Shown here: positions 1 through 64,000 of the stretch, piece after piece | Numbering within the stretch: the stretch's first letter is position 1 | Layout of the letters: each line of letters opens with the position of its first letter | NCBI GenBank assembly: GCA_024635655.1 | Contig: JAGXIL010000024.1 | Span: forward strand, 62,001-126,000 | DNA: 64,000 nucleotides | DNA from: Gillisia sp. | GTDB lineage: Bacteria; Bacteroidota; Bacteroidia; Flavobacteriales; Flavobacteriaceae | Reading direction: 5' to 3' | Notes under the pieces: model-generated | The model's input: only the letters and a program-made list of their open reading frames with translations | Databases searched by the model: none | What the model was told of the DNA's origin: nothing | Program-made: the position numbers and the translations under genes

Positions 1-150
1 CAAAAGATCACCTGTGAAACCGGTACAAAAATCCCCTGCCGCGCTATCACATTTTGCCTTCACAGTGACACTCCAAATGCACCTGAAATAATGAGATTTC
101 TTGATCAAAAACTGAAGGAAAATAATATGGAAATTTTGCGACATGAATAA
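1..150 (+). CDS. pxpA: 5-oxoprolinase subunit A (LamB/YcsF family), 3' end only
   Basis: The window opens inside this gene; 49 C-terminal residues and the stop are present. The visible tail contains FCLHSDTPNAPEIMRFL, which matches the C-terminal HGDTP region of LamB/YcsF proteins, the subunit that with PxpB and PxpC cleaves 5-oxoproline (pyroglutamate) to glutamate using ATP. The stop overlaps the pxpB start by 8 bases, which supports a pxpA-pxpB-pxpC operon and translational coupling. The assignment rests on a short fragment plus very consistent neighbours. Confidence 0.85.
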   Translation, partial: QKITCETGTKIPCRAITFCLHSDTPNAPEIMRFLDQKLKENNMEILRHE

Positions 151-877
151 TGCATTGCCAAAAATAAGCTTGATGGGGGAGCGGTCAATTCTAATAGAAT
201 TTGAACCTGATATAGATAAAAATCTGCTCGAAAAGCTACTAAATATTAAAAAATTACTAGAAATAAAATTATTTGAATCAAAGGTTGAGGTAATAAATAC
301 ATATTCCTCGTTATTAATTATTTACATGTCTAATATAGAGAATGTCTATAGTGCCTTTTCAGCCGTAAATGAGGTGCTGGAGGATGCTAATGTAGTAAAA
401 AATCACCAACCGGAATTATTTCACATCCCCGTGTGTTACGATCCGGAATTTGGACTTGATCTTTCCGAAATTTCCCTGAACAAAAATCTCAGTTTTAGTC
501 GAATTATAAATCTTCATACTGCACCGGTTTACACTGTATATTTTCTGGGTTTTTTACCCGGATTTTTATACCTGGGAGGCCTCGATAAAAAGCTTCAGAT
601 TTCCCGAAAAGAACAGCCTCGATTAGAGGTGCCAAAAGGGTCAGTTGGAATAGGTGAATTCCAAACTGGAATTTATCCCAAAAAGAGTCCCGGCGGGTGG
701 CAAATTATAGGAAATTCCCCGGTAGTTTTGTTTGACGTAAACTCTGATCCTCCTTGTGAAATTTCAGCAGGAGATAAGGTGAAATTTTTCCCTGTCTCAA
801 AAAAGGAATTTCAGGAAATTAATGATGCGGTAGGAACAGGAAAATTTCAGCTAAAGAAAGAAAAATATGAAAGCTGA
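143..877 (+). CDS. pxpB: 5-oxoprolinase subunit PxpB (KipI family)
   Basis: The 244-residue protein has the usual KipI/PxpB length and signatures: HIPVCYDPEFGLDL at residues 94-107, HTAPVY at 125-130, GFLPGFLYLGGL at 136-147, GSVGIGEFQTGIYP near 166-179 and SPGGWQIIGNSP at 182-193. In the family this subunit forms a complex with PxpC and, with PxpA, makes the cytoplasmic ATP-dependent 5-oxoprolinase that recycles pyroglutamate to glutamate. The Bacillus homologue KipI was first described as a histidine kinase inhibitor, but the three-gene context favours the enzyme role. It overlaps pxpA upstream and pxpC downstream (11 bases). Confidence 0.93.
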   Translation: MNNALPKISLMGERSILIEFEPDIDKNLLEKLLNIKKLLEIKLFESKVEVINTYSSLLIIYMSNIENVYSAFSAVNEVLEDANVVKNHQPELFHIPVCYDPEFGLDLSEISLNKNLSFSRIINLHTAPVYTVYFLGFLPGFLYLGGLDKKLQISRKEQPRLEVPKGSVGIGEFQTGIYPKKSPGGWQIIGNSPVVLFDVNSDPPCEISAGDKVKFFPVSKKEFQEINDAVGTGKFQLKKEKYES

Positions 878-1718
878 AATTGAAGTTTTACAACCCGGAT
901 TATTTTCTACAATTCAGGATGTGGGAAGATTTGGATACATGAAATACGGCGTGCCTGTAAGTGGATCAATGGATACATACTCAGCAAAAATGGTAAACCT
1001 TATTCTACAAAATTCTCCCGATTGTGCGGTAATGGAAGTTACTCAAACCGGTCCGAAATTAAAATTTTCAGCCCCGGTTGAAATTGTAATCTCGGGAGGA
1101 AATCTTTCTCCTAAAGTAAATGAAACTGAAATTAAACATAATACTATTTTCCGGGTTCAGACGGGAGATGTATTGAGCTTCGGAAAAAGGCAATTTGGGT
1201 GCAGGAGTTATTTGGGCATTTCAGGTGGATTTCAAACAGAAAAGATTTTAAACAGCAGGAGTTGGTATGAAGGAATAACTAAGAATTCTCATCTTGTAAA
1301 AGGGATGAAATTGGGGTATCATTCTATAGTAGGTTCTATAAATAATACGTATTCTTCTATTAAACCGGAATCATCTTATATAAGAAATCAGGGAATAGTT
1401 GTTGCCAAAGGACCTGAATTTGAGAAAATGCCGGATACTTTGAAAGAAGAGATCTTTCTTCAGGAGTTTTCAGTTAGTAAAAATTATAACCGAATGGCTA
1501 TTCAACTGGAAGAAAATTTTAAAAATTCTATGGAACCTATTACCACCGGCCCTGTTGTACAGGGGACCGTGCAGCTTACCCCGGGAGGGAAAATCATCAT
1601 TTTAATGAGAGACTGCCAAACCACAGGAGGCTACCCCCGGATTCTGCAAGTTATGGAGCAGGGAATGAATTCCCTTGCTCAAAAATTAAAAGGAGACAGG
1701 ATAAGTTTTCGATTGTAA
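867..1718 (+). CDS. pxpC: 5-oxoprolinase subunit PxpC (KipA / biotin-dependent carboxyltransferase-like)
   Basis: The 283-residue protein begins with the family hallmark, QPGLFSTIQDVGRFGYMKYG from residue 9, followed by GVPVSGSMD. Later conserved stretches include QGTVQLTPGGKIIILMRDCQ and TTGGYPRILQV. PxpC is the carboxyltransferase-like partner of PxpB in 5-oxoprolinase. It is slightly shorter than many family members but no catalytic block looks missing. It starts inside pxpB and ends the operon; the next gene is 276 bases away behind a different regulatory element. Confidence 0.93.
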   Translation: MKAEIEVLQPGLFSTIQDVGRFGYMKYGVPVSGSMDTYSAKMVNLILQNSPDCAVMEVTQTGPKLKFSAPVEIVISGGNLSPKVNETEIKHNTIFRVQTGDVLSFGKRQFGCRSYLGISGGFQTEKILNSRSWYEGITKNSHLVKGMKLGYHSIVGSINNTYSSIKPESSYIRNQGIVVAKGPEFEKMPDTLKEEIFLQEFSVSKNYNRMAIQLEENFKNSMEPITTGPVVQGTVQLTPGGKIIILMRDCQTTGGYPRILQVMEQGMNSLAQKLKGDRISFRL

Positions 1719-1776
1719 TATATCAATTCATGCAGAGGGCGAAGCTATCTCCCCTTGCCACTACAAAGGTTTAAAA

Positions 1777-1912
1777 GAAAAGTGCCTTCTGAAATACAAT
1801 TTAAGGACCCCTACCTCCTAAATCGTTAACATACGGCACTTTGCTAATCTAATTAACAGGATAAATATACCTTACTATTTTTCTCCATAAAAGGGTGTTT
1901 TTCCCCTTTTTA
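1777..1912 (+). promoter_or_regulatory. Shared cis element, copy 1 (stem-loop plus AAGGGG/CCCCTT inverted repeat)
   Basis: AAAGTGCC (1779-1786) pairs with GGCACTTT (1835-1842) around a loop that holds a version of the conserved string TTAAGGACCCCTACCTC. About 50 bases later comes AAAAGGG-TGTTTTT-CCCCTTTTT (1889-1911). The same pair of elements precedes the genes at 4414 and 5357. It sits 83 bases upstream of the small protein at 1995, so it is probably a promoter, operator or 5' leader; a terminator role for the GGG/CCC-T hairpin is also possible. Confidence 0.6.
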
Positions 1913-1994
1913 TGCTGTAGTGATAAAATAAGTTAAAATTATTTATACTTTTAACAGATAATATTTAAAATAATAACCTGTTTAAAAATTTTAT

Positions 1995-2366
1995 ATGGGA
2001 AAAAGAATTTCTTCCAAAGAAGCAAAAGATCTTTTTGATAACTGGACATCAAGATCTGGACCCGGTGGAGCTGTGGAAAGAGCTGGATTTAAAGATTCCT
2101 ACGAGACATGGTTTAGTATTAAAGAACTTAAAGAATATTTGCAGTATCTGGAGGATAACATTTCTACTGAACAAAATCCCGGGTTGCGCATTTATTTTGG
2201 TTCTTACGGTGATATCCCGGGACCTAAGAATAAAATAAACACAGTTTTTCTTGCTCCTACAAAAGAAGAAGATTTAGAGGGAATTGTTGAAAACAGCAAC
2301 GATTATACTCTTGATGCTTATAATAGTGGAGGTACTAAATGGCCACCTGATCCATATAATTCTTAA
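1995..2366 (+). CDS. Small soluble protein of unknown function, first gene of the 7TM/sensor locus
   Basis: This 123-residue protein has no signal peptide or membrane segment. It has a helical N-terminal half (SSKEAKDLFDNW, then WFSIKELKEYLQYLE), a strand-like centre (NPGLRIYFGSYGDI and NKINTVFLAP) and a Gly/Pro/Asn-rich tail ending PPDPYNS. I believe similar small proteins recur in Flavobacteriia, but I cannot name a family. It is followed within 35 bases by the first seven-membrane-segment protein, so the two are probably co-transcribed from the element at 1777-1912. The short open frame at 2035 inside it is a shadow. Confidence 0.75.
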   Translation: MGKRISSKEAKDLFDNWTSRSGPGGAVERAGFKDSYETWFSIKELKEYLQYLEDNISTEQNPGLRIYFGSYGDIPGPKNKINTVFLAPTKEEDLEGIVENSNDYTLDAYNSGGTKWPPDPYNS

Positions 2367-2398
2367 TTATTTTGTGGGAGATTTTTGTTGACAATCGG

Positions 2399-3115
2399 AT
2401 GTACCCCACCTATATCGTGGAGTTTTTTGCGGCAGCGGCAGGATTGTTTTATCTAATCAAAAGTAAATCTTCAGGAAAAGCAGACAGGCTTCTGGTATTA
2501 TACCTCAATTTTATTTTTGTTTTTGATCTTCTTGCTATTACTTATGGGCTTTACGGCTATGTCTATAATTGGCGTTACCTGGAGTTTATCAATGAATCCT
2601 GGCGCAATATTTATTGGATATATAACATATTGATTCTTATTTCTGGTACGGCTTATACAGCATATTTTTATCTTCAGTTGCAATCCAAAATTTTCAGAAG
2701 ATTAATTTTTTCTTTAACCCTGATTTATCTTATAAGTTCGATTACAAGCTTTTTTATTGGTGAAGACTTTTTCACGACTACCAGTTCGTTTGCATACATA
2801 TTTTGTTCTTTTTTAATATTCTTTTCTGTTATCTTCTATTACTTTGAATTACTAAGATCAGATCGCTTATTGAATTTTAGCAAAGAATTGCCTCTATATA
2901 TCTCTATAGGTCTATTGCTATATCAGCTGGGAATAACGCCTCTTTTTATATTTCAGAAGTATATTTCAGTAAGCCAGGAATTTCAAACGCTATACAGCTG
3001 GGTCCTTGATATTGGTAATGTTTTTATGTATTCTGTTTTTACCTACGGCTTCTTAAAGATAGTTTTTACCTCTACAAAAAAGGATGAGATAAATTGGAGT
3101 AAATACGGCCTGTAA
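2399..3115 (+). CDS. Seven-transmembrane-segment protein, paralogue 1 of 3
   Basis: The protein is almost entirely hydrophobic, with about seven predicted membrane helices. It aligns by eye with the proteins at 3412 and 4414: EFFAAAAGLFYL near the start, SWRNIYWIYNI in the middle, YYFELLRSDRLLNF, then SIGLLLYQLGITPLFIFQKY. It is the most divergent of the three and lacks the PFERN motif of the others. An ATG at 2399 is preferred because it places the first helix at the N terminus as in paralogue 3; a TTG at 2372 in the same frame would add nine residues. No enzymatic motif is visible. Its place beside a kinase and a response regulator suggests a sensory or signalling membrane component, which is inference. 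Confidence 0.8.
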   Translation: MYPTYIVEFFAAAAGLFYLIKSKSSGKADRLLVLYLNFIFVFDLLAITYGLYGYVYNWRYLEFINESWRNIYWIYNILILISGTAYTAYFYLQLQSKIFRRLIFSLTLIYLISSITSFFIGEDFFTTTSSFAYIFCSFLIFFSVIFYYFELLRSDRLLNFSKELPLYISIGLLLYQLGITPLFIFQKYISVSQEFQTLYSWVLDIGNVFMYSVFTYGFLKIVFTSTKKDEINWSKYGL

Positions 3116-3411
3116 ACTAGAAAGTGCATGAAATAAGGAAATTTAAGAAGATAATGATCTAAAAATCATTAATTTAACCTTTAAATGATGGTTACTGGCT
3201 CTATAAATATAAATGAAAAAGTGAATGTTTTAACTTGTTATAAAATTATCCTTTTGCCGAATTATGTGTCTTACTTCAGGAGAAGAACCAGTTAAGATAG
3301 GTGCCAATTATCTTTTGAGGAAATAAAACTGCTGGCCGTATGTCAATAATATTTTATTGAAGGGTGCTATTAGAGATAAATAGAGCGTTTTAAAAAAAAA
3401 TAATTTTAAGG

Positions 3412-4134
3412 TTGTTAGAATATTATTTAGAAAATTTATTTCTGGTTCACCTGGTCGAACTGCTTGCTGCGATTACAGGAACTTTTTATTTAATTTCAAA
3501 ACCTAAGGCGAATCGTGCCATTAAGCTTTTTGTTTCCTTTTTATGGATTACCTTTTTTATAGAAGTCACCGGTCTATACGCTACCTATTTCTATTTCACC
3601 GGATATAAGAATTTTGAATTTCTGCGAGACTCTCCTTTTGAAAGAAATTTTTGGCTGTATAATATTTTTAATGTCTTTTCTTATTTCATTTATTTTATAT
3701 TCTTCATCCTACATTTAAAAGCAGAAAAAATCCGGAAGATCCTTACTATTCTAGCCGTTTTTTTTGTGTTCACCGCGATCTTAAATCTTATTTTCTCAGG
3801 TATATTTTTCACTGCATTTTCTGCCTATACCCATATTAACGGAACTATTTTTTTGATTCTGTGTATTAGTGCTTATTATTACGAACTACTAACCAGTTAC
3901 AGGATTTTAAATTTTTACAAAAATGTGGAGTTTTATATTTCCATTGGAGCTTTGATTTTTCACGTAGTAACAACACCTTTATTTATCTACAGTAAATATA
4001 TTAAACTTCAAAACCCGGAATTTATCGCCATATATGAAGTGGTATTAAGATCTGTTAATTTCTTTTTATACGGAATAATAATATTGGGATTTCTGATGTC
4101 TACTTTGAGGAGAAAGAAAGTAGTGATTTCGTAA
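3412..4134 (+). CDS. Seven-transmembrane-segment protein, paralogue 2 of 3
   Basis: This 240-residue protein has about seven hydrophobic helices and the motifs HLVELLAAITGTFYL, SPFERNFWLYNIF, YYYELLTSYRILNFY and SIGALIFHVVTTPLFIYSKY, all shared with paralogue 3. No ATG lies near the start; the upstream stop at 3391 leaves TTG 3412 as the likely initiator. The 296-base gap before it (3116-3411) lacks a clear copy of the shared cis element; only a weak AAAGTGC at about 3121 and GAAGGGTGCTATT at about 3360 resemble parts of it. It may therefore be read from an upstream transcript or controlled differently. Confidence 0.78.
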   Translation: MLEYYLENLFLVHLVELLAAITGTFYLISKPKANRAIKLFVSFLWITFFIEVTGLYATYFYFTGYKNFEFLRDSPFERNFWLYNIFNVFSYFIYFIFFILHLKAEKIRKILTILAVFFVFTAILNLIFSGIFFTAFSAYTHINGTIFLILCISAYYYELLTSYRILNFYKNVEFYISIGALIFHVVTTPLFIYSKYIKLQNPEFIAIYEVVLRSVNFFLYGIIILGFLMSTLRRKKVVIS

Positions 4135-4147
4135 AAAATGTAAAATG

Positions 4148-4306
4148 AAAAAAGTGCCATTTCCGGTTAAATATTAAGAGCCCTACCTAATAATATCTTC
4201 CTTCAAAAAAGCACTTTTTCACAACCCTGGTTCTATAACCAAAATCATAATGTAAATGTAAAGATGAAAACCAAGGCACGCAAGGGGTATTTTTCCCCTT
4301 TTTTAA
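4148..4306 (+). promoter_or_regulatory. Shared cis element, copy 2
   Basis: AAAAAGTGC pairs with GCACTTTTT (ending about 4219) around the conserved string TTAAGAGCCCTACCTAATAA (from 4173). About 65 bases later lies AAGGGG-TATTTTT-CCCCTTTTTT (4282-4304). The stem-loop begins only about 14 bases after the stop of the preceding gene, and the second element lies about 110 bases before the start at 4414. The interior string is almost identical to copy 3 and recognisable in copy 1. Confidence 0.65.
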
Positions 4307-4413
4307 GATTCAATCTGAAATAGATTTTTTATTTCTATAGATTTATAAGTTACAGGGCTTCTGCGCCTGATTCTAACTTAAAATTTTTCTCTTGCTGGAT
4401 TACATTTTAGAAT

Positions 4414-5115
4414 ATGTTACTGGTTTTCCTGCTGGAGTTAGGCGCTGCTATGGCAGGGACCATCTTTATTGCTAAATCCGGAAATTCTCCTTTAGCAATA
4501 AAGATATTCGTCTATTATCTTTGGTTTATGGTTTTTGTAGAGACTTTAGGTTTATATCCAATCTATGCTTACTTTTCCAATTACACCTCCCTCTCTTTTA
4601 TTAAAGACACTCCTTTTGAACGAAATTACTGGCTGTATAACATTCATAAAGTCGTAAGTTTTATGGCTTATCTCAGTTTATTTATCGTTCAAATAGGATC
4701 AAAGAAAACACGCGGTATCTTATGGATTTTACTAATCATGTTTGCGGTAAGTTCTGTTGTCAATCTAATGCTATCCGGAGTGTTTTTTATCAGGCACGCG
4801 GCTTTTACCACCTTTTTTGGAACCCTTCTATTAGTGGTAGTTATTTTTATCTACTATTATGAACTTTTGAGAAGTGATCGAATATTAAAGTTCCATTATG
4901 ATCCAGTATTTTTTATTTCTGTTGGCGCCCTGGTATGGAACCTTGTTGTAACTCCCTTATTTATTTACAATAAATACTTCAGCCTTCAAAGTCCCGATTT
5001 TATTATGTTGCATAGCGGGATATTAAAATTGGCAAATGTTTTTCTTTATGGGAGTATAATAGCAGGATTCTGGCTATCCTTTAAAAATCAAAAAATAAAA
5101 TTGCGAAAAGTTTAG
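4414..5115 (+). CDS. Seven-transmembrane-segment protein, paralogue 3 of 3
   Basis: This 233-residue protein has hydrophobic helices at about residues 2-18, 25-48, 71-92, 99-120, 125-148, 160-180 and 200-222. It shares with paralogue 2 the strings TPFERNYWLYNIHKV, YYYELLRSDRILKF and SVGALVWNLVVTPLFIYNKY. An in-frame stop at 4408 fixes ATG 4414 as the first possible ATG. The conserved charged residues (E of the first helix, ERN between helices, ELLRSDR after helix five) are candidates for a functional core. Function unknown; a receptor or signal-relay role is inferred only from the adjacent two-component genes and shared upstream element. Confidence 0.82.
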   Translation: MLLVFLLELGAAMAGTIFIAKSGNSPLAIKIFVYYLWFMVFVETLGLYPIYAYFSNYTSLSFIKDTPFERNYWLYNIHKVVSFMAYLSLFIVQIGSKKTRGILWILLIMFAVSSVVNLMLSGVFFIRHAAFTTFFGTLLLVVVIFIYYYELLRSDRILKFHYDPVFFISVGALVWNLVVTPLFIYNKYFSLQSPDFIMLHSGILKLANVFLYGSIIAGFWLSFKNQKIKLRKV

Positions 5116-5127
5116 AGGAAAGAAAAT

Positions 5128-5284
5128 AAAAAAAGTGCCATTTTATCAGTCCATATTAAGAGCCCTACCTAATAATATTTTCCTTTAAAAAAAGCACTTT
5201 TACTTTTAACCTTAGTTAACTAAACTTGGTATAAAAGTATAGTAAGGATTTTCCCTGCACAAGGGGGTTTTTCCCCTTTTTTAA
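5128..5284 (+). promoter_or_regulatory. Shared cis element, copy 3, upstream of the kinase-regulator operon
   Basis: AAAAGTGC pairs with GCACTTTT (about 5192-5199) around ATTAAGAGCCCTACCTAATA (from 5155). The second element, AAGGGGG-TTTTT-CCCCTTTTTT, spans 5261-5282 and lies 75 bases before the histidine kinase start. Because the same element stands before the membrane protein genes, the kinase-regulator pair may control its own promoter together with theirs. Confidence 0.65.
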
Positions 5285-5356
5285 GAAACTTATTATTTTC
5301 GGTTTTTAATTTCAAATATAAATTATGTATCATTGTTTTAGAATAGATCTTTAGAG

Positions 5357-6136
5357 ATGCTTGCCAAAGAAGAACTTTTACTTATTGTTTATTTTATTGT
5401 TGTAATTTTCCTGCTTACAACTTTTGGAATCATTTTTTTTATCACTTTTCAAAAAAGAAAAAACAAACTTCTGTTAGAAAAATTTGAAGCAGAAAAGCGA
5501 TTTGAAGAAGAAATTACCCAGGCAAAACTTGAGATCCAGGAGCAAACGTTGAAAAATGTAGGTTGGGAACTTCACGATAATATTGGGCAGTTACTATCTG
5601 TAGCGAATATGCAAATCAACATACTTGCGCGTACCATAGAAGAGCCCGCTAAATCCTCTCTAACAGATATCAAGGAGGTGGTGACAAATTCTTTGCAGGA
5701 GGTAAGATCCTTGTCTAAATCCTTAAACAATGAGGTAATAAACTATGCCGGCCTTCAGGCTTCGGTAATTAACGAGGTGGCCAGGTTTAATCGTTTAAAT
5801 TTGGTGAATTCTCAATTTAACACCACTGGAAATTGTTTGAAGATTCCTCAAAAGGATGAGATCATATTGTTCAGGATCCTTCAGGAATTTTTTAGCAATG
5901 TAATTAAACATGCTAAAGCCGATGAACTTAAGATAGAATTTTCTTTTACAAATTCAGATCTTACTATTCATGTTTCAGATAACGGAATTGGTTTTAATAC
6001 TGAAGAAGTTAAAAAAAATTCAGGCCTGCTTAATATGAAAAGCCGTGCTTCCTTAATTAATACAGACTTTACATTAAAATCTTCTGAAAACAAGGGAACT
6101 TCGCTATATTTACGATACCCTATCAAGGAAATGTAA
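5357..6136 (+). CDS. NarX/DesK-type sensor histidine kinase without an input domain
   Basis: The 259-residue protein has one N-terminal membrane helix (about residues 8-30), a charged coiled-coil linker (33-65), a HisKA_3 dimerisation box WELHDNIGQLLS with the phosphorylated His at residue 73, and a HATPase domain with ILQEFFSNVIKHAKA (N box) and SDNGIGFNTEE (G1 box). There is no periplasmic or cytoplasmic sensor domain, so the signal must come through the helix or from a partner; the neighbouring seven-helix proteins are obvious candidates. It is followed one base later by the response regulator gene, so both are one operon. Confidence 0.93.
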   Translation: MLAKEELLLIVYFIVVIFLLTTFGIIFFITFQKRKNKLLLEKFEAEKRFEEEITQAKLEIQEQTLKNVGWELHDNIGQLLSVANMQINILARTIEEPAKSSLTDIKEVVTNSLQEVRSLSKSLNNEVINYAGLQASVINEVARFNRLNLVNSQFNTTGNCLKIPQKDEIILFRILQEFFSNVIKHAKADELKIEFSFTNSDLTIHVSDNGIGFNTEEVKKNSGLLNMKSRASLINTDFTLKSSENKGTSLYLRYPIKEM

Positions 6137-6137
6137 A

Positions 6138-6770
6138 ATGAGCAAAACAATTCTTATTGTTGACGATCATGTGCTTTTTGCACAATCGCTGCAAGGACTG
6201 GTAAATTCCTTCAAAGAATTTAAAGTCCTTGGCGTTCTTAAAAACGGGCAGGAAGTAGTAGATTATTTCAAAGCTAAAAAGCCCGTCCCCGACATTATCT
6301 TACTTGATATTCGCATGCCTGTTATGGATGGGGTTAAAACCATGGAATGGCTTCGGGAAAATCATCCAGATCAAAAGGTTCTGGCTCTTACTATGGAGCA
6401 TGAGGAGGAAATTATTATCAAAATGATAAGGATGAGATGCAGGGGTTATCTTCTAAAGGATATCGAACCTGAAGAATTTTTGTTTGCCCTTGAGTGTGTT
6501 GCCAACAGTGGGTATTATATGAATGAGGAAACAAACTCTGCACTTCAGTGTACTCCTGAAAAAAACAAGTTCCAAAACCTTACTCCCAGGGAAGTTGTGT
6601 TCATTAATCATGCCTGCAGTGAACTCACATACAAAGAAGTGGCAGAAAAGATGAATGTGAGTCCTAAAACTATAGATGGATACCGGGAAAGTTTGTTCAG
6701 TAAACTGGAATTAAAAAGCCGTGTTGGCCTTGTGCTGTTTGCTGTAAAGAATCATCTTGTAGAGGTTTAA
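6138..6770 (+). CDS. NarL/LuxR-family response regulator
   Basis: The receiver domain (residues 1-120) has the acidic pair at D9/D10, the phosphoacceptor D57 in DIILLDIRMPVMDG, and the conserved lysine at about K107 in GYLLKDIEPEE. The C-terminal LuxR helix-turn-helix spans about 145-207 (LTPREVVFINHACSELTYKE, then VSPKTIDGYRESLFSKL). It is the cognate partner of the kinase just upstream and should bind DNA as a dimer at an inverted repeat; the AAGGGG...CCCCTT repeats in the three nearby elements are candidate sites, which is inference. Confidence 0.94.
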   Translation: MSKTILIVDDHVLFAQSLQGLVNSFKEFKVLGVLKNGQEVVDYFKAKKPVPDIILLDIRMPVMDGVKTMEWLRENHPDQKVLALTMEHEEEIIIKMIRMRCRGYLLKDIEPEEFLFALECVANSGYYMNEETNSALQCTPEKNKFQNLTPREVVFINHACSELTYKEVAEKMNVSPKTIDGYRESLFSKLELKSRVGLVLFAVKNHLVEV

Positions 6771-6923
6771 TTCATATTCCGGCCATTTTTAGATAGAACA
6801 GCAGCCTGTTACCTTTAAGAGTGTTTCCTTTCCTGCTTCTTACGTTAAATTTATTTTAACCTGATAATCTTCAGATTAATTTAATTCCTGACTATCTTTG
6901 CAGCCTAAAAAATCAGCACAAAA

Positions 6924-8444
6924 GTGATAGATTCAGCTAAAATTGTTTTACGAAATTTAAGGGTTAAAGATTATCAGGAATTAAAAATTTCCATGGTCAA
7001 GAGTTATAAAACCATGGCTGATGAATACTGGAGCAAGGCAGAAATAAAAACGCTTATCAGCAAATTTCCCGACGGGCAGTTTTGTATTGAGATAGACGGC
7101 AAAATTGCAGGTTGTGCCTTATCCATTATTGTTGATTACGACAAGCTGGATGCAAATCATAAATACGAGGATATTCTTGGAGGAGAGAACTTTTCTACTC
7201 ATAACAAGAATGGGGATGTTCTTTATGGCATTGATGTTTTTATTCATCCTGATTACCGGGGGATGCGCCTGGGCCGCCGATTATATGAAGCCAGGAAAGA
7301 ACTTTGTGAACAGTTAAACTTAAGGGCTATTATTTTTGGCGGCAGAATTCCCAATTATGCTGAATATGCCGAAGAATTAACTCCTAAAAAATACATAGAT
7401 AAAGTCAAACTGAAAGAGATCCACGATCCCGTGCTGTCTTTTCAGCTATCAAATGACTTTCACGTCAAAAAAGTGATCAAGGGATACTTACCGGGAGATG
7501 AAGACAGTATGGAATATGCCACTTTAATGGAGTGGAATAATATATACTACACCAAGGAAAAGAAACTTATTGACACCAAAAAAACAGTAGTCCGCCTTGG
7601 CCTGGTCCAATGGCAAATGCGACTGTTCAAGGATTACGAGGCTCTTGTGTCCCAAATCGAATTCTTTGTAGATGCCGTAAGTGATTACCAAAGTGATTTC
7701 ATTTTGTTTCCTGAATTGTTCAATGCCCCACTTATGGCGCAGTTCAATCACCTTAATGAAGCTGAAGCCATTCGCGGTTTGTCATCTTATACGGAGCGAT
7801 TGCTGGAGACCTTTCGGGAATTTGCCATGAATTACAATATCAATATCATCACCGGAAGTATGCCACAGGTTGTGGGAGAACATATGCATAACGTAGGATT
7901 TTTATGCCGAAGGGATGGTAGCTATGAAAAATATGAGAAGCTGCATATTACTCCTGCAGAAGAATCGGCATGGGGAATGAAAGGTGGTTCTATCCTTGAA
8001 ACTTATGATACAGATTGCGGAAAGATTGGAGTACTTATATGTTACGACGTTGAATTCCCCGAATTACCCAGGTTACTGGCTGAAGAAGGAATGAACATTC
8101 TTTTCGTGCCCTTTATGACCGATACCCAAAACGGATATTCCCGTGTAAAGATATGTGCCCAGTCCCGGGCTGTGGAAAATGAATGTTACGTAGCCATTGC
8201 GGGATCTGTAGGGAACCTGCCAAAGGTAAACAATATGGATATTCAATACGCCCAAAGTGCAGTATTCACGCCTTCAGATTTTGCTTTTCCGGTTAACGGA
8301 ATTAAAGCTGAAGCAACTCCAAATACTGAAAGCACCTTGCTGGTAGATGTAGACCTGGACTTGCTGAAAGAACTTCATGCCTTTGGAAGTGTTAGAAATA
8401 TGAAGGATCGCCGGAAAGATCTTTATTCCCTTAAGCGAAAGTAA
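6924..8444 (+). CDS. GNAT acetyltransferase fused to a carbon-nitrogen hydrolase (nitrilase family)
   Basis: The 506-residue protein has two domains. Residues 1-210 are a GNAT fold with GIDVFIHPDYRGMRLGRRLY (from 102) as the acetyl-CoA binding motif. Residues about 222-500 are a nitrilase-superfamily hydrolase with the Glu-Lys-Cys triad at E264 (LFPELFN), K339 (YEKLHITP) and C373 (GVLICYDVEFPE). The natural substrate is unknown; nitrilase-family members hydrolyse amides, and the fusion suggests acylation and amide turnover on one metabolite. This fusion is seen in other Bacteroidota. Initiation is from GTG at 6924. It appears monocistronic, with 153 bases before it. Confidence 0.9.
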   Translation: MIDSAKIVLRNLRVKDYQELKISMVKSYKTMADEYWSKAEIKTLISKFPDGQFCIEIDGKIAGCALSIIVDYDKLDANHKYEDILGGENFSTHNKNGDVLYGIDVFIHPDYRGMRLGRRLYEARKELCEQLNLRAIIFGGRIPNYAEYAEELTPKKYIDKVKLKEIHDPVLSFQLSNDFHVKKVIKGYLPGDEDSMEYATLMEWNNIYYTKEKKLIDTKKTVVRLGLVQWQMRLFKDYEALVSQIEFFVDAVSDYQSDFILFPELFNAPLMAQFNHLNEAEAIRGLSSYTERLLETFREFAMNYNINIITGSMPQVVGEHMHNVGFLCRRDGSYEKYEKLHITPAEESAWGMKGGSILETYDTDCGKIGVLICYDVEFPELPRLLAEEGMNILFVPFMTDTQNGYSRVKICAQSRAVENECYVAIAGSVGNLPKVNNMDIQYAQSAVFTPSDFAFPVNGIKAEATPNTESTLLVDVDLDLLKELHAFGSVRNMKDRRKDLYSLKRK

Positions 8445-8545
8445 GGGAAATAAGCTTTAATAGAATTATTTTTTTTCATAACTTCTTTTATATAATTCAG
8501 TATGGACTGCTCCTTTGGCCGTCTTTCGCAGGTTAAAAAAGACTC

Positions 8546-9280
8546 TTGATCAAAAAAATTCTTATAATATTATTTCTGATCTTTTCCATTGGCGGGATCA
8601 AAGCACAGGACCGGGTGATAGATAAAAAATTCACTTACTGGACAAGAGCCTATTTGGAATATCAACTAAGTGATCCTGTAGTTTTGGACCTGGAATTTGA
8701 TAACAGAAGGTATATCATTCCCCATAACCAGTTTCAGACGATGATGAGATTTACCCTGCATGCCCGTGTGTATTCCTGGTTAACGGTAGGGTCGGGGTTT
8801 GGATACTCTTTGGAATACAGTGAGGCTACCAATATGAGTATACCCGAAATAAGGCCTCACCAGGAATTCAATGCCGCTCATTCCAAAGATAATTGGGATT
8901 TTTCATACAGGATAAGGCTTGAAGAGCGGTTCATACAGGATACTACGCGGGTTATTAATAATTCTCAAATTACTGAAAACAGAGAAGACAGTTATAGTTT
9001 CGGATTTAGAAGCAGGTATAGTGCCGGTGCAGAGTATGCTTTGATACCGCGGGACAGAAATCAGGGACACTTAGCGGTAGAGGCAAGTTCTGAGATCATG
9101 TTTACAGCTACTTTTCGGGAGTTTTTTGACACCTTCAGGCAATATGTTGGGTTTAGTTACTATTTGCGCAAAAACAGTGTTTTGGAATTGGGGTATTTGC
9201 TATCGCTGGAAAAGAATTACCGGTATAACATCCTGTTCGATTTTGACAACATCCGTTTTACCTTTCGACAATCCTTATAA
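8546..9280 (+). CDS. DUF2490-like outer-membrane beta-barrel protein
   Basis: The 244-residue protein starts with a signal peptide (KKILIILFLIFSIGGIKAQ) and continues with alternating amphipathic strands rich in aromatic residues, typical of a small barrel: TYWTRAYLEYQLSDPVVLDL, then EFDNRRY, SWLTVGSGFGYSLEY, and a last strand ending in FTFRQSL with a C-terminal aromatic pattern. The pattern fits DUF2490 proteins, common in Bacteroidota and without a known function. The only good start is TTG 8546. Confidence 0.75.
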   Translation: MIKKILIILFLIFSIGGIKAQDRVIDKKFTYWTRAYLEYQLSDPVVLDLEFDNRRYIIPHNQFQTMMRFTLHARVYSWLTVGSGFGYSLEYSEATNMSIPEIRPHQEFNAAHSKDNWDFSYRIRLEERFIQDTTRVINNSQITENREDSYSFGFRSRYSAGAEYALIPRDRNQGHLAVEASSEIMFTATFREFFDTFRQYVGFSYYLRKNSVLELGYLLSLEKNYRYNILFDFDNIRFTFRQSL

Positions 9281-9310
9281 AGATTCTTATCTTATAAATA
9301 TTAAATCATT

Positions 9311-9541
9311 TTATCTAAAGCAGGCATAATATTTCAAGGCTATATTTACTGTATTACAAAAGTTTAAATTAATCCCATAATAATTTTCCGGAACCTCTAG
9401 CATCAGGTGATATTGTACGGGAGGTTTTTGATCAACTTTAAATGGCACCCGGAAGAAATTGCGATTCCACCTCTTTAATAATTCTGCTATCTGCTCAGCA
9501 TCAGTCGTCACCGGTACTTTTCCAATAAACGATCTTACCAT
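9311..9541 (-). CDS. Possible small protein (76 aa), unknown
   Basis: An open frame on the minus strand lies in the 464-base gap between the DUF2490-like gene and ilvD. It begins MVRSFIGKVPVTTDAEQIAE, has a plausible amphipathic helix (EQIAELLKRWNR) and strand-like tail. It does not overlap a coding gene on the other strand, so it is not a shadow, but I do not recognise the family and see no clear promoter. It could equally be chance. Confidence 0.35.
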   Translation of the reverse strand: MVRSFIGKVPVTTDAEQIAELLKRWNRNFFRVPFKVDQKPPVQYHLMLEVPENYYGINLNFCNTVNIALKYYACFR

Positions 9542-9701
9542 TCTTTTCCCTTAAAATTTTCTGTATATTTTTTATTTCTAAGACTTTCGGGTTCAGCTAT
9601 CGTAATTTATTGAAGGCTAAAATCTTGTTTTACAGTATTTTATAGGAAGTTGACCTATATTGAAATTAATAGCAGCCTTTGATTGCTTCAGCTGAGAATC
9701 T

Positions 9702-9744
9702 ATGAAGAAAGTAGATTTATCTCCTATTTACTACATATAGGAGA
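9702..9744 (+). promoter_or_regulatory. Hairpin occluding the ilvD start, with overlapping mini-ORF
   Basis: TCTCCTAT (9720-9727) and ATAGGAGA (9737-9744) form a perfect 8-bp stem with a 9-base loop that ends directly at the ilvD ATG and buries AGGAG. A 12-codon open frame (9702-9740, [12 protein letters not shown]) ends inside the 3' arm. This arrangement could couple leader translation to ilvD initiation. The sequence facts are direct; the regulatory role is inference. Confidence 0.45.
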
Positions 9745-11418
9745 ATGAATAATAAGTACAGCCAGATTTTAACGCAAAGCGATTCCCAACCCGGGGCACA
9801 AGCAATGTTGCACGCCATAGGGTTAACTAAAGAAGATTTTAAAAAACCATTTGTCGGAATAGCCAGTACAGGTTACGAAGGGAACCCTTGTAATATGCAC
9901 CTAAACGATCTCGCAAAGCTTGTAAAAAGGGGCAGTAACGAAAATGGTTTGGTTGGCCTTATCTTTAATACCATAGGGGTAAGCGACGGGATCTCCATGG
10001 GTACTCCCGGAATGCGATTCTCCTTACCATCACGTGACATTATTGCAGATTCCATTGAGACGGTGATCCAGGCCATGGCCTATGACGGATTGATTACGGT
10101 AGTAGGTTGCGATAAAAATATGCCCGGGGCCCTTATGGCGATGCTTCGCCTTAACCGACCGGCGATATTGGTCTATGGCGGGACAATTGCTTCCGGCTGT
10201 CACAAAGGACAAAAGTTAGACGTGGTATCGGCTTTTGAAGCCTGGGGCGCGAAGATGGCCGGAGATATAGATAAAGAAGAATACGATACTATAATAGAGA
10301 AATCCTGTCCGGGAGCCGGGGCTTGTGGGGGAATGTACACCGCAAACACCATGGCTTCAGCCATAGAAGCCCTGGGAATGGCGCTGCCGTATAATTCCTC
10401 AAATCCTGCAACAGGGGAGGAGAAGCAAGTTGAAAGTGAAACTGCCGGTAGGGCTATTGGTTTATTGATCGAGCGAGATATAAAGCCACGGGATATCGTC
10501 AACAAGAGATCTATAGAGAATGCGATAAGATTACTTACCGTGCTTGGTGGCTCCACCAATGCGGTACTCCATTTCCTTGCCATCGCAAGAGCTGCTGAGG
10601 TGGATTTTGACCTTAGGGATTTTCAGAGGATCTGTAATTCTACTCCCTTTTTGGCCGATCTAAAACCCAGCGGAAAATACGCAATGGAAGATGTCCATAA
10701 AATAGGAGGGATCCCTGCAGTTTTAAAATATATGCTGGAACAGGGAATGCTTCACGGCGACTGTTTAACAGTAACCGGAAAAACCCTGGCTGAAAATTTA
10801 GCTGAAGTTCCCGGACTCCTTGAGGGTCAGGAGATCATCAAACCTGTGGATCTGCCCATTAAAAAGACGGGCCACATACGGATGCTCTACGGAAATTTAG
10901 CTGAAGAAGGATCGGTAGCAAAGATCACAGGTAAAGAGGGGCTGGTATTTACAGGAAAGGCGAATGTGTTTAACAGTGAATTTGAAGCCAATGAAGGCAT
11001 TTCTTCCGGAAAGGTTGCCAAAGGAGATGTGATTGTGATACGCTATGAAGGCCCAAAAGGAGGCCCGGGTATGCCCGAGATGCTCAAACCTACTTCTGCC
11101 ATTATGGGCGCAGGTCTGGGGAAGGAGGTAGCCCTAATCACCGATGGGAGGTTTTCCGGAGGGACCCACGGCTTTGTGGTAGGACATATTACTCCTGAAG
11201 CACAGGAAGGCGGATTACTGGCCTTTGTAGAAAATGGAGACCAGATCACCATTAACGCCGAAACCAACAGGATTGAGGTAGATCTTTCTCCTGAATTAAT
11301 AGAAATGCGAAAGAAAAACTGGAAAGCCCCGGCTCTAAAATATACAAACGGCGTGCTCTACAAATATGCAAAAACCGTATCCTCAGCCTCCAGGGGTTGT
11401 GTTACAGATGAATTTTAA
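9745..11418 (+). CDS. ilvD: Dihydroxy-acid dehydratase
   Basis: IlvD converts 2,3-dihydroxy-isovalerate and 2,3-dihydroxy-3-methylvalerate to the 2-oxo acids, the third common step of valine/leucine and isoleucine synthesis. The 557-residue protein is full length. Candidate iron-sulfur ligands are C49 (GNPCN), C122 (VGCDKNMPG) and C194 ([16 protein letters not shown]). The Gly-rich C-terminal block [12 protein letters not shown] and [12 protein letters not shown] is present. It is the first gene of ilvD-ilvB-ilvN-ilvC-ilvA, all close or overlapping. A hairpin overlaps its translation start. Confidence 0.97.
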
Positions 11419-11430
11419 TGATTATGGAAG

Positions 11431-13164
11431 ATGGAAGTAAAAACAGCTAAGTTTAAGGAAACCCCGGCAGCAACCAAAGTTACCGTCTCCGGTGCAGAGG
11501 CAGTGATCAAGTGTTTGCTGGAAGAGGGAACAGATACTATTTACGGGTATCCCGGGGGAGCGATCATGCCGGTGTATGATGAATTGTATAAATATCGAGA
11601 TACTTTGCACCATGTGCTCACCAGGCATGAGCAGGGAGCGACCCATGCCGCGCAGGGATATGCCAGGGTCACCGGAAAAGTGGGAGTGGCCATTGCAACT
11701 TCGGGACCCGGAGCGACAAATTTGATCACCGGAATTGCCGATGCCCAACTTGATTCTACTCCAATGGTAGTGATCACCGGCCAGGTGGGTTCGCATCTAT
11801 TGGGGAGCGATGCCTTCCAGGAAATTGACATTGTGGGAATTTCCACCCCTATTACCAAATGGAATTACCAGATCACCAAAGCCTCAGAAATTCCGGAGAT
11901 CTTTGCAAAGGCTTTTTACATCGCCCGCTCCGGAAGACCGGGTCCGGTGTTGATCGATATTACCAAAGATGCCCAGTTTGCATCTATGGAATTCAGCTAT
12001 AAGAAATGTTCAGGGATCCGGAGTTATATTCCGTATCCTGAAGTAGATCCGGAAGCCGTTCAACTGGCTGCCGAAGCGATGAACAATGCCAAAAAACCAC
12101 TTATCGTATTTGGGCAGGGTGTGATCCTGGGAAGTGCAGAAGAATTGTTCAGACAAGTAGTGGAGCGATCGGGGATCCCGGCAGCCTGGACAATTTTAGG
12201 GCTTTCAGCTTTACCTACAGCTCATGAACTTAATGTGGGAATGGTGGGAATGCACGGAAACTATGGCCCTAATATACTTACAAATGAATGTGATGTTTTG
12301 ATCGCCATCGGAATGCGTTTTGACGACCGGGTAACCGGAAACCTGGAAAAATACGCGAAGCAGGCAACCATCATTCACTTTGAGATTGATCCGGCGGAAA
12401 TTAATAAGAATGTGCAGGTACAAATTCCGGTGCTAGGGGATGTAAAGGAATCTCTTGAGTTATTGCTGAATTATTTAAAACCAAATGAACATCCACAATG
12501 GCACCAGGAATTCAAAAAATATTATGACCAGGAATATGAGAAGGTCATCAAAAACGACCTTAATGCCAACGTGGGAGAATTGAAGATGGCTGAGGTTATT
12601 GATGAGATAAATACCTGTTTTAAAGGCGACGCCATTATTGTTTCAGATGTGGGGCAGCACCAGATGGTAACCTGTCGCTATGCAAAATTCAATTCCACCC
12701 GCAGCAATGTGACTTCCGGCGGATTGGGCACTATGGGATTTGCCCTTCCGGCAGCTTTAGGTGCCAAGATGGGCAGTCCGGAGAGGGAGGTGGTGGCTAT
12801 TATTGGGGATGGCGGGTACCAGATGACCATTCAGGAACTTGGGACCATCTTTCAAACCCGGGCTGCGGTGAAGATCGTGATCCTCAACAACGGATTCCTG
12901 GGCATGGTGCGGCAGTGGCAGCAAATGTTCTTTGAAAAGCGCTATGCTTCTACAGAGCTGGTGAATCCGGATTTTGTGACCATTGCAAAAGGATACCATA
13001 TAAAAACGAATCAGGTAACGGAACGCGCTCAGTTAAAAGATGCGATAAAGGAAATGTACGATGCGCAGGAGCCGTATTTCCTTGAAGTAAAAGTGGAGAA
13101 AGAGGAGAATGTCTTTCCTATGATCCCAACAGGAGCAGCTGTTTCAGAAATACGTTTGGAGTAA
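11431..13164 (+). CDS. ilvB: Acetolactate synthase large (catalytic) subunit
   Basis: This thiamine-diphosphate enzyme condenses pyruvate with pyruvate or 2-oxobutyrate. The 577-residue protein has the N-terminal PYR domain (DTIYGYPGGAIMPVYDELYK), the conserved ARVTGKVGVAIATSGPGATN, and the diphosphate-binding motif GDGGYQMTIQELGTIFQT followed by NNGFLGMVRQWQ. It lies 12 bases after ilvD and its stop shares one base with the ilvN start, so the two subunits are translationally coupled. Confidence 0.97.
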   Translation: MEVKTAKFKETPAATKVTVSGAEAVIKCLLEEGTDTIYGYPGGAIMPVYDELYKYRDTLHHVLTRHEQGATHAAQGYARVTGKVGVAIATSGPGATNLITGIADAQLDSTPMVVITGQVGSHLLGSDAFQEIDIVGISTPITKWNYQITKASEIPEIFAKAFYIARSGRPGPVLIDITKDAQFASMEFSYKKCSGIRSYIPYPEVDPEAVQLAAEAMNNAKKPLIVFGQGVILGSAEELFRQVVERSGIPAAWTILGLSALPTAHELNVGMVGMHGNYGPNILTNECDVLIAIGMRFDDRVTGNLEKYAKQATIIHFEIDPAEINKNVQVQIPVLGDVKESLELLLNYLKPNEHPQWHQEFKKYYDQEYEKVIKNDLNANVGELKMAEVIDEINTCFKGDAIIVSDVGQHQMVTCRYAKFNSTRSNVTSGGLGTMGFALPAALGAKMGSPEREVVAIIGDGGYQMTIQELGTIFQTRAAVKIVILNNGFLGMVRQWQQMFFEKRYASTELVNPDFVTIAKGYHIKTNQVTERAQLKDAIKEMYDAQEPYFLEVKVEKEENVFPMIPTGAAVSEIRLE

Positions 13165-13700
13165 TGGAAAATAAAAATTTCACAGTTTCGGTATATACCG
13201 AGAACAACATAGGACTCTTGAGCAGGATCGCGGCCATTTTTTTGAAAAGGCATATCAATATAGAAAGCATAACCGCTTCCAGGAGTGAAGTGAATGAGGT
13301 GATGCGGTTTATTATCGTGGTGAACATTTCCGAAGAAAAAGTAAGGAAGATCGTTGGCCAGATAGAGAAACAGATCGAGGTGATCAAAGCTTTTTATCAT
13401 ACCGATGAAGAATTGATCTATCAGGAAACGGCGCTTTATAAAATACGCTCTGCAGACTTTGTGGAAGATCTGAATATTCAGGATTTTATTAAGGAAACCA
13501 ATGCCAGAATTGTTACGGTAACCCCTAAGTTTTTCGTTATTGAAAAGACAGGAAAACGCCAGGAAACAGAAAATCTTTACGAAAAACTAAAACCATATGG
13601 ATTGATGCAGTTTGTACGTTCCGGCACGATAGCCGTGTCAAAGAACGAAATGCAGATCTCAGAGATCCTTGAAAAATTTAATACAACTTCAGTATCATGA
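13164..13700 (+). CDS. ilvN: Acetolactate synthase small (regulatory) subunit
   Basis: The 178-residue protein begins with an ACT domain ([20 protein letters not shown], then [12 protein letters not shown]), the module that binds valine and gives feedback control in this family. The C-terminal half (from about residue 85) matches the second small-subunit domain that activates the catalytic subunit. It overlaps ilvB by one base and ilvC by four (ATGA). Confidence 0.94.
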
Positions 13701-15172
13701 CAAATTATTTTAACAGCCTTTCTTTACGTGAACAACTGGCCCAGCTGGGAACCTGCCGCTTTATGGATTCAGACGAGTTCAGTGATGGCGTGGAAGTTCT
13801 CAAAGGCAAGAACATCGTGATCGTAGGATGTGGTGCCCAGGGATTGAACCAGGGCCTGAATATGCGGGACAGCGGATTAGATATTTCTTACGCCCTGCGT
13901 GCAGAAGCTATTTCAGAAATAAGGCAATCCTATAAAAATACGGTAGAAAACAATTTTAAGGTTGGCACCTATGAGGAGCTCATACCACAGGCAGATCTGG
14001 TGATCAACCTGACCCCGGACAAGCAGCACACTTCGGTAATCAACAACATTCTTCCGCATATCAAAAAGAATGCGGTGCTTTCTTATTCCCACGGCTTCAA
14101 TATCGTGGAAGAAGGAATGAAGATAAGGGAAGATATCACCGTGATCATGGTGGCCCCCAAATGCCCGGGAACTGAAGTTCGCGAGGAGTACAAAAGAGGC
14201 TTTGGGGTACCTACCCTAATCGCAGTACATCCGGAAAACGATCCGCAGGGAATTGGAATGGAATGGGCAAAAGCCTATGCGGTTGCCACAGGTGGCCATA
14301 AAGCGGGTGTGCTGGAATCTTCCTTTGTAGCCGAAGTGAAATCTGATCTTATGGGGGAGCAAACCATTTTGTGCGGAGTGCTTCAAACGGGGTCAATTTT
14401 GAGCTTTGATAAAATGGTTGCGGAAGGCGTAGATCCAAATTACGCCGCTAAATTCATCCAATATGGATGGGAAACGATTACCGAAGCTTTGAAGCACGGC
14501 GGGATCACCAATATGATGGACCGGCTTTCCAATCCGGCTAAGCTTCGGGCAAATGAGATCTCAGAAGAACTGAAATTGAAATTACGTCCGCTTTTCAGAA
14601 AACATATGGATGATATTATTTCAGGAAATTTCAGCTCAAGGATGATGAAAGACTGGCAAAATGATGACAGGGAGCTTTTGGAATGGCGTGCAGCCACTGC
14701 TGAGACTGCTTTTGAAAAAACAGAGATTACAGACAATAAGATCGAAGAGCAGGAATATTTTGACAACGGGGTGCTTCTGGTAGCCTTTGTAAAAGCAGGT
14801 GTAGAACTCGCCTTTGAAACTATGACTGAAGCCGGAATTGTAGAAGAATCTGCTTACTATGAATCGCTTCACGAAGCGCCTTTAATTGCCAATACCATTG
14901 CTAGGAAGAAGTTGTACGAGATGAACAGGATCATTTCTGATACTGCTGAATACGGCTGCTATTTATTTGACCATTCCTGTAAGCCTCTTATTCAGGATTA
15001 CATTACCGGACTGGAATCTAAATTGATAGGAAGGCCTTTTGTAAATGGGGAAGGTACAGGGGTAGACAATAAGAAACTTATCACCGTAAATGATGCGATA
15101 CGCAATCATCCCGTTGAGATAGTTGGGAAAGAGCTGAGAGAAGCCATGACCGCAATGAAAAATCTATATTGA
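13697..15172 (+). CDS. ilvC: Ketol-acid reductoisomerase, long class II form
   Basis: IlvC isomerises and reduces acetolactate or acetohydroxybutyrate with NADPH. The 491-residue length shows the long (class II, E. coli/plant-like) form with a duplicated knotted helical domain. The Rossmann motif is [18 protein letters not shown] near residue 44, and ALRAE follows the cofactor loop. Mg ligands lie in the repeated C-terminal domains ([12 protein letters not shown]). Four-base overlap with ilvN; two bases before ilvA. Confidence 0.97.
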
Positions 15173-15173
15173 T

Positions 15174-16448
15174 ATGAACACACTGCAGGCAAATACCATC
15201 ACCTATAAGCCACAATTAGAGGAAGTACAAAAGGCTGCAGAACGCATTTCGAGGGTTTCTGTAAAGACACCTTTGACCGAGTCTTTTACCTATAGTAAAA
15301 AGTATGAGGCAAACGTGTTCTTTAAAAGGGAAGATCTGCAGCAGGTAAGGTCTTATAAGATCAGGGGGGCTTACAACAAGATCTCAAGTCTTTCACAAGA
15401 ACAGCTGCATAAAGGGGTAATTTGCGCCAGCGCAGGTAACCACGCGCAGGGGGTGGCCTTTGCCTGTAATAAACTGCACACCAGGGGAATTATTTATATG
15501 CCAGTGACCACTCCAAAACAAAAGGTGGAACAAACCGAAATGTTTGGTGGCGATTGGGTAAAAGTGGTATTATTTGGTGATACTTTTGACGATTCCTACA
15601 AAAGTGCTGTCACTTATGGCAATCAAAATGAACTGGTTTTTATTCATCCTTTTGACGATGAAAAGGTTATCGAAGGTCAGGCAACCATAGCTCTGGAAAT
15701 TCTGGAACAGGCAGAAAAACCCATAGATTATATTTTTGCGCCCCTGGGAGGCGGCGGACTTTTAGCCGGACTGTCAAGTGTGATCAAGCAACTTTCGCCA
15801 CATACTAAAATTATTGGGGTGGAGCCTGAAGGGGCACCTTCTATGAGCCTTTCCTTAAAAAGAGGGAAAGTGGTAGAGCTGGAGAATATAGACCGTTTTG
15901 TAGACGGGGCCGCAGTGCAAAAGGTAGGCAGCCGTAATTTTGAGATCTGCAGGGAAAATTTGGACCAAATGGTGACTGTTCCCGAAGGCAAGATCTGCCA
16001 GACCATCCTGGACCTTTACAACCAGGATGCGATCGTAATAGAACCTGCAGGAGCCATGGCCATAACGGTGCTAGATTCTTTTGCTGAGGAAATTAAGGGA
16101 AAACAAGTGGTGTGTATCGTTAGCGGAAGCAACAATGATATTACCCGAACGGCCGAAATAAAAGAACGTGCTTTGCTCTATGCAGGTTTAAAACATTATT
16201 TCATCGTGAGATTTCCACAAAGAGCGGGGGCGCTAAAAGAATTTGTAGCTGAAATCCTGGGGCCGGAAGATGATATTACACATTTTGAATATTCCAAAAA
16301 ACACCACAAAGAAAACGGGCCAGCCGTTGTGGGAATAGAGCTTAAGGATCCCCGGGATTTTGAAAAACTGGTGGAAAGAATGAAAGCCAAAAACTTCTTT
16401 GGGCAATATCTCAATGATAAGCCTGATCTTTTTCAGTTCCTTGTCTAA
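15174..16448 (+). CDS. ilvA: Threonine dehydratase (biosynthetic type)
   Basis: IlvA deaminates threonine to 2-oxobutyrate, the entry step for isoleucine. The PLP lysine is in VRSYKIRGAYNK, the phosphate loop is PLGGGGLLAGL, and CASAGNHAQGVAFA is the conserved substrate loop. At 424 residues it has one C-terminal ACT-like regulatory domain (from about 335, HYFIVRFPQRAGALKEFVAE), as in B. subtilis IlvA rather than the two of E. coli. It is the last gene of the ilv operon. Confidence 0.95.
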   Translation: MNTLQANTITYKPQLEEVQKAAERISRVSVKTPLTESFTYSKKYEANVFFKREDLQQVRSYKIRGAYNKISSLSQEQLHKGVICASAGNHAQGVAFACNKLHTRGIIYMPVTTPKQKVEQTEMFGGDWVKVVLFGDTFDDSYKSAVTYGNQNELVFIHPFDDEKVIEGQATIALEILEQAEKPIDYIFAPLGGGGLLAGLSSVIKQLSPHTKIIGVEPEGAPSMSLSLKRGKVVELENIDRFVDGAAVQKVGSRNFEICRENLDQMVTVPEGKICQTILDLYNQDAIVIEPAGAMAITVLDSFAEEIKGKQVVCIVSGSNNDITRTAEIKERALLYAGLKHYFIVRFPQRAGALKEFVAEILGPEDDITHFEYSKKHHKENGPAVVGIELKDPRDFEKLVERMKAKNFFGQYLNDKPDLFQFLV

Positions 16449-16527
16449 TGTAACCCTGTAGCAGAAGCATCTTCTTTATAAATAATTTGGTCCAAAGCCG
16501 GGTAGATTTTTATTCAGAATTAGGCAC

Positions 16528-16566
16528 AAAAAAACCTCCACAAAATAATGAAAAGGGAGGTTTTTA
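16528..16566. terminator. Bidirectional terminator between ilvA and leuB
   Basis: AAAAACCTCC and GGAGGTTTTT form an inverted repeat with a 15-base loop. A-run and T-run flanks make it usable from both strands, as expected between the converging ilv (plus) and leu (minus) operons. Confidence 0.85.
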
Positions 16567-16582
16567 AGCAAGCGTAAAAAAT

Positions 16583-17698
16583 TTATATGATCGTCATTTG
16601 GCCAAAGCTCAGGTTCTCATTGTTTAAATTAATATTTTCTGCTTCTATTATTATTTCTTCGAGAAAATCACCTACTTTTTCCGTATTGTAATTATGCACG
16701 TGGTTAATATCCTGGGTGCAAACTTCAAGGTGTAAACTCACCTCCACAGCATCTTTAATTACTTCAGCTTCTTCAGTTAAGCCAAAATGCTCCAGGAGCA
16801 TGGCTGCAGAAAGTACAGAAGCAACAGGATTAGCAATGCCTTTCCCCGTAGCTTGAGGAAAAGATCCGTGGATAGGTTCAAATAATGCATATTTTTCTCC
16901 AACAGAAGCAGATGCGAGCAGGCCTATACTTCCTCCAATGACGCTAGCCTCATCTGATAAAATATCCCCAAACATGTTCTCGGTCAGGATCACATCAAAT
17001 TGTTTTGGATACTGGATCATTTGCATGGCGGCATTATCAATGAAAAGAAAATCCAATGCCACATCTGGATATTCTTTGCCAAGAGCGGTAACCGTTTTTC
17101 TCCACAGCCTTGAGGTTTCAAGTATATTGGCCTTGTCTACCAAAGTAAGTTTTTTACTGCGGAGCTGGGCAGCTTTAAAAGCCAGGTGTGCTACTCTTTC
17201 TATCTCCTCTACATGATAAGTACAAACATCTGTGGCAGATCTCCCGTCTTCACTTGTACTTTTTTCTCCAAAATATATCCCACCGGTTAGTTCCCGGTAG
17301 ATCACCATATCTGCTCCGCTTATGAGTTCCGGACGTAATGGTGAAAGGTCTTTTAATTTTTCATAAGCCTTAACCGGTCTTATATTGGCAAAGAGGCCCA
17401 ATTCCTTGCGCAGGCGAAGTAAACCTTGTTCAGGCCTTACTTTTGCTTCGGGATCATTGTCAAATTTGGGGTGGCCAATAGCGCCAAACAATACTGCATC
17501 TGAACTTTTACATAGGTCCAGGGTATATTCGGGTAAAGGGTTCCCATCTATATCAATGGCCACTGCACCTACAGGGGCTTCTTCAAATATAAATTCGTGT
17601 TTAAATCTCTCTGCAACCGCTTTTAATACTTTTACTGATTGTCGTGTGATCTCGGGACCTATTCCGTCCCCGGGTAATACTGCAATTTTTAATTTCAT
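16583..17698 (-). CDS. leuB: 3-isopropylmalate dehydrogenase
   Basis: LeuB oxidises and decarboxylates 3-isopropylmalate with NAD. The protein starts MKLKIAVLPGDGIGPEIT, the usual beginning of the isocitrate/isopropylmalate dehydrogenase family; upstream in-frame ATGs at 17704 and 17707 would add two or three residues. Further motifs are RPVKAYEKL, ELTGGIYFGE and the signature ENMFGDILSDEASVIGGSIG near residue 240. It is the last gene of leuA-leuC-leuD-leuB, read on the minus strand. Confidence 0.96.
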   Translation of the reverse strand: MKLKIAVLPGDGIGPEITRQSVKVLKAVAERFKHEFIFEEAPVGAVAIDIDGNPLPEYTLDLCKSSDAVLFGAIGHPKFDNDPEAKVRPEQGLLRLRKELGLFANIRPVKAYEKLKDLSPLRPELISGADMVIYRELTGGIYFGEKSTSEDGRSATDVCTYHVEEIERVAHLAFKAAQLRSKKLTLVDKANILETSRLWRKTVTALGKEYPDVALDFLFIDNAAMQMIQYPKQFDVILTENMFGDILSDEASVIGGSIGLLASASVGEKYALFEPIHGSFPQATGKGIANPVASVLSAAMLLEHFGLTEEAEVIKDAVEVSLHLEVCTQDINHVHNYNTEKVGDFLEEIIIEAENINLNNENLSFGQMTII

Positions 17699-17745
17699 CT
17701 TCATCATTTTTAAAACTGTACAAGCCACCGGGCTTATAACTGCAA

Positions 17746-18327
17746 CTATTTTTCTTCAAATTGTTTTATCGCTTCTTTCTTGCTTAATAAATAATCAATA
17801 TCATCGTAGCCATTTATCAGGCAGGTTTTTTTGTAGGAGTCTATCTCAAAGTCTTCATTTTCACCAGATCTCAGAATTTCAATTTTCTGGTTCTGAAGAT
17901 CCACTTTTATCTTTTCAGAAGGATCTTTGAGGATGGCTTTAAAGATCTTTTCCAAAAATCCGGGAGATATCAATACCGGAAGAAGTCCGTTGTTAAGAGC
18001 ATTTTCTTTAAAAATGTCTGCAAAGTAACTGGAGACTACTACTTTAAATCCATAGGCTTTTAAAGCCCATGCGGCGTGTTCCCTGCTGGAACCACATCCA
18101 AAATTATTTCCTGCCACCAGAATGGAACCATTAAAAGCTGTATCATTTAAAATGAAATCTTCATTAGGATAGCCATTGGAATCAAATCTCCAGTCGCGGA
18201 ATACATTCTCACCGAAGCCCTTTTTATCGGTCGCCTTTAAAAACCTAGCAGGGATGATCTGGTCGGTATCTATGTTCTCGATCTCCAAAGGAACTGCGCT
18301 ATCAATATGGGTTATAAATTTTTCCAT
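17746..18327 (-). CDS. leuD: 3-isopropylmalate dehydratase small subunit
   Basis: The 193-residue protein carries the swivel-domain motifs [12 protein letters not shown] near residue 20 and [17 protein letters not shown] near residue 75, which recognise substrate in the aconitase family. It pairs with LeuC to isomerise 2- to 3-isopropylmalate. It starts three bases after the leuC stop, so the subunits are probably translated together. Confidence 0.96.
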
Positions 18328-18330
18328 TGG

Positions 18331-19710
18331 TTAGTAATATTGTGTATAATCGGTTAATTTTCCTGCAATTGCTGTGGCTGCTGCGGTGAGCGGGCTGGCA
18401 AGTATAGTTCTCGCCCCCTGGCCCTGGCGTCCCTCAAAATTCCTGTTACTGGTAGATACACAATACTCTCCCGCAGGGATCTTATCATCGTTCATAGCCA
18501 AACAGGCAGAGCAGCCGGGTTGACGAATGGTAAAACCTGCTGCTTCAAAAATGAGGTTAAGACCTTCTGCTTTTATTTGAGAAGCTACCTGCTGTGACCC
18601 GGGTACAATAAGGGCATTCACATTCCCCGCTTTTTGTTTTCCTTTAATATATTCCGCTGCAGCCCTAAAATCTTCAATTCTCGCATTGGTACAACTTCCT
18701 ATAAAAATAAAATTTACAGGTTTATCGATCAAAGAATCCCCGGCATTGAAGCCCATATATTCCAAGGCTTTTTCAGCACTTTTTCCACCGTTAAGAGGAA
18801 TTGAACCTGAAATTTTTATTCCCATTCCCGGATTTGTGCCGTAAGTGATCATGGGTTCAATATCTTCAGCATCAAAAGAATACTCCTTGTCAAAAGTGGC
18901 ATCGGTGTCTGTTTTTAATGTTTCCCAGTAGGATCTCATTTTTTCCAGATCTTCTCCTTTAGGAGCAAATTCCCTGTCTTCAACATAAGCAAAAGTAGTT
19001 TCATCTGGAGCAATTAATCCGCCGCGGGCGCCCATTTCAATACTCATATTACAAACCGTCATTCGGCCTTCCATAGACATCTCTTCAAATACATTTCCTG
19101 CATACTCACAAAAATATCCGGTTCCGGAATTGGTGCCCAGTTGGCTGATGATGTAAAGGATCACATCTTTAGGGTGCACTCCGCTTCTTAAGGTCCCGTT
19201 TACATTAACCCGAAGTTTTTTCGGTTTTTCTACCAGCAGGCACTGGCTGGCAAAAACCTGTGCTACCTGGCTGGTGCCAATTCCAAAAGCGATGCTGCCA
19301 AAAGCACCGTGAGTAGAGGTGTGGCTGTCCCCGCAAACAATGGTCATTCCCGGCTGGGTTATCCCAAGTTCTGGAGCCATCACGTGAACAATGCCGTTAT
19401 AGGGATGCCCTAATCCATACAATGTAATGTTGTTCTCTTTGCAGTTTTGCGATAATTCCTCCAGTTGTTTTCTTGACAAAAGATCTTTGATTGGCAGGTG
19501 CTGGTCCTGGGTGGGAGTATTATGATCTGCTGTGGCCATAATCTGTTTAGGCCTGAAAACCGGAATATCCCGTTCCTTAAGTTCATTAAAAGCTTGCGGA
19601 CTGGTAACTTCGTGGATTAGATGTTTATCTATATAAAGAATGTCCGGCCCGTTAGGAATAGATTCCACTACGTGCGCATCCCAAATCTTATCGAATAATG
19701 TTTTCTTCAT
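18331..19710 (-). CDS. leuC: 3-isopropylmalate dehydratase large subunit
   Basis: The 459-residue aconitase-family protein has the iron-sulfur cysteines in [13 protein letters not shown] and [10 protein letters not shown], and the substrate motifs [20 protein letters not shown] and TADHNTPT. It forms the isopropylmalate isomerase with LeuD. It lies six bases downstream of leuA. Confidence 0.97.
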
Positions 19711-19716
19711 TTATGC

Positions 19717-20889
19717 TTAGGCAAATGCTCTGTTGTTCTTTTTGGAAAGTTCCATGATCTGGTGAATATCTGTATCCACAACTTCTTTTCTGGCATCGGC
19801 AAAACTTAAAAACTCAATATATACTGAGTCTAACTGAAGTTTTGTCAATTCATATCCCATTTTTTTAGCCCGGTAGGCAAGGGCAGCCCTTCCGCTTCTG
19901 GCGGTAAGGATGATGGCCGACTCGGTAACTCCCACGTCTTCAGGATTGATGATCTCATAAGTTTCCCGGTGCTTGATCACTCCGTCCTGGTGAATTCCTG
20001 AGCTGTGCGCAAAGGCATTGGCACCTACTATAGATTTGTTGGGCTGTACCATCATTCCCATTTCGCGGGCAACCATAAGGCTGGTGTCGTAAAGATATTT
20101 CGGGTTGATATTCGTGCTAAGATTTAAGGTTGGGTGTTGTCTAAGGATCATGACAACTTCTTCTAAAGCTGTGTTACCTGCCCTTTCCCCAATTCCGTTT
20201 ATTGTACATTCTATTTGCCGGGCACCGTTTCTAATACCGGCAATAGCATTTGCGGTTGCCATTCCAAGGTCGTTATGGCAGTGGCAGGAGAGGCGTACTT
20301 TCTCAATCCCGGTTACGTGCTCCTTCAAAAACCGGATCTTTGCGCCATATTCTTCAGGTAAACAATAGCCCGTCGTGTCGGGAATATTAAGAACAGTTGC
20401 CCCAGCTTTTATTGCTGCTTCACAAATCCTGGCAAGAAATTCATTATCGGTTCTTCCCGCGTCTTCGGCATAAAACTCTACATCTTCCACGAATGTTTTA
20501 GCATAGGAAATGGCTTCTATTGCACGTTCAATGATCTTATTTTCGGTGGTATTAAATTTATGTTTTATATGCAGGGGCGAAGTTCCAATTCCGGTATGGA
20601 TACGTGGATATTTGGCATATTTTAAAGCTTCCGCAGCAACTTCTATATCCTTTTTCACTGCCCTGGTAAGACCACATACAGCGGCATTCTTGACTAGTTT
20701 GGAAATTTCAGAAACACTTTGAAAATCCCCCGGACTTGACACAGGGAACCCTGCTTCTATAACATCAACACCCATCTCATCGAGACGGCGGGCAATTATC
20801 AATTTTTGCCGGGTGTTTAATTTGCAACCCGGTACCTGCTCTCCATCCCTTAAAGTGGTATCAAAAATTTCAACCTTTTCCGCATTCAT
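19717..20889 (-). CDS. leuA: 2-isopropylmalate synthase, short form lacking the regulatory domain
   Basis: The protein starts with [19 protein letters not shown], the metal-binding signature of the HMGL/LeuA TIM barrel, and has [20 protein letters not shown] and the family motif [18 protein letters not shown]. At 390 residues it ends after the helical accessory region and lacks the roughly 130-residue C-terminal leucine-binding domain of standard LeuA. Homocitrate or other synthases of this fold are alternatives, but the leuC-leuD-leuB context makes isopropylmalate synthase most likely. It is first in the leu operon and is divergent from the gene at 21036. Confidence 0.93.
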
Positions 20890-21035
20890 ACTAAAATTGT
20901 TTTACTTTGCTTCCTCTAAAGTATTAGAAACCTGAAAGGCTGAATGTTTAAAGGCCTCTGTCTTTACGGTATTTGAACACTTTAAAAATGATATAACATA
21001 AAGAATAACAGCGATTTGCGTAAAAATTTGCTACA

Positions 21036-22586
21036 ATGACCAACGAATCTACAGACAATCTTTTTTCTTTAATTAAGTCGCTATCACCTTCAGAAAAAAG
21101 GCAGTTTTCACTTTATGTGGGACGCATTGGAGTAAATGCAGACAGTAAATTTTTGAGCTTGTTTAAGATAATTTCCAAGCAGGACCATTATAATGAAGCT
21201 TTCATCTTGAAGAGCACCAAAATAAGCAAACAGCAACTTTCTAATGTAAAGGCACATTTATACAAACAGATCTTGATCAGTTTACGGCTAAATCCCGCAC
21301 ATCAAAATATTCCGGTTCAAATAAGGGAACAAATGGATTTTGCATATATTCTATACCGGAAAGGTTTGTATAAGCAAAGTTTGAAATTGCTGGATAAGGT
21401 GAAATCTACTGCTTTATTTTACGAGGAAAAAAATGTGGCTTATGAGATCCTGGAATGGGAAAAGATCATTGAATCCCAATATATTACCCGAAGTATAAAC
21501 AACAGGGCAGATGTGCTTATTCAACAAGCTGAACATCTTAGCAAATTAAACGTTATTACCAATAAATTTTCGAATCTATCTCTCCAGCTTTACGCAATAT
21601 TCTTAAAAATGGGTTATGCCCGAACCGAGGAAGAGGCAAGATCTATTAAAGCATATTTTCAGGAATCTTTACCTGAATTTGATATAAAAGATCTGGGGTT
21701 CAGGGAAAAATTGTGGTTGTACAGGGCTTATTTGTGGTATAGCTTTATCACCCAGGATTTTCTTTCCTGCTACCGATATTCTATGAAATGGATAGATCTT
21801 TTCAATGCCAACCCACACCTGGTATCTGTTCATCCGGTTTTGTATTTAAAGGGGAATCATTATTTACTGGAGTCTTTATTTTACCTCAACCACGTAACAC
21901 AATTTGAAAAAGTACTTCTCCAACTGGAGGCTACTTTAAAGGACCCAAAAATTCCTGATGACGACAATACAGCCGCGCTGTCTTTTTTATATCTCTATTC
22001 TAATAAACTGAATTTGCGATTTATGAAAGGCGAATTTGCCAACGGGGAATTGCTGGTGGAAAAGATCGAAAAAAAGATAAAGAAATTCAGCTCCCGAATT
22101 GATGAACACCACATCATGGTATTTTATTACAAAATTGGAAGTTTGTATTTTGGGAATGGGGAGAATAAGAAATCCATTGAATTTTTGCAGAAGATCATTA
22201 ACAATAAAACCCTTGAAATGCGGGAGGATCTGTTGTGTTTTTCACGAATTCTCAACCTTGTTGCACATTATGAAGCAGGGCTGGATTATCATTTGGAACG
22301 ACTTATTAAATCAACCTATAAGTTCCTCATTAAAATGAATGATCTTCACGAGGTGCAAAAGGAGATGATCAAATTTCTTAGGCATTTACCAGAGATTTCT
22401 CCATTGGAAATTAAAGATGAATTCAAAAAATTACATGCCACTTTGAAGCAATACGAAAGCCATCCTTATGAAAGGCGGGCCTTTTTATATCTGGACATTA
22501 TCTCCTGGTTGGAAAGCAAAATAGAGAACAGGCCGGTGGCTGAGATCATTTCGGAAAAGACAAAGTTGCTGAAAAGAGGGGTTTAA
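21036..22586 (+). CDS. Large all-helical (TPR-like) cytoplasmic protein, unknown function
   Basis: The 516-residue protein has no signal peptide. It opens with an LSPSEKRQFSLY helix-forming segment and continues as repeated helical pairs resembling tetratricopeptide repeats (for example YILYRKGLYKQSLKLLDKV, and FYYKIGSLYFGNGENKKSIE). Such scaffolds usually bind peptides or proteins. Similar proteins are common in Bacteroidota but I know of no assigned role. It is divergent from leuA with a 146-base shared promoter region. Confidence 0.82.
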   Translation: MTNESTDNLFSLIKSLSPSEKRQFSLYVGRIGVNADSKFLSLFKIISKQDHYNEAFILKSTKISKQQLSNVKAHLYKQILISLRLNPAHQNIPVQIREQMDFAYILYRKGLYKQSLKLLDKVKSTALFYEEKNVAYEILEWEKIIESQYITRSINNRADVLIQQAEHLSKLNVITNKFSNLSLQLYAIFLKMGYARTEEEARSIKAYFQESLPEFDIKDLGFREKLWLYRAYLWYSFITQDFLSCYRYSMKWIDLFNANPHLVSVHPVLYLKGNHYLLESLFYLNHVTQFEKVLLQLEATLKDPKIPDDDNTAALSFLYLYSNKLNLRFMKGEFANGELLVEKIEKKIKKFSSRIDEHHIMVFYYKIGSLYFGNGENKKSIEFLQKIINNKTLEMREDLLCFSRILNLVAHYEAGLDYHLERLIKSTYKFLIKMNDLHEVQKEMIKFLRHLPEISPLEIKDEFKKLHATLKQYESHPYERRAFLYLDIISWLESKIENRPVAEIISEKTKLLKRGV

Positions 22587-22754
22587 GTAAACAATTTTAT
22601 TCTGCCGCAATGAGAGTGAAAAATATTCAGCATTGACAGGAGTTCACCGCAATCTTTGGAATTTTTACATTACTTTATTTTCTACAATGTTGCAGGCTAT
22701 TTATTTTTTTATACATTTACCCTGTGATTTCAATTAATCAAATAAAGAGACCCA

Positions 22755-22932
22755 GTTTACGCCGCCGCATGTAATTGCGCGGTAAACCTATTGTACTTCC
22801 CTTTTTTATTAATTATTTGATTTTTTTAAGCTTTGAAACACATTACCACCACATTTAATAAGTTATATTTCAGTATTATTACTGACATATCTCCAATGCG
22901 CAGGCATTACCGTCGCACGTAAGTGCGCGCTA
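22755..22932. repeat. Two related GC-rich hairpins in the 428-base gap before the arginine operon
   Basis: The gap 22587-23014 contains no convincing gene. GTTTAC...GTAAAC (22755-22787) encloses CCGCCGCATGTAATTGCGCG; a second copy near 22909-22932 reads CCGTCGCACGTAAGTGCGCG. The two cores match at 16 of 20 positions and each can form a small hairpin (GCAnGTAAnTGC). The higher GC content stands out in very AT-rich surroundings. Role unknown. Confidence 0.55.
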
Positions 22933-23014
22933 TCTTTATGGAACTTAGGTGAGTCCGGTTCTTCTCTCGAAAACATACAATTCAATATTTTTTTTAACCT
23001 TAATTCTTTAGCAC

Positions 23015-23647
23015 ATGAAAATAGTCATTGCTAACCAAAGCCATTCCAATTACGCAGAAGTAATTTGTGATACCATTGAGGAATCTGCAAGGGTTCGTGG
23101 TACAGGTATCGCGCGTCGTACCCCTGAGTACATCCTTACCAAGATGCAAAATGGAAACGCCATTATAGCTTTGGATGGTAAAAAATTTGCCGGATTTTGC
23201 TATATCGAGGTTTGGAGTCACGAGAAATTTGTGGCCAATTCCGGCTTGATCGTGCATCCCGATTACCGGAATCGGGGGCTGGCAAAGGATATCAAAAAAG
23301 CTGTTTTTGAGCACTCCCGAAAAAAATATCCCAATGCCAAAATTTTCGGGATCACTACCGGCCTTGCCGTGATGAAGATCAATTATGAGCTGGGGTACCA
23401 ACCCGTAACCTTCTCTGAACTTACTGATGATGAGAGTTTCTGGAAAGGTTGCCAAACCTGCAAGAATTACGACATCCTCACCCGTACCGAGCGTAAAATG
23501 TGCCTGTGCACAGGAATGCTTTACGACCCGCTTAAAAAGGAGAAACCAAAGGAAAAAAGCAAGTTGAATGAAAAGGCCTTTACCAGGCTGAAGAGCATCA
23601 AAAAGACCCTTTTCTATAAGAACATCAAAGAGAAACAGAAGAGTTAG
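23015..23647 (+). CDS. GNAT acyltransferase, probable N-acylglutamate synthase for arginine synthesis
   Basis: The 210-residue protein has a GNAT core with GLIVHPDYRNRGLAKDIKKA (residues 77-96) as the acyl-CoA motif. It opens the arginine operon, where no argA or argJ is seen, so it probably makes N-acetyl- or N-succinylglutamate; this follows from position and from the known use of GNAT enzymes in Bacteroidota. Unusually, four cysteines (C146, C149, C163, C165) are spaced CxxC...CxC and could bind a metal. The C terminus is very rich in lysine. Confidence 0.8.
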   Translation: MKIVIANQSHSNYAEVICDTIEESARVRGTGIARRTPEYILTKMQNGNAIIALDGKKFAGFCYIEVWSHEKFVANSGLIVHPDYRNRGLAKDIKKAVFEHSRKKYPNAKIFGITTGLAVMKINYELGYQPVTFSELTDDESFWKGCQTCKNYDILTRTERKMCLCTGMLYDPLKKEKPKEKSKLNEKAFTRLKSIKKTLFYKNIKEKQKS

Positions 23648-23678
23648 GAGCCATAGTATAGACAAAGGATAAAACATT

Positions 23679-23776
23679 ATTCGTGCACCTGACTGCCGCA
23701 GAAAGATTCGCGGTTCATTTTTTTAAAGTGGCATTTTAGAAAAGCATTAAAAAATCATTCGTGCATTCGTGGCTAA
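23679..23776. repeat. Tandem copies of the ATTCGTGCATTCGTGGC repeat, one interrupted
   Basis: An intact copy lies at 23757-23776. About 78 bases upstream a second copy is split: ATTCGTGCA (23679-23687), then 19 extra bases starting CCTGACTGCCGCAG, then TTCGCGGTTC. Both copies are followed by TTTTAA(G)AGTGGC, so the whole unit is duplicated. The insertion resembles the mini-palindrome at 37931-37950. Confidence 0.7.
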
Positions 23777-23817
23777 CTTTTAAGAGTGGCTTTATAGTTT
23801 AAAAATTAAAAACCAAA

Positions 23818-25005
23818 ATGAAAAAAGTAGTAATAGCATACAGTGGGGGATTAGACACCTCATACTGCGCAAAATATTTATCTAAGGAAGAGAACTTTGA
23901 GGTACACGCCGTAAGTGTAAACACCGGCGGATTTTCTTCGGAAGAAATTGAAAAAATAGGAAATAACGCCAGGAAAATTGGAGCAGCATCTTATTTTAAT
24001 ATTGATGCGGTTTCTTCTTTTTATCAGAAAGTGGTAAAATACCTGATCTTCGGAAACGTACTGAAGAATGATACTTATCCGCTTTCTGTTAGTGCTGAAA
24101 GGATCATTCAGGCCATCGAGATCGTCAACCACGCCAGGAAGATCGGTGCCGATTATATTGCCCATGGCAGTACAGGAGCAGGAAATGACCAGGTAAGGTT
24201 TGATATGATCTTTCAAACCCTGGCCCCCGGGATCAGGATCATCACGCCAATTCGGGATAAAAAATTAACAAGGCAGGAGGAGATCGAATATTTGCAGGAA
24301 AATGGGGTGGATATGAACTGGGAAAAGGCAAAATATTCAGTTAATAAAGGGTTATGGGGTACTAGCGTGGGAGGATCTGAGACTTTGACTTCTCACCAGC
24401 CTCTTCCGGAGAGTGCTTACCCGTCACAACTTCAGGAAAATGAGCCGCAGCAGGTGAACTTAAGTTTTACAAAAGGAGAATTAACAGCGGTCAACGGACA
24501 GGAAAATTCACCGGAAAGAAATATCGAGATCCTGGAAAATATCGCCCGTAGATATGCCATTGGAAGAGATATTCACGTGGGAGATACCATTATTGGAATT
24601 AAAGGACGGGTAGGATTTGAAGCGGCAGCAGCTTTGATCACTATCAAAGCCCATCATTTACTGGAGAAACATACCCTGAGCAAATGGCAGTTACAACACA
24701 AAGATTATATCGCCAACTGGTACGGCACCCATTTACACGAAGGGCAGTACCTTGACCCGGTGATGCGGGATCTTGAGGCGTTTTTACAAAGTTCGCAGGA
24801 AAAGGTGACCGGGAAGGTTTTTGTAAGCCTGCACCCTTACCGATTTGTTTTGGACGGAATAGAATCAGACAACGACCTGATGAACTCCGGCTTCGGAAAA
24901 TATGGGGAGGAAAACAACGCCTGGACGGCAGATGATGCCAAAGGATTTATAAAGATCCTCTCCAATCCGGGTAAGATCTTTCAACACGTAAATAACAACC
25001 AATGA
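23818..25005 (+). CDS. argG: Argininosuccinate synthase
   Basis: ArgG joins citrulline and aspartate with ATP hydrolysis. The 395-residue protein begins KKVVIAYSGGLDTSYCAKYL, the N-type PP-loop. It also has AHGSTGAGNDQVRFD and the conserved KYSVNKGLWGTSVGGSETL. It is separated from the GNAT gene by 170 bases of repeats and overlaps argC by four bases, which starts the tightly packed part of the operon. Confidence 0.97.
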   Translation: MKKVVIAYSGGLDTSYCAKYLSKEENFEVHAVSVNTGGFSSEEIEKIGNNARKIGAASYFNIDAVSSFYQKVVKYLIFGNVLKNDTYPLSVSAERIIQAIEIVNHARKIGADYIAHGSTGAGNDQVRFDMIFQTLAPGIRIITPIRDKKLTRQEEIEYLQENGVDMNWEKAKYSVNKGLWGTSVGGSETLTSHQPLPESAYPSQLQENEPQQVNLSFTKGELTAVNGQENSPERNIEILENIARRYAIGRDIHVGDTIIGIKGRVGFEAAAALITIKAHHLLEKHTLSKWQLQHKDYIANWYGTHLHEGQYLDPVMRDLEAFLQSSQEKVTGKVFVSLHPYRFVLDGIESDNDLMNSGFGKYGEENNAWTADDAKGFIKILSNPGKIFQHVNNNQ

Positions 25006-25967
25006 TAGAAGCAGGTATTATAGGAGGTGCAGGATATACTGCAGGGGAATTGATCAGGATCCTTTTGAGGCATCCGAAGGTTAACCTGGATTTTATATAC
25101 AGTACTTCTCAGGCCGGAAAACCGGTAACTCATATTCACCAGGATCTTTTGGGGGAAACAGATTTGCAGTTCAGCCGGGAGATAAATACGGAAGCAGACG
25201 TTGTTTTCTTATGCCTTGGCCACGGAAACTCGAAAAAGTTTCTTTCTGAAAATCATTTTTCTGATAGTAAGAAAATAATCGATCTCAGCACAGATTTCAG
25301 GATTGCTGCTGAAGATCATTCCTTTGTTTATGGTTTGCCCGAAACCAACAAGGAAGCTATAAAGGCCGCAGATAATATTGCTAATCCCGGTTGTTTTGCC
25401 ACGGCCATCAGCCTGGCGATCCTGCCTCTGGCGGCAAATGGTTTACTGGAAGACGAGGTGCATATTAATGCGGTTACGGGAGCAACAGGTGCGGGAACTT
25501 CTTTATCTGAAACCACGCATTTCACCTGGCGGGACAATAATTATTCAGCGTACAAGGCTTTTGAACACCAGCACCTGGGAGAGATCGGGCAATCGGTAAA
25601 GATCCTTCAGCCGGATTATTCTTCAGCATTGAATTTTATTCCGAACAGGGGGAATTTTTCAAGGGGGATACATTGTACCGCCTATACTAGATTCAACGGA
25701 AGTGCTGAGGATGCAAAGAAGCTTTTTCAGAATTATTACCAGGATGCCGAATTTACTTTTGTAGTAGAAGAGGAGCTGCATTTAAAGCAGGTAGTCAACA
25801 CCAATAAATGTTTGTTACGCCTGCAAAAGTTCAATGATAAAATTTTGATCACCAGCGTCCTGGATAATTTATTAAAAGGAGCTTCGGGCCAGGCGGTTCA
25901 CAATATGAATTTGATGTTTGGCCTGGAAGAAGCAACAGGATTAAGGCTTAAAGCAAATTATTTTTAA
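25002..25967 (+). CDS. argC: N-acyl-gamma-glutamyl-phosphate reductase
   Basis: The 321-residue protein has the N-terminal Rossmann motif GIIGGAGYTAGELIRILL, the catalytic cysteine in ANPGCFATAISLA, and HQHLGEIGQS. It reduces N-acylglutamyl phosphate to the semialdehyde. The acyl group may be acetyl or succinyl, depending on the pathway type discussed for argF'. Four-base overlap with argG. Confidence 0.96.
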   Translation: MIEAGIIGGAGYTAGELIRILLRHPKVNLDFIYSTSQAGKPVTHIHQDLLGETDLQFSREINTEADVVFLCLGHGNSKKFLSENHFSDSKKIIDLSTDFRIAAEDHSFVYGLPETNKEAIKAADNIANPGCFATAISLAILPLAANGLLEDEVHINAVTGATGAGTSLSETTHFTWRDNNYSAYKAFEHQHLGEIGQSVKILQPDYSSALNFIPNRGNFSRGIHCTAYTRFNGSAEDAKKLFQNYYQDAEFTFVVEEELHLKQVVNTNKCLLRLQKFNDKILITSVLDNLLKGASGQAVHNMNLMFGLEEATGLRLKANYF

Positions 25968-26003
25968 TTCTGTAAAAAGAAAGACCTGAATAAAAACAAA
26001 CTC

Positions 26004-26795
26004 ATGAAAATAGCAATACTTGGCGCCGGAAATCTTGGTTTATCAATAGCAAAGGGGTTAATAGTAAGCAATGCTTACACAAGCCTTTACCTCACTAAAA
26101 GAAACCTAAGCGAGATCGAGGAATACGGAAATTATCAAAAAGTTAGCGTTACCTCAAATAATGTAGAGGCGGTAAGAAATAGCGATATCCTCATCTTTGC
26201 AGTCCAGCCCACGCAGCTGGAAAGGATCCTTGAGGAGATAAAAGGGGAACTAACAGATAAGCATGTGATCATTTCTACAATTACAGGTTTTAATATTTCA
26301 AGAATTGAAGCAATAGTAGGAGATCAGTATATAATTCGTGCCATGCCCAATACCGCCATTGCCGTTGGAAAATCCATGACCTGCATTTGCAGCAATCAAA
26401 AAGGCAGCAAAATACTACCAGTTGCCGAAGCTATTTTCAACCGGCTAGGTACAACTTTGGCAATTCCGGAAAATAAAATGCAGGCTGCTACAGTGATCTG
26501 TGCCAGCGGGATTGCCTTTTGGATGCGTATGATTCGGGCTACAACGCAAAGTGCGGTACAATTGGGCTTTGACGCCAAAGAGGCGCAGGAACTCTCTATG
26601 CAAACCTGCCTGGGAGCGGCTAGTTTATTAATAGCATCGGGAAAACATCCCGAAGAAGAAATAGACAAAGTGACCACTCCAATGGGTTGTACTATTGAAG
26701 GTTTGAACGAGATGGAACACAACGGGCTGAGTTCCTCACTCATTAAAGGTATGCAGGCTTCCTTCAAAAAGATCAATAATATTACCGTTCAATAA
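26004..26795 (+). CDS. proC: Pyrroline-5-carboxylate reductase
   Basis: The 263-residue protein has an NAD(P)-binding start MKIAILGAGNLGLSIAKGL and the P5C reductase C-terminal block containing SPMG-like TTPMGCTIEGLNEME. MPNTAIAVGKSMTCIC matches the conserved RxMPNTP-type region. It makes proline from pyrroline-5-carboxylate. Its place inside the arginine operon, between argC and argD, links proline to arginine synthesis. Confidence 0.92.
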   Translation: MKIAILGAGNLGLSIAKGLIVSNAYTSLYLTKRNLSEIEEYGNYQKVSVTSNNVEAVRNSDILIFAVQPTQLERILEEIKGELTDKHVIISTITGFNISRIEAIVGDQYIIRAMPNTAIAVGKSMTCICSNQKGSKILPVAEAIFNRLGTTLAIPENKMQAATVICASGIAFWMRMIRATTQSAVQLGFDAKEAQELSMQTCLGAASLLIASGKHPEEEIDKVTTPMGCTIEGLNEMEHNGLSSSLIKGMQASFKKINNITVQ

Positions 26796-26844
26796 GTAAA
26801 AAATGAGAGCTGCCAGGATCAAAGAACCTTCTTAAAAATAAATT

Positions 26845-27972
26845 ATGCAATTATTTGATGTTTACCCCCTCTACGATATCACCCCGGTAAAAGGGGAAGG
26901 CCCCTATGTTTTTGATGAGGCCGGAACAAAATATCTTGATCTTTACGGTGGTCATGCGGTGATCTCCATAGGCCATTCGAACCCTGTATATGTAGATGCA
27001 ATAAAAAACCAGGTGGAAAAGCTGGGGTTTTATTCCAATTCCATTAAAAATCCATTGCAGGAAGAGCTGGCTCAAAAGCTGGAAGATCTTTCAGGTTGTA
27101 AAGACTACAGTTTGTTTTTGTGCAATTCAGGAGCTGAAGCCAATGAGAATGCCCTGAAAGTTGCCTCTTTCCACACCGGAAAAAGCCGTATCATTTACTT
27201 CAACAATGCCTTTCACGGAAGAACCTCGGGTGTTGTAGCGGTAACCGATAATGAATCCATAAAAGCTCCTTTTAATGCAAAGCACGAGGTGACAAAACTT
27301 GCATTTGATGATGTGGAAGGTCTGGAAGGCGAACTGAAAAAAGGCGATGTTGCCGGGGTGATCCTGGAAGTGATCCAGGGAGTGGGCGGATTGGATGAAG
27401 CTTCGACCGAATTTTATAAAGCAGCTTCAGAACTTTGCAAAAAGTATAAAGCTGTTCTCATTGCAGATGAGGTACAGAGCGGCTACGGAAGGACAGGAGA
27501 ATTCTTTGCATTTCAGAAGCATGGGATAAGGCCGGATGTTATTTCCATCGCTAAAGGCATGGGCAACGGATTTCCGATCGGGGGGATTTTGATTGATAAT
27601 TCTATTCCGGCAAGATCGGGAATGCTTGGGACCACCTTCGGAGGAAACCACCTTGCCTGCGCCGCAGGAATTTCGGTTCTGGATGTTATTAAAGAGGAAA
27701 AGCTGATGGAGAATGCGGCAGCTATTTATGAATATGTAAAGGAAAGAATAGCAGAGATCCCGCAGATCAAAAAATTGAAAGGAAGAGGTTTAATGATAGG
27801 TTTGGAATTTGATTTTGAGATTGCGGCGCTTCGGAAAGAACTGTTGTTCCAGAACCATGTTTTTACCGGTGCGGCTTCTAATAAAAAGCTGCTTCGTATT
27901 TTGCCACCTCTGAACATTAAAAAAGAACATTTTGATACTTTTTTTGAAGCATTGAAGATCGTTTTAAAATAG
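26845..27972 (+). CDS. argD: N-acylornithine aminotransferase
   Basis: The 375-residue class III aminotransferase has LFLCNSGAEANENALKVA, ADEVQSGYGRTGEFFAF and the PLP lysine in VISIAKGMGNGFPIGGI. It transfers the amino group from glutamate to N-acylglutamate semialdehyde. It lies 49 bases after proC and is followed by a perfect 33-base palindrome and other repeats before argF'. Confidence 0.95.
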   Translation: MQLFDVYPLYDITPVKGEGPYVFDEAGTKYLDLYGGHAVISIGHSNPVYVDAIKNQVEKLGFYSNSIKNPLQEELAQKLEDLSGCKDYSLFLCNSGAEANENALKVASFHTGKSRIIYFNNAFHGRTSGVVAVTDNESIKAPFNAKHEVTKLAFDDVEGLEGELKKGDVAGVILEVIQGVGGLDEASTEFYKAASELCKKYKAVLIADEVQSGYGRTGEFFAFQKHGIRPDVISIAKGMGNGFPIGGILIDNSIPARSGMLGTTFGGNHLACAAGISVLDVIKEEKLMENAAAIYEYVKERIAEIPQIKKLKGRGLMIGLEFDFEIAALRKELLFQNHVFTGAASNKKLLRILPPLNIKKEHFDTFFEALKIVLK

Positions 27973-27978
27973 AACAAA

Positions 27979-28011
27979 AGACCTCACAGGTTTTGAAAAC
28001 CTGTGAGGTCT
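27979..28011. repeat. Perfect 33-base palindrome just after argD
   Basis: AGACCTCACAGGTTTT and AAAACCTGTGAGGTCT are exact 16-base inverted arms around a single G. It begins seven bases after the argD stop. It could act as an intra-operon attenuator or be a copy of a dispersed palindrome; there is no T-run directly after it, which argues against a simple terminator. Confidence 0.8.
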
Positions 28012-28065
28012 GAACATCACCATATCCACGTCAAGTTGAACTCGTTTCAGCTTCTAATGAGATTA

Positions 28066-28126
28066 GATCCTGAAACAAGTTCAGGATGACGATAATCAGA
28101 AAATAGATCCTGAAGCAATTCAGGTT
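28066..28126. repeat. Two copies of the GATCCTGAAACAAGTTCAGG palindrome
   Basis: A full copy (28066-28090) is followed 15 bases later by a diverged one (28106-28126, GATCCTGAAGCAATTCAGG). They fill part of the argD-argF' gap. The same palindrome recurs before argH and, as a variant, after dnaK. Confidence 0.8.
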
Positions 28127-28148
28127 ACCGTGAACCATAAGAAAGATC

Positions 28149-29093
28149 ATGAAAAACTACACCAGCTTATCAGATATAGAAAACCTTCAGGAATTGATCG
28201 CCGAAGCCCTGGCTCTTAAAAATGAAAACACTTCAGCTAGTTTCGGAAAGGGAAAAACTTTGGGGATGTTGTTTTTCAATCCCAGTCTGCGCACCCGGTT
28301 AAGTACAGAAAAAGCAGCAAAATTACTGGGAATGGAAGTGATGGTAATGAATGCCGATAAAGACGGCTGGGCACTGGAGTTTGAGGATGGTGCCGTGATG
28401 GATTCTAATAAGGCCGAACATATTAGAGAAGCAGCGGCAGTTCTTTCGCAGTATTGTGACATAATCGCAGTGCGTGCTTTTCCGGGTTTAATTGACAGGA
28501 ACAAAGATGAGGAGGATACTGTGATCAACAGTTTTGTGAAATATGCCACAGTGCCTGTCGTAAATCTCGAAAGCGCCACGGGTCATCCATTGCAGGCACT
28601 CACAGATGCTATTACTGTTTCAGAATTAAAAAAAGTTAATCGGCCCAAGGTGGTACTTACCTGGGCACCCCATCCGCGGGCTTTACCTCAATCTGTTCCG
28701 AATTCCTTTGTGGAGGTAATGCAAAAGATGGATGTGGATCTTGTAATAACCAATCCTGAAGGCTATGATCTCAATCCGAAGGTCACAAAAGAAACAACAA
28801 TTCTTCACAACCAGGAAGAGGCACTTCAAGATGCCGATTTTGTATATGTTAAAAACTGGAGCAGCTATGAAGATTACGGTAAAATCTTAAATGAAGACCG
28901 GAATTGGACTTTCGTTAAAAAGAAATTGGAAATTACAAATGATGCAAAAGTAATGCATTGTTTACCTGTGAGAAGGAATGTGGTTATCGATGACGCGGTA
29001 CTGGATAGCGGGAATTCTGTAGTGATCCATCAGGCCAATAACAGGACTTTCGCGGCGCAGGTGGTATTGAGGAGATTGTTGAGTAGAGATTAG
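28149..29093 (+). CDS. argF': N-acylornithine carbamoyltransferase (N-succinyl- or N-acetylornithine type)
   Basis: The 314-residue transcarbamylase has the carbamoyl phosphate motif FFNPSLRTRLS in place of STRTR, DGWALEFEDGAVMDSNKAEH, HCLPVRRNV and a proline-rich loop PHPRALPQSVPNS. These mark the acylornithine branch rather than ordinary ornithine transcarbamylase. The published specificity position is Glu92 in Xanthomonas (acetyl) and Pro90 in Bacteroides fragilis (succinyl); here my by-eye alignment puts Ala89 there, so the acyl group cannot be read off with certainty but is not held by a Glu. Confidence 0.9.
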   Translation: MKNYTSLSDIENLQELIAEALALKNENTSASFGKGKTLGMLFFNPSLRTRLSTEKAAKLLGMEVMVMNADKDGWALEFEDGAVMDSNKAEHIREAAAVLSQYCDIIAVRAFPGLIDRNKDEEDTVINSFVKYATVPVVNLESATGHPLQALTDAITVSELKKVNRPKVVLTWAPHPRALPQSVPNSFVEVMQKMDVDLVITNPEGYDLNPKVTKETTILHNQEEALQDADFVYVKNWSSYEDYGKILNEDRNWTFVKKKLEITNDAKVMHCLPVRRNVVIDDAVLDSGNSVVIHQANNRTFAAQVVLRRLLSRD

Positions 29094-29125
29094 TGATTGG
29101 TGAATAGGGATTGGAAATTAAAATT

Positions 29126-29274
29126 CTGCGGGATCTGCGAAAGACATTAGAGAAAATTTGCGGGAAACAAAACTGAAATTCTGCGAAAATCTGCGAGATC
29201 TGCGGGAGACAATATAGGAAGGCTGCGGGAAAAAGCCCACCCCGCCCTGCGGGCACCCCTCCCCGGAGGGGATT
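29126..29274. repeat. CTGCGGGATCTGCG-type tandem repeats and a GC-rich repeat module
   Basis: The gap between argF' and argB holds several near copies of TCTGCGRGATCTGCG (29126-29219), followed by CCCACCCCGCCCTGCGGGCA...CTCCCCGGAGGGG (29235-29271), one copy of the GC-rich module seen at eight or more other sites in the window. No gene is supported here. Confidence 0.75.
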
Positions 29275-29303
29275 TTAAAATTGGAAAAGAGAAAAAAATG
29301 TAA

Positions 29304-30083
29304 ATGAAAAAATCAGGTTTAAAAGTTGTAAAAATAGGAGGGAAGCTCATCGAAAATGAGAATAAGTTCCGGGGATTTTTAGAGGATTTTTCCGCTTTGG
29401 AAGGGCCTAAAATATTGGTGCACGGAGGTGGGAATTTTGCAACTGAAATGGCTTTAAAATTGGGATACAAAACCAAGATGATCGACGGCAGAAGGATCAC
29501 CGATGAGAATGCCCTGAAGGTGATCATCATGACCTACGGCGGACTCATCAATAAATCAATAGTAGCAAAACTCCAGACTAAGAATTGCAATGCGATAGGA
29601 TTATGCGGTGCCGACGGGAAAAGTATTATTTCCAAAAGACGCGAAGTAAAGGAAATAGACTTCGGATTTGTGGGAGACATTGAAGAAGTAAATGCAAAGT
29701 TTATCGGTTCCCTTTTAGAACAGAATATCATTCCTGTTTTTTCAGCAATTTCCTGCACAAAAGAAGGGGAACTCTTGAATACTAATGGGGATTCTGTAGC
29801 CGCTGAGATCGCTAAAGCCATGAGCACTCATTACAAAACCAGCTTATATTATTGCTTTGAAAAAAAAGGGGTTCTGGCCAATGCAGCAGATGATGATTCA
29901 ATCATTGAAAAAATTGACAAAAATAAATATAAAGAGCTGCTGGAAAAAAATGTGATTAGCGACGGAATGTTGCCGAAGCTTCACAACTGTTTTCAGGCGT
30001 TGGACCATGGTGTTTCTAATATTTACCTTGGGAACGCATCCATTTTTCAGGATAATTCACAGCACACAAAAATCACCCAATAA
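29304..30083 (+). CDS. argB: N-acylglutamate kinase
   Basis: The 259-residue amino acid kinase has VVKIGGKLIENE, VHGGGNFATEMALKLG and LLNTNGDSVAAEIAKAM. It phosphorylates N-acetyl- or N-succinylglutamate. The protein begins directly at the kinase core without the N-terminal helix that gives arginine inhibition in hexameric ArgB, so control may lie elsewhere. Its stop shares one base with the argE start. Confidence 0.94.
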   Translation: MKKSGLKVVKIGGKLIENENKFRGFLEDFSALEGPKILVHGGGNFATEMALKLGYKTKMIDGRRITDENALKVIIMTYGGLINKSIVAKLQTKNCNAIGLCGADGKSIISKRREVKEIDFGFVGDIEEVNAKFIGSLLEQNIIPVFSAISCTKEGELLNTNGDSVAAEIAKAMSTHYKTSLYYCFEKKGVLANAADDDSIIEKIDKNKYKELLEKNVISDGMLPKLHNCFQALDHGVSNIYLGNASIFQDNSQHTKITQ

Positions 30084-31162
30084 TGGAGATACCAAAACTT
30101 CAAAAGGAAGCGATAGCATTGCTGAAGGATTTAATTAAAACCCAATCTTTTTCGGGAGAAGAAGATCAAACCGCGATCCTTCTTGAGAATTGGCTGAAGC
30201 AGTACGAAATTCCGTTTAATCGGCACCTGAACAATGTGTGGGCGGTGAATAAACATTTTGATGAAACAAAACCTACGCTCTTACTTAATTCACATCACGA
30301 CACGGTAAAGCCAAATTCCGCATATACTAAAGATCCTTTTGAAGCTACTGTAGAAAACGGAAAATTATTTGGGCTTGGAAGTAACGATGCGGGGGGATGC
30401 CTGGTTTCACTTTTAGCTACATTTATTTATTTTTATAAAGCTGAAAATTTAAAATTCAATCTGCTTTTTGCAGGCACGGCTGAGGAAGAGATCAACGGGA
30501 AAAATGGAATTGCCTGTCTTTTGCCACTTATTCCAAAAATAGATGTAGCCATTGTAGGCGAACCCACTTTGATGCAAATGGCAACTGCCGAAAAAGGTTT
30601 GGTGGTTTTTGATGCAGTGGTAAAGGGAACTCCCTCTCACGCGGCACATCCCAATGATAACAATTCTATCTATAAAACCGCAAAAGTCCTGGAATGGTTT
30701 GAAAGATATAAATTTGATAAGGTTTCTGATATCCTGGGGGATGTAAAACTTACGATAACCCAGATCAAAGCCGGAAGCCAGCACAATGTGGTTCCGGCAC
30801 AGGTAGATCTGGTGATCGATGTGCGGGTAAATGACTGTTATTCCAATGCAGAGATAGAAGAAATTTTGAAAGAAAATGCGCCGGTTGATGAAATAAAGGC
30901 GCGATCCTTAAGGCTGAATTCCTCTTCTATTCCGGAGGATCATGAATTGGTGCAGGCGGGGATTTCATTGGGAATGAAAACCTATGGTTCTCCTACACTA
31001 TCAGATCAGGCGATGTTGAATTGCCCATCTTTGAAACTGGGGCCGGGCGATTCTACCAGGTCACATTCCGCAGATGAATTTATTTATGTGATGGAAGTTG
31101 AAGAAGGGATTGAGATGTATATTAAGTTGTTGGAAAAGGCTATTAAAATTCAGGAACACTAA
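30083..31162 (+). CDS. argE: N-acyl-ornithine/citrulline deacylase (M20 family)
   Basis: The 359-residue M20 peptidase-family protein has metal-binding motifs LLLNSHHDTVKPN and GSNDAGGC, the catalytic glutamates in AGTAEEEINGKNG, and a C-terminal metal His in STRSHSADEFI. In pathways with an acylornithine carbamoyltransferase this enzyme removes the acyl group from N-acylcitrulline. One-base overlap with argB. Confidence 0.92.
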   Translation: MEIPKLQKEAIALLKDLIKTQSFSGEEDQTAILLENWLKQYEIPFNRHLNNVWAVNKHFDETKPTLLLNSHHDTVKPNSAYTKDPFEATVENGKLFGLGSNDAGGCLVSLLATFIYFYKAENLKFNLLFAGTAEEEINGKNGIACLLPLIPKIDVAIVGEPTLMQMATAEKGLVVFDAVVKGTPSHAAHPNDNNSIYKTAKVLEWFERYKFDKVSDILGDVKLTITQIKAGSQHNVVPAQVDLVIDVRVNDCYSNAEIEEILKENAPVDEIKARSLRLNSSSIPEDHELVQAGISLGMKTYGSPTLSDQAMLNCPSLKLGPGDSTRSHSADEFIYVMEVEEGIEMYIKLLEKAIKIQEH

Positions 31163-31169
31163 CACGTTA

Positions 31170-31335
31170 GATCCTGAAACAAGTTCAGGATGACGTAAAT
31201 TGAGAAAACTCACAGATTCCGAAACAAGTTTAGGATGACTATTTTTGGTTGCCAACACGTTAGATCCTGAAACGAGTTCAGGATGACGATTTAAGGAAAA
31301 TAACACGTTAGATCCTGAAACAAGTTCAGGATGAC
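31170..31335. repeat. Four tandem copies of a 25-base palindrome between argE and argH
   Basis: GATCCTGAAACAAGTTCAGG(ATGAC) occurs at 31170-31194, 31215-31239 (degenerate), 31263-31287 and 31311-31335. Three of the copies are preceded by AACACGTTA. Periods are 45, 48 and 48 bases. Read on the minus strand it encodes the familiar spurious HPELVSGS peptide. See the rejected CRISPR reading. Confidence 0.9.
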
Positions 31336-31356
31336 TTAAATTAATATCACTTTAGT

Positions 31357-32643
31357 ATGAAACTTTGGGATAAAGGAATATCAATAGATAAAAAGATCGA
31401 AAAATTTACTGTGGGTAACGACAGGGAACTGGATATGTTTATTGCGGAATATGATATCACAGCTTCCAAAGCACATGCAAAGATGCTGGGGAAGGTGGGG
31501 ATCATGACTTCCGGAGAGGTGGAGGATATCCTGGCAGAACTGGACAGGCTTCAGCAACAGATAACAGATGGCATTTTCGCTATTGAAGATGATTTTGAAG
31601 ATGTGCATTCCAAAATCGAATTTGAACTCACCAGATATTTGGGTGATACCGGAAAAAAAATCCATACCGCCCGCTCCAGGAATGACCAGGTTCTGGTAGC
31701 CATGCAGCTCTATTTTAAGGAAAACCTAAAATCCATTTATAGTAAAACGGAAGATTTGATCGAGGTACTCTTAGGCCTTGCAAAAGAACATCAGGAAAAG
31801 GTTTTACCAGGCTATACACACCTGCAGGTGGCGATGCCATCCTCTTTCGGATTGTGGTTTTCGGCTTATGCAGAACTTCTTATTGATGATCTGTATCTGT
31901 TGAATGCAGGGTTGCGGATTGTAGATCAGAATCCGCTGGGATCGGCTGCCGGGTATGGGTCTTCTTTTCCTATCGATCGGGAGTTTACTACCAGGGAACT
32001 GGGATTTTCAGAAATGAAATACAATGTGGTGGCTGCGCAAATGAGCCGGGGAAAAAGTGAGCGCACGGTTACTTCCAACATTGCTTCTTTAGCAAACACC
32101 CTGTCCCGGTTTGCAATGGATATATGTTTGTATATGAGTCAGAATTTTGACTTTATCACCTTCCCCGATGAACTTACCACCGGATCCAGCATCATGCCTC
32201 ATAAGAAAAATCCCGATGTATTTGAACTGATCAGAGGGAGGTGCAATAAACTTCAGGCTATAGCTAACGAAATGATCCTTATTACCAATAACCTTCCCAG
32301 TGGATACCATCGGGATTTTCAGCTTATTAAAGAAAACAGTATTTACGCCGTTGAAAATATTAAAGAGATCCTGGATGTTTTTACGCATTCCATTGCCTTG
32401 ATACAGGTAAAAGATGTAGATCTAAAAGATGAAAAATATAAATATTTGTTTACGGTAGACAGTATCAATGACATGGTAATGCAGGGAAAATCCTTTCGTG
32501 AGGCTTATGTGGAAATAGGTGGGAAGGTGCAGGATGGGACGTATGAACCGGGAGAGGTTATAAAACATACACACACGGGGAGTAAGGACAATTTAGCTTT
32601 GGAAGAGATCGAGCGGAAGAAGAGAGAGGCGGGGGAGAGGTAG
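31357..32643 (+). CDS. argH: Argininosuccinate lyase
   Basis: ArgH splits argininosuccinate to arginine and fumarate. The 428-residue protein has HTARSRNDQV, LPGYTHLQVAMP and the superfamily signature GSSIMPHKKNPDVFELIRGR with the catalytic serine loop. It is the final gene of the arginine operon, separated from argE by the four-copy palindrome array. Confidence 0.97.
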   Translation: MKLWDKGISIDKKIEKFTVGNDRELDMFIAEYDITASKAHAKMLGKVGIMTSGEVEDILAELDRLQQQITDGIFAIEDDFEDVHSKIEFELTRYLGDTGKKIHTARSRNDQVLVAMQLYFKENLKSIYSKTEDLIEVLLGLAKEHQEKVLPGYTHLQVAMPSSFGLWFSAYAELLIDDLYLLNAGLRIVDQNPLGSAAGYGSSFPIDREFTTRELGFSEMKYNVVAAQMSRGKSERTVTSNIASLANTLSRFAMDICLYMSQNFDFITFPDELTTGSSIMPHKKNPDVFELIRGRCNKLQAIANEMILITNNLPSGYHRDFQLIKENSIYAVENIKEILDVFTHSIALIQVKDVDLKDEKYKYLFTVDSINDMVMQGKSFREAYVEIGGKVQDGTYEPGEVIKHTHTGSKDNLALEEIERKKREAGER

Positions 32644-32663
32644 AACTAGGTAATTAAGTCTTT

Positions 32664-33030
32664 CACGTAACCACCCTACCTACGGCAGGCAGGCCCCTCC
32701 GGCAAAGCCGTACACCCCTCCTTTATAAAAGGAGGGGAGCTTTTGGGTTTTCTAACTTGGAAGATTTTCCTTAAAAATGAGAAAAACGGCTCCTTCACTT
32801 TTTCAAGGGAAGGTGGATTAATCGGTAAAAGGAAGTTTCTCGTTACTAAAAAGCTTCAGCCGATTAAGACGGATGGGTTGAGGGGGAATATGATGATTGG
32901 TGTTTTTGGAAAAAGTAGAAATTGAATTTCTATTAATTCTTTTTCTAGAATATTCCGTCAGGATAAACCACGTAACCACCCCGTCCGGCAAAGCCGTCCA
33001 CCCCTCCTTGAAAAAGGAGGGGAGCTTTTG
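32664..33030. repeat. Two copies of a CACGTAACCACCC...GGAGGGGAGCTTTTG repeat, one carrying an insertion
   Basis: The 592-base gap 32644-33235 holds no supported gene. Copy 1 (32664-32744) and copy 2 (32969-33030) share CACGTAACCACC, CCGGCAAAGCCGT and a hairpin-forming ACCCCTCCTT...AAGGAGGGGAGCTTTTG. Copy 1 has about 18 extra bases (TACCTACGGCAGGCAGG) between CACCC and CCTCCGGCA. A third partial copy, AAAGGAGGGGAGCTTTT, lies at 33145-33161. The stem-T-run could act as a terminator for argH. Confidence 0.75.
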
Positions 33031-33101
33031 ACCGTCCTATTTTGTTGCTTCTTCTTCCATTTTTAGTTTCTCTTTTACAATTTTTATTTATGTGCTTTAT
33101 T

Positions 33102-33140
33102 ACCCGAATTTTCCAATACCCAATATTAAAATAGGTGAAA
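33102..33140 (-). pseudogene. Duplicated fragment of the 3' end of the MATE gene
   Basis: These 39 bases match 33256-33294, the last codons of the downstream MATE gene, at 35 of 39 positions and in the same orientation. Translated, the fragment gives FNIGYWKIRVIK against FKMGYWKIRAFKYRN in the intact gene. The match stops exactly where a GGAGGGGAGCTTTT repeat copy begins (33141 onwards). Confidence 0.75.
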
Positions 33141-33235
33141 GAAAAAAAGGAGGGGAGCTTTTAAGATTGTAATTTTTTTTCTTTTCTCTACTTTTTGAGC
33201 TCTTAACCCTTTACCGGTAACCCTTAACTCCGATA

Positions 33236-34606
33236 TTAATTCCTGTACTTAAAGGCCCGGATTTTCCAATAACCCATTTTAAAATAGGTGAAAGCGGCAA
33301 TGGCTGCGATGAGGTTTGAGATTGGGAAAGACCACCAGATGCCTTCATATCCGAGGGAGGTGTTATAGGAGAGAATGTATGCCAGGGGAAACCTTACGAT
33401 CCAGAGGCTGAGGATGGAGATGAGCATGGACGCTTTTGTAAATCCTGCTCCGTTGAAGGTTCCGTTGAGAACCTGCATTACGCCTAATAGTCCGAAACTG
33501 GGCGCCATGATCTTTATGAATAAGGCTCCGTCCCTTATCACTTCCGGATCATTGGGAATGAAGAATGCGGTAAGGGGTTCAGCGAAAATGAACATAATAA
33601 CCCCGATCCCGGTAAGTCCGAAAAAGGCGATCTTGTTGCTGAGATTCGCTACCTCTTCTGCCCGTTTTATCTTTCTTGCACCAATATTCTGTCCAACCAG
33701 GGAAGTGGTGGCTATAGCCAGCCCCAAGGCCGGGATAATGATGAAACTCAGGATCCTGGCGCCAATACCATAGGCTGCAACGATCTCACTTCCAAAGCTG
33801 GTTACGATGATCACCATCATAGTCATCCCCAATGCGCGTGTTGATTGTTCAATGCTGGCGGGGAAACCAAGGTTGAAAGTTCTTTTTAAGTTTGCCACAT
33901 CAAAATACATTGATGAAACGTCTATCTTAATTCCGCTTTTTCCCCTGAACAGAATGTAAAGTCCGATAGCCGCCGACAATCCCTGTGTTATCACGCTGGC
34001 TACCGCAGCCCCTGCAACTCCGTAACCAGGGATGGGACCATATCCGTATATAAACAGAGGATCGAGCACCAGGTTGAGCAAAACCGTAAACAGCACGATG
34101 TAGACCGGAAGCATTACATTTCCGATCCCGCGCATGAGGGACTGGAAAATGAAAAACAGAAACAGGAAAACAAATCCTAATGATGAAACTTTAAAATAAG
34201 ACACAGAATCATCATAAATATCGGGTCCTGCACCTATTATGGTCATCAGCGGACCTGCAGCAAAATAACTACCCACCGCCAATAAAATAGAAATGATCAG
34301 GATTAGGAAAACACTTTGCGAGGAGCTGAAATCGATGAGGTTTTGATTTTCAGCTCCTTTGTATTGAGCCACCAGAACAGTTCCCGCCAGGGTGAGTCCG
34401 GAACCTATGGATAATACCAAAAACAGTATGGGAAAACTTAAACTTACCGCGGCTACCGCATTTGCTCCCAACCTTCCTAACCAAAATGTATCGATAAGCT
34501 GATAGGCGGTTTGTAGAATATTTGCAAAAATAATGGGGAGGGCCAGGCTTACAAGAGAATTGATAATTTTTCCTTCAGTATATTTATTTCCTTTGGTAGC
34601 CTTCAT
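33236..34606 (-). CDS. MATE-family multidrug/metabolite exporter
   Basis: The protein has about twelve membrane helices in two homologous halves, beginning EGKIINSLVSLALPIIFANI and continuing with the MATE pattern QTAYQLIDTFWLGRLGANAV. In this family export of organic cations or drugs is driven by a Na or H gradient; the substrate here cannot be told. ATG 34606 is preferred over an in-frame TTG at 34615. A fragment of its 3' end is repeated about 115 bases downstream. Confidence 0.93.
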   Translation of the reverse strand: MKATKGNKYTEGKIINSLVSLALPIIFANILQTAYQLIDTFWLGRLGANAVAAVSLSFPILFLVLSIGSGLTLAGTVLVAQYKGAENQNLIDFSSSQSVFLILIISILLAVGSYFAAGPLMTIIGAGPDIYDDSVSYFKVSSLGFVFLFLFFIFQSLMRGIGNVMLPVYIVLFTVLLNLVLDPLFIYGYGPIPGYGVAGAAVASVITQGLSAAIGLYILFRGKSGIKIDVSSMYFDVANLKRTFNLGFPASIEQSTRALGMTMMVIIVTSFGSEIVAAYGIGARILSFIIIPALGLAIATTSLVGQNIGARKIKRAEEVANLSNKIAFFGLTGIGVIMFIFAEPLTAFFIPNDPEVIRDGALFIKIMAPSFGLLGVMQVLNGTFNGAGFTKASMLISILSLWIVRFPLAYILSYNTSLGYEGIWWSFPISNLIAAIAAFTYFKMGYWKIRAFKYRN

Positions 34607-34654
34607 GAACTGCAAAATTAAAGGAAATGAAAAGCAGGGGCTATTAATTATTAC

Positions 34655-35131
34655 TTAATATATTTCGGAATTTGCATCAGGCAGCTTCTTTATAAATACT
34701 TTATAATTCCCTGTGGTGGCAGATCTTTCAAAATCGTATTCTGAAATAGAAAAATCACTGATCACATAATAACTACAACAATTATCCTCTTTAAGTTCAG
34801 AATGCAGACTGATGGTAATTTCCACATTGGGATTAAGGATTAGCCTGTACAGATTTGTACCCGGTTCCCACCCGATATTAAGATAAAGGAGGTTGGAACC
34901 ATTTTCAGAATAAAATTGAAAATTTACTTTATTTTGATTCTTATCAAGCAATACAATGTCCTCAACTTTTAATGTGCCATCAGAATAAAGATTTTTTCCC
35001 GTCTCCGCATCTAAGATTTCAAATATTATTGCCGGAGGAGGAGTGAAACAGGAATTTTCTTCGCATGGCTCTGTAGTACTGCATCCAAAGAGCAGGAAAA
35101 AGACAGCAAGAGAAATGCAATTCCTGATCAT
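34655..35131 (-). CDS. Small lipoprotein, unknown function
   Basis: The 158-residue protein has a lipoprotein signal with lipobox FLLFGC (cysteine at about 17) followed by STTEPCEENSC. The rest is strand-rich (AIIFEILDAETGKNLYSDG resembles a carboxypeptidase-regulatory-like or immunoglobulin-like beta fold) and contains a CC pair (DNCCSYY). No enzyme motif. It lies upstream of the MATE gene on the same strand with a 48-base gap. Confidence 0.75.
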   Translation of the reverse strand: MIRNCISLAVFFLLFGCSTTEPCEENSCFTPPPAIIFEILDAETGKNLYSDGTLKVEDIVLLDKNQNKVNFQFYSENGSNLLYLNIGWEPGTNLYRLILNPNVEITISLHSELKEDNCCSYYVISDFSISEYDFERSATTGNYKVFIKKLPDANSEIY

Positions 35132-35288
35132 AGGAAGTGAAATATTTGGTTTTAAAAATCATAAATTCTGGGGTAGTTATACGGGGAAACAATAGGGGAT
35201 AGGGATAGATTAAATTAATCAAAATAGCTGAAGGAGGAATTTTTTTAAAGAAATTATAACCTTTTGGCTACTTTTTCAAACTCAATAA

Positions 35289-36020
35289 TTATATACATGC
35301 ATCCCATAATGGGTCTGCAGGCGGGGGAGCAATAACATCAATCCCATCGTTGCTCACCGGGTGAATAAAGGATAGTTTGCGCGCGTGTAAACTTATGCTC
35401 GCATCTTTATTACTGCGGTCAAAGCCATATTTGAGATCTCCTTTTATAGGAGAGCCAATGGCAGATAACTGGCTGCGGATTTGATGGTGCCTTCCGGTTT
35501 GAAGATCGATCTCCAGTAGAAAGTAATTGTCAAGTTTTTGAAGCATTCTATATTCGAGAACGGCTTTTTTGCTTTCGGGAAATTCCTTTCTATAGGCTAT
35601 TGATTTATTCTGTTTGGGATTTCGCTTTAAAAAATGTTCTAATGTAGCTTCCGTTTTGGGAGGTGGATTTTTGACAATTGCCCAATAGGTTTTTTTAGCC
35701 TCCTTATCTTTGAACAGCTTGTTGAGTCTTGGTAAGGCCTTTGAAGTTTTTGAAAACAAAACTATGCCACTGGTGGGCCGGTCCAGCCGGTGTACCACAC
35801 CCAGATATACATTTCCGGGTTTGTCGTACTTTACCTTTATGTATTCCTTGACCACCTCACTTAAAGGAGTATCACCTGTTTTATCTCCTTGCACAATATC
35901 TCCCGGACGCTTGTTCACAATAATAACGTGATTATCCTCGTAAAGCACCTGAAGGTTTTCAGGAGTGGAAATGATCTTTTCGGTTTTCAATTTGATGTTT
36001 TTAATGTTAGGAAAGCCCAC
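35289..36020 (-). CDS. RluA-family pseudouridine synthase
   Basis: The 243-residue protein has the catalytic motif VVHRLDRPTSGIVLFSKT with the essential Asp, preceded by NHVIIVNKRPGDIVQGD and followed by QTGRHHQIRSQLSAIG. This family isomerises uridine in rRNA or tRNA; which RNA is modified is not clear. There is no S4 domain. It follows panB by 64 bases, in which TAACGAC is repeated three times. Confidence 0.93.
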   Translation of the reverse strand: MGFPNIKNIKLKTEKIISTPENLQVLYEDNHVIIVNKRPGDIVQGDKTGDTPLSEVVKEYIKVKYDKPGNVYLGVVHRLDRPTSGIVLFSKTSKALPRLNKLFKDKEAKKTYWAIVKNPPPKTEATLEHFLKRNPKQNKSIAYRKEFPESKKAVLEYRMLQKLDNYFLLEIDLQTGRHHQIRSQLSAIGSPIKGDLKYGFDRSNKDASISLHARKLSFIHPVSNDGIDVIAPPPADPLWDACI

Positions 36021-36053
36021 AAAAAATCTTCTTTTTCAAACATGCAAAACTAT

Positions 36054-36080
36054 TAACGACTAACGACTATGACTAACGAC
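36054..36080. repeat. Short TAACGAC repeats between panB and the pseudouridine synthase
   Basis: TAACGAC occurs three times, twice adjacent (36054-36067) and once after TATGAC (36074-36080). Simple heptamer repeats of this sort between genes may come from slippage; no function is apparent. Confidence 0.6.
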
Positions 36081-36084
36081 TAAA

Positions 36085-36903
36085 TCAATACTGTTCTTCA
36101 TCTGAAGGGAAATCCTTCTTTTTCACATCCTCTTTATAATTGACAAAAGCTTCGGTCATTGAAGCGTGAAGATCGGCATACCTTCTGAGGAAACGCGGAT
36201 TAAATTCGTGGTTCATTCCAAGCATATCGTGAGTAACCAGAACCTGCCCGTCTACTCCGTTTCCGGCGCCAATACCTATTACAGGAATTGATACACTCTC
36301 TGCTACTTCTTTAGCGAGTTTTGCAGGGACTTTTTCCAATACCATGGCAAAGCAGCCAAGTCTTTCCAGCATAAGAGCATCAGACTTCAATTTTTCAGCT
36401 TCTTCTTCTTCTTTGGCTCTAACCGTATAGGTTCCGAATTTATAGATAGACTGAGGGGTAAGGCCAAGATGACCCATTACCGGAATTCCTGCTGCAAGGA
36501 TCCTTTTAATAGATTCTTTTACTTCTTTTCCGCCTTCCAGTTTTACTGCGTGACCGCCACTTTCTTTCATGATCCTGATAGAAGACCTAAGTGCTTCCTT
36601 TGGGTCACTTTGGTAACTTCCGAAGGGAAGGTCAACGACAACAAGTGATCTTTCTATTCCTCTTACCACACTGGCCGCATGGTAGATCATTTGGTCCAAT
36701 GTAATTGGAAGCGTGGTTTCGTGACCCGCCATTACATTACTGGCAGAATCGCCAACAAGAATAACATCCATCCCGGCGCCATCGACAATTTGAGCCATGG
36801 TGTAATCATAGGCCGTTAACATGGCTATTTTTTCTCCGTTTGCTTTCATCTCAACCAGGGATTTGGTGGTGATGCGCTTGTACTGTTTTTTGGCAACCGA
36901 CAT
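36085..36903 (-). CDS. panB: 3-methyl-2-oxobutanoate hydroxymethyltransferase
   Basis: PanB adds a hydroxymethyl group from methylene-tetrahydrofolate to 2-oxoisovalerate, the first step towards pantothenate and coenzyme A. The 272-residue protein has [38 protein letters not shown] with the Mg-binding Asp, KLEGGKEV and [10 protein letters not shown]. Its substrate is the product of the ilv enzymes encoded elsewhere in this window. Divergent from the gene at 36964. Confidence 0.96.
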
Positions 36904-36963
36904 TTGTAGTTTTTTAGTGGAGTAAAAGTAGTAAATTAGTGCACTACATTCAAACCTGCCTCA

Positions 36964-37428
36964 ATGAAGAACATATTTCTCCTGATCATCCTTTTTACAG
37001 GTTTCTCGACTTTTGCACAAGAAACTGCTGAAGAGGCTGAAGCCAAGAAGGTTGTCACCAATTTTTTTGAAGCTTTTCACAAACAGGATTCTGTAGCCTT
37101 GCGAAATTTGGCACATTCGGAAATTAAAATGCAATCTGTTGGCGCAAATAAAGAAGGTAAAACAGAAATTTCTGCGGTTTCCTACGGGGATTTTTTATTA
37201 TCTATTTCTTCCATTCCCTCCACTACTAAATTTGAGGAAAAACTGCATTCTTTTATAATTACAGTTAATGGGCCTTTGGCGCATGTTATTACTCCATATA
37301 CATTTTTAGTAAATGATAATTTGAGTCATTGTGGCGTAAATTCTTTTACGCTGGTAAAGGAAGAAACGGAATGGAAGATCGTGTACCTGATAGATACTAG
37401 AGAAAAAGAGGGTTGTGATTCTTTTTAG
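36964..37428 (+). CDS. Exported NTF2-like protein
   Basis: The 154-residue protein has a signal peptide (MKNIFLLIILFTGFSTFAQ) followed by AEAKKVVTNFFEAFHKQDSV, the usual first helix of the NTF2/SnoaL-like cone fold, and ends with EETEWKIVYLIDTRE, the last strand. Such proteins in Bacteroidota are mostly uncharacterised; binding of a small ligand is possible. It stands alone, followed by a 550-base repeat-filled gap. Confidence 0.75.
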   Translation: MKNIFLLIILFTGFSTFAQETAEEAEAKKVVTNFFEAFHKQDSVALRNLAHSEIKMQSVGANKEGKTEISAVSYGDFLLSISSIPSTTKFEEKLHSFIITVNGPLAHVITPYTFLVNDNLSHCGVNSFTLVKEETEWKIVYLIDTREKEGCDSF

Positions 37429-37435
37429 TTCAAAA

Positions 37436-37850
37436 AAATTGCCACGAATGCACGAATGTCTTTTAATTATGAGTGCGCAAAAAGTTTAGCCACTAAGGCA
37501 GAAAGCCACAAAAATTCACTAAGTCATCATATGAAAATTGTCTTTAAACCATCCCCTCCGGGGAGGGGTGTCCGGAGGACGGGGTGGGCTTTTTTTTTAA
37601 TCAACCATAGAATTCTACCTTTTCCAAAACCTTGGTGTTTCCTGGTGCTCCTGGGGTCTTTGTGACTAATAATAACAACTTAAAAAGTTTAGCCACGAAT
37701 GCACGAATGTTTGTCTTTATAATATGAGTGCGCAAAAAAATTTAGCCACTAAGGCAGAAAGGCACGAAGTTTCACTAAGTATTTTTATATGAAAAAAAGC
37801 TTTAAAACAATCCCCTCCGGGGAGGGGTGTCCGCAGGACGGGGTGGGCTT
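37436..37850. repeat. Composite modular repeat locus 1 (modules A-B-C-D-A-B-C)
   Basis: Module A is GCCACGAATGCACGAATGT (37441-37459, 37692-37710). Module B is GAGTGCGCAAAAA(A)...TTTAGCCACTAAGGCAGAAA...CACTAAGT (37470-37524, 37726-37780). Module C is TCCCCTCCGGGGAGGGGTGT...GACGGGGTGGGC (37552-37590, 37811-37849). Module D, TTTCCAAAACCTTGGTGTTT...GGTGCTCCTGGGG...GTGACTAA (37621-37669), lies between. The same C-D-A-B-C order appears inverted at 51678-51984. This fills most of the gap 37429-37978. Confidence 0.9.
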
Positions 37851-37921
37851 TTGTCTAAATTAATGACTACGAACTAGCGTCACATATTGAACGTACAAAC
37901 AAAGGGGTCTTTCCAAAAAAT

Positions 37922-37960
37922 ATTCGTGCACCTGCCTACCGCAAGGCAGGTTCGTGGCTA
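37922..37960. repeat. Module A copy interrupted by a 20-base mini-palindrome
   Basis: ATTCGTGCA (37922-37930) and TTCGTGGCTA (37951-37960) are the two halves of the reverse-strand module A. Between them lie exactly 20 bases, CCTGCCTACCGCAAGGCAGG (37931-37950), whose ends CCTGCCT/AGGCAGG are inverted repeats. Removing the 20 bases restores the intact module seen at 23757 and 51813. Confidence 0.85.
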
Positions 37961-37978
37961 ATTTTTTTTACACAAAAC

Positions 37979-38983
37979 CTATGGTTTCAGTACAACTCTA
38001 AATCTCGCTTTATTATTGATCATCCTCTCATAAGCTTTTTCAACTTCTTCAAGAGGATATTCCTCTATCATAGGCGCTGTTCCAGTGAGGGCACTGAACT
38101 GTAAGGTGTCTTCAGAATCTTTTGCAGTACCGCTGGGCCAACCCGAAACAGATTTTCTTCCCATTAATAATTGCATTGGAGAGACTTCCACCGGGTCCAT
38201 GGTAGCGGCAACCATGAGCAATTTTCCATCTAACCCAAGACCATTTACAACCGAAGTTATAGCATCTCCATTGGGAGCTGTGGTCAATATAAGCTTCGCA
38301 CCACCCAGCTTCTGAAGTGCTTCTGAGGGATCTTCATTTCCGGTATTGATGAAATGTTGGGCTCCCAGTTCCCGGGCTAAATCTTTCTTGCTGTCACTTG
38401 TAGAGATCGCCACAGTTCGCATTCCCATTTTTACGGCATATTGTACTGCCAGATGTCCAAGTCCGCCAATTCCCTGAACCGCCACTAGATCCCCCGGTCT
38501 TATTCCCGAATTTCGCAAGGCATTATATACTGTAATTCCTGCACATAATAGCGGTGCTGCTTCTGCTGAAGATAATTCTTCAGGAATGGCTGCAATTGCC
38601 TCTTGGGGTGCGCACATATATTCAGCATAACCCCCGTCATAGGAGATCCCGCTTACTTTTGCATTTTCGCAATTGATGAAAATTCCGCGGCGGCAGGGCT
38701 CGCAGATAAAGCAATGCCCGCCGTGCCACCCCACTCCAACTCGTTGTCCTTCTTTCCAAAGAGAAACATTATTTCCCACTTTTTCAACTGTTCCTACCAC
38801 TTCGTGGCCCGGAACACGCGGATATTCAATTCCTGGAAAAGTTCCGTCTTTTACAAAAGCATCACTGTGGCAAATTCCACAGGCTTCCACTTTTATTAAT
38901 ACCTCATTTTCCTGTGGAGTAGGTTTATCTATGTCTACTAAAATAAAATCTCCGCCTTTTTCCTGGATCTGTGCTGCTTTCAT
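37979..38983 (-). CDS. Zinc-dependent alcohol dehydrogenase
   Basis: The 334-residue medium-chain dehydrogenase has catalytic zinc ligands C35 (EACGICHSD) and H60-E61 (VPGHEVVGTVEKVG), a structural zinc lobe with C91, C94, C97 and C105 (CFICEPCRRGIFINC), and the NAD(P) Rossmann motif VQGIGGLGHLAVQYA. It probably interconverts primary alcohols and aldehydes; the exact substrate is not visible. Minus strand, downstream of the CPBP protease gene. Confidence 0.92.
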   Translation of the reverse strand: MKAAQIQEKGGDFILVDIDKPTPQENEVLIKVEACGICHSDAFVKDGTFPGIEYPRVPGHEVVGTVEKVGNNVSLWKEGQRVGVGWHGGHCFICEPCRRGIFINCENAKVSGISYDGGYAEYMCAPQEAIAAIPEELSSAEAAPLLCAGITVYNALRNSGIRPGDLVAVQGIGGLGHLAVQYAVKMGMRTVAISTSDSKKDLARELGAQHFINTGNEDPSEALQKLGGAKLILTTAPNGDAITSVVNGLGLDGKLLMVAATMDPVEVSPMQLLMGRKSVSGWPSGTAKDSEDTLQFSALTGTAPMIEEYPLEEVEKAYERMINNKARFRVVLKP

Positions 38984-39045
38984 ATTTCAACTTTTTATTT
39001 AAAACAAAATACAAAATTTTAAAGGGAACAAATTCTAAGAGGCTG

Positions 39046-39729
39046 TTAAATAGGAAAGAGGAATTTAGGCAGCACAATGAGCAGAACAGCGGAATTATTC
39101 ATTGCATGCATGGCTACCGGCCATATAAGGCGGCGGTTTTCAATTTTAATTTTTCCGAAGAAATAACCTGCAATGATGCGGGGGACGATCAAAAGAAACA
39201 GCGCCAGGTTAATTTCAAAGGCATCTACATAATTGAATATATGAACGAGTCCGAAAACTAATGCGGTTAAGCCCCACACAAATTTATAATAATGCCTGAG
39301 GAAAATGCAGAGTAACCTTTGCCAACGGTAAGGGATGATCTCTCTTAAAAAAAGAAAGGAAATTATAAAGAGAAGTACCAGAAATAAGAATTTTAAACCC
39401 CAATGCGCATAATCGGGAAAGAATGCGAGCTCCAGAAGCAGCAGCCAGGAACACAGGAAAAAGATGAGTTCATTGGGAGAAGGCCTAATGATGGTGCGAA
39501 ACATTCCTTCTTCAATGATAGGTGCGAAGACCACAGCCAGTAAGATCAACTGAAAGGGGTTTTCTTCCAGCATCCGGTTCAGGTCAGATTGCTCATACCT
39601 GTCCATACTAAATTCAGGAAAAAGGGTATTGACCAGGCCAAGAGCGAAGAAGAATACAAAGTAGCATCCCAGCAAGTAACCGAAATTCCTTATCAGGTTC
39701 ATGATTTTTTCTGAAAGGAAATTTTCCAT
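39046..39729 (-). CDS. CPBP-family intramembrane metalloprotease
   Basis: The 227-residue membrane protein has the family motifs EEGMFR (E73, E74, R78) in FAPIIEEGMFRTIIR, then FGLVHIFNY and a last AMHAMNNS with the third histidine. About six membrane helices are evident. Family members include CAAX prenyl proteases and bacteriocin-immunity or maturation proteases; no prenylated substrate is expected in bacteria. No bacteriocin gene is nearby. Confidence 0.88.
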   Translation of the reverse strand: MENFLSEKIMNLIRNFGYLLGCYFVFFFALGLVNTLFPEFSMDRYEQSDLNRMLEENPFQLILLAVVFAPIIEEGMFRTIIRPSPNELIFFLCSWLLLLELAFFPDYAHWGLKFLFLVLLFIISFLFLREIIPYRWQRLLCIFLRHYYKFVWGLTALVFGLVHIFNYVDAFEINLALFLLIVPRIIAGYFFGKIKIENRRLIWPVAMHAMNNSAVLLIVLPKFLFPI

Positions 39730-39848
39730 TGGTATGGGTAGCGATTTTTTCTGAAGTTACTGAAAAATTTTTCCGATGATATAAATTTCACTGGAAGGAA
39801 AAGGAGATATTGTACCATTTTGACCAACAGTCCAACATCTCGACCTTA

Positions 39849-41282
39849 TTAACAATCGCTTAAATTTACCCTAACGGCAAGGCCACCTTCAGAAGTTTCT
39901 TTATACTTTGAATTCATGTCCTTAGCGGTATCCCACATGGTTTCGATCACCTTGTCCAGCGGAACCTTTGCTTTTGAAGCATCACTTTCCATTGCAATTT
40001 CAGCCGCGTTAATAGCTTTGATCGCTCCCATAGCATTTCGTTCTATACAGGGAATTTGTACGAGTCCGCCAATAGGATCGCAGGTAAGGCCCAGGTGGTG
40101 TTCCATCGCGATCTCACTGGCCATCAGGACCTGCTCCGGGGTGCCTCCCATAGCTTCGGTAAGGGCGCCGGCAGCCATGGAGGAAGAAACTCCTATTTCA
40201 GCCTGGCAACCTCCCATGGCGGCAGAAATGGTTGCTCCTTTTTTGAACAGGCTTCCAATTTCACCTGCAACCAGCATAAAGCGCTTAATATCTTCAAAGG
40301 TGGCATTGTGGTTCTCAATGACCAGGTAATACATTAGTACTGCGGGAACTGTTCCTGCGCTTCCGTTGGTGGGAGCAGTAACTACCCGCCCCAGAGATGC
40401 GTTGACTTCATTTACACTTATGGCAAAACAGCTTACCCACTTGAGGATCTGGCGAAATTTTACTTCGGTTTGCCTGATGGTATGCAGCCATTCCTCAGGA
40501 TTATTGTATTGAGCGTCTCCAATTAGTCGCTTGTTAATATCGTATGCCCTTCGGTGCACATTGAGTCCTCCCGGAAGCTGACCCTCGGTATGGCAGCCAA
40601 TATACATGGATTCCAGCATTACGTTCCAAACATCCCGAAGTCCTTTATAGATCTCTTCTTCGCTGCGAAGGGATTTCTCGTTCTCAAGTACGATCTCTGA
40701 AATGGATTTATTCTGTTCTTTGCAGTATACCAGTAGCTCAGTCGCTTTTTCTATGGGAAAAGGAAATCCGGCGAAGCTTTCCATTTTCTTCTTCGCGTTT
40801 TTCCGTTCCTCTTTCACCACAAATCCACCACCTATAGAGTAGAACGAGGAGGAGTAGATCTTTCCGGAATTTAAAGTAGCCTTAAAGGTCATTCCGTTGG
40901 GGTGAAAATCGAGAAATTTTCGGTTAAATTTTATGTTCTGTTCAGGATCAAAATCGATGATCTTTTCCCCCTTGAGGTATATGGTTTTTGTTTCCCTTAT
41001 ATATTCTATTTCGGGATCTATTTTTTCAATCTCCATCAATACAGGATCAAAGCCGCTGAGGCCTAACATCACCGCAATATCTGTAGCGTGTCCTTTTCCG
41101 GTAAGGGAAAGGGATCCGTAAAGATCAATGTGAATTCCGGCTACTTCATTGAATATGTCTTTTTGTTTTAATTCTTCAACCCAACGTTGTGCTGCTCTCC
41201 AGGGGCCTAAAGTATGGGAACTTGATGGGCCTACGCCTATCTTCAGCATATCAAAAACACTTATAGCTTCTCTTTTTTGCAT
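39849..41282 (-). CDS. sdaA: L-serine ammonia-lyase (single-chain, iron-sulfur)
   Basis: The 477-residue protein fuses the beta domain ([20 protein letters not shown] at the start) with the catalytic alpha domain ([19 protein letters not shown], then [20 protein letters not shown]). Cysteines in [25 protein letters not shown] are the expected ligands of the catalytic 4Fe-4S cluster. It converts serine to pyruvate and ammonia. Divergent from the outer-membrane receptor gene with a long gap. Confidence 0.95.
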
Positions 41283-41890
41283 TCAATACTTATTGAGCTG
41301 CAAAAATAATGATTTGTAATGGCATCGGGAGAATATTTACAGGGAAAGAATTATGAGAAAAAGGGAAAATTTTTCGGACAGCTTATTTAAGAGTGCGCAA
41401 ATCCAATGATATTCCTGCAAACCGGCGCAGGCACTTTTCAGATAATAAAATAGATGGAAAGGGGAGAGATTTACTTTACATTGAGGAGAGCTAAAAGCAA
41501 TGCTTATTTCTTTCATGCTTCACGTAAATCGTTGATTTATATTGGTTTACTATAAAATTTTTCATAATTTTATTAAACTATTATTTTAAGAGCCATAGAG
41601 CAAATGAAAATTTAAGGCTCTAATTTTTCCGGAAAAGTAAATCTCAGCTCCAATTCTTCCCTACAACCAGAGTTTTTTCCGTGTACACATTCCCGGATAA
41701 TAAAAATTATTGAGATATCCGAAGCGCCATTGTGGCCCTACCAACCACAAAGATCAAAATTGAAGTTGAACCTTGAAACCTAATATTCTTTGGGGCAGCA
41801 AATCTTTTGAAGAAAAAACGGTTCACTTCTAAATCACCTTTAAACAAAAAGGTCCTTCCCCTAAAAAATCCAAATCAAAAAATTTTTGAA
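41283..41890. other. 608-base divergent intergenic region without a supported gene
   Basis: No convincing coding frame or recognised repeat module is seen. AGAGCC (41589-41594) and GGCTCT (41616-41621) followed by AATTTTT form a weak terminator-like hairpin. The 28 codons directly upstream of the receptor ATG at 41891 are open in frame but look untranslated, since they would put a charged segment before the signal peptide. Confidence 0.5.
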
Positions 41891-44314
41891 ATGAAGAAGT
41901 TTTTTATAAATCTTTTTTTGCTGATGAACGTGATTTATATGAATGCCCAAACCGGCATTACAGGTAAGGTAGAGGACGGGGAGAATAATCCAATTCCTTT
42001 TGTAAATGTCCTGCTGTTAAAAAGTGCCGATTCCTCTTTGGTTAAAGGAGCATTAACAGATGAAAATGGGTTATATGTGTTCAAAGAAGTTCCTGCAGCC
42101 AATTACCTGGTCACTGCATCTATGTTAGGATATATTCAAGAGTATAGCTCCTCTTTTGCGATTAAGGGCGGGAACGGTTCGCCAGTTGAAATACCTGCTC
42201 TTGTGCTGTTTGAGGATGTTGAGCAATTGGATCAGGTTAAGATCGTAACCACACGCCCTTTTATAGAAAGGGAAGTAGATCGCACTATTGTCAATGTGGC
42301 CAACAGTATAGTATCTGGCGGAAGTACAGCTCTGGAGGTATTGGAAAGAGCACCCGGAGTAATAGTTGACCGTCAAAATGATAATATTTCCCTGCTGGGA
42401 AAGGAGGGGGTAATTGTTCAAATTGACGGCAAGCGAACCTATTTGGATATGACCGATGTTGTAGCCATGCTAAGGAGTACTTCCAGCGAAAATATTGATA
42501 AAATTGAACTTATTACCAACCCCTCATCGAGGTATGATGCGGAAGGTAATGCCGGTATAATTAATATAGTGATGAAGGAAAATACCAGCATCGGGACCAA
42601 CGGAAATATATCCATCGCAGGAGGGTCCGGCCGCTTTACCAGGGAGAGAGGGAGTATTAATCTCAATCACCGCTCCAAAAGATTTAATCTTTACGGTAAT
42701 TACAGTATTAACCGTGCCGGACAATATTACGATTTTGATTTATATAGAAATCAGACCGATGGAGACCAGCGGAATATAATTGAACAGGAAATGTTTATGC
42801 GCATCAGGAACCATGGGCAAAATGCAAAAGCCGGTATTGACTATTTTATAAGTGAAAGTACAAGTATTGGGCTGGGCTGGACAGGATTCTGGAACGACAG
42901 TCAAACGCGAACGCCGGAAGCCCGTTCTGTTTTTCGCAGGCAGCAAACCGGGCCGGCATATCTGGAAACCTTATCAACTATTAAAATGTCAAATATCTCC
43001 TCTAACCAGGTTGGCAATCTAAGCCTGCAACATGATTTTAAGGAGAAGGGAGGGAAGCTCTCTGCTGATTTTATTTTAGGCCGATTTACGAGAGAAAATG
43101 ACAATGAATTATTAACTGCAACCATAATTCCCGAAGACGCATCAAATATTCCTGATGGTTTGGTCACCCAAATGCCTACGAATATAGATATCCTCACCTT
43201 TAAAATTGATTACAGCAAGACTTTGTGGGAAGGATGGAAATTTGACATAGGTGTAAAAAGCAGTACTGTAGAGAGTGATAACAATCTCACATTGGAGAGC
43301 GGTCCTGTAGGGGATCTTGAACCTGATCCGGAATTATCTAATCATTTTCGATATACTGAGCAGGTGCAGGCGGCTTATTTCAACGTAGGCGGATCACTAT
43401 TTGAAAACACTGAACTCCAACTGGGCTTGCGGGCTGAGCAAACAAATTCCCTGGGACATTCCCTTACCCTGAACCAGGAAGTGGAGCGGGAATATCTTGA
43501 TTTTTTTCCCAGCTTCTTTATTTCTAATCAATTTTCCGAAAAACATCAGCTAAATTTTTCATACAGCTACAGGATCGACCGGCCAAATTATCAAAATCTA
43601 AATCCGGCCCGATGGTACCTGGACCCATTTTCAATACAACGTGGTAACCCTTTCCTAAACCCACAATATACACACGCCTTAGAACTTCAATACGGCATAA
43701 ATAGCAAAATCTTTATCTCTTTCGGATCAAGTTTTATAGAGGATTATGTGCTACACATCATTCAACCAATAGATAGCCGGAATGCTGAACGGGTTCCGCA
43801 AAATATTGGTACCTCGCAATCTTATAACCTAAATTTAAGTTTTCCGGTGAATATTTCCAAAGCCTGGAAAATTCAGGCAAATTTATTAGGCCTTTACAGT
43901 ACTTTTAGTTATCAATTTCAGGGAACCCCCCTGGAAGCTGAACAGATCTCCGGCAGGCTAAATCTTTCCAACTCTATTTTATTGGGAAAGGGTTGGCGTG
44001 GTGAGATATCGGGATGGGTCAATACTCCAGCTGTAGAAGCTATGTTCGAAACCCGGTGGCGGGGCTCCTTAGATGTAGGAATCCAGAAATCTTTTGGTGA
44101 AAAATGGAAAGTCAAATTAAGCGGACAGGATCTTCTGCATACAAATGGTTTAGTGATTTTTGGTGAGGCCGCAGATTTTGTACAGAATTACAGTCTTGAT
44201 TTTGATTCCCGGGTCGCAATGCTTAGCATTACCTATTCTTTTGGAAACCAGAAAATGGAAGTATCTCCTCAAAGGGAAACAGGTTCGGAAGAAGAAATTC
44301 AAAGGACTAATTAA
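41891..44314 (+). CDS. Outer-membrane beta-barrel receptor (TonB-dependent-receptor-like, OMP_b-brl_3 type)
   Basis: The protein has a signal peptide (KKFFINLFLLMNVIYMNAQ), a carboxypeptidase-regulatory-like domain (GITGKVEDGENNPIPFVNVL, about residues 20-100), a plug-like domain (EVLERAPGVIVDRQND, then DKIELITNPSSRYDAEG and AGIINIVMKE), and a long barrel ending NYSLDFDSRVAMLSITYSFG. No TonB box is obvious. Such receptors import or bind unknown substrates; there is no SusD partner here, so a polysaccharide locus is unlikely. The start at 41891 was chosen because the signal peptide begins there. Confidence 0.88.
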   Translation: MKKFFINLFLLMNVIYMNAQTGITGKVEDGENNPIPFVNVLLLKSADSSLVKGALTDENGLYVFKEVPAANYLVTASMLGYIQEYSSSFAIKGGNGSPVEIPALVLFEDVEQLDQVKIVTTRPFIEREVDRTIVNVANSIVSGGSTALEVLERAPGVIVDRQNDNISLLGKEGVIVQIDGKRTYLDMTDVVAMLRSTSSENIDKIELITNPSSRYDAEGNAGIINIVMKENTSIGTNGNISIAGGSGRFTRERGSINLNHRSKRFNLYGNYSINRAGQYYDFDLYRNQTDGDQRNIIEQEMFMRIRNHGQNAKAGIDYFISESTSIGLGWTGFWNDSQTRTPEARSVFRRQQTGPAYLETLSTIKMSNISSNQVGNLSLQHDFKEKGGKLSADFILGRFTRENDNELLTATIIPEDASNIPDGLVTQMPTNIDILTFKIDYSKTLWEGWKFDIGVKSSTVESDNNLTLESGPVGDLEPDPELSNHFRYTEQVQAAYFNVGGSLFENTELQLGLRAEQTNSLGHSLTLNQEVEREYLDFFPSFFISNQFSEKHQLNFSYSYRIDRPNYQNLNPARWYLDPFSIQRGNPFLNPQYTHALELQYGINSKIFISFGSSFIEDYVLHIIQPIDSRNAERVPQNIGTSQSYNLNLSFPVNISKAWKIQANLLGLYSTFSYQFQGTPLEAEQISGRLNLSNSILLGKGWRGEISGWVNTPAVEAMFETRWRGSLDVGIQKSFGEKWKVKLSGQDLLHTNGLVIFGEAADFVQNYSLDFDSRVAMLSITYSFGNQKMEVSPQRETGSEEEIQRTN

Positions 44315-44595
44315 TTGAGGATTGGATAGTTTAAGTTTCTGATTTCAATCATTCAGAATTAGGGAGATAATAAATATTCCAACTAAGGATTTGATATGAT
44401 TATATAGTCTCAGCAACATGATTATGAGGTGTAAAGGGAGCCGGATGGGTGGAACAGCAGGCCATAATTGTTTTATTTACTCTCTCCATCCTCTACTTCC
44501 CATGAGAGAATTTACTTGTAAGAGCGAGTATGTTGTCCTTTTCAGCCAAACTCCGAAATGTAAAATTCCGTCTCAGAAATCCTCCAATAAACCTT

Positions 44596-44638
44596 TTCTG
44601 ACATGATGTCAGAACTTTTCCGCTGGCATAAAGATTGA
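44596..44638 (+). promoter_or_regulatory. Candidate dnaK promoter: inverted repeat plus sigma-54-like -24/-12
   Basis: TTCTGACA-TGA-TGTCAGAA (44596-44614) is a perfect 8-bp inverted repeat. Ten bases later TGGCATAAAGATTGA (44624-44638) has the spacing of the sigma-54 consensus TGGCAC-N5-TTGC, with GG at the -24 site and GA rather than GC at -12. The predicted start site would be about 50 bases before dnaK. No CIRCE element is present. The rest of the 387-base gap 44315-44701 shows no supported gene. Confidence 0.45.
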
Positions 44639-44701
44639 CTATTAGAGGATGACATTAAGAATAAATATTAAATCAATAAATAATAATCAACGTATAAAGT
44701 T

Positions 44702-46633
44702 ATGAGTAAAATAATTGGAATTGACTTAGGTACTACCAACTCGTGCGTTGCAGTAATGGAAGGTAATGAGCCAACGGTAATCCCTAATGCCGAAGGTAAA
44801 AGAACAACTCCATCTGTAATTGCATTTGTAGAAGGTGGAGAGATAAAAGTAGGAGATCCTGCAAAGAGACAAGCGGTAACTAACCCAACCAAAACCATAT
44901 CATCTATAAAAAGATTTATGGGTAACAAATTTTCTGAATCTTCTAAAGAAGCAGGAAGGGTTCCTTATAAAGTTTTAAAAGGAGACAACGATACTGCAAG
45001 GGTAGATATTGACGGAAGAAAATATACTCCGCAGGAATTATCGGCGATGATCCTTCAGAAGATGAAGAAAACTGCTGAAGATTACCTTGGACATGATGTA
45101 ACCGAAGCGGTTATTACTGTTCCTGCATATTTCAACGATTCACAACGTCAGGCTACAAAAGAAGCCGGTGAGATCTCGGGTCTTAAAGTGCGAAGAATAA
45201 TTAACGAACCAACCGCAGCAGCACTTGCTTACGGATTGGACAAAAAATCCATAGATCAAAAGATCGCTGTATATGACCTTGGTGGAGGTACTTTTGATAT
45301 TTCTATCCTTGAATTGGGTGACGGCGTATTTGAAGTGTTATCAACAAACGGAGATACTCATTTAGGTGGTGATGATTTTGATGAAGTGATCATTGACTGG
45401 CTTGCCGATTCTTTTCAAAAAGCTGAAGATATTGATCTAAGAAAAGATCCTATGGCATTACAACGTCTTAAGGAAGCTGCAGAAAAAGCGAAGATCGAAT
45501 TATCTTCTTCTACACAAACAGAGATCAACCTGCCTTACGTTACTGCAACTTCAACCGGTCCAAAACACCTTGTAGAGACTTTGACAAGATCAAAGTTTGA
45601 GCAATTGGCCGATGAATTGGTAAAACGTTCTATGGCTCCTGTGAAGAAAGCATTGGATGATGCAGGTCTTTCAAAAAGTGATATAGATGAAGTAATTCTT
45701 GTTGGTGGATCAACGCGTATTCCTAAGATCCAGGAAGAGGTTGAAAAATTCTTCGGAAAGAAACCTTCAAAAGGAGTTAACCCGGATGAGGTTGTTGCAA
45801 TTGGAGCAGCTATCCAGGGTGGGGTATTGACAGGAGATGTGAAAGATGTATTGTTACTTGATGTAACTCCTCTTTCTCTTGGTATTGAAACAATGGGTGG
45901 TGTAAATACCAAACTTATTGAATCAAACACCACGATCCCAACCAAAAAATCGCAGACATTCTCTACCGCGGCCGACAATCAGCCGTCTGTTGAAATTCAT
46001 GTGTTGCAGGGTGAACGCCCAATGGCAGCCGATAACAAAACCATTGGTAGATTCCACCTTGACGGAATTCCACCGGCACCAAGAGGGACTCCTCAAATTG
46101 AAGTAACCTTCGATATTGATGCCAATGGAATTATAAAAGTAAGTGCTACAGATAAGGCCACTAATAAGTCTCAGGACATTAGAATTGAGGCCTCTTCCGG
46201 ACTTACTGAAGATGAGATCAAGAAAATGAAGCAGGATGCGGAAGCAAATGCTGAAAGTGATAAGAAAGCGAAGGAGAAAGTAGATAAGCTAAATGAAGCT
46301 GATGCTATGATCTTCCAGACTGAAAAGCAACTTAAGGAATTTGGAGATAAACTTTCTGCAGACAAGAAAAAGCCAATAGAAGATGCTTTGGAAGAACTGA
46401 AGAAAGCTTATGAGACCAAAGAAGTTGAAACTATTACTCCTGCATTAGACAAGATCAATGAAGCCTGGAAAGTAGCTTCTGAAGAGATGTACAAAGCACA
46501 AGCTGAACAAGGCGGACAGCCGGGCGCAGGTGGACCACAAGGTGCACCGGGATCTGAAAATGGTCAACCGGGCGGAGATTCCTCTAAGCAGGGTGACGAT
46601 GTTGAAGATGTGGATTTTGAAGAGGTGAAGTAA
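44702..46633 (+). CDS. dnaK: Molecular chaperone DnaK (Hsp70)
   Basis: The 643-residue protein is full length. It starts [20 protein letters not shown] (phosphate 1 loop), has [20 protein letters not shown] and [17 protein letters not shown] in the ATPase domain, the linker [13 protein letters not shown] near residue 385, the substrate-binding domain, and a helical lid with a Gly/Gln/Pro-rich tail ending EDVDFEEVK. It folds and protects proteins with DnaJ and GrpE, neither of which is next to it here. Followed by a strong terminator. Confidence 0.98.
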
Positions 46634-46689
46634 GCAGAGAGCCACTTTTCACTACGCGCAGCGTAAGTGAAAAGTGTGAGAATCGCTTA

Positions 46690-46710
46690 TCCCGAACTTG
46701 TTTCGGGATC
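46690..46710. repeat. Variant of the CCTGAAACAAGTTCAGG palindrome after dnaK
   Basis: TCCCGAACTTGTTTCGGGATC is the reverse-strand form of the palindrome found in the arginine operon, with CCCGA...TCGGG arms in place of TCCTGAA...TTCAGGA. It lies between the dnaK stop and its terminator. Confidence 0.65.
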
Positions 46711-46758
46711 TATTCCCCTCTCATATCTTCCCTTTATTGGGTAGGACATATTAAAAAG

Positions 46759-46795
46759 AAAAAGCGCAATCATTAATTTGGTTGCGCTTTTTTTC
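46759..46795 (+). terminator. Terminator after dnaK
   Basis: AAAAAGCGCAA and TTGCGCTTTTTTT form a strong stem with a T-run, about 130 bases after the dnaK stop. A very similar hairpin follows the third amidohydrolase-like gene at 51632-51668. Confidence 0.85.
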
Positions 46796-46816
46796 ATTGT
46801 TAATAGGAGTGGTGAG

Positions 46817-47023
46817 AAAAACCCACCCCGTCCTGCGGACACCCCTCCCAGGAGGGGATTGGGTAGAAAAATAGGAGAGGAATTTCAAGCGCGATCATTT
46901 AGTTAGGGTAGAAAAAATAGGAGAGGAATTTCAAGGCCATCATTTAGTTGGTTGCGCTTTCTTATTTATATTTTTTGAAAAAAAACCACCCCGTCCTGCG
47001 GATACCTCGCCCTGGAGGGGATT
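46817..47023. repeat. Two GC-rich module C copies flanking a 45-base tandem duplication
   Basis: Module C (reverse form CCCACCCCGTCCTGCGGACA...) occurs at 46820-46858 and, diverged, at 46984-47023. Between them a unit of about 45 bases, GGGTAGAAAAATAGGAGAGG...ATCATTTAGTT, is present twice in tandem (46861-46905 and 46906-46950). The end of the unit resembles the dnaK terminator arm. Together they fill much of the 614-base gap; no gene is supported in it. Confidence 0.8.
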
Positions 47024-47247
47024 TTCCTATTAATGGATCAAATCCTCATGAAACAAACTCTAAAGAATATTAAATAATTAAAAATTGGTGTGTTGAGTAT
47101 TTATAAAAACAAATAAAAACAGACTACCAAAGACATTTTTCCAATAAATTATATGATAATAGGAACTTAGATTTAAGATTCCATTAAGAATGGGATTATT
47201 TCAATTTTTAATTTATCTTCCACATCTAAAATTTTAATCAATACACA

Positions 47248-48903
47248 ATGAAGAAAATTATTTGGACATTTCTCTTTGTCTTTCTGGTCCTGGGGCCTAT
47301 AAAAGCACAGGATGACCAGCTGGCACCGGTCACGGGAACTATAGCTGTAACTAACGTTAATATTGTCCCATCCCCGGGAGAACTTATAGAAAATGGGACG
47401 GTACTTGTTAAAGACGGCCTTATTACGGCTGTGGGCAATAATGTAACGGTTCCTCCTGGCGCCAGGATCATAGAGGCAGACAGTATGTATCTGTACTCAG
47501 GTTTTATCCTGGGTATGTCAAATATTGGTATTAAAATGCCTGAACAAAAGGACAGGCCTGATATAAAAGATCCGGGAAACCCTCCCAATGATCAGGCAGG
47601 AATAACTCCCGACAGAGCGGTAAATGAATATTTAGACCCTGGTCATAGATCAATATCCGATTGGAGAGCTGCAGGATTTACGCTGGCACAAACGGCTCCT
47701 TCCGGAGGGATGCTTCCCGGAACAGCAGCGGTTATTCTGTTAAAAGGAAAGTCAATAGAAGATATGATCTTAAAACCCGGTACTGCCTTATATGCGACTT
47801 TTGATGGTGCCAGGAGAATGTATCCTTCCAACATCCTGGGGGTGATGGCAAAACACCGGGACCTTTTTCGCCAGGCCGAGCAGTCAAGATCATCACGACA
47901 AACTTATATGGATGATCCTTCAGGGCGCACAAGGCCAAATTACAGTAAAGTAAGGGAAGCTTATTTACCGGTTCTTGAAAAGCAGATCCCTTTTATATTT
48001 AATACAGAGGAAGTCCTTTCTGCACAAAGGGCGATGCTCCTGCAGGAGGATCTTGGGTTTGACCTTGTTCTTGCTGAATTAAAGCAGGGTTGGGATATTT
48101 CAAGTGATATTTCAGAAACAAATACCAAAGTACTTTTTAGCCTGGATCTGCCTGAGCTCAAGGATAAGGATAAGGAAAAAGATACTGTTAAGGATGAGAC
48201 GCCAACGGCAGAGAAGCAGTTGCTGGAATCCAGAAGGGAAGAATTTACCAAAAAACATTATCAGCAAATGGGACAATATGCATCTGCAAATGTGCCTTTT
48301 GGTTTTTCCGGTGTAGAAGGAAAACCGGCAGATGTTCAAAAAGCAGTACAAAAAATGGTAGAACATGGCCTTTCTCAGGAAGCCGCGCTTACAGCACTTA
48401 CCACCACCCCCGCTTCTATGCTGGGAATAAGTAATATTTCAGGAACTGTGGAAAGCGGAAAAATGGCAAATCTGGTAATCTCTTCAAAACCGTATTTTGA
48501 AAAAGACGCAAAAGTGAGATATGTGATGGTAGAGGGAATGGTTTACGAGAATGAAGAAAAAGAGGCTAAAGAATCTGATCCGGAAACTTTGGAAAAAGTA
48601 ACAGGAAGCTGGAGTTACACTGCTGATACCCCAGATGGACCCATAACGGGGGACATGGTACTGGAGGAGAGCGGGGGAGTACTTTCGGGAACTATTACAA
48701 ACAGCCTCACCGGGGAGGAGACAACGCTGCAGGACCTGGTTTTTGCAGACGATAACCTTTCCTTCAGCTTTGACGTCATTATTCAGGGCCAAACGATGAA
48801 TGTGCTGGCAGTGCTTACAGTTTCTGAAGATGAATTGGAAGGAACTTTTAGTGGAGCAGGTGAGGCATATTCCGTAAAAGGAACTAGATCTCCTAACCAG
48901 TAA
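47248..48903 (+). CDS. Exported amidohydrolase-like protein 1, lacking the HxH metal motif
   Basis: The 551-residue protein has a signal peptide (ending GPIKAQ) and the N-terminal beta-sandwich start of amidohydrolases (TNVNIVPSPGELIENGTVLV, DGLITAVGNNVTVPPG), but where the family has PGFIDxHxH it reads LYSGFILGMSNIGI. The end of the fold (LTALTTTPASMLGISNISGT, then GKMANLVISSKPYFE) is present. A Lys/Asp/Glu-rich linker lies near residue 305 and an extra beta-rich domain follows from about 445. Probably not a standard metal hydrolase. First gene of a three-gene operon. Confidence 0.83.
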   Translation: MKKIIWTFLFVFLVLGPIKAQDDQLAPVTGTIAVTNVNIVPSPGELIENGTVLVKDGLITAVGNNVTVPPGARIIEADSMYLYSGFILGMSNIGIKMPEQKDRPDIKDPGNPPNDQAGITPDRAVNEYLDPGHRSISDWRAAGFTLAQTAPSGGMLPGTAAVILLKGKSIEDMILKPGTALYATFDGARRMYPSNILGVMAKHRDLFRQAEQSRSSRQTYMDDPSGRTRPNYSKVREAYLPVLEKQIPFIFNTEEVLSAQRAMLLQEDLGFDLVLAELKQGWDISSDISETNTKVLFSLDLPELKDKDKEKDTVKDETPTAEKQLLESRREEFTKKHYQQMGQYASANVPFGFSGVEGKPADVQKAVQKMVEHGLSQEAALTALTTTPASMLGISNISGTVESGKMANLVISSKPYFEKDAKVRYVMVEGMVYENEEKEAKESDPETLEKVTGSWSYTADTPDGPITGDMVLEESGGVLSGTITNSLTGEETTLQDLVFADDNLSFSFDVIIQGQTMNVLAVLTVSEDELEGTFSGAGEAYSVKGTRSPNQ

Positions 48904-48941
48904 TCCTGTAGATGGCAGAATTAAAAACAAAAATATATAAA

Positions 48942-50300
48942 ATGAAAAAACGATTTTCAATAACCATCATGTTCAGTTTATTCCTTGTGGGCAGTATTTC
49001 TGCACAAACGGAAAAAGGAGATGTTCTTATCAAGAACGGAACATTGATCACAGTTACCAACGGCACCCAGGAAACTACTGATATCCTGATAAGGGATGGA
49101 AAGATTTCCGGAATAGGAAAAGATCTTTCGGCACCTTCAGGGGTTCAAACTATAGATGCAACAGGTAAATTTGTAATGCCGGGAATTATTGATGCCCATT
49201 CCCATATAGCTCTTGATGCGGTAAATGAGGCAACAAGCCCTGTTACTGCTGAGGTTTGGACGGGCGACGCCCTCAATCCCATGGATGTTGGGATCTATCG
49301 CGCACTTGCCGGTGGAGTTACGATCTCGCATGCTATGCATGGTTCAGCAAATGCAATTGGCGGGCAGAACGCTACTATTAAACACCGTTGGGGAACAGTA
49401 AAAATGGACGACATCCGAATGGAAGGAGCTCCAAGAACAATAAAGTTCGCCCTTGGAGAAAATCCTACCCGGGTCCACGGTGAGGGAAGCGGCTTGGTTC
49501 CGCGTACCAGGATGGGAGTAGAGCAGGTAATTCGCCGCTCCTTTTCAGAAGCCAAAGAGTATATGGAAGCCAGGGATGAACATGAACAGAATAAAAAGAA
49601 AAGGAATTACAAGGGTACTGAACCTACTTACGATATAAGAAAAGAGGTGGTTGCAGACATATTAAGAGGAGATATCATAGTGCACTCCCACTCTTACCGT
49701 GCCGATGAGATCCTGATGCTTATGAACGTATTCAAGGATTATGGAGTAGAAAAACTGGTGTTTCAACACGCAAATGAAGCTTTTAAAGTAGCTCCGGAAA
49801 TAGCTGAATTTGGAGCAATGGCCTCTGTTTTTGCCGACTGGTGGGCATACAAATTTGAGGTGTATTATTCTACAGCTTACAATGCTGCGATACTCGTACA
49901 GAATGGGGTAACAACTTCCATAAATTCTGATAGTGGAGAATTGATAAGACATTTATATCATGAAGCAGCCAAAACCCAGAAGTATGGAGAGCTAACGGAC
50001 GAACAGGCTCTGGAATTGATCACCTTAAACCCGGCCAAGCAACTTGGAATAGATGACAGGGTAGGATCTCTTGAAGTAGGAAAAGATGGGGATGTGGTGA
50101 TCTTTAATAATCATCCGCTTTCAATATATGCTGTACCTCAAATGACTTTTGTAGATGGGGTAAAATACTTTGATATCAAAGAAGACGAAGATGATGTAAG
50201 AACTTATGTCAATCCGGCTGAAGAAGTTGATGTGATGAATAAAATGACCGAGCATGAGAAGTGTATGACAAATACGGAATGGCTATTTTTAAATGAATAA
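48942..50300 (+). CDS. Exported amidohydrolase 2, metal motif intact
   Basis: The 452-residue protein has a signal peptide (ending GSISAQ), the sandwich start DVLIKNGTLITVTNGTQETT, the HxH motif at H86/H88 (MPGIIDAHSHIALDAVNE), later candidate ligands in IIVHSHSYRADEI and VFQHANEAFK, and a candidate Asp in TSINSDSGELIRHLYHEAAK. It belongs with imidazolonepropionase-like periplasmic hydrolases; the substrate is unknown. ATG 48942 is chosen since the upstream ATG at 48912 would add a charged decapeptide before the signal peptide. Middle gene of the trio, 38 bases after the first. Confidence 0.88.
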   Translation: MKKRFSITIMFSLFLVGSISAQTEKGDVLIKNGTLITVTNGTQETTDILIRDGKISGIGKDLSAPSGVQTIDATGKFVMPGIIDAHSHIALDAVNEATSPVTAEVWTGDALNPMDVGIYRALAGGVTISHAMHGSANAIGGQNATIKHRWGTVKMDDIRMEGAPRTIKFALGENPTRVHGEGSGLVPRTRMGVEQVIRRSFSEAKEYMEARDEHEQNKKKRNYKGTEPTYDIRKEVVADILRGDIIVHSHSYRADEILMLMNVFKDYGVEKLVFQHANEAFKVAPEIAEFGAMASVFADWWAYKFEVYYSTAYNAAILVQNGVTTSINSDSGELIRHLYHEAAKTQKYGELTDEQALELITLNPAKQLGIDDRVGSLEVGKDGDVVIFNNHPLSIYAVPQMTFVDGVKYFDIKEDEDDVRTYVNPAEEVDVMNKMTEHEKCMTNTEWLFLNE

Positions 50301-50309
50301 ATCAAAAAC

Positions 50310-51611
50310 ATGAAAAAAACAATATATACAATTATACTGGCGGTTATTGGTTTAAGCACCATGAACGCTCAAAGCCCCAAGGGAGAGTATGGAGCTTTTG
50401 CACTTACTAATGCTACAGTACATACCATCACCAATGGTACTTTGGAGAATGCCACGGTACTAATAAGAGATGGTAAAATAGAGGAGGTTGGAACTATTTC
50501 GAATTTCGGAACAGATGTAACAGTAATTGACTGCAGCGGGAAACATATTTTTCCCGGAATGATCGATAGCGGTACCCGCCTTGGACTTTCTGAAGTGGGA
50601 TCTGTAAGTTTAACGCAGGATTTTAGCGAAGTAGGGGATATCATTCCCCACATGGAGGCATTAACTGCAATTAACCCTAATTCTTCTCTTATTCCAGTTA
50701 CGCGGGTAAGCGGGGTTACCACAACGCTATCAGTTCCTTCGGGAGGATTGTTTCCCGGAACAGCCGCTTTGGTTAATCTCCACGGATATACCCCGAAGCA
50801 AATGCATACAGGGTTTTCAGCTCCGGTGATGAATTTTCCTGCATCCGGAAAAAGAGGCTGGTGGGATCGCAGATCAGATGAGGAAATAAAAAAAGCAGTA
50901 GAAAAGTCTTTTAAACAGCTTGATGATGTTTGGGAAAAGGTGGCTCAGTACCACAGGATCGACAGTTCAAGAGCTGCCGGTTCAAATTCTGTTGAATTGG
51001 GTTACTATCCTGAAATGCAGGCATTATTACCTGTTTTTAGAAAAGAAGTGCCGTTATTAATAGAAGTTGACAAGGCCAAGGATATTAAAAAGGCCATAGA
51101 ATGGGTGCAGAAACAGGATATTGATGTGATCTTTACAGGGGTAAGTGAAGGATTTCGTGTAGCTGATGAATTGGCAAAAGCCAATATTCCGGTAATTGTT
51201 GGCCCTACTCTTAGCACTCCGTCGCAGGATTACGACCGTTATGACAGGCCTTATGCAAATCCGGGAATTCTTCAGAAAGCAGGTGTAAAGGTGGCTATTC
51301 GTACCATGGAAACAGAGAACGTACGAAATCTTCCCTACAATGCCGGTTTTGCTGCAGCATACGGAATGTCTGAAGAAGAAGCATTAAAAGCTATTACCAT
51401 TATTCCTGCTCAACTTTTTAATGTCGCAGATGAATTAGGATCATTAGAGAAAGGAAAACAAGCTACCTTGTTTGTTTCTACCGGTCACCCATTTGAAACC
51501 TCTACAGATGTGGAGCACGTTTTTATTGGAGGCTGGCAGATCCCAATGAGTAGTCGCCATATTGAGCTGTATGAGGAATTTCTTGAGAGAAGCCCGGGGT
51601 TAAAGAATTAA
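50310..51611 (+). CDS. Exported amidohydrolase-like protein 3, lacking the HxH metal motif
   Basis: The 433-residue protein has a signal peptide (ending LSTMNAQ), the sandwich start FALTNATVHTITNGTLENAT, and FPGMIDSGTRLGLSEVGSV where HxH is expected. The C terminus keeps ALKAITIIPAQLFNVADELG and GKQATLFVSTGHPFE. It is related to protein 1 in the loss of the first metal ligands and in a shared PSGG(L/M)(F/L)PGTAA string. It lies nine bases after protein 2, so all three are co-expressed. Confidence 0.85.
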   Translation: MKKTIYTIILAVIGLSTMNAQSPKGEYGAFALTNATVHTITNGTLENATVLIRDGKIEEVGTISNFGTDVTVIDCSGKHIFPGMIDSGTRLGLSEVGSVSLTQDFSEVGDIIPHMEALTAINPNSSLIPVTRVSGVTTTLSVPSGGLFPGTAALVNLHGYTPKQMHTGFSAPVMNFPASGKRGWWDRRSDEEIKKAVEKSFKQLDDVWEKVAQYHRIDSSRAAGSNSVELGYYPEMQALLPVFRKEVPLLIEVDKAKDIKKAIEWVQKQDIDVIFTGVSEGFRVADELAKANIPVIVGPTLSTPSQDYDRYDRPYANPGILQKAGVKVAIRTMETENVRNLPYNAGFAAAYGMSEEEALKAITIIPAQLFNVADELGSLEKGKQATLFVSTGHPFETSTDVEHVFIGGWQIPMSSRHIELYEEFLERSPGLKN

Positions 51612-51631
51612 TAACTTCGTTTTACAAAATA

Positions 51632-51668
51632 GAAAAAGCGCGATCCTTTTTGGGTTGCGTTTTTTTTA
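51632..51668 (+). terminator. Terminator after the amidohydrolase operon
   Basis: AAAAAGCGCGATCC and GGTTGCGTTTTTTT form an imperfect stem (one mismatch) followed by a T-run, starting about 20 bases after the last stop. It closely resembles the dnaK terminator. Confidence 0.8.
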
Positions 51669-51677
51669 TTAGAGGAA

Positions 51678-51984
51678 TGCCCACCCCGTCCGGCGGACAC
51701 CCCCCCCCCAGAGGGTGTTTTTAACACGCTTTTTCATATTAAAAGATTTAGTGAAACTTAGTGCCTTTCTGCCTTAGCGGCTAATCTTTTTTGCGTACTC
51801 ATATTAAAACAACATTCGTGCATTCGTGGCTACCACCGACGTTTAGTGGTTAAACTTTTTCAGTTCTTTTTTAGCCACAAAGACACCAGGAGCACCAGGA
51901 AACACAAAGTTTTGGAAAATAAAATAGCATTCATTATAAACAAAATGCCTTCCCGTCCTGCGGACACCCCTCCCGTGGAGGGGA
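51678..51984. repeat. Composite modular repeat locus 2, inverted relative to locus 1
   Basis: Read on the minus strand the order is C (51984-51947), D (51918-51871, CCAGGAGCACCAGGAAACAC on plus), A (51830-51812, ACATTCGTGCATTCGTGGC on plus), B (about 51800-51743, CTGCCTTAGCGGCTAATC on plus), C (51717-51678). This is the same C-D-A-B-C order as locus 1 at 37552-37849. It fills most of the 475-base gap between the amidohydrolase operon and the Nramp-like gene. Confidence 0.88.
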
Positions 51985-52086
51985 AGGAATAGAGGAGAAA
52001 TTTTATTGTTTATATTTTAATTTGTAGATAGTATTTGATTTCTATACCTGAGGCATATAGGGTATCATATATTAAGGATGCACCAA

Positions 52087-53364
52087 TTACAACCAGATCT
52101 GGTAATACAGGTATACCAAATTGAAAACTACGAGAAATCCAAAACAGCATAGACTAAAGATCTTGTAAATTTTCCCGGGCCGGTCTTGTTCCGGCATTTG
52201 ATCTCCTGTGACCAGTTTGTAATTGAACCAGGCGATGAAAGGAGCAGAAAGGAAAGAAAGCCCTGCTGCAAAATCAACTAAAATGGTGAAAGAACCGGAA
52301 AGGAAAAACAATATCGCGAGCGACAAAGAGGGTATGATAAAGATCGAAACTTTGTAGATTTTCCATTTCTCTTTCAGATCTTCCGGCTCGTCTTTTTCAG
52401 GATGTTTTAACTCTGATATCACACGCGGATAAGCGTCTGTTACTGTCAGAACCGTGCTGAACATGGTAACAAAGGCTGCGACAGCGATCAAGGGTTTGCT
52501 CCAGTTTCCTAAAGTTTGGCCATAGAGATCTATGAGCTGTGATGAGAACTCTACGCTGTTCAATGAAAAGGAGGTGCCGCTTCCGAACATCACCAATACA
52601 CCCAACAGGAAAAACAGCAATCCGATAAAAGCAGCAGATAAATAGCCTACATTAAAGTCGGCAAAAGCGCCTTTGATGGAGAGCTTCTGTTTTGTTTGCA
52701 GCGAACGTTCCCTGGTCCAGATGGAATGCCAAACCGAAGCATCAAGCGGAATTGGCATCCAACCCATGAACGCAATCATAAATCCTATGCTGGCCGTGGT
52801 CCAGAGGGATGGAGCTTCAGTAGCTATGGCATTTCCTGCTGTGCCGGCTCCAAGAGCCATAAGGACAGCAGCAAGTGTTGCGAGAGTTAAAAAGGTAACG
52901 ATAATCTTCATGCTTTTATCCAAACCCGGATATTTTCCGATAATAAGCACTGCAATACAGGCGCCGAGGATAATAAGGCTCCACACAAAAGGGGAGAGGC
53001 CTACATTAAATAATCGTTCTGCCAGGCCCGCGGTTACAATGGTCACAGCTGCCTGGATAATAAACATACTTCCAAAGGTGATGATCACATAGGTCCAATA
53101 GGGAAATTTCCCCATGCTCTTATATCCGGAAATGAGGTGTCTTCCGGTTCCTGCGGCAAAACGGGGGCCAAATTCCAAAAAGGGATATTTAGTAACGCAG
53201 GCTAACACCAGCACCCATATAAGGATAAGTCCATAATCTGCTCCGGCCCGGGTAGCCTGCACCAGGTGAGATACACCAATGGCAGCTCCCGCAAGTAAGA
53301 ACCCCGGACCAATGCTTTTTAAAAGAGAATCAGGTTTTTTTGAGGGGGTAATATCTCTCTTCAT
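52087..53364 (-). CDS. Nramp-family transporter with non-canonical metal-site motifs
   Basis: The 425-residue protein has eleven or so membrane helices and the Nramp start IGPGFLLAGAAIGVSHLVQA. In manganese/iron Nramps the first helix carries DPGN; here the segment is AAIGVSHLV. The sixth-helix region reads FMGWMPIPLDASVWHSIW and lacks the usual MPHxxxLHS. The family fold is clear, but the ion may differ (magnesium, aluminium or other transport is known for divergent Nramps) or be absent. It stands alone on the minus strand. Confidence 0.85.
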   Translation of the reverse strand: MKRDITPSKKPDSLLKSIGPGFLLAGAAIGVSHLVQATRAGADYGLILIWVLVLACVTKYPFLEFGPRFAAGTGRHLISGYKSMGKFPYWTYVIITFGSMFIIQAAVTIVTAGLAERLFNVGLSPFVWSLIILGACIAVLIIGKYPGLDKSMKIIVTFLTLATLAAVLMALGAGTAGNAIATEAPSLWTTASIGFMIAFMGWMPIPLDASVWHSIWTRERSLQTKQKLSIKGAFADFNVGYLSAAFIGLLFFLLGVLVMFGSGTSFSLNSVEFSSQLIDLYGQTLGNWSKPLIAVAAFVTMFSTVLTVTDAYPRVISELKHPEKDEPEDLKEKWKIYKVSIFIIPSLSLAILFFLSGSFTILVDFAAGLSFLSAPFIAWFNYKLVTGDQMPEQDRPGKIYKIFSLCCFGFLVVFNLVYLYYQIWL

Positions 53365-53697
53365 ATAAAATTTTGATTAAAGAAAATGTTCAGGAAACCT
53401 AATGAATAGATGTCCCTCACTTCGCTTGTTGGATGAAATTTAAACAAATTCACCAAATAATTTGAAAATTTTGATCCTCAGTAATTTTCATTTGTTTAGA
53501 TCAATTTTAAGAAATCCTATAGTTCAAGGGAGGGATAGGAGTGGGAATAAATTAATGGATTTTCCCCATTGAGTTAATTGCCTCTTTTTTATAATTTATT
53601 ATTACTTAAATCTTTAAGCAATCCCTTATTGAACCTCAATGCCCTTTCCTCTACTAAAGGTGCAGTAGAAAAACGATCCAACTTAACATTTTTAATT
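53365..53697. other. 333-base divergent intergenic region without a supported gene
   Basis: The region between the Nramp-like gene and the lipoprotein gene is AT-rich. The forty codons before the lipoprotein ATG are open in frame from 53578 but would precede the signal peptide, so I treat them as untranslated. GAAAATT and AATTTTC (about 53463-53488) form a weak inverted repeat. Nothing else stands out. Confidence 0.5.
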
Positions 53698-55275
53698 ATG
53701 AATTATTTTAAAAGTTTTGTACTGTTTTTTGCAGGTTTCCTTTTTGTAATAACATCCTGTAGTGAAGGTGATGAAAGTAAAGTTTCAGCGGAGGCTGGAA
53801 AAACCACTTTATCTTTTGGTGCTATTGTTAATGATCTTTTAGAAGGTAAGCAGGCAATGACCGATTTGCCTCAGTGTGCAGAGGATGAACCTTCTTATGT
53901 GCAGGTTATATTGGCGCAAGGAGAAAATGAGATTGTAGGATCAGCAGACGATCCTTTCAGGATTGACCTGGTACCGGGACAAATATTTACAGAAGAAGTT
54001 CCCGAGCTGGAATTAATTCCGGGAACTTATACCTTAGCGCATTTCGCAGTGTATAATGCTGGGGGCGAAATAATATGGCTGGCTCCCCGGGGAGGGGTTT
54101 TAGCCGGTGCTATTGACAATCCTCTTCCGCTATCCATAGAAATAAATGCCGGAGTGAAAAAATACGTTGATGTGCCGGTATTATGTTTTGACGATCGCAA
54201 TGTTAATGAATATGGATACTTATTTTTCGATTTAAATCCTTCAGAGGCTTTGGAATTTTGTTTTTTTGCCAATTATTGTGATGACGACGGCCGTCATTAT
54301 CCCGCTGCTTTTTCTGTAGATATTTGGATTGGTACAGATAATACCGGAAGGGCGTTGTATTCAGGTTCTGATCCTGAAATGCAGAATTCAGTTTCTACAG
54401 AGGGAGAAGACCCCACTGCAGAGCCCGTGTTTGTAGCGTTACCTAATTTGCCATGGTTTGCTGATTATGAAAATTTCATCTACTACGAGGTTACCCTACT
54501 CGATTGGGAGGGAGTATATGGAGATGTGGAAAACACTGTAATTTCCGGAACGCTTAACCGGAATGATATAATGTCCAATTTTGATGGAGAAAATAATATT
54601 GATTACGAACATTTTAGATTTGGCTGCGGTGCAAATGAAGATGCAGATCAGGACGGAATTCCTGACGCAGAGGATAATTGTATAAATACTTCAAACCCAC
54701 AGCAAACAGATACAGACGAGGATGGGATAGGAGATATTTGTGACAATTGTCCATCAATTTATAATCCCCCTCAGGAAGATTATGATGCAGATGGAACGGG
54801 TGATTTGTGCGATGCAGATGCAGACAGCGATGGAGTACCTAATGATATAGATCAGTGCCCTGCCACTCCTGAGGGCGCTGTAGTCTCAGAAATAGGGTGC
54901 TCACTGGGAACCTGTGTTCGCTATCCGCCTGTTCCCGAAAAATGTTTTCAGGTATACGTTGAAATGACGATAACCACTCATGGATCCCATGATATAATAT
55001 ATCAAAATGAAGTTGTAGGATCTTTATATTTTGACCTATTCGGGATCAATATAACCGAAAATGATGACGACCTCGCAATTCTTATTGGTGCAGGGGAAAA
55101 TACAGAAATTCGTGATGCCGAGATTGTACTACCTGAATATGATAATTCCCGGTGTATTCGATTTGGTTCATTTGAATTTCACACCGTTATTTACGAAGAA
55201 CCGGATTTTCCATTTATAACGGAAATTGAGTTACCTACCACTTTAATTTTCCGGGCTAATATCTGTAATATATAA
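53698..55275 (+). CDS. Lipoprotein with thrombospondin type 3 calcium-binding repeats
   Basis: The protein starts MNYFKSFVLFFAGFLFVITS with a lipobox cysteine (ITSCSEG), so it is probably surface or periplasmic. The first 300 residues are a beta-rich region without known motif. Around residues 315-410 there are four or so thrombospondin type 3 repeats (DADQDGIPDAEDNC, DTDEDGIGDICDNC, DYDADGTGDLCDADADSDG), which bind calcium and usually form a stiff stalk. A final beta domain of about 110 residues follows. Ligand unknown. Start ATG 53698 is taken from the signal peptide. Confidence 0.83.
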   Translation: MNYFKSFVLFFAGFLFVITSCSEGDESKVSAEAGKTTLSFGAIVNDLLEGKQAMTDLPQCAEDEPSYVQVILAQGENEIVGSADDPFRIDLVPGQIFTEEVPELELIPGTYTLAHFAVYNAGGEIIWLAPRGGVLAGAIDNPLPLSIEINAGVKKYVDVPVLCFDDRNVNEYGYLFFDLNPSEALEFCFFANYCDDDGRHYPAAFSVDIWIGTDNTGRALYSGSDPEMQNSVSTEGEDPTAEPVFVALPNLPWFADYENFIYYEVTLLDWEGVYGDVENTVISGTLNRNDIMSNFDGENNIDYEHFRFGCGANEDADQDGIPDAEDNCINTSNPQQTDTDEDGIGDICDNCPSIYNPPQEDYDADGTGDLCDADADSDGVPNDIDQCPATPEGAVVSEIGCSLGTCVRYPPVPEKCFQVYVEMTITTHGSHDIIYQNEVVGSLYFDLFGINITENDDDLAILIGAGENTEIRDAEIVLPEYDNSRCIRFGSFEFHTVIYEEPDFPFITEIELPTTLIFRANICNI

Positions 55276-55296
55276 AGATTTGAACGCATTAAATAG

Positions 55297-55331
55297 GAGT
55301 GGAGTTTGTAACCTCCACTCTTATTTTTTTT
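55297..55331. terminator. Bidirectional terminator after the lipoprotein gene
   Basis: GAGTGGAG (55297-55304) and CTCCACTC (55313-55320) form an 8-bp stem with an 8-base loop, followed by TTATTTTTTTTT. It separates the converging lipoprotein (plus) and esterase (minus) genes. Confidence 0.85.
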
Positions 55332-55343
55332 TGCGAGACTGAA

Positions 55344-55985
55344 TCAAATTACTAATTCAGAAATGATCTTTGTATTCATCTCGTGGCCTCCTTCAAAAGA
55401 AATAATGTTAAGCTTCTCTCCAAAGAGATTTTTAGCCTTTACGTGCTCTTTTGCCAATCGGTCTTCATTTAAATATTCATCCTTTGTTCCGTAAACCATG
55501 GAAACTTTCAGGTTGGTAAGAAACTCAAAATCCTCCTTTTGTAATTCTACCGGGAGTCCGCCGGAGCAAAGGACAAGATGGGAGCACTCAATTTTATTTC
55601 TGGCCACCCAGCGGGCTGCAATTGAAACTCCCTGGGAATAACCCAGAAGGATCAATTTAGGTGCATTTTGAAGTGCTTCAGCAGTATAGACAGCTTCCAG
55701 GTACTCCAGCACATTCTCAATTTCAGCTTCGGTATTTTCTTTGGTGAGCCAGGAGGCTCCTACGTGTTTGTATTCATTGTTCAGGTAATATTTTGATTGG
55801 GCCTGGGGGGCTATGATATAATTTTCATCCGGATCGAGATCCTTGAAATATTTTAAAAAATATCGGCTTAAATATCCAATCCCGTGCAGTACCACCCAAA
55901 CATTTTTCGTGTTGGAAGTAAAAGAGTTTAATGAGCTGTAGGAATTGCTTATTTGGTAAGAAACCTTTTTTTCGGTGGTGTTCAT
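55344..55985 (-). CDS. Alpha/beta-hydrolase, phospholipase/carboxylesterase type
   Basis: The 213-residue protein has an early WVVLHGIGYLSRYFLKYF (oxyanion region), the nucleophile elbow LLGYSQGVSIAARW with the catalytic Ser, MVYGTKDEYLNEDR with the Asp, and FEGGHEMN with the His, a complete triad. No signal peptide, so it is cytoplasmic. Substrate unknown. It is divergent from the menaquinone genes by 43 bases. Confidence 0.88.
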   Translation of the reverse strand: MNTTEKKVSYQISNSYSSLNSFTSNTKNVWVVLHGIGYLSRYFLKYFKDLDPDENYIIAPQAQSKYYLNNEYKHVGASWLTKENTEAEIENVLEYLEAVYTAEALQNAPKLILLGYSQGVSIAARWVARNKIECSHLVLCSGGLPVELQKEDFEFLTNLKVSMVYGTKDEYLNEDRLAKEHVKAKNLFGEKLNIISFEGGHEMNTKIISELVI

Positions 55986-56028
55986 ATGTATGCTTTTGTA
56001 TTTTTACAAAGTAAACAACTTTATAAGC

Positions 56029-56451
56029 ATGAAGAAAGAAGAAATACTGGCAAAATGCAGGGAAATGTCTAAGGATACTTTGATGGAAACCCTCAATATC
56101 GAATTCATTGACCTTGGTGAAGATTTTGTGCTTGCAAAAATGCCGGTGACATCCAAAGTGCATCAGCCGGATGGAGTCTTACACGGCGGAGCTACAGTAG
56201 CCCTGGCAGAAAGTGTTGGCAGTGTGGCATCACATATCTTTCTCGATTCTTCTGAATTTTTTATCCGGGGGATCGAGATATCCGCGAACCATATAAAGAG
56301 CATTTCTGAAGGTGACGTTTACGCAAAAGCAACCTTTTTACACAAAGGAAGAACTACCCAGCTTTGGAACATCAGGATTACCGATGAAGATGACAATCTC
56401 ATATCCATTGTTAAACTTACTACCATCTCATTACCCAAAAAAAAGCAATAA
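56029..56451 (+). CDS. menI: Hotdog-fold acyl-CoA thioesterase, probably 1,4-dihydroxy-2-naphthoyl-CoA hydrolase
   Basis: The 140-residue protein has the PaaI-type motif HQPDGVLHGGATVALAESVG with the catalytic acidic residue, and RGIEISANHIKSI. ATG 56029 is preferred; an earlier ATG at 55975 would add an odd hydrophobic stretch over the promoter. Its stop shares one base with menF and the cluster continues with menD and menB, so hydrolysis of the MenB product is the likely role, by context. Confidence 0.83.
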   Translation: MKKEEILAKCREMSKDTLMETLNIEFIDLGEDFVLAKMPVTSKVHQPDGVLHGGATVALAESVGSVASHIFLDSSEFFIRGIEISANHIKSISEGDVYAKATFLHKGRTTQLWNIRITDEDDNLISIVKLTTISLPKKKQ

Positions 56452-57674
56452 TGGATTTAGAAGATTTTTTTCAGCGGCTGGAAGAACAAATGGAGAAAAA
56501 TTTGCCGTTTGTTGCTTACCATGCACAGGGACCCAATAACGGAAAAGTCCAGGCATTACTACAGGATAATTCCAAACTATATAACACAAAAACTTATTTT
56601 GAAAGCGGATTTGTCTTTGCGCCTTTTAATGAGCAAACCGAGAATGTATTTATTCCCAGGGAAAATTCTGAATATCTGGAAACTATTTTTAAACACGAGA
56701 ATACGCTGGATTTATCCCCCGCCATAGATTATTCCAACTCCCGGGCCATTAAAGAAAAAGAACTACATATTGACCTGGTCCAGCGAGGAATTGACACCAT
56801 TAAAGAAGGAAATTTGAAAAAGGTGGTGCTTTCCAGAAGAGAAACATTGGAAATTGGAAAACAGAACCCCCTGGAGCTTTTTCAAAGATTGCTTAAAAAA
56901 TATCCTTCAGCTTATGTTTATCTCTTTCATCACCCTTTGGTAGGCACCTGGCTTGGTGCTACCCCGGAGAAGCTCCTGGAAGTGGAACGGAACAGGTTCA
57001 GGACCATGGCTCTTGCCGGTACACAGATCTATCGTGGAACCGAAGAGGTAGAATGGGGTGATAAAGAAAAGGAGGAGCAAAAAATAGTTACAGATTTTGT
57101 TGTGGATAAGCTACAGGGATCATTAAAGAATATCCAAACCCAGGGCCCCTACACTACAGTTGCCGGAAATTTACTGCATTTAAGAACAGACATTACAGGG
57201 GAAATTGATGTGGTGAATAATAAACCTAATACAGAAGAAATGGATCCCCGTAGAGACGCGATGCATCACGTTTCTATGGGGGGCGGGATACTGAAAAATA
57301 TAATTTCTGCCATTCATCCTACCCCTGCAATTTGTGGCCTTCCAAGGGATCTGGCAAAACGATTTATACTTGGAAATGAAAATTATGACAGAGAGTTTTA
57401 TACAGGATTTCTTGGGGAGATAAATATGAAACAGGAAATCAAGAGGAGCAGTAACAGGAGGAATCAGGAGAATCAGGCTTATGCCGCACATATACCACGA
57501 ACTTCTCTATATGTAAACCTACGGTGCCTGAAACTTGAGAAATATGTGGTTCATATTTTTGTTGGAGGAGGAATTACCGCAGAAAGTGTACCTGCTGCAG
57601 AATGGGAGGAAACTCAAAACAAAGCTGGTACTATGAAAGCTGTACTGGATATGTTGGACAGAAAGGCAGGCTGA
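56451..57674 (+). CDS. menF: Isochorismate synthase
   Basis: The 407-residue chorismate-binding enzyme has VVLSRRETLEIG, YLFHHPLVGTWLGATPEKLL, MALAGTQIYRGTEEVEWGDK, HPTPAICGLPRD and YTGFLGEINM, the usual blocks of isochorismate and salicylate synthases. It makes isochorismate for menaquinone. The menD and menB neighbours exclude siderophore use as the main role. One-base overlap with the thioesterase gene. Confidence 0.94.
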   Translation: MDLEDFFQRLEEQMEKNLPFVAYHAQGPNNGKVQALLQDNSKLYNTKTYFESGFVFAPFNEQTENVFIPRENSEYLETIFKHENTLDLSPAIDYSNSRAIKEKELHIDLVQRGIDTIKEGNLKKVVLSRRETLEIGKQNPLELFQRLLKKYPSAYVYLFHHPLVGTWLGATPEKLLEVERNRFRTMALAGTQIYRGTEEVEWGDKEKEEQKIVTDFVVDKLQGSLKNIQTQGPYTTVAGNLLHLRTDITGEIDVVNNKPNTEEMDPRRDAMHHVSMGGGILKNIISAIHPTPAICGLPRDLAKRFILGNENYDREFYTGFLGEINMKQEIKRSSNRRNQENQAYAAHIPRTSLYVNLRCLKLEKYVVHIFVGGGITAESVPAAEWEETQNKAGTMKAVLDMLDRKAG

Positions 57675-57775
57675 TAAATTTTTTATTATTGTATTTTTGA
57701 TGTATATGAAACCGGTTCAACCTGAAGCTACCTTAGAAATTAAGCAGGAACCATTAATATAAGAAACAAGCATCT

Positions 57776-59509
57776 GTGAAATACTCTAAAATTCCTGTTG
57801 CACAATCAATAGTGACACTTTGTGTGGCAAAAAATATAAAACACGTTGTGATCTCCCCGGGTTCAAGAAATGCCCCTTTGACCATAGGTTTTACTCATCA
57901 TCCCGAGATCAGATCTTACAGTATAGTTGATGAACGCTGCGCTGCTTTTATGGCCCTGGGAATGGCTCAGCAGTTACAGCAGCCGGTCGCTTTGGTTTGC
58001 ACTTCGGGGTCGGCTTTACTAAATTATTATCCTGCTGTTGCAGAAGCATTTTACAGTGATATTCCCCTTGTGGTAATTTCAGCGGACAGGCCTATTGAAC
58101 GAATCGATATTGGGGACGGACAAACCATCAGGCAAAAGAATGTTTTTGAGAATCACATTTTATATTCGGCTAATTTACATTCTGAGATTGTACTGGAGCA
58201 AACGTATGCAGATAAAAAACTTCAGCAGAAACAGTTTGAATCCCAAAAGCACAATCAGCGGGAGATCAATCTGGCATTGAATAAGGCTTTGGAAGAAAAG
58301 GGACCGGTGCATATCAATGTACCGTTTTATGAGCCTTTATACGATATGGTTGATGAACTTTCAGTAAAGCCCCTGGAAATACTTCCCGAGATCAATGAAA
58401 GAGAATATTCAGAAAAAGAGCTGAAGCCTTATGGAGAGCTTTGGAACAGAGCAAAGCGCAAAATAGTTATCGTGGGTGTGATGCATCCAAACGCAGTAGA
58501 GCAGCAGTACCTGGAAAGGCTGGCGAAGGACGAATCGGTTTTGGTGTTTACGGAAACCACTTCCAATCTTCAGCACCCGGAATTCTTTTCCCGGATCGAC
58601 ACTTTGATAGGACCAATAGAACGATCTGAAGATGCTGAAGAACAATTCAAAGCGCTGCAGCCGGATATCCTTTTGACTTTTGGGGGAATGATCATATCCA
58701 AAAAGATCAAATCTTTCCTGCGTAATTACCAGCCCAATCATCACTGGCACGTGGATCCTAAAAAGGCATATAATACCTTTTTTTGTTTAAATAAACATTT
58801 TGAAACTGCGCCGAATTCTTTTTTTAGATCCTTTTTGCCGTTGATCGAAACCGGCAGCGGAAATTATGCTACACACTGGAAATCAATAAAGAAAAAGCGG
58901 CAGGGGCGGCATGACACATACGTGGAGCAGATCCCTTATTCCGATTTTAAGGCGATGCAGGCCATTGTTCCCGCAGTTCCGAAGAATTATAATGTGCAAC
59001 TGGGAAACAGCGCCACGGTGAGATATGCGCAGCTGTTTAAATGGGATGAGTCACAAAAACTTTTTTGTAACCGGGGCACCAGCGGGATCGACGGTAGCGT
59101 ATCAACGGCAGTAGGAGCAGCTGTCATCAAAGATGAGCCAACCTTGCTAATATGTGGTGACCTTAGCTTTTTTTACGACAGTAACGGGCTGTGGAACAAC
59201 TATATTCCTGAGAATTTCAGGATCATCATTCTTAATAATGAGGGTGGCGGAATTTTTAGAATATTGCCGGGGAACAAAAACACAGCAAATTTTGACACCT
59301 ATTTTGAAACTACCCATCAGCTGAATGCAAAACCGCTATGTGAGCTGTTTGGTTTCGAATATTTTTCAGCAAAAGATTCCGAAGATATTGAAGGACAATT
59401 ACAGGAGTTCTTTAAAAATTCAGAAAAGCCAAAATTGCTTGAGATATTTACTCCGCGAAAGGTCAATGATGAAGTTTTACTGGAGTATTTCAGTTTTATG
59501 AAATCCTAA
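57776..59509 (+). CDS. menD: MenD (SEPHCHC synthase)
   Basis: MenD uses thiamine diphosphate to add 2-oxoglutarate-derived succinyl to isochorismate. The 577-residue protein begins YSKIPVAQSIVTLCVAKNIK, then VISPGSRNAPLTIGFTHHPE and VDERCAAFMALGMAQQ with the catalytic Glu, and has CNRGTSGIDGSVSTAVGAA and ICGDLSFFYDSNGLWNN as the cofactor region. Initiation is at GTG 57776. It follows menF by 101 bases. Confidence 0.95.
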   Translation: MKYSKIPVAQSIVTLCVAKNIKHVVISPGSRNAPLTIGFTHHPEIRSYSIVDERCAAFMALGMAQQLQQPVALVCTSGSALLNYYPAVAEAFYSDIPLVVISADRPIERIDIGDGQTIRQKNVFENHILYSANLHSEIVLEQTYADKKLQQKQFESQKHNQREINLALNKALEEKGPVHINVPFYEPLYDMVDELSVKPLEILPEINEREYSEKELKPYGELWNRAKRKIVIVGVMHPNAVEQQYLERLAKDESVLVFTETTSNLQHPEFFSRIDTLIGPIERSEDAEEQFKALQPDILLTFGGMIISKKIKSFLRNYQPNHHWHVDPKKAYNTFFCLNKHFETAPNSFFRSFLPLIETGSGNYATHWKSIKKKRQGRHDTYVEQIPYSDFKAMQAIVPAVPKNYNVQLGNSATVRYAQLFKWDESQKLFCNRGTSGIDGSVSTAVGAAVIKDEPTLLICGDLSFFYDSNGLWNNYIPENFRIIILNNEGGGIFRILPGNKNTANFDTYFETTHQLNAKPLCELFGFEYFSAKDSEDIEGQLQEFFKNSEKPKLLEIFTPRKVNDEVLLEYFSFMKS

Positions 59510-59574
59510 TCAAAAGTATACTTTCATAATAATCTGTTATATTAAAGTATCTTTACATTTTTAAATATAAAGCT

Positions 59575-60420
59575 ATGTTGAGCATTGGGGAATACCATAC
59601 CATGAAAATTGACCGGGATACAGAACCTGGTCTGTTCTTAAGAAATGAAGCGGGGGATGAGGTTTTACTTCCCAATAAATACAAACCGGAGTCCTTTGAC
59701 ATTGGCGATGAAATTCAGGTTTTTGTATATCTTGATCACCAGGAACGGCCGGTTGCAACCACCCTTACTCCTTATGTAAAGCTGGATGAATTTGCCTATT
59801 TAAAATGTGTGGAAGTAAGTGATATTGGAGCATTTTTAGATTGGGGTCTTGAAAAACATCTTTTTGTTCCTTACAGAGAAATGGCTTCCAAGATGCGAAA
59901 AGGAAGCTGGTATCTTGTATTTTGTTATCTGGATGAAGAGACCGGAAGACTGGTGGCTTCAAGTAAGACCAACGCTTTTCTCGATAACCGCGAGATCACG
60001 GTAGAACCTTTTGAGGAAGTTGAAATCATCGTGGCCAATCCTACAGATCTAGGATTTAATGTCATAGTAAACGAAATACACCAGGGACTGATTTTCAAGG
60101 ACGATGTTTTCCAGGAACTTCAGCCGGGAGAGCGATTAAAAGCATGGGTGAAAAAGACCAGGCCTGACGGGAAAATTGATGTAACGCTTCAGCGGCCTGG
60201 TTACCGAAGTATTGAACCCAATGCCCAGGAAGTATTGAACGAATTGTCTTTAAAGGGAGGGTTTTTGCCTCTGCATGATAAATCTTCTCCAGACGAAATC
60301 CAGAAGGTGCTTCAAATGAGTAAAAAAAGCTTTAAAAAAGCAGTAGGCACATTATTTAAACAACGGCAGATAGAGATCAAAGAAGACGGGATACATTTGT
60401 TGAAGGATCAGGATCAATAG
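59575..60420 (+). CDS. cvfB: S1-domain RNA-binding protein, CvfB family
   Basis: The 281-residue protein has several S1-like beta barrels (FLRNEAGDEVLLPNKY; SDIGAFLDWGLEKHLFVPYR; HQGLIFKDDVFQELQPGERL) and a C-terminal winged helix (DEIQKVLQMSKKSFKKAVGT). CvfB proteins bind RNA and affect virulence and stress genes in Firmicutes; the role in Bacteroidota is not established. It lies between menD and menB and its last seven bases overlap the end of the converging gene. Confidence 0.9.
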   Translation: MLSIGEYHTMKIDRDTEPGLFLRNEAGDEVLLPNKYKPESFDIGDEIQVFVYLDHQERPVATTLTPYVKLDEFAYLKCVEVSDIGAFLDWGLEKHLFVPYREMASKMRKGSWYLVFCYLDEETGRLVASSKTNAFLDNREITVEPFEEVEIIVANPTDLGFNVIVNEIHQGLIFKDDVFQELQPGERLKAWVKKTRPDGKIDVTLQRPGYRSIEPNAQEVLNELSLKGGFLPLHDKSSPDEIQKVLQMSKKSFKKAVGTLFKQRQIEIKEDGIHLLKDQDQ

Positions 60421-60932
60421 TAGTATCCGTAGCCACGGCCTGTGCGGTAAAAAGGATTGTAGGAATTAAAATAACTGGCGCCGGTAACATCGGCGGCATT
60501 TCTATACACTGAATTCCGCGTAGCTCTTCCGGGCATATCCGGACTAAAGGACTGATTGTAAAATCTGGGAGTCATGCTAAAGGTTTCTTCGCCCTTAGCC
60601 GTAGAACTATTGGTCAATTTAGGAAGTTGAACCGGGGGTGCAAATTCAATATAACGGGTCTTCATTCGTTCTTCCCTTGCCATTACTGCAGCCATATCAA
60701 CTTCTCTTCTTACATTTTGGGTATTAAAATTCACAGTTCGAATTCTAAAATTGCCGGTATTGGGAATTTCAGGAGAAAGGTTGGATAAGGAAGGCCTGAT
60801 TTCAATTCTTTGAATAAGCAATTCCCGCGGAACTTCAGATATAATTGAAATTTCAGGTACAGCCGGTTTTTCCTGGGCGCTACCTGCATAGGAGAATATA
60901 ATTAGAAAAAGGAGCAATCCTATTTTATTCAT
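60414..60932 (-). CDS. Exported protein with a Gly/Tyr-rich C terminus, unknown function
   Basis: The 172-residue protein has a signal peptide (KIGLLLFLIIFSYAGSAQ) and a low-complexity body rich in Pro, Arg, Asn and Ser, ending RTGRGYGYYY. No domain is recognised. It is convergent with cvfB, overlapping its stop by seven bases, and is the only minus-strand gene within the menaquinone cluster. A secreted or envelope-associated structural role is possible. Confidence 0.7.
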   Translation of the reverse strand: MNKIGLLLFLIIFSYAGSAQEKPAVPEISIISEVPRELLIQRIEIRPSLSNLSPEIPNTGNFRIRTVNFNTQNVRREVDMAAVMAREERMKTRYIEFAPPVQLPKLTNSSTAKGEETFSMTPRFYNQSFSPDMPGRATRNSVYRNAADVTGASYFNSYNPFYRTGRGYGYYY

Positions 60933-61114
60933 TTCCTGAGTTTTCTCAAATATATCAAGAATTGTGCAAATTAATAAAGCGCATCATCTTTATATTCTGT
61001 TTAACTCCTTTTCCTGAAAGAGTAGTATACCAAGCTATAAGTTATTCTTAAGTAGCTGCTGATTCCTCCTGTATATTAACTTTAATATTATATTTTTACT
61101 TTAAAAGAAAGTAT

Positions 61115-61954
61115 ATGGATACCATTGAGTGGAAAACAGTAAAAGAATATGAGGATATCACGTATAAAAAATCCAACGGAGTTGCCCGTATTGCCTTTAA
61201 CCGGCCCGATGTTCGGAATGCTTTCCGACCAAAAACTACCAGTGAATTATTTGAAGCATTTTATGATGCACAGGAGGATACCTCTATTGGAGTGGTGCTG
61301 CTATCTGCAGAAGGGCCCTCTTCTAAGGATGGGGTTTATTCCTTTTGCAGTGGGGGAGATCAAAAAGCACGGGGACATCAGGGATACGTGGGAGAAGACG
61401 GAATGCACCGGCTGAATATCCTTGAGGTACAACGTCTTATTCGTTTCATGCCAAAAGCGGTTATTGCGGTGGTACCGGGCTGGGCAGTAGGAGGTGGCCA
61501 TAGTTTACACGTGGTATGTGATCTTACTCTTGCCAGCAAGGAACATGCTATCTTCAAACAAACAGATGCCGATGTTACCAGTTTCGATGGGGGATACGGA
61601 TCTGCTTACCTGGCTAAAATGGTGGGTCAAAAAAGAGCCAGGGAGATCTTCTTTTTAGGAAGAAATTATTCTGCACAGGAAGCTTTTGAAATGGGAATGG
61701 TGAATGCTGTAATTCCGCATGAGGAACTTGAAGATACTGCGTATGAGTGGGCTCAGGAAATTTTAGCCAAATCACCAACATCCATAAAGATGCTGAAATT
61801 TGCTATGAACCTTACCGATGATGGAATGGTTGGGCAGCAGGTTTTTGCCGGAGAAGCCACCCGTTTGGCTTATATGACCGAGGAAGCCAAAGAAGGCCGG
61901 GATGCTTTTCTCGAAAAACGCAAACCGAATTTTGAAAAGAAATGGCTGCCTTAA
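61115..61954 (+). CDS. menB: 1,4-dihydroxy-2-naphthoyl-CoA synthase
   Basis: The crotonase-family protein (279 aa) has IAFNRPDVRNAFRPKTTSEL, FCSGGDQKARGHQGYVG, the oxyanion region VVPGWAVGGGHSLHVVCDLT, and KQTDADVTSFDGGYGSAYLA with the MenB-specific Asp-Gly-Gly-Tyr-Gly. It closes o-succinylbenzoyl-CoA to the naphthoyl-CoA ring. Its stop shares one base with the next gene. Confidence 0.97.
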   Translation: MDTIEWKTVKEYEDITYKKSNGVARIAFNRPDVRNAFRPKTTSELFEAFYDAQEDTSIGVVLLSAEGPSSKDGVYSFCSGGDQKARGHQGYVGEDGMHRLNILEVQRLIRFMPKAVIAVVPGWAVGGGHSLHVVCDLTLASKEHAIFKQTDADVTSFDGGYGSAYLAKMVGQKRAREIFFLGRNYSAQEAFEMGMVNAVIPHEELEDTAYEWAQEILAKSPTSIKMLKFAMNLTDDGMVGQQVFAGEATRLAYMTEEAKEGRDAFLEKRKPNFEKKWLP

Positions 61955-62469
61955 TGGAAAATTTCAGTAATAATATTATTGATATCAACTCCCTTCCACA
62001 ATATGAAGACGTTGAATTTCAATCGATATCAGGAAAATACCTTTTGAAATCAAATATACAGACGGGGATTTTTATGGTGGTGGTACTGGTGATATGGGGC
62101 TTCTTTTTCTTTTACGGAGCCAATCCATATTCCCTCTGGCTTGCTTTATTTGCAATTCTGCTGTATTTCGCATTTCGTTTCTGGAATAATTATAAGCTTC
62201 AGCAAAATTACGGATATGCACTCAGAGATAAGGATATTCTCTATCGCCGGGGGTTTATGGTAAGTTCTACTACTGTGGTTCCGTTCAACAGGGTGCAGCA
62301 TGTCTCTGTTTCCAGAGATGTGCTGGATAAGATGCTGGATCTGTCTTCAGTGCAGGTATTTACAGCAGGAGGCAGTGGAAGTGATATTGGAATTCCGGGG
62401 CTTAACCCGCAACTAGCTGTTCAGCTAAAGGATGCCCTTGCGGCTAAGCTTTCAGAAAATGGATCCTGA
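61954..62469 (+). CDS. Bacterial PH-domain membrane protein (YdbS-like)
   Basis: The 171-residue protein has two membrane helices (about residues 32-70, GIFMVVVLVIWGFFFFYG and LWLALFAILLYFAF) followed by a bPH_2 domain (GYALRDKDILYRRGFMVSST; VPFNRVQHVSVSRDVLDKML; VQVFTAGGSGSDIGIPGL). ATG 61954 is chosen since it overlaps the menB stop (TAATG). In Bacillus and others YdbS pairs with YdbT, and the larger partner follows here, overlapping by 11 bases. Function unknown. Confidence 0.88.
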   Translation: MENFSNNIIDINSLPQYEDVEFQSISGKYLLKSNIQTGIFMVVVLVIWGFFFFYGANPYSLWLALFAILLYFAFRFWNNYKLQQNYGYALRDKDILYRRGFMVSSTTVVPFNRVQHVSVSRDVLDKMLDLSSVQVFTAGGSGSDIGIPGLNPQLAVQLKDALAAKLSENGS

Positions 62470-63979
62470 AGCATTTAGCGTTCCGCAACGCCAGTCGATT
62501 CTAGGAGTAGCGCTTATTTTTTCAACGACCCTTTACCGGTTTTTACGTGGATTCTGGGTATTAGGGGTTTATTTTATTCTGAGCAATCCTTCTTCAGCCA
62601 CAATCCTAATGGTTTCATTGGGTTTAGTAGCGTTAGGGGTCCTGGCATTGGGATATAGCTGGTTGTATTACCGAAAATTTCTTTTTCATATCGATTACAC
62701 AAATCAGGAATTTGTTTTGCAAAAAGGGGTTTTTTCTACTGAAGACATGGCTATTCCCTTTGATAAGATCCAACAGGTCTATTTAAAAAGATCCCTTTTA
62801 CAGCGACTTATTAATGTATACAGCCTTGTTATAGAAACGGCGGGGAGCAAAGGGGACGAAGTAAATATCAAAGCCGTCACCAGGGAAGATGCCCAAAAAT
62901 TATCCTCCATTTTAATTCAGGTAAAACAGGCACATCGCCCTCAGGAAGGTGGGGAGTATCTGGATTCTGAAGAAACTCCTTCTTCTGAGCACTCCAGATT
63001 ATGGACCCATAAACTTGATTTTCTTACCCTTCTGAAGATCGGAATAAGTACTAACTACATCAGAGGTCTTGCCTTGGTTATTGCATTTTTTACCACAATA
63101 TATAATGAGCTAAATTCATTTTTCAAGGATTATGCTGAAGAGGTGAGCGAATACTATAAGCAGGTACCGGCACCTACCGAATCCATTGGAGTTTTCCTGG
63201 TCCTGTTTTTTATTTTGCTCCTAATAAGCATTATTATTACAGTGGTGGAGGTATACCTGAAATACTATGGGTTGACCCTGGTCCAGACCCGGGAAAGCCT
63301 GGAATTGGAAATGGGATTAAAAACCAACACTAAAGTCTCCCTGAAACCACGGCGAGTGCAATTGATGCAGATAATTACAAATCCTGTTCAAAAGTATTTC
63401 AATTTATATGAAACCCGCATTGCCCTTGCCAGTAGTGAAAATGCCCTGCTCAAAAAAAAGATTCATATTCCCGGTTTAGGCAAGGATACGGTTGAAAAGG
63501 TGGCGTTGTTTTTATATGGAGATGTGGAAAGTAATTTTGAACAAATGTTTTCTCCACACAAGCTGATGTTAATAAGAAGGCTGTTTTTTGTTTTTTTACC
63601 AGTAGCCGTTAGTTTCCTGATCTTGCAGTGGTTTCCATATACCAGCCATGCCATTTGGACGGGACTGGCAATTGGCTTTACTATTATAGGAGGCATATAT
63701 CAATACATTAGATTCAGGTCATTGAAATTGATTTTTTCAGCAGAGTTTCTTCAGAAAAAACAAGGGGTTTGGAATGAGCGGGAAGAAAGGTTCGAATTGT
63801 TCAAAATGCAGTCTGTAACGGTAAGTCAACCCTTTTGGTACAAGAAGAGGAACCTTATCAATATTGTTTTTCACACAGCAGGGGGAGATGTTTCATTTAA
63901 AGCAGTAAATAAGGACATTTTGCCATATATCAATTATATTTTGTACAAAGTAGAATCTACGAACAGGAAGTGGATGTAG
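62459..63979 (+). CDS. Bacterial PH-domain membrane protein (YdbT-like)
   Basis: The 506-residue protein starts MDPEAFSVPQRQSILGVAL and has several membrane helices separated by bPH_2 modules: FVLQKGVFSTEDMAIPFDKI (about residues 82-101), LELEMGLKTNTKVSLKPRRV (about 280-300) and LQKKQGVWNEREERFELFKM (about 430-450). This repeated pattern is typical of YdbT. It probably acts with the YdbS-like protein at the membrane. Linkage to menB may simply reflect a shared operon. Confidence 0.88.
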   Translation: MDPEAFSVPQRQSILGVALIFSTTLYRFLRGFWVLGVYFILSNPSSATILMVSLGLVALGVLALGYSWLYYRKFLFHIDYTNQEFVLQKGVFSTEDMAIPFDKIQQVYLKRSLLQRLINVYSLVIETAGSKGDEVNIKAVTREDAQKLSSILIQVKQAHRPQEGGEYLDSEETPSSEHSRLWTHKLDFLTLLKIGISTNYIRGLALVIAFFTTIYNELNSFFKDYAEEVSEYYKQVPAPTESIGVFLVLFFILLLISIIITVVEVYLKYYGLTLVQTRESLELEMGLKTNTKVSLKPRRVQLMQIITNPVQKYFNLYETRIALASSENALLKKKIHIPGLGKDTVEKVALFLYGDVESNFEQMFSPHKLMLIRRLFFVFLPVAVSFLILQWFPYTSHAIWTGLAIGFTIIGGIYQYIRFRSLKLIFSAEFLQKKQGVWNEREERFELFKMQSVTVSQPFWYKKRNLINIVFHTAGGDVSFKAVNKDILPYINYILYKVESTNRKWM

Positions 63980-63984
63980 TGCAT

Positions 63985-64000
63985 ATGAAAAACCTGGGGG
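63985..64000 (+). CDS. Possible start of a further gene, cut by the window edge
   Basis: An ATG (63985) five bases after the preceding stop opens a frame MKNLG... that runs out of the window. The spacing fits another operon member, for example a further menaquinone gene, but five codons cannot identify it. Confidence 0.3.

Follow-up and report, generated by a model that had tools for sequence, protein, structure and literature searches.

How can a palindrome of only 20 nucleotides come to lie inside another repeat without costing its host a base? The question is posed by a 64,000-nucleotide window (G000:C56:62001-126000), the whole stretch of DNA analyzed here, taken from a Gillisia draft genome (G000; 3.46 Mb, 98 contigs, 82.4% complete). 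On the + strand, the left half of a repeat that we call host A (ATTCGTGCA, 37922-37930) is separated from its right half (TTCGTGGCTA, 37951-37960) by CCTGCCTACCGCAAGGCAGG (37931-37950), a 20-nt imperfect palindrome with 7-bp arms (CCTGCCT/AGGCAGG) and a 6-nt loop; read on the − strand, this hairpin stands directly 3' of GAA. In an in-place fold, an A and a T of the host lengthen the stem to 8 bp, with a predicted energy of −8 kcal/mol and z values of −1.9 and −2.3 for the two strands. The unsplit host, ATTCGTGCATTCGTGGCTA, is intact at 23757-23775 and 51814-51832 on the + strand and at 37690-37708 on the − strand, the last about 220 bases from the filled copy, and it recurs with one mismatch at 37439-37457 (− strand). 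None of 100 shuffles reached these four unsplit matches (shuffle mean 0.01). The initial annotation had described a clean insertion with zero bases lost or duplicated, judged from intact copies at 23757 and 51813; this description is borne out, with the qualifications that the palindrome is imperfect and that the second copy starts one base higher, at 51814.

With up to three mismatches allowed, the hairpin itself is found only once in the window (one match arose in 1 of 100 shuffles), and the whole draft genome holds one further match at up to two mismatches, on contig C42. CCCTACCTACGGCAGGCAGG (32674-32693, + strand), which lies beside another repeat, is a weak candidate for a decayed second hairpin in the window. 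Host A also occurs within a composite block of small repeats (GCCACTAAGGCAGAAAGGCAC..., GCGCACTCATATT..., host A, and CACAAAGACACCAGGAGCACC) that forms a long inverted repeat at window positions 37441-37873 and 51669-51919. A dispersed GGGAGGGGTGTCCGCAGGACGGGGTGGGC-type repeat is found in both orientations at 29227, 37534, 37793, 46813, 46976, 51671, and 51938; an Rfam search returned only two subthreshold serC-leader matches, both to the neighboring repeat of this type.

The same point of host A has received hairpins repeatedly. Across the window's genome, the pattern TTCGTGCA-N(0-30)-TTCGTGGC identifies 42 copies: 35 are empty, one carries a single extra A, and only six carry a hairpin, so the 20 bases are not a regular part of the host, a possibility that the initial annotation had singled out for checking. 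The six inserts measure 19, 21, 20, 20, 19, and 21 nt and are all of CCTGCC...GGCAGG type; their interiors all differ, and three have one or two arm bases changed. Wobble pairs occur on either strand among them, and no consistent folding strand can be assigned. Two further filled copies, in L008 and L096, have an altered flank.

Beyond this genome, host A is present in 10 of 16 genomes from the genus, counting the window's own, with filled copies elsewhere only in G011 (two). An insert of any kind, 1-30 nt long, between ATTCGTGCA and TTCGTGGC was found in 4 of 397 family genomes, so that host A is rare outside the genus. The four differ in what they hold: seven places in the window's genome (the six hairpins and the extra A), seven in G330 (six single extra A and one 10-nt partial host copy), one 23-nt hairpin in G111, and a 4-nt insert in G179. 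A scan of named genomes for host A together with CCTGCC gave 11 loci, 10 of which have a hairpin at the same TTCGTGCA^TTCGTGGC point, some with an arm mismatch; because the scan required CCTGCC, it measures spread and not frequency. These ten come from Flavobacteriaceae, Chitinophagaceae, Litoribacter, and one unplaced Bacteroidetes MAG, and three of them are the G011 and G111 copies again. The insert positions in G011 and G111 agree with those in the Flavobacteriaceae MAG contigs JAENXB and JANQNQ, an agreement by which the family sampled here is taken to be Flavobacteriaceae. A deltaproteobacterial match in the scan (L078), whose insert is no hairpin, was read as chance in GC-rich DNA.

Host A is one host among several. 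The looser pattern CCTGCC-N(4-10)-GGCAGG matches 38 times per strand in the window's genome, against one match for the reversed pattern, and at the 35 distinct places read the hairpin was found within other, unrelated repeats, although at least three of these places (L014, L041, and L090) look like chance matches. At least four further unrelated repeats in this genome are split by the same hairpin family. The host CCCTGAA^TTTATTTCAGGG is filled at C32:9090 and exactly empty at C50:50013 and C50:50189. A second host represented in the window, TCCTGAAACAAG^TTCAGGA, is filled at G000:C51:19493-19532, and its three exact empty copies all lie in the window on the + strand (28068-28086, 31172-31190, and 31313-31331), together with an empty copy that has an ACGAG loop (31265-31283, + strand). 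GGGAAG^GTGGCATTCCG (GGGAAG^GTGGC) and ACGGAAGG^GTTGC are two points of one repeat, seen both filled and empty in L002 and L097. L098 has TTCGAG^TGAATTTTTTC filled twice and, with one change, empty, and two hairpins stand in tandem at one site there; TTTGGAA tandem arrays also serve as hosts. In G177 (L172-L181), a multicopy host, GCCCGACCCTTGTGGTAA^CGCCC, which may resemble an integron attC-like site, is filled in the copies seen, these stretches having been chosen for the hairpin.

The precision of the joints was quantified by an empty-copy comparison. The 126 sites compared comprise 122 with intact CCTGCCT/AGGCAGG arms (19 in the window's genome, 11 in the congener G001, and 92 in other family genomes, congeners included) and four degenerate sites of the window's genome; the set excludes loci L050-L086 and L114-L141 as well as any site flanked by under 40 nt. 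An empty copy was defined as at least 19 of 22 joined flank bases matched within 957 kb of sequence (overlapping stretches, several genomes pooled), so that it may come from a different genome than the filled site. After removal of matches overlapping any hairpin, 47 of the 126 sites have an empty counterpart that differs by no net base: 19/23 in the window's genome, 3/11 in G001, and 25/92 in the others; the remaining 79 have none in the compared 957 kb. Re-paired left and right flanks, cleaned in the same way, gave 4, 4, 6, 2, and 1 sites. Spacings from −9 to +12 other than zero gave 0-13 sites each in the cleaned comparison (1-6 for −1 to −6), and the peaks at −7 and −8 (12 and 8 sites) are attributed to tandem 7-8-mers. 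Before cleaning, the counts were 48/126 for empty copies and 5, 7, and 9 for re-paired flanks; the site removed, L189, had a hairpin end matching itself. A spacing table on the 48 sites alone agrees, that set being selected on the outcome. Target-site duplication, by which a MITE would be recognized, was not found at these joints, the net spacing being zero in 47/126.

These sites also describe the element. The core palindrome of the family is CCTGCCT(GCCGGC)AGGCAGG; lengths read from 16 to 23 nt, with 19-22 nt in 116/122 sites. At the eighth stem pair, the 122 sites, mostly found via their intact arms, show 62 Watson-Crick, 6 G-T, 13 A-C, and 41 other combinations.

Entry is not indifferent to sequence. 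GAA lies immediately 5' of the hairpin, on either strand, at 12/19 sites in the window's genome (0.9 expected), 4/11 in G001 (0.5 expected), and 15/92 in the other genomes (3.8 expected); the expected triplet counts are taken from the same flanks, and the sites are not independent, several sharing one host. The target preference is weaker outside the window's genome. In the 92-site group the commonest 5' triplet is GCG (22/92; 2.9 expected), much of it from the G177 host GGTAA^CGCCC. The leading flanking triplets are GAA, GCG, GAG, and TAA, and TAG occurs at 1/19 sites of the window's genome. An orientation-free fit to 74 de-duplicated sites recovers a purine-rich stretch at −3 to −1 and T at +1 (log-likelihood 1.10 versus 0.29-0.47 in controls); the same fit to 30 de-duplicated viral-contig sites shows no clear preference (0.98 versus 0.51-0.90).

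The family is widely but unevenly distributed. CCTGCCT-N(4-8)-AGGCAGG occurs in 114 of 299 sampled family genomes, compared with 3 for the reversed-pattern control, and reaches a maximum of 36 places per genome; within the genus, copy number is 0-19 across 16 genomes, that of the window among them, and 8/16 hold any. The perfect 20-mer was found in 33 stretches of viral contigs; many of the 37 viral-contig contexts read are GC-rich, and some again lie within tandem repeats or tRNA-like sequence. For the congeners, 20 stretches were scanned and 16 of them aligned to five loci (L294-L297 were scanned without alignment; in L281 the downstream gene was not found). In 15 of the 16 aligned orthologous spacers, host repeat and hairpin are both absent. 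The exception is L288 (G012): here the TTTGGAA array known from the window's genome follows a stretch that looks like a decayed hairpin, perhaps an old insertion that the two genomes share. The TTCGTGCATTCGTGGC host has no copy in any of the 20 stretches, and L291 contains a GC-rich palindrome unrelated to the hairpin family. Within the literature collection searched, the exact strings of hairpin and host matched no paper, and none of the papers listed by broader searches describes the element.

The comparisons above show clean, site-preferring, recurrent insertion into unrelated hosts. We consider it probable, from sequence comparison, that the insert is a tiny nonautonomous mobile hairpin of about 20 nt that spreads via a single-stranded DNA or RNA hairpin, moved by a trans-acting activity; of these elements, the single-stranded intermediate and the activity in trans are what we infer from the pattern of insertion. 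The hairpin would fold as a single strand (ssDNA or RNA) and spread in that folded form. An activity supplied in trans would then either cut and join it into a target strand or copy it there, at a point 3' of GAA or a similar purine-rich triplet and often at the loop or stem edge of another hairpin. The geometry is best matched by a single-strand reaction of the Y1/HUH type, since there is no target duplication and a short target lies 5' of the hairpin, but no Y1 gene is tied to the hairpin; an RNA route, or a general activity in repair or replication, may take the place of HUH-like chemistry. We would extend this reading further only tentatively and with considerable doubt: a bare hairpin of about 20 nt, devoid of a terminal tag, a second end, or a linked transposase, may be a mobile element of much of Bacteroidota and beyond, GC-rich viral contigs included, that enters loops and joints of structured sequences such as REP hairpins and tRNA genes cleanly via ssDNA or RNA, served by a general cellular activity and not by a dedicated transposase.

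One alternative would make the hairpin an ordinary REP that a REP-associated tyrosine transposase (RAYT, Y1) moves, or once moved, in trans. HUH chemistry would fit both the GC-rich hairpin and its clean insertion next to a short target, and the search for a Y1 transposase that the initial annotation had proposed does find two RAYT-type genes in the window's genome (L048/L096 on G000:C72 and L049/L100 on G000:C31). One scores 104.9 bits against the REP-associated tyrosine transposase model (cut-off 80), the other 54.4, under the cut-off. Yet each has palindromes of its own, different from the hairpin: one gene has three of AGACCTCACAGGTCT... type on either side, and the other has CTCAAAGTC...GACTTTGAG-type palindromes on both sides, most of them on one. 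A single copy of the palindrome of the C72 RAYT, AGACCTCACAGGTTTTGAAAACCTGTGAGGTCT, lies in the window at 27979-28011.

Nor does Y1 presence track hairpin number. All 19 other genomes with at least 10 hairpins were compared with 19 hairpin-free genomes, the latter hand-picked among those at least 99% complete by no fixed rule, with several eligible ones passed over; Y1 presence was the same, 11/19 versus 11/19. Of the eight hairpin-rich genomes lacking a Y1 gene, six have a completeness of 94-99% and the other two are incomplete, at 64% and 73%; no Y1 match at E 0.001 was found in G177 (32 hairpins, 99% complete) or G204 (15 hairpins, one contig, 99%). Scanning 61 stretches around Y1 genes, which cover 60 of 104 Y1 matches (L049 and L100 hold one gene), revealed CCTGCCT-type hairpins near the gene in L307 alone. 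L307 was rejected as a RAYT flanked by the hairpin: its hairpins belong to a flanking segment that is duplicated, and the gene is accompanied by palindromes of its own. L138 has a single CCTGCC match of another form. The foot of the hairpin, moreover, bears no constant GTAG or CGTC tag. We reject a present-day RAYT linkage on the strength of the separate palindromes and of Y1 not following copy number, and we regard the wider explanation, past movement included, as unlikely. The initial suggestion of a specific mechanism, for example a REP-associated nuclease acting on a hairpin, accordingly survives in its first half: six of 42 copies filled at the same point and the other clean hosts argue for a precise, recurrent, specific process that acts on a hairpin and leaves no target duplication, but the Y1 half finds no support in the two RAYTs or in the genome comparison.

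Another alternative dispenses with Y1 altogether: the element may spread in RNA form, with the hairpin entering DNA or transcripts by insertion or by copying. Several hosts have secondary structure and are plausibly transcribed, among them REP loops, tRNA-derived pieces, and one tRNA-Met variable loop. In tRNA operons of G204 (L160 and L195), G190 (L206), and G226 (L191), the gene is followed by repeats of a 3' piece of tRNA-Thr or tRNA-Gly, and the hairpin lies within the T-arm region or next to it. In front of each repeated piece stand a small inverted repeat, formed from the GGTCACG/GGTCGCG-like stretch of the tRNA itself, and a CCTGCC hairpin, a layout common to different genera. Tails of tRNA-Arg occur both empty and filled in G027, and a filled one occurs in G257. 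In a viral contig (IMGVR_UViG_3300033148_008720; L350, 2239-2330), the variable loop of a tRNA-Met(CAT) holds the perfect 20-mer at AGG^TC, where the hairpin forms a long variable arm; the remaining arms stay intact, and ARAGORN still calls the gene. Against an RNA route, TTTGGAA-type arrays are not obvious RNA targets, and the few divergent host A inserts show no compensatory changes. We think it improbable that RNA is the form in which the hairpin spreads.

The polarity of the change could also be reversed, the filled form being the original repeat unit and the empty copies precise deletions of the hairpin. The hairpin's presence at the same TTCGTGCA^TTCGTGGC point in 10 of the 11 scan loci, from several Bacteroidota groups, would fit such an origin, in a scan that required CCTGCC. 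This explanation is very unlikely because 35 of 42 host A copies are empty, the same hairpin occupies unrelated hosts, and the host A joint has no direct repeats whose recombination would excise the hairpin and nothing else; slippage from one TTCGTG motif to the other would take out more. Chance or convergent GC-rich terminator-like stems in intergenic DNA can be set aside as extremely improbable: palindromes are common in these intergenic regions, but 114/299 genomes against 3/299 for the reversed pattern, and an exact insertion point in multicopy hosts, above all the host A same-site series, contradict it.

The mobile hairpin reading invites comparison with known small elements, and the nearest known kind appears to be the cyanobacterial small dispersed repeats (SDRs). 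Elhai et al. reportedly described SDR4-6 of Nostoc and its relatives in 2008. SDRs are about 20-27 nt long, are inserted cleanly within other repeats, tandem heptamers and SDRs themselves included, and share a secondary structure backed by compensatory changes. We know of no identified mover for them, and an RNA route was once suggested. The hairpin resembles SDRs in its length and in its clean nesting within other repeats, including the tandem doublet of L098. Unlike SDRs, it is a near-perfect palindrome from another phylum, with a purine-rich target and with hosts that include REP-like loops and tRNA pieces; its sequence probably also differs from theirs. SDR5 is also discussed in PMC4390886.

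REP and REPIN elements with their RAYTs are, according to PMC3733652 and PMC3116915, extragenic dispersed palindromes of about 20 bp, and the former notes REPs nested inside other palindromes and CGTC REPs apparently lacking a dedicated transposase. The hairpin likewise appears to be a dispersed extragenic palindrome, in keeping with the 20-40 bp expected of a REP. It differs in that its flanking triplets vary with the host where a REP has a constant GTAG or CGTC tag, in having no linked RAYT in the 61 stretches, and in usually standing as a single hairpin; CGTC REPs resemble some hosts, not the insert.

The IS200/IS605 family moves by single-strand Y1 transposition 3' of a short target, with no target duplication and with a hairpin near the joint. 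The element described here shares the position 3' of a short target and the lack of duplication, but it has neither gene nor second end, totals about 20 nt, and has no linked Y1 gene. Yeast mitochondrial GC clusters are presented in PMC4478555 as mobile, GC-rich palindromes of small size, with fixed flanks that are likewise short and a mover that is not known; set against that account, our hairpin joints differ in showing no duplication.

As a mobile DNA, the hairpin may be one of the smallest known. The cyanobacterial SDRs left the question of how so short a sequence, about 20 bp, can move at all. That question becomes testable with the present family, which is independent and widespread, offers dozens of filled/empty pairs and a target preference that can be read in one genus, and ranges from 0 to 36 copies per genome. 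For the genomes that carry it, the family means that REPs, tandem arrays, and tRNA pieces can themselves be interrupted by a second, smaller element.
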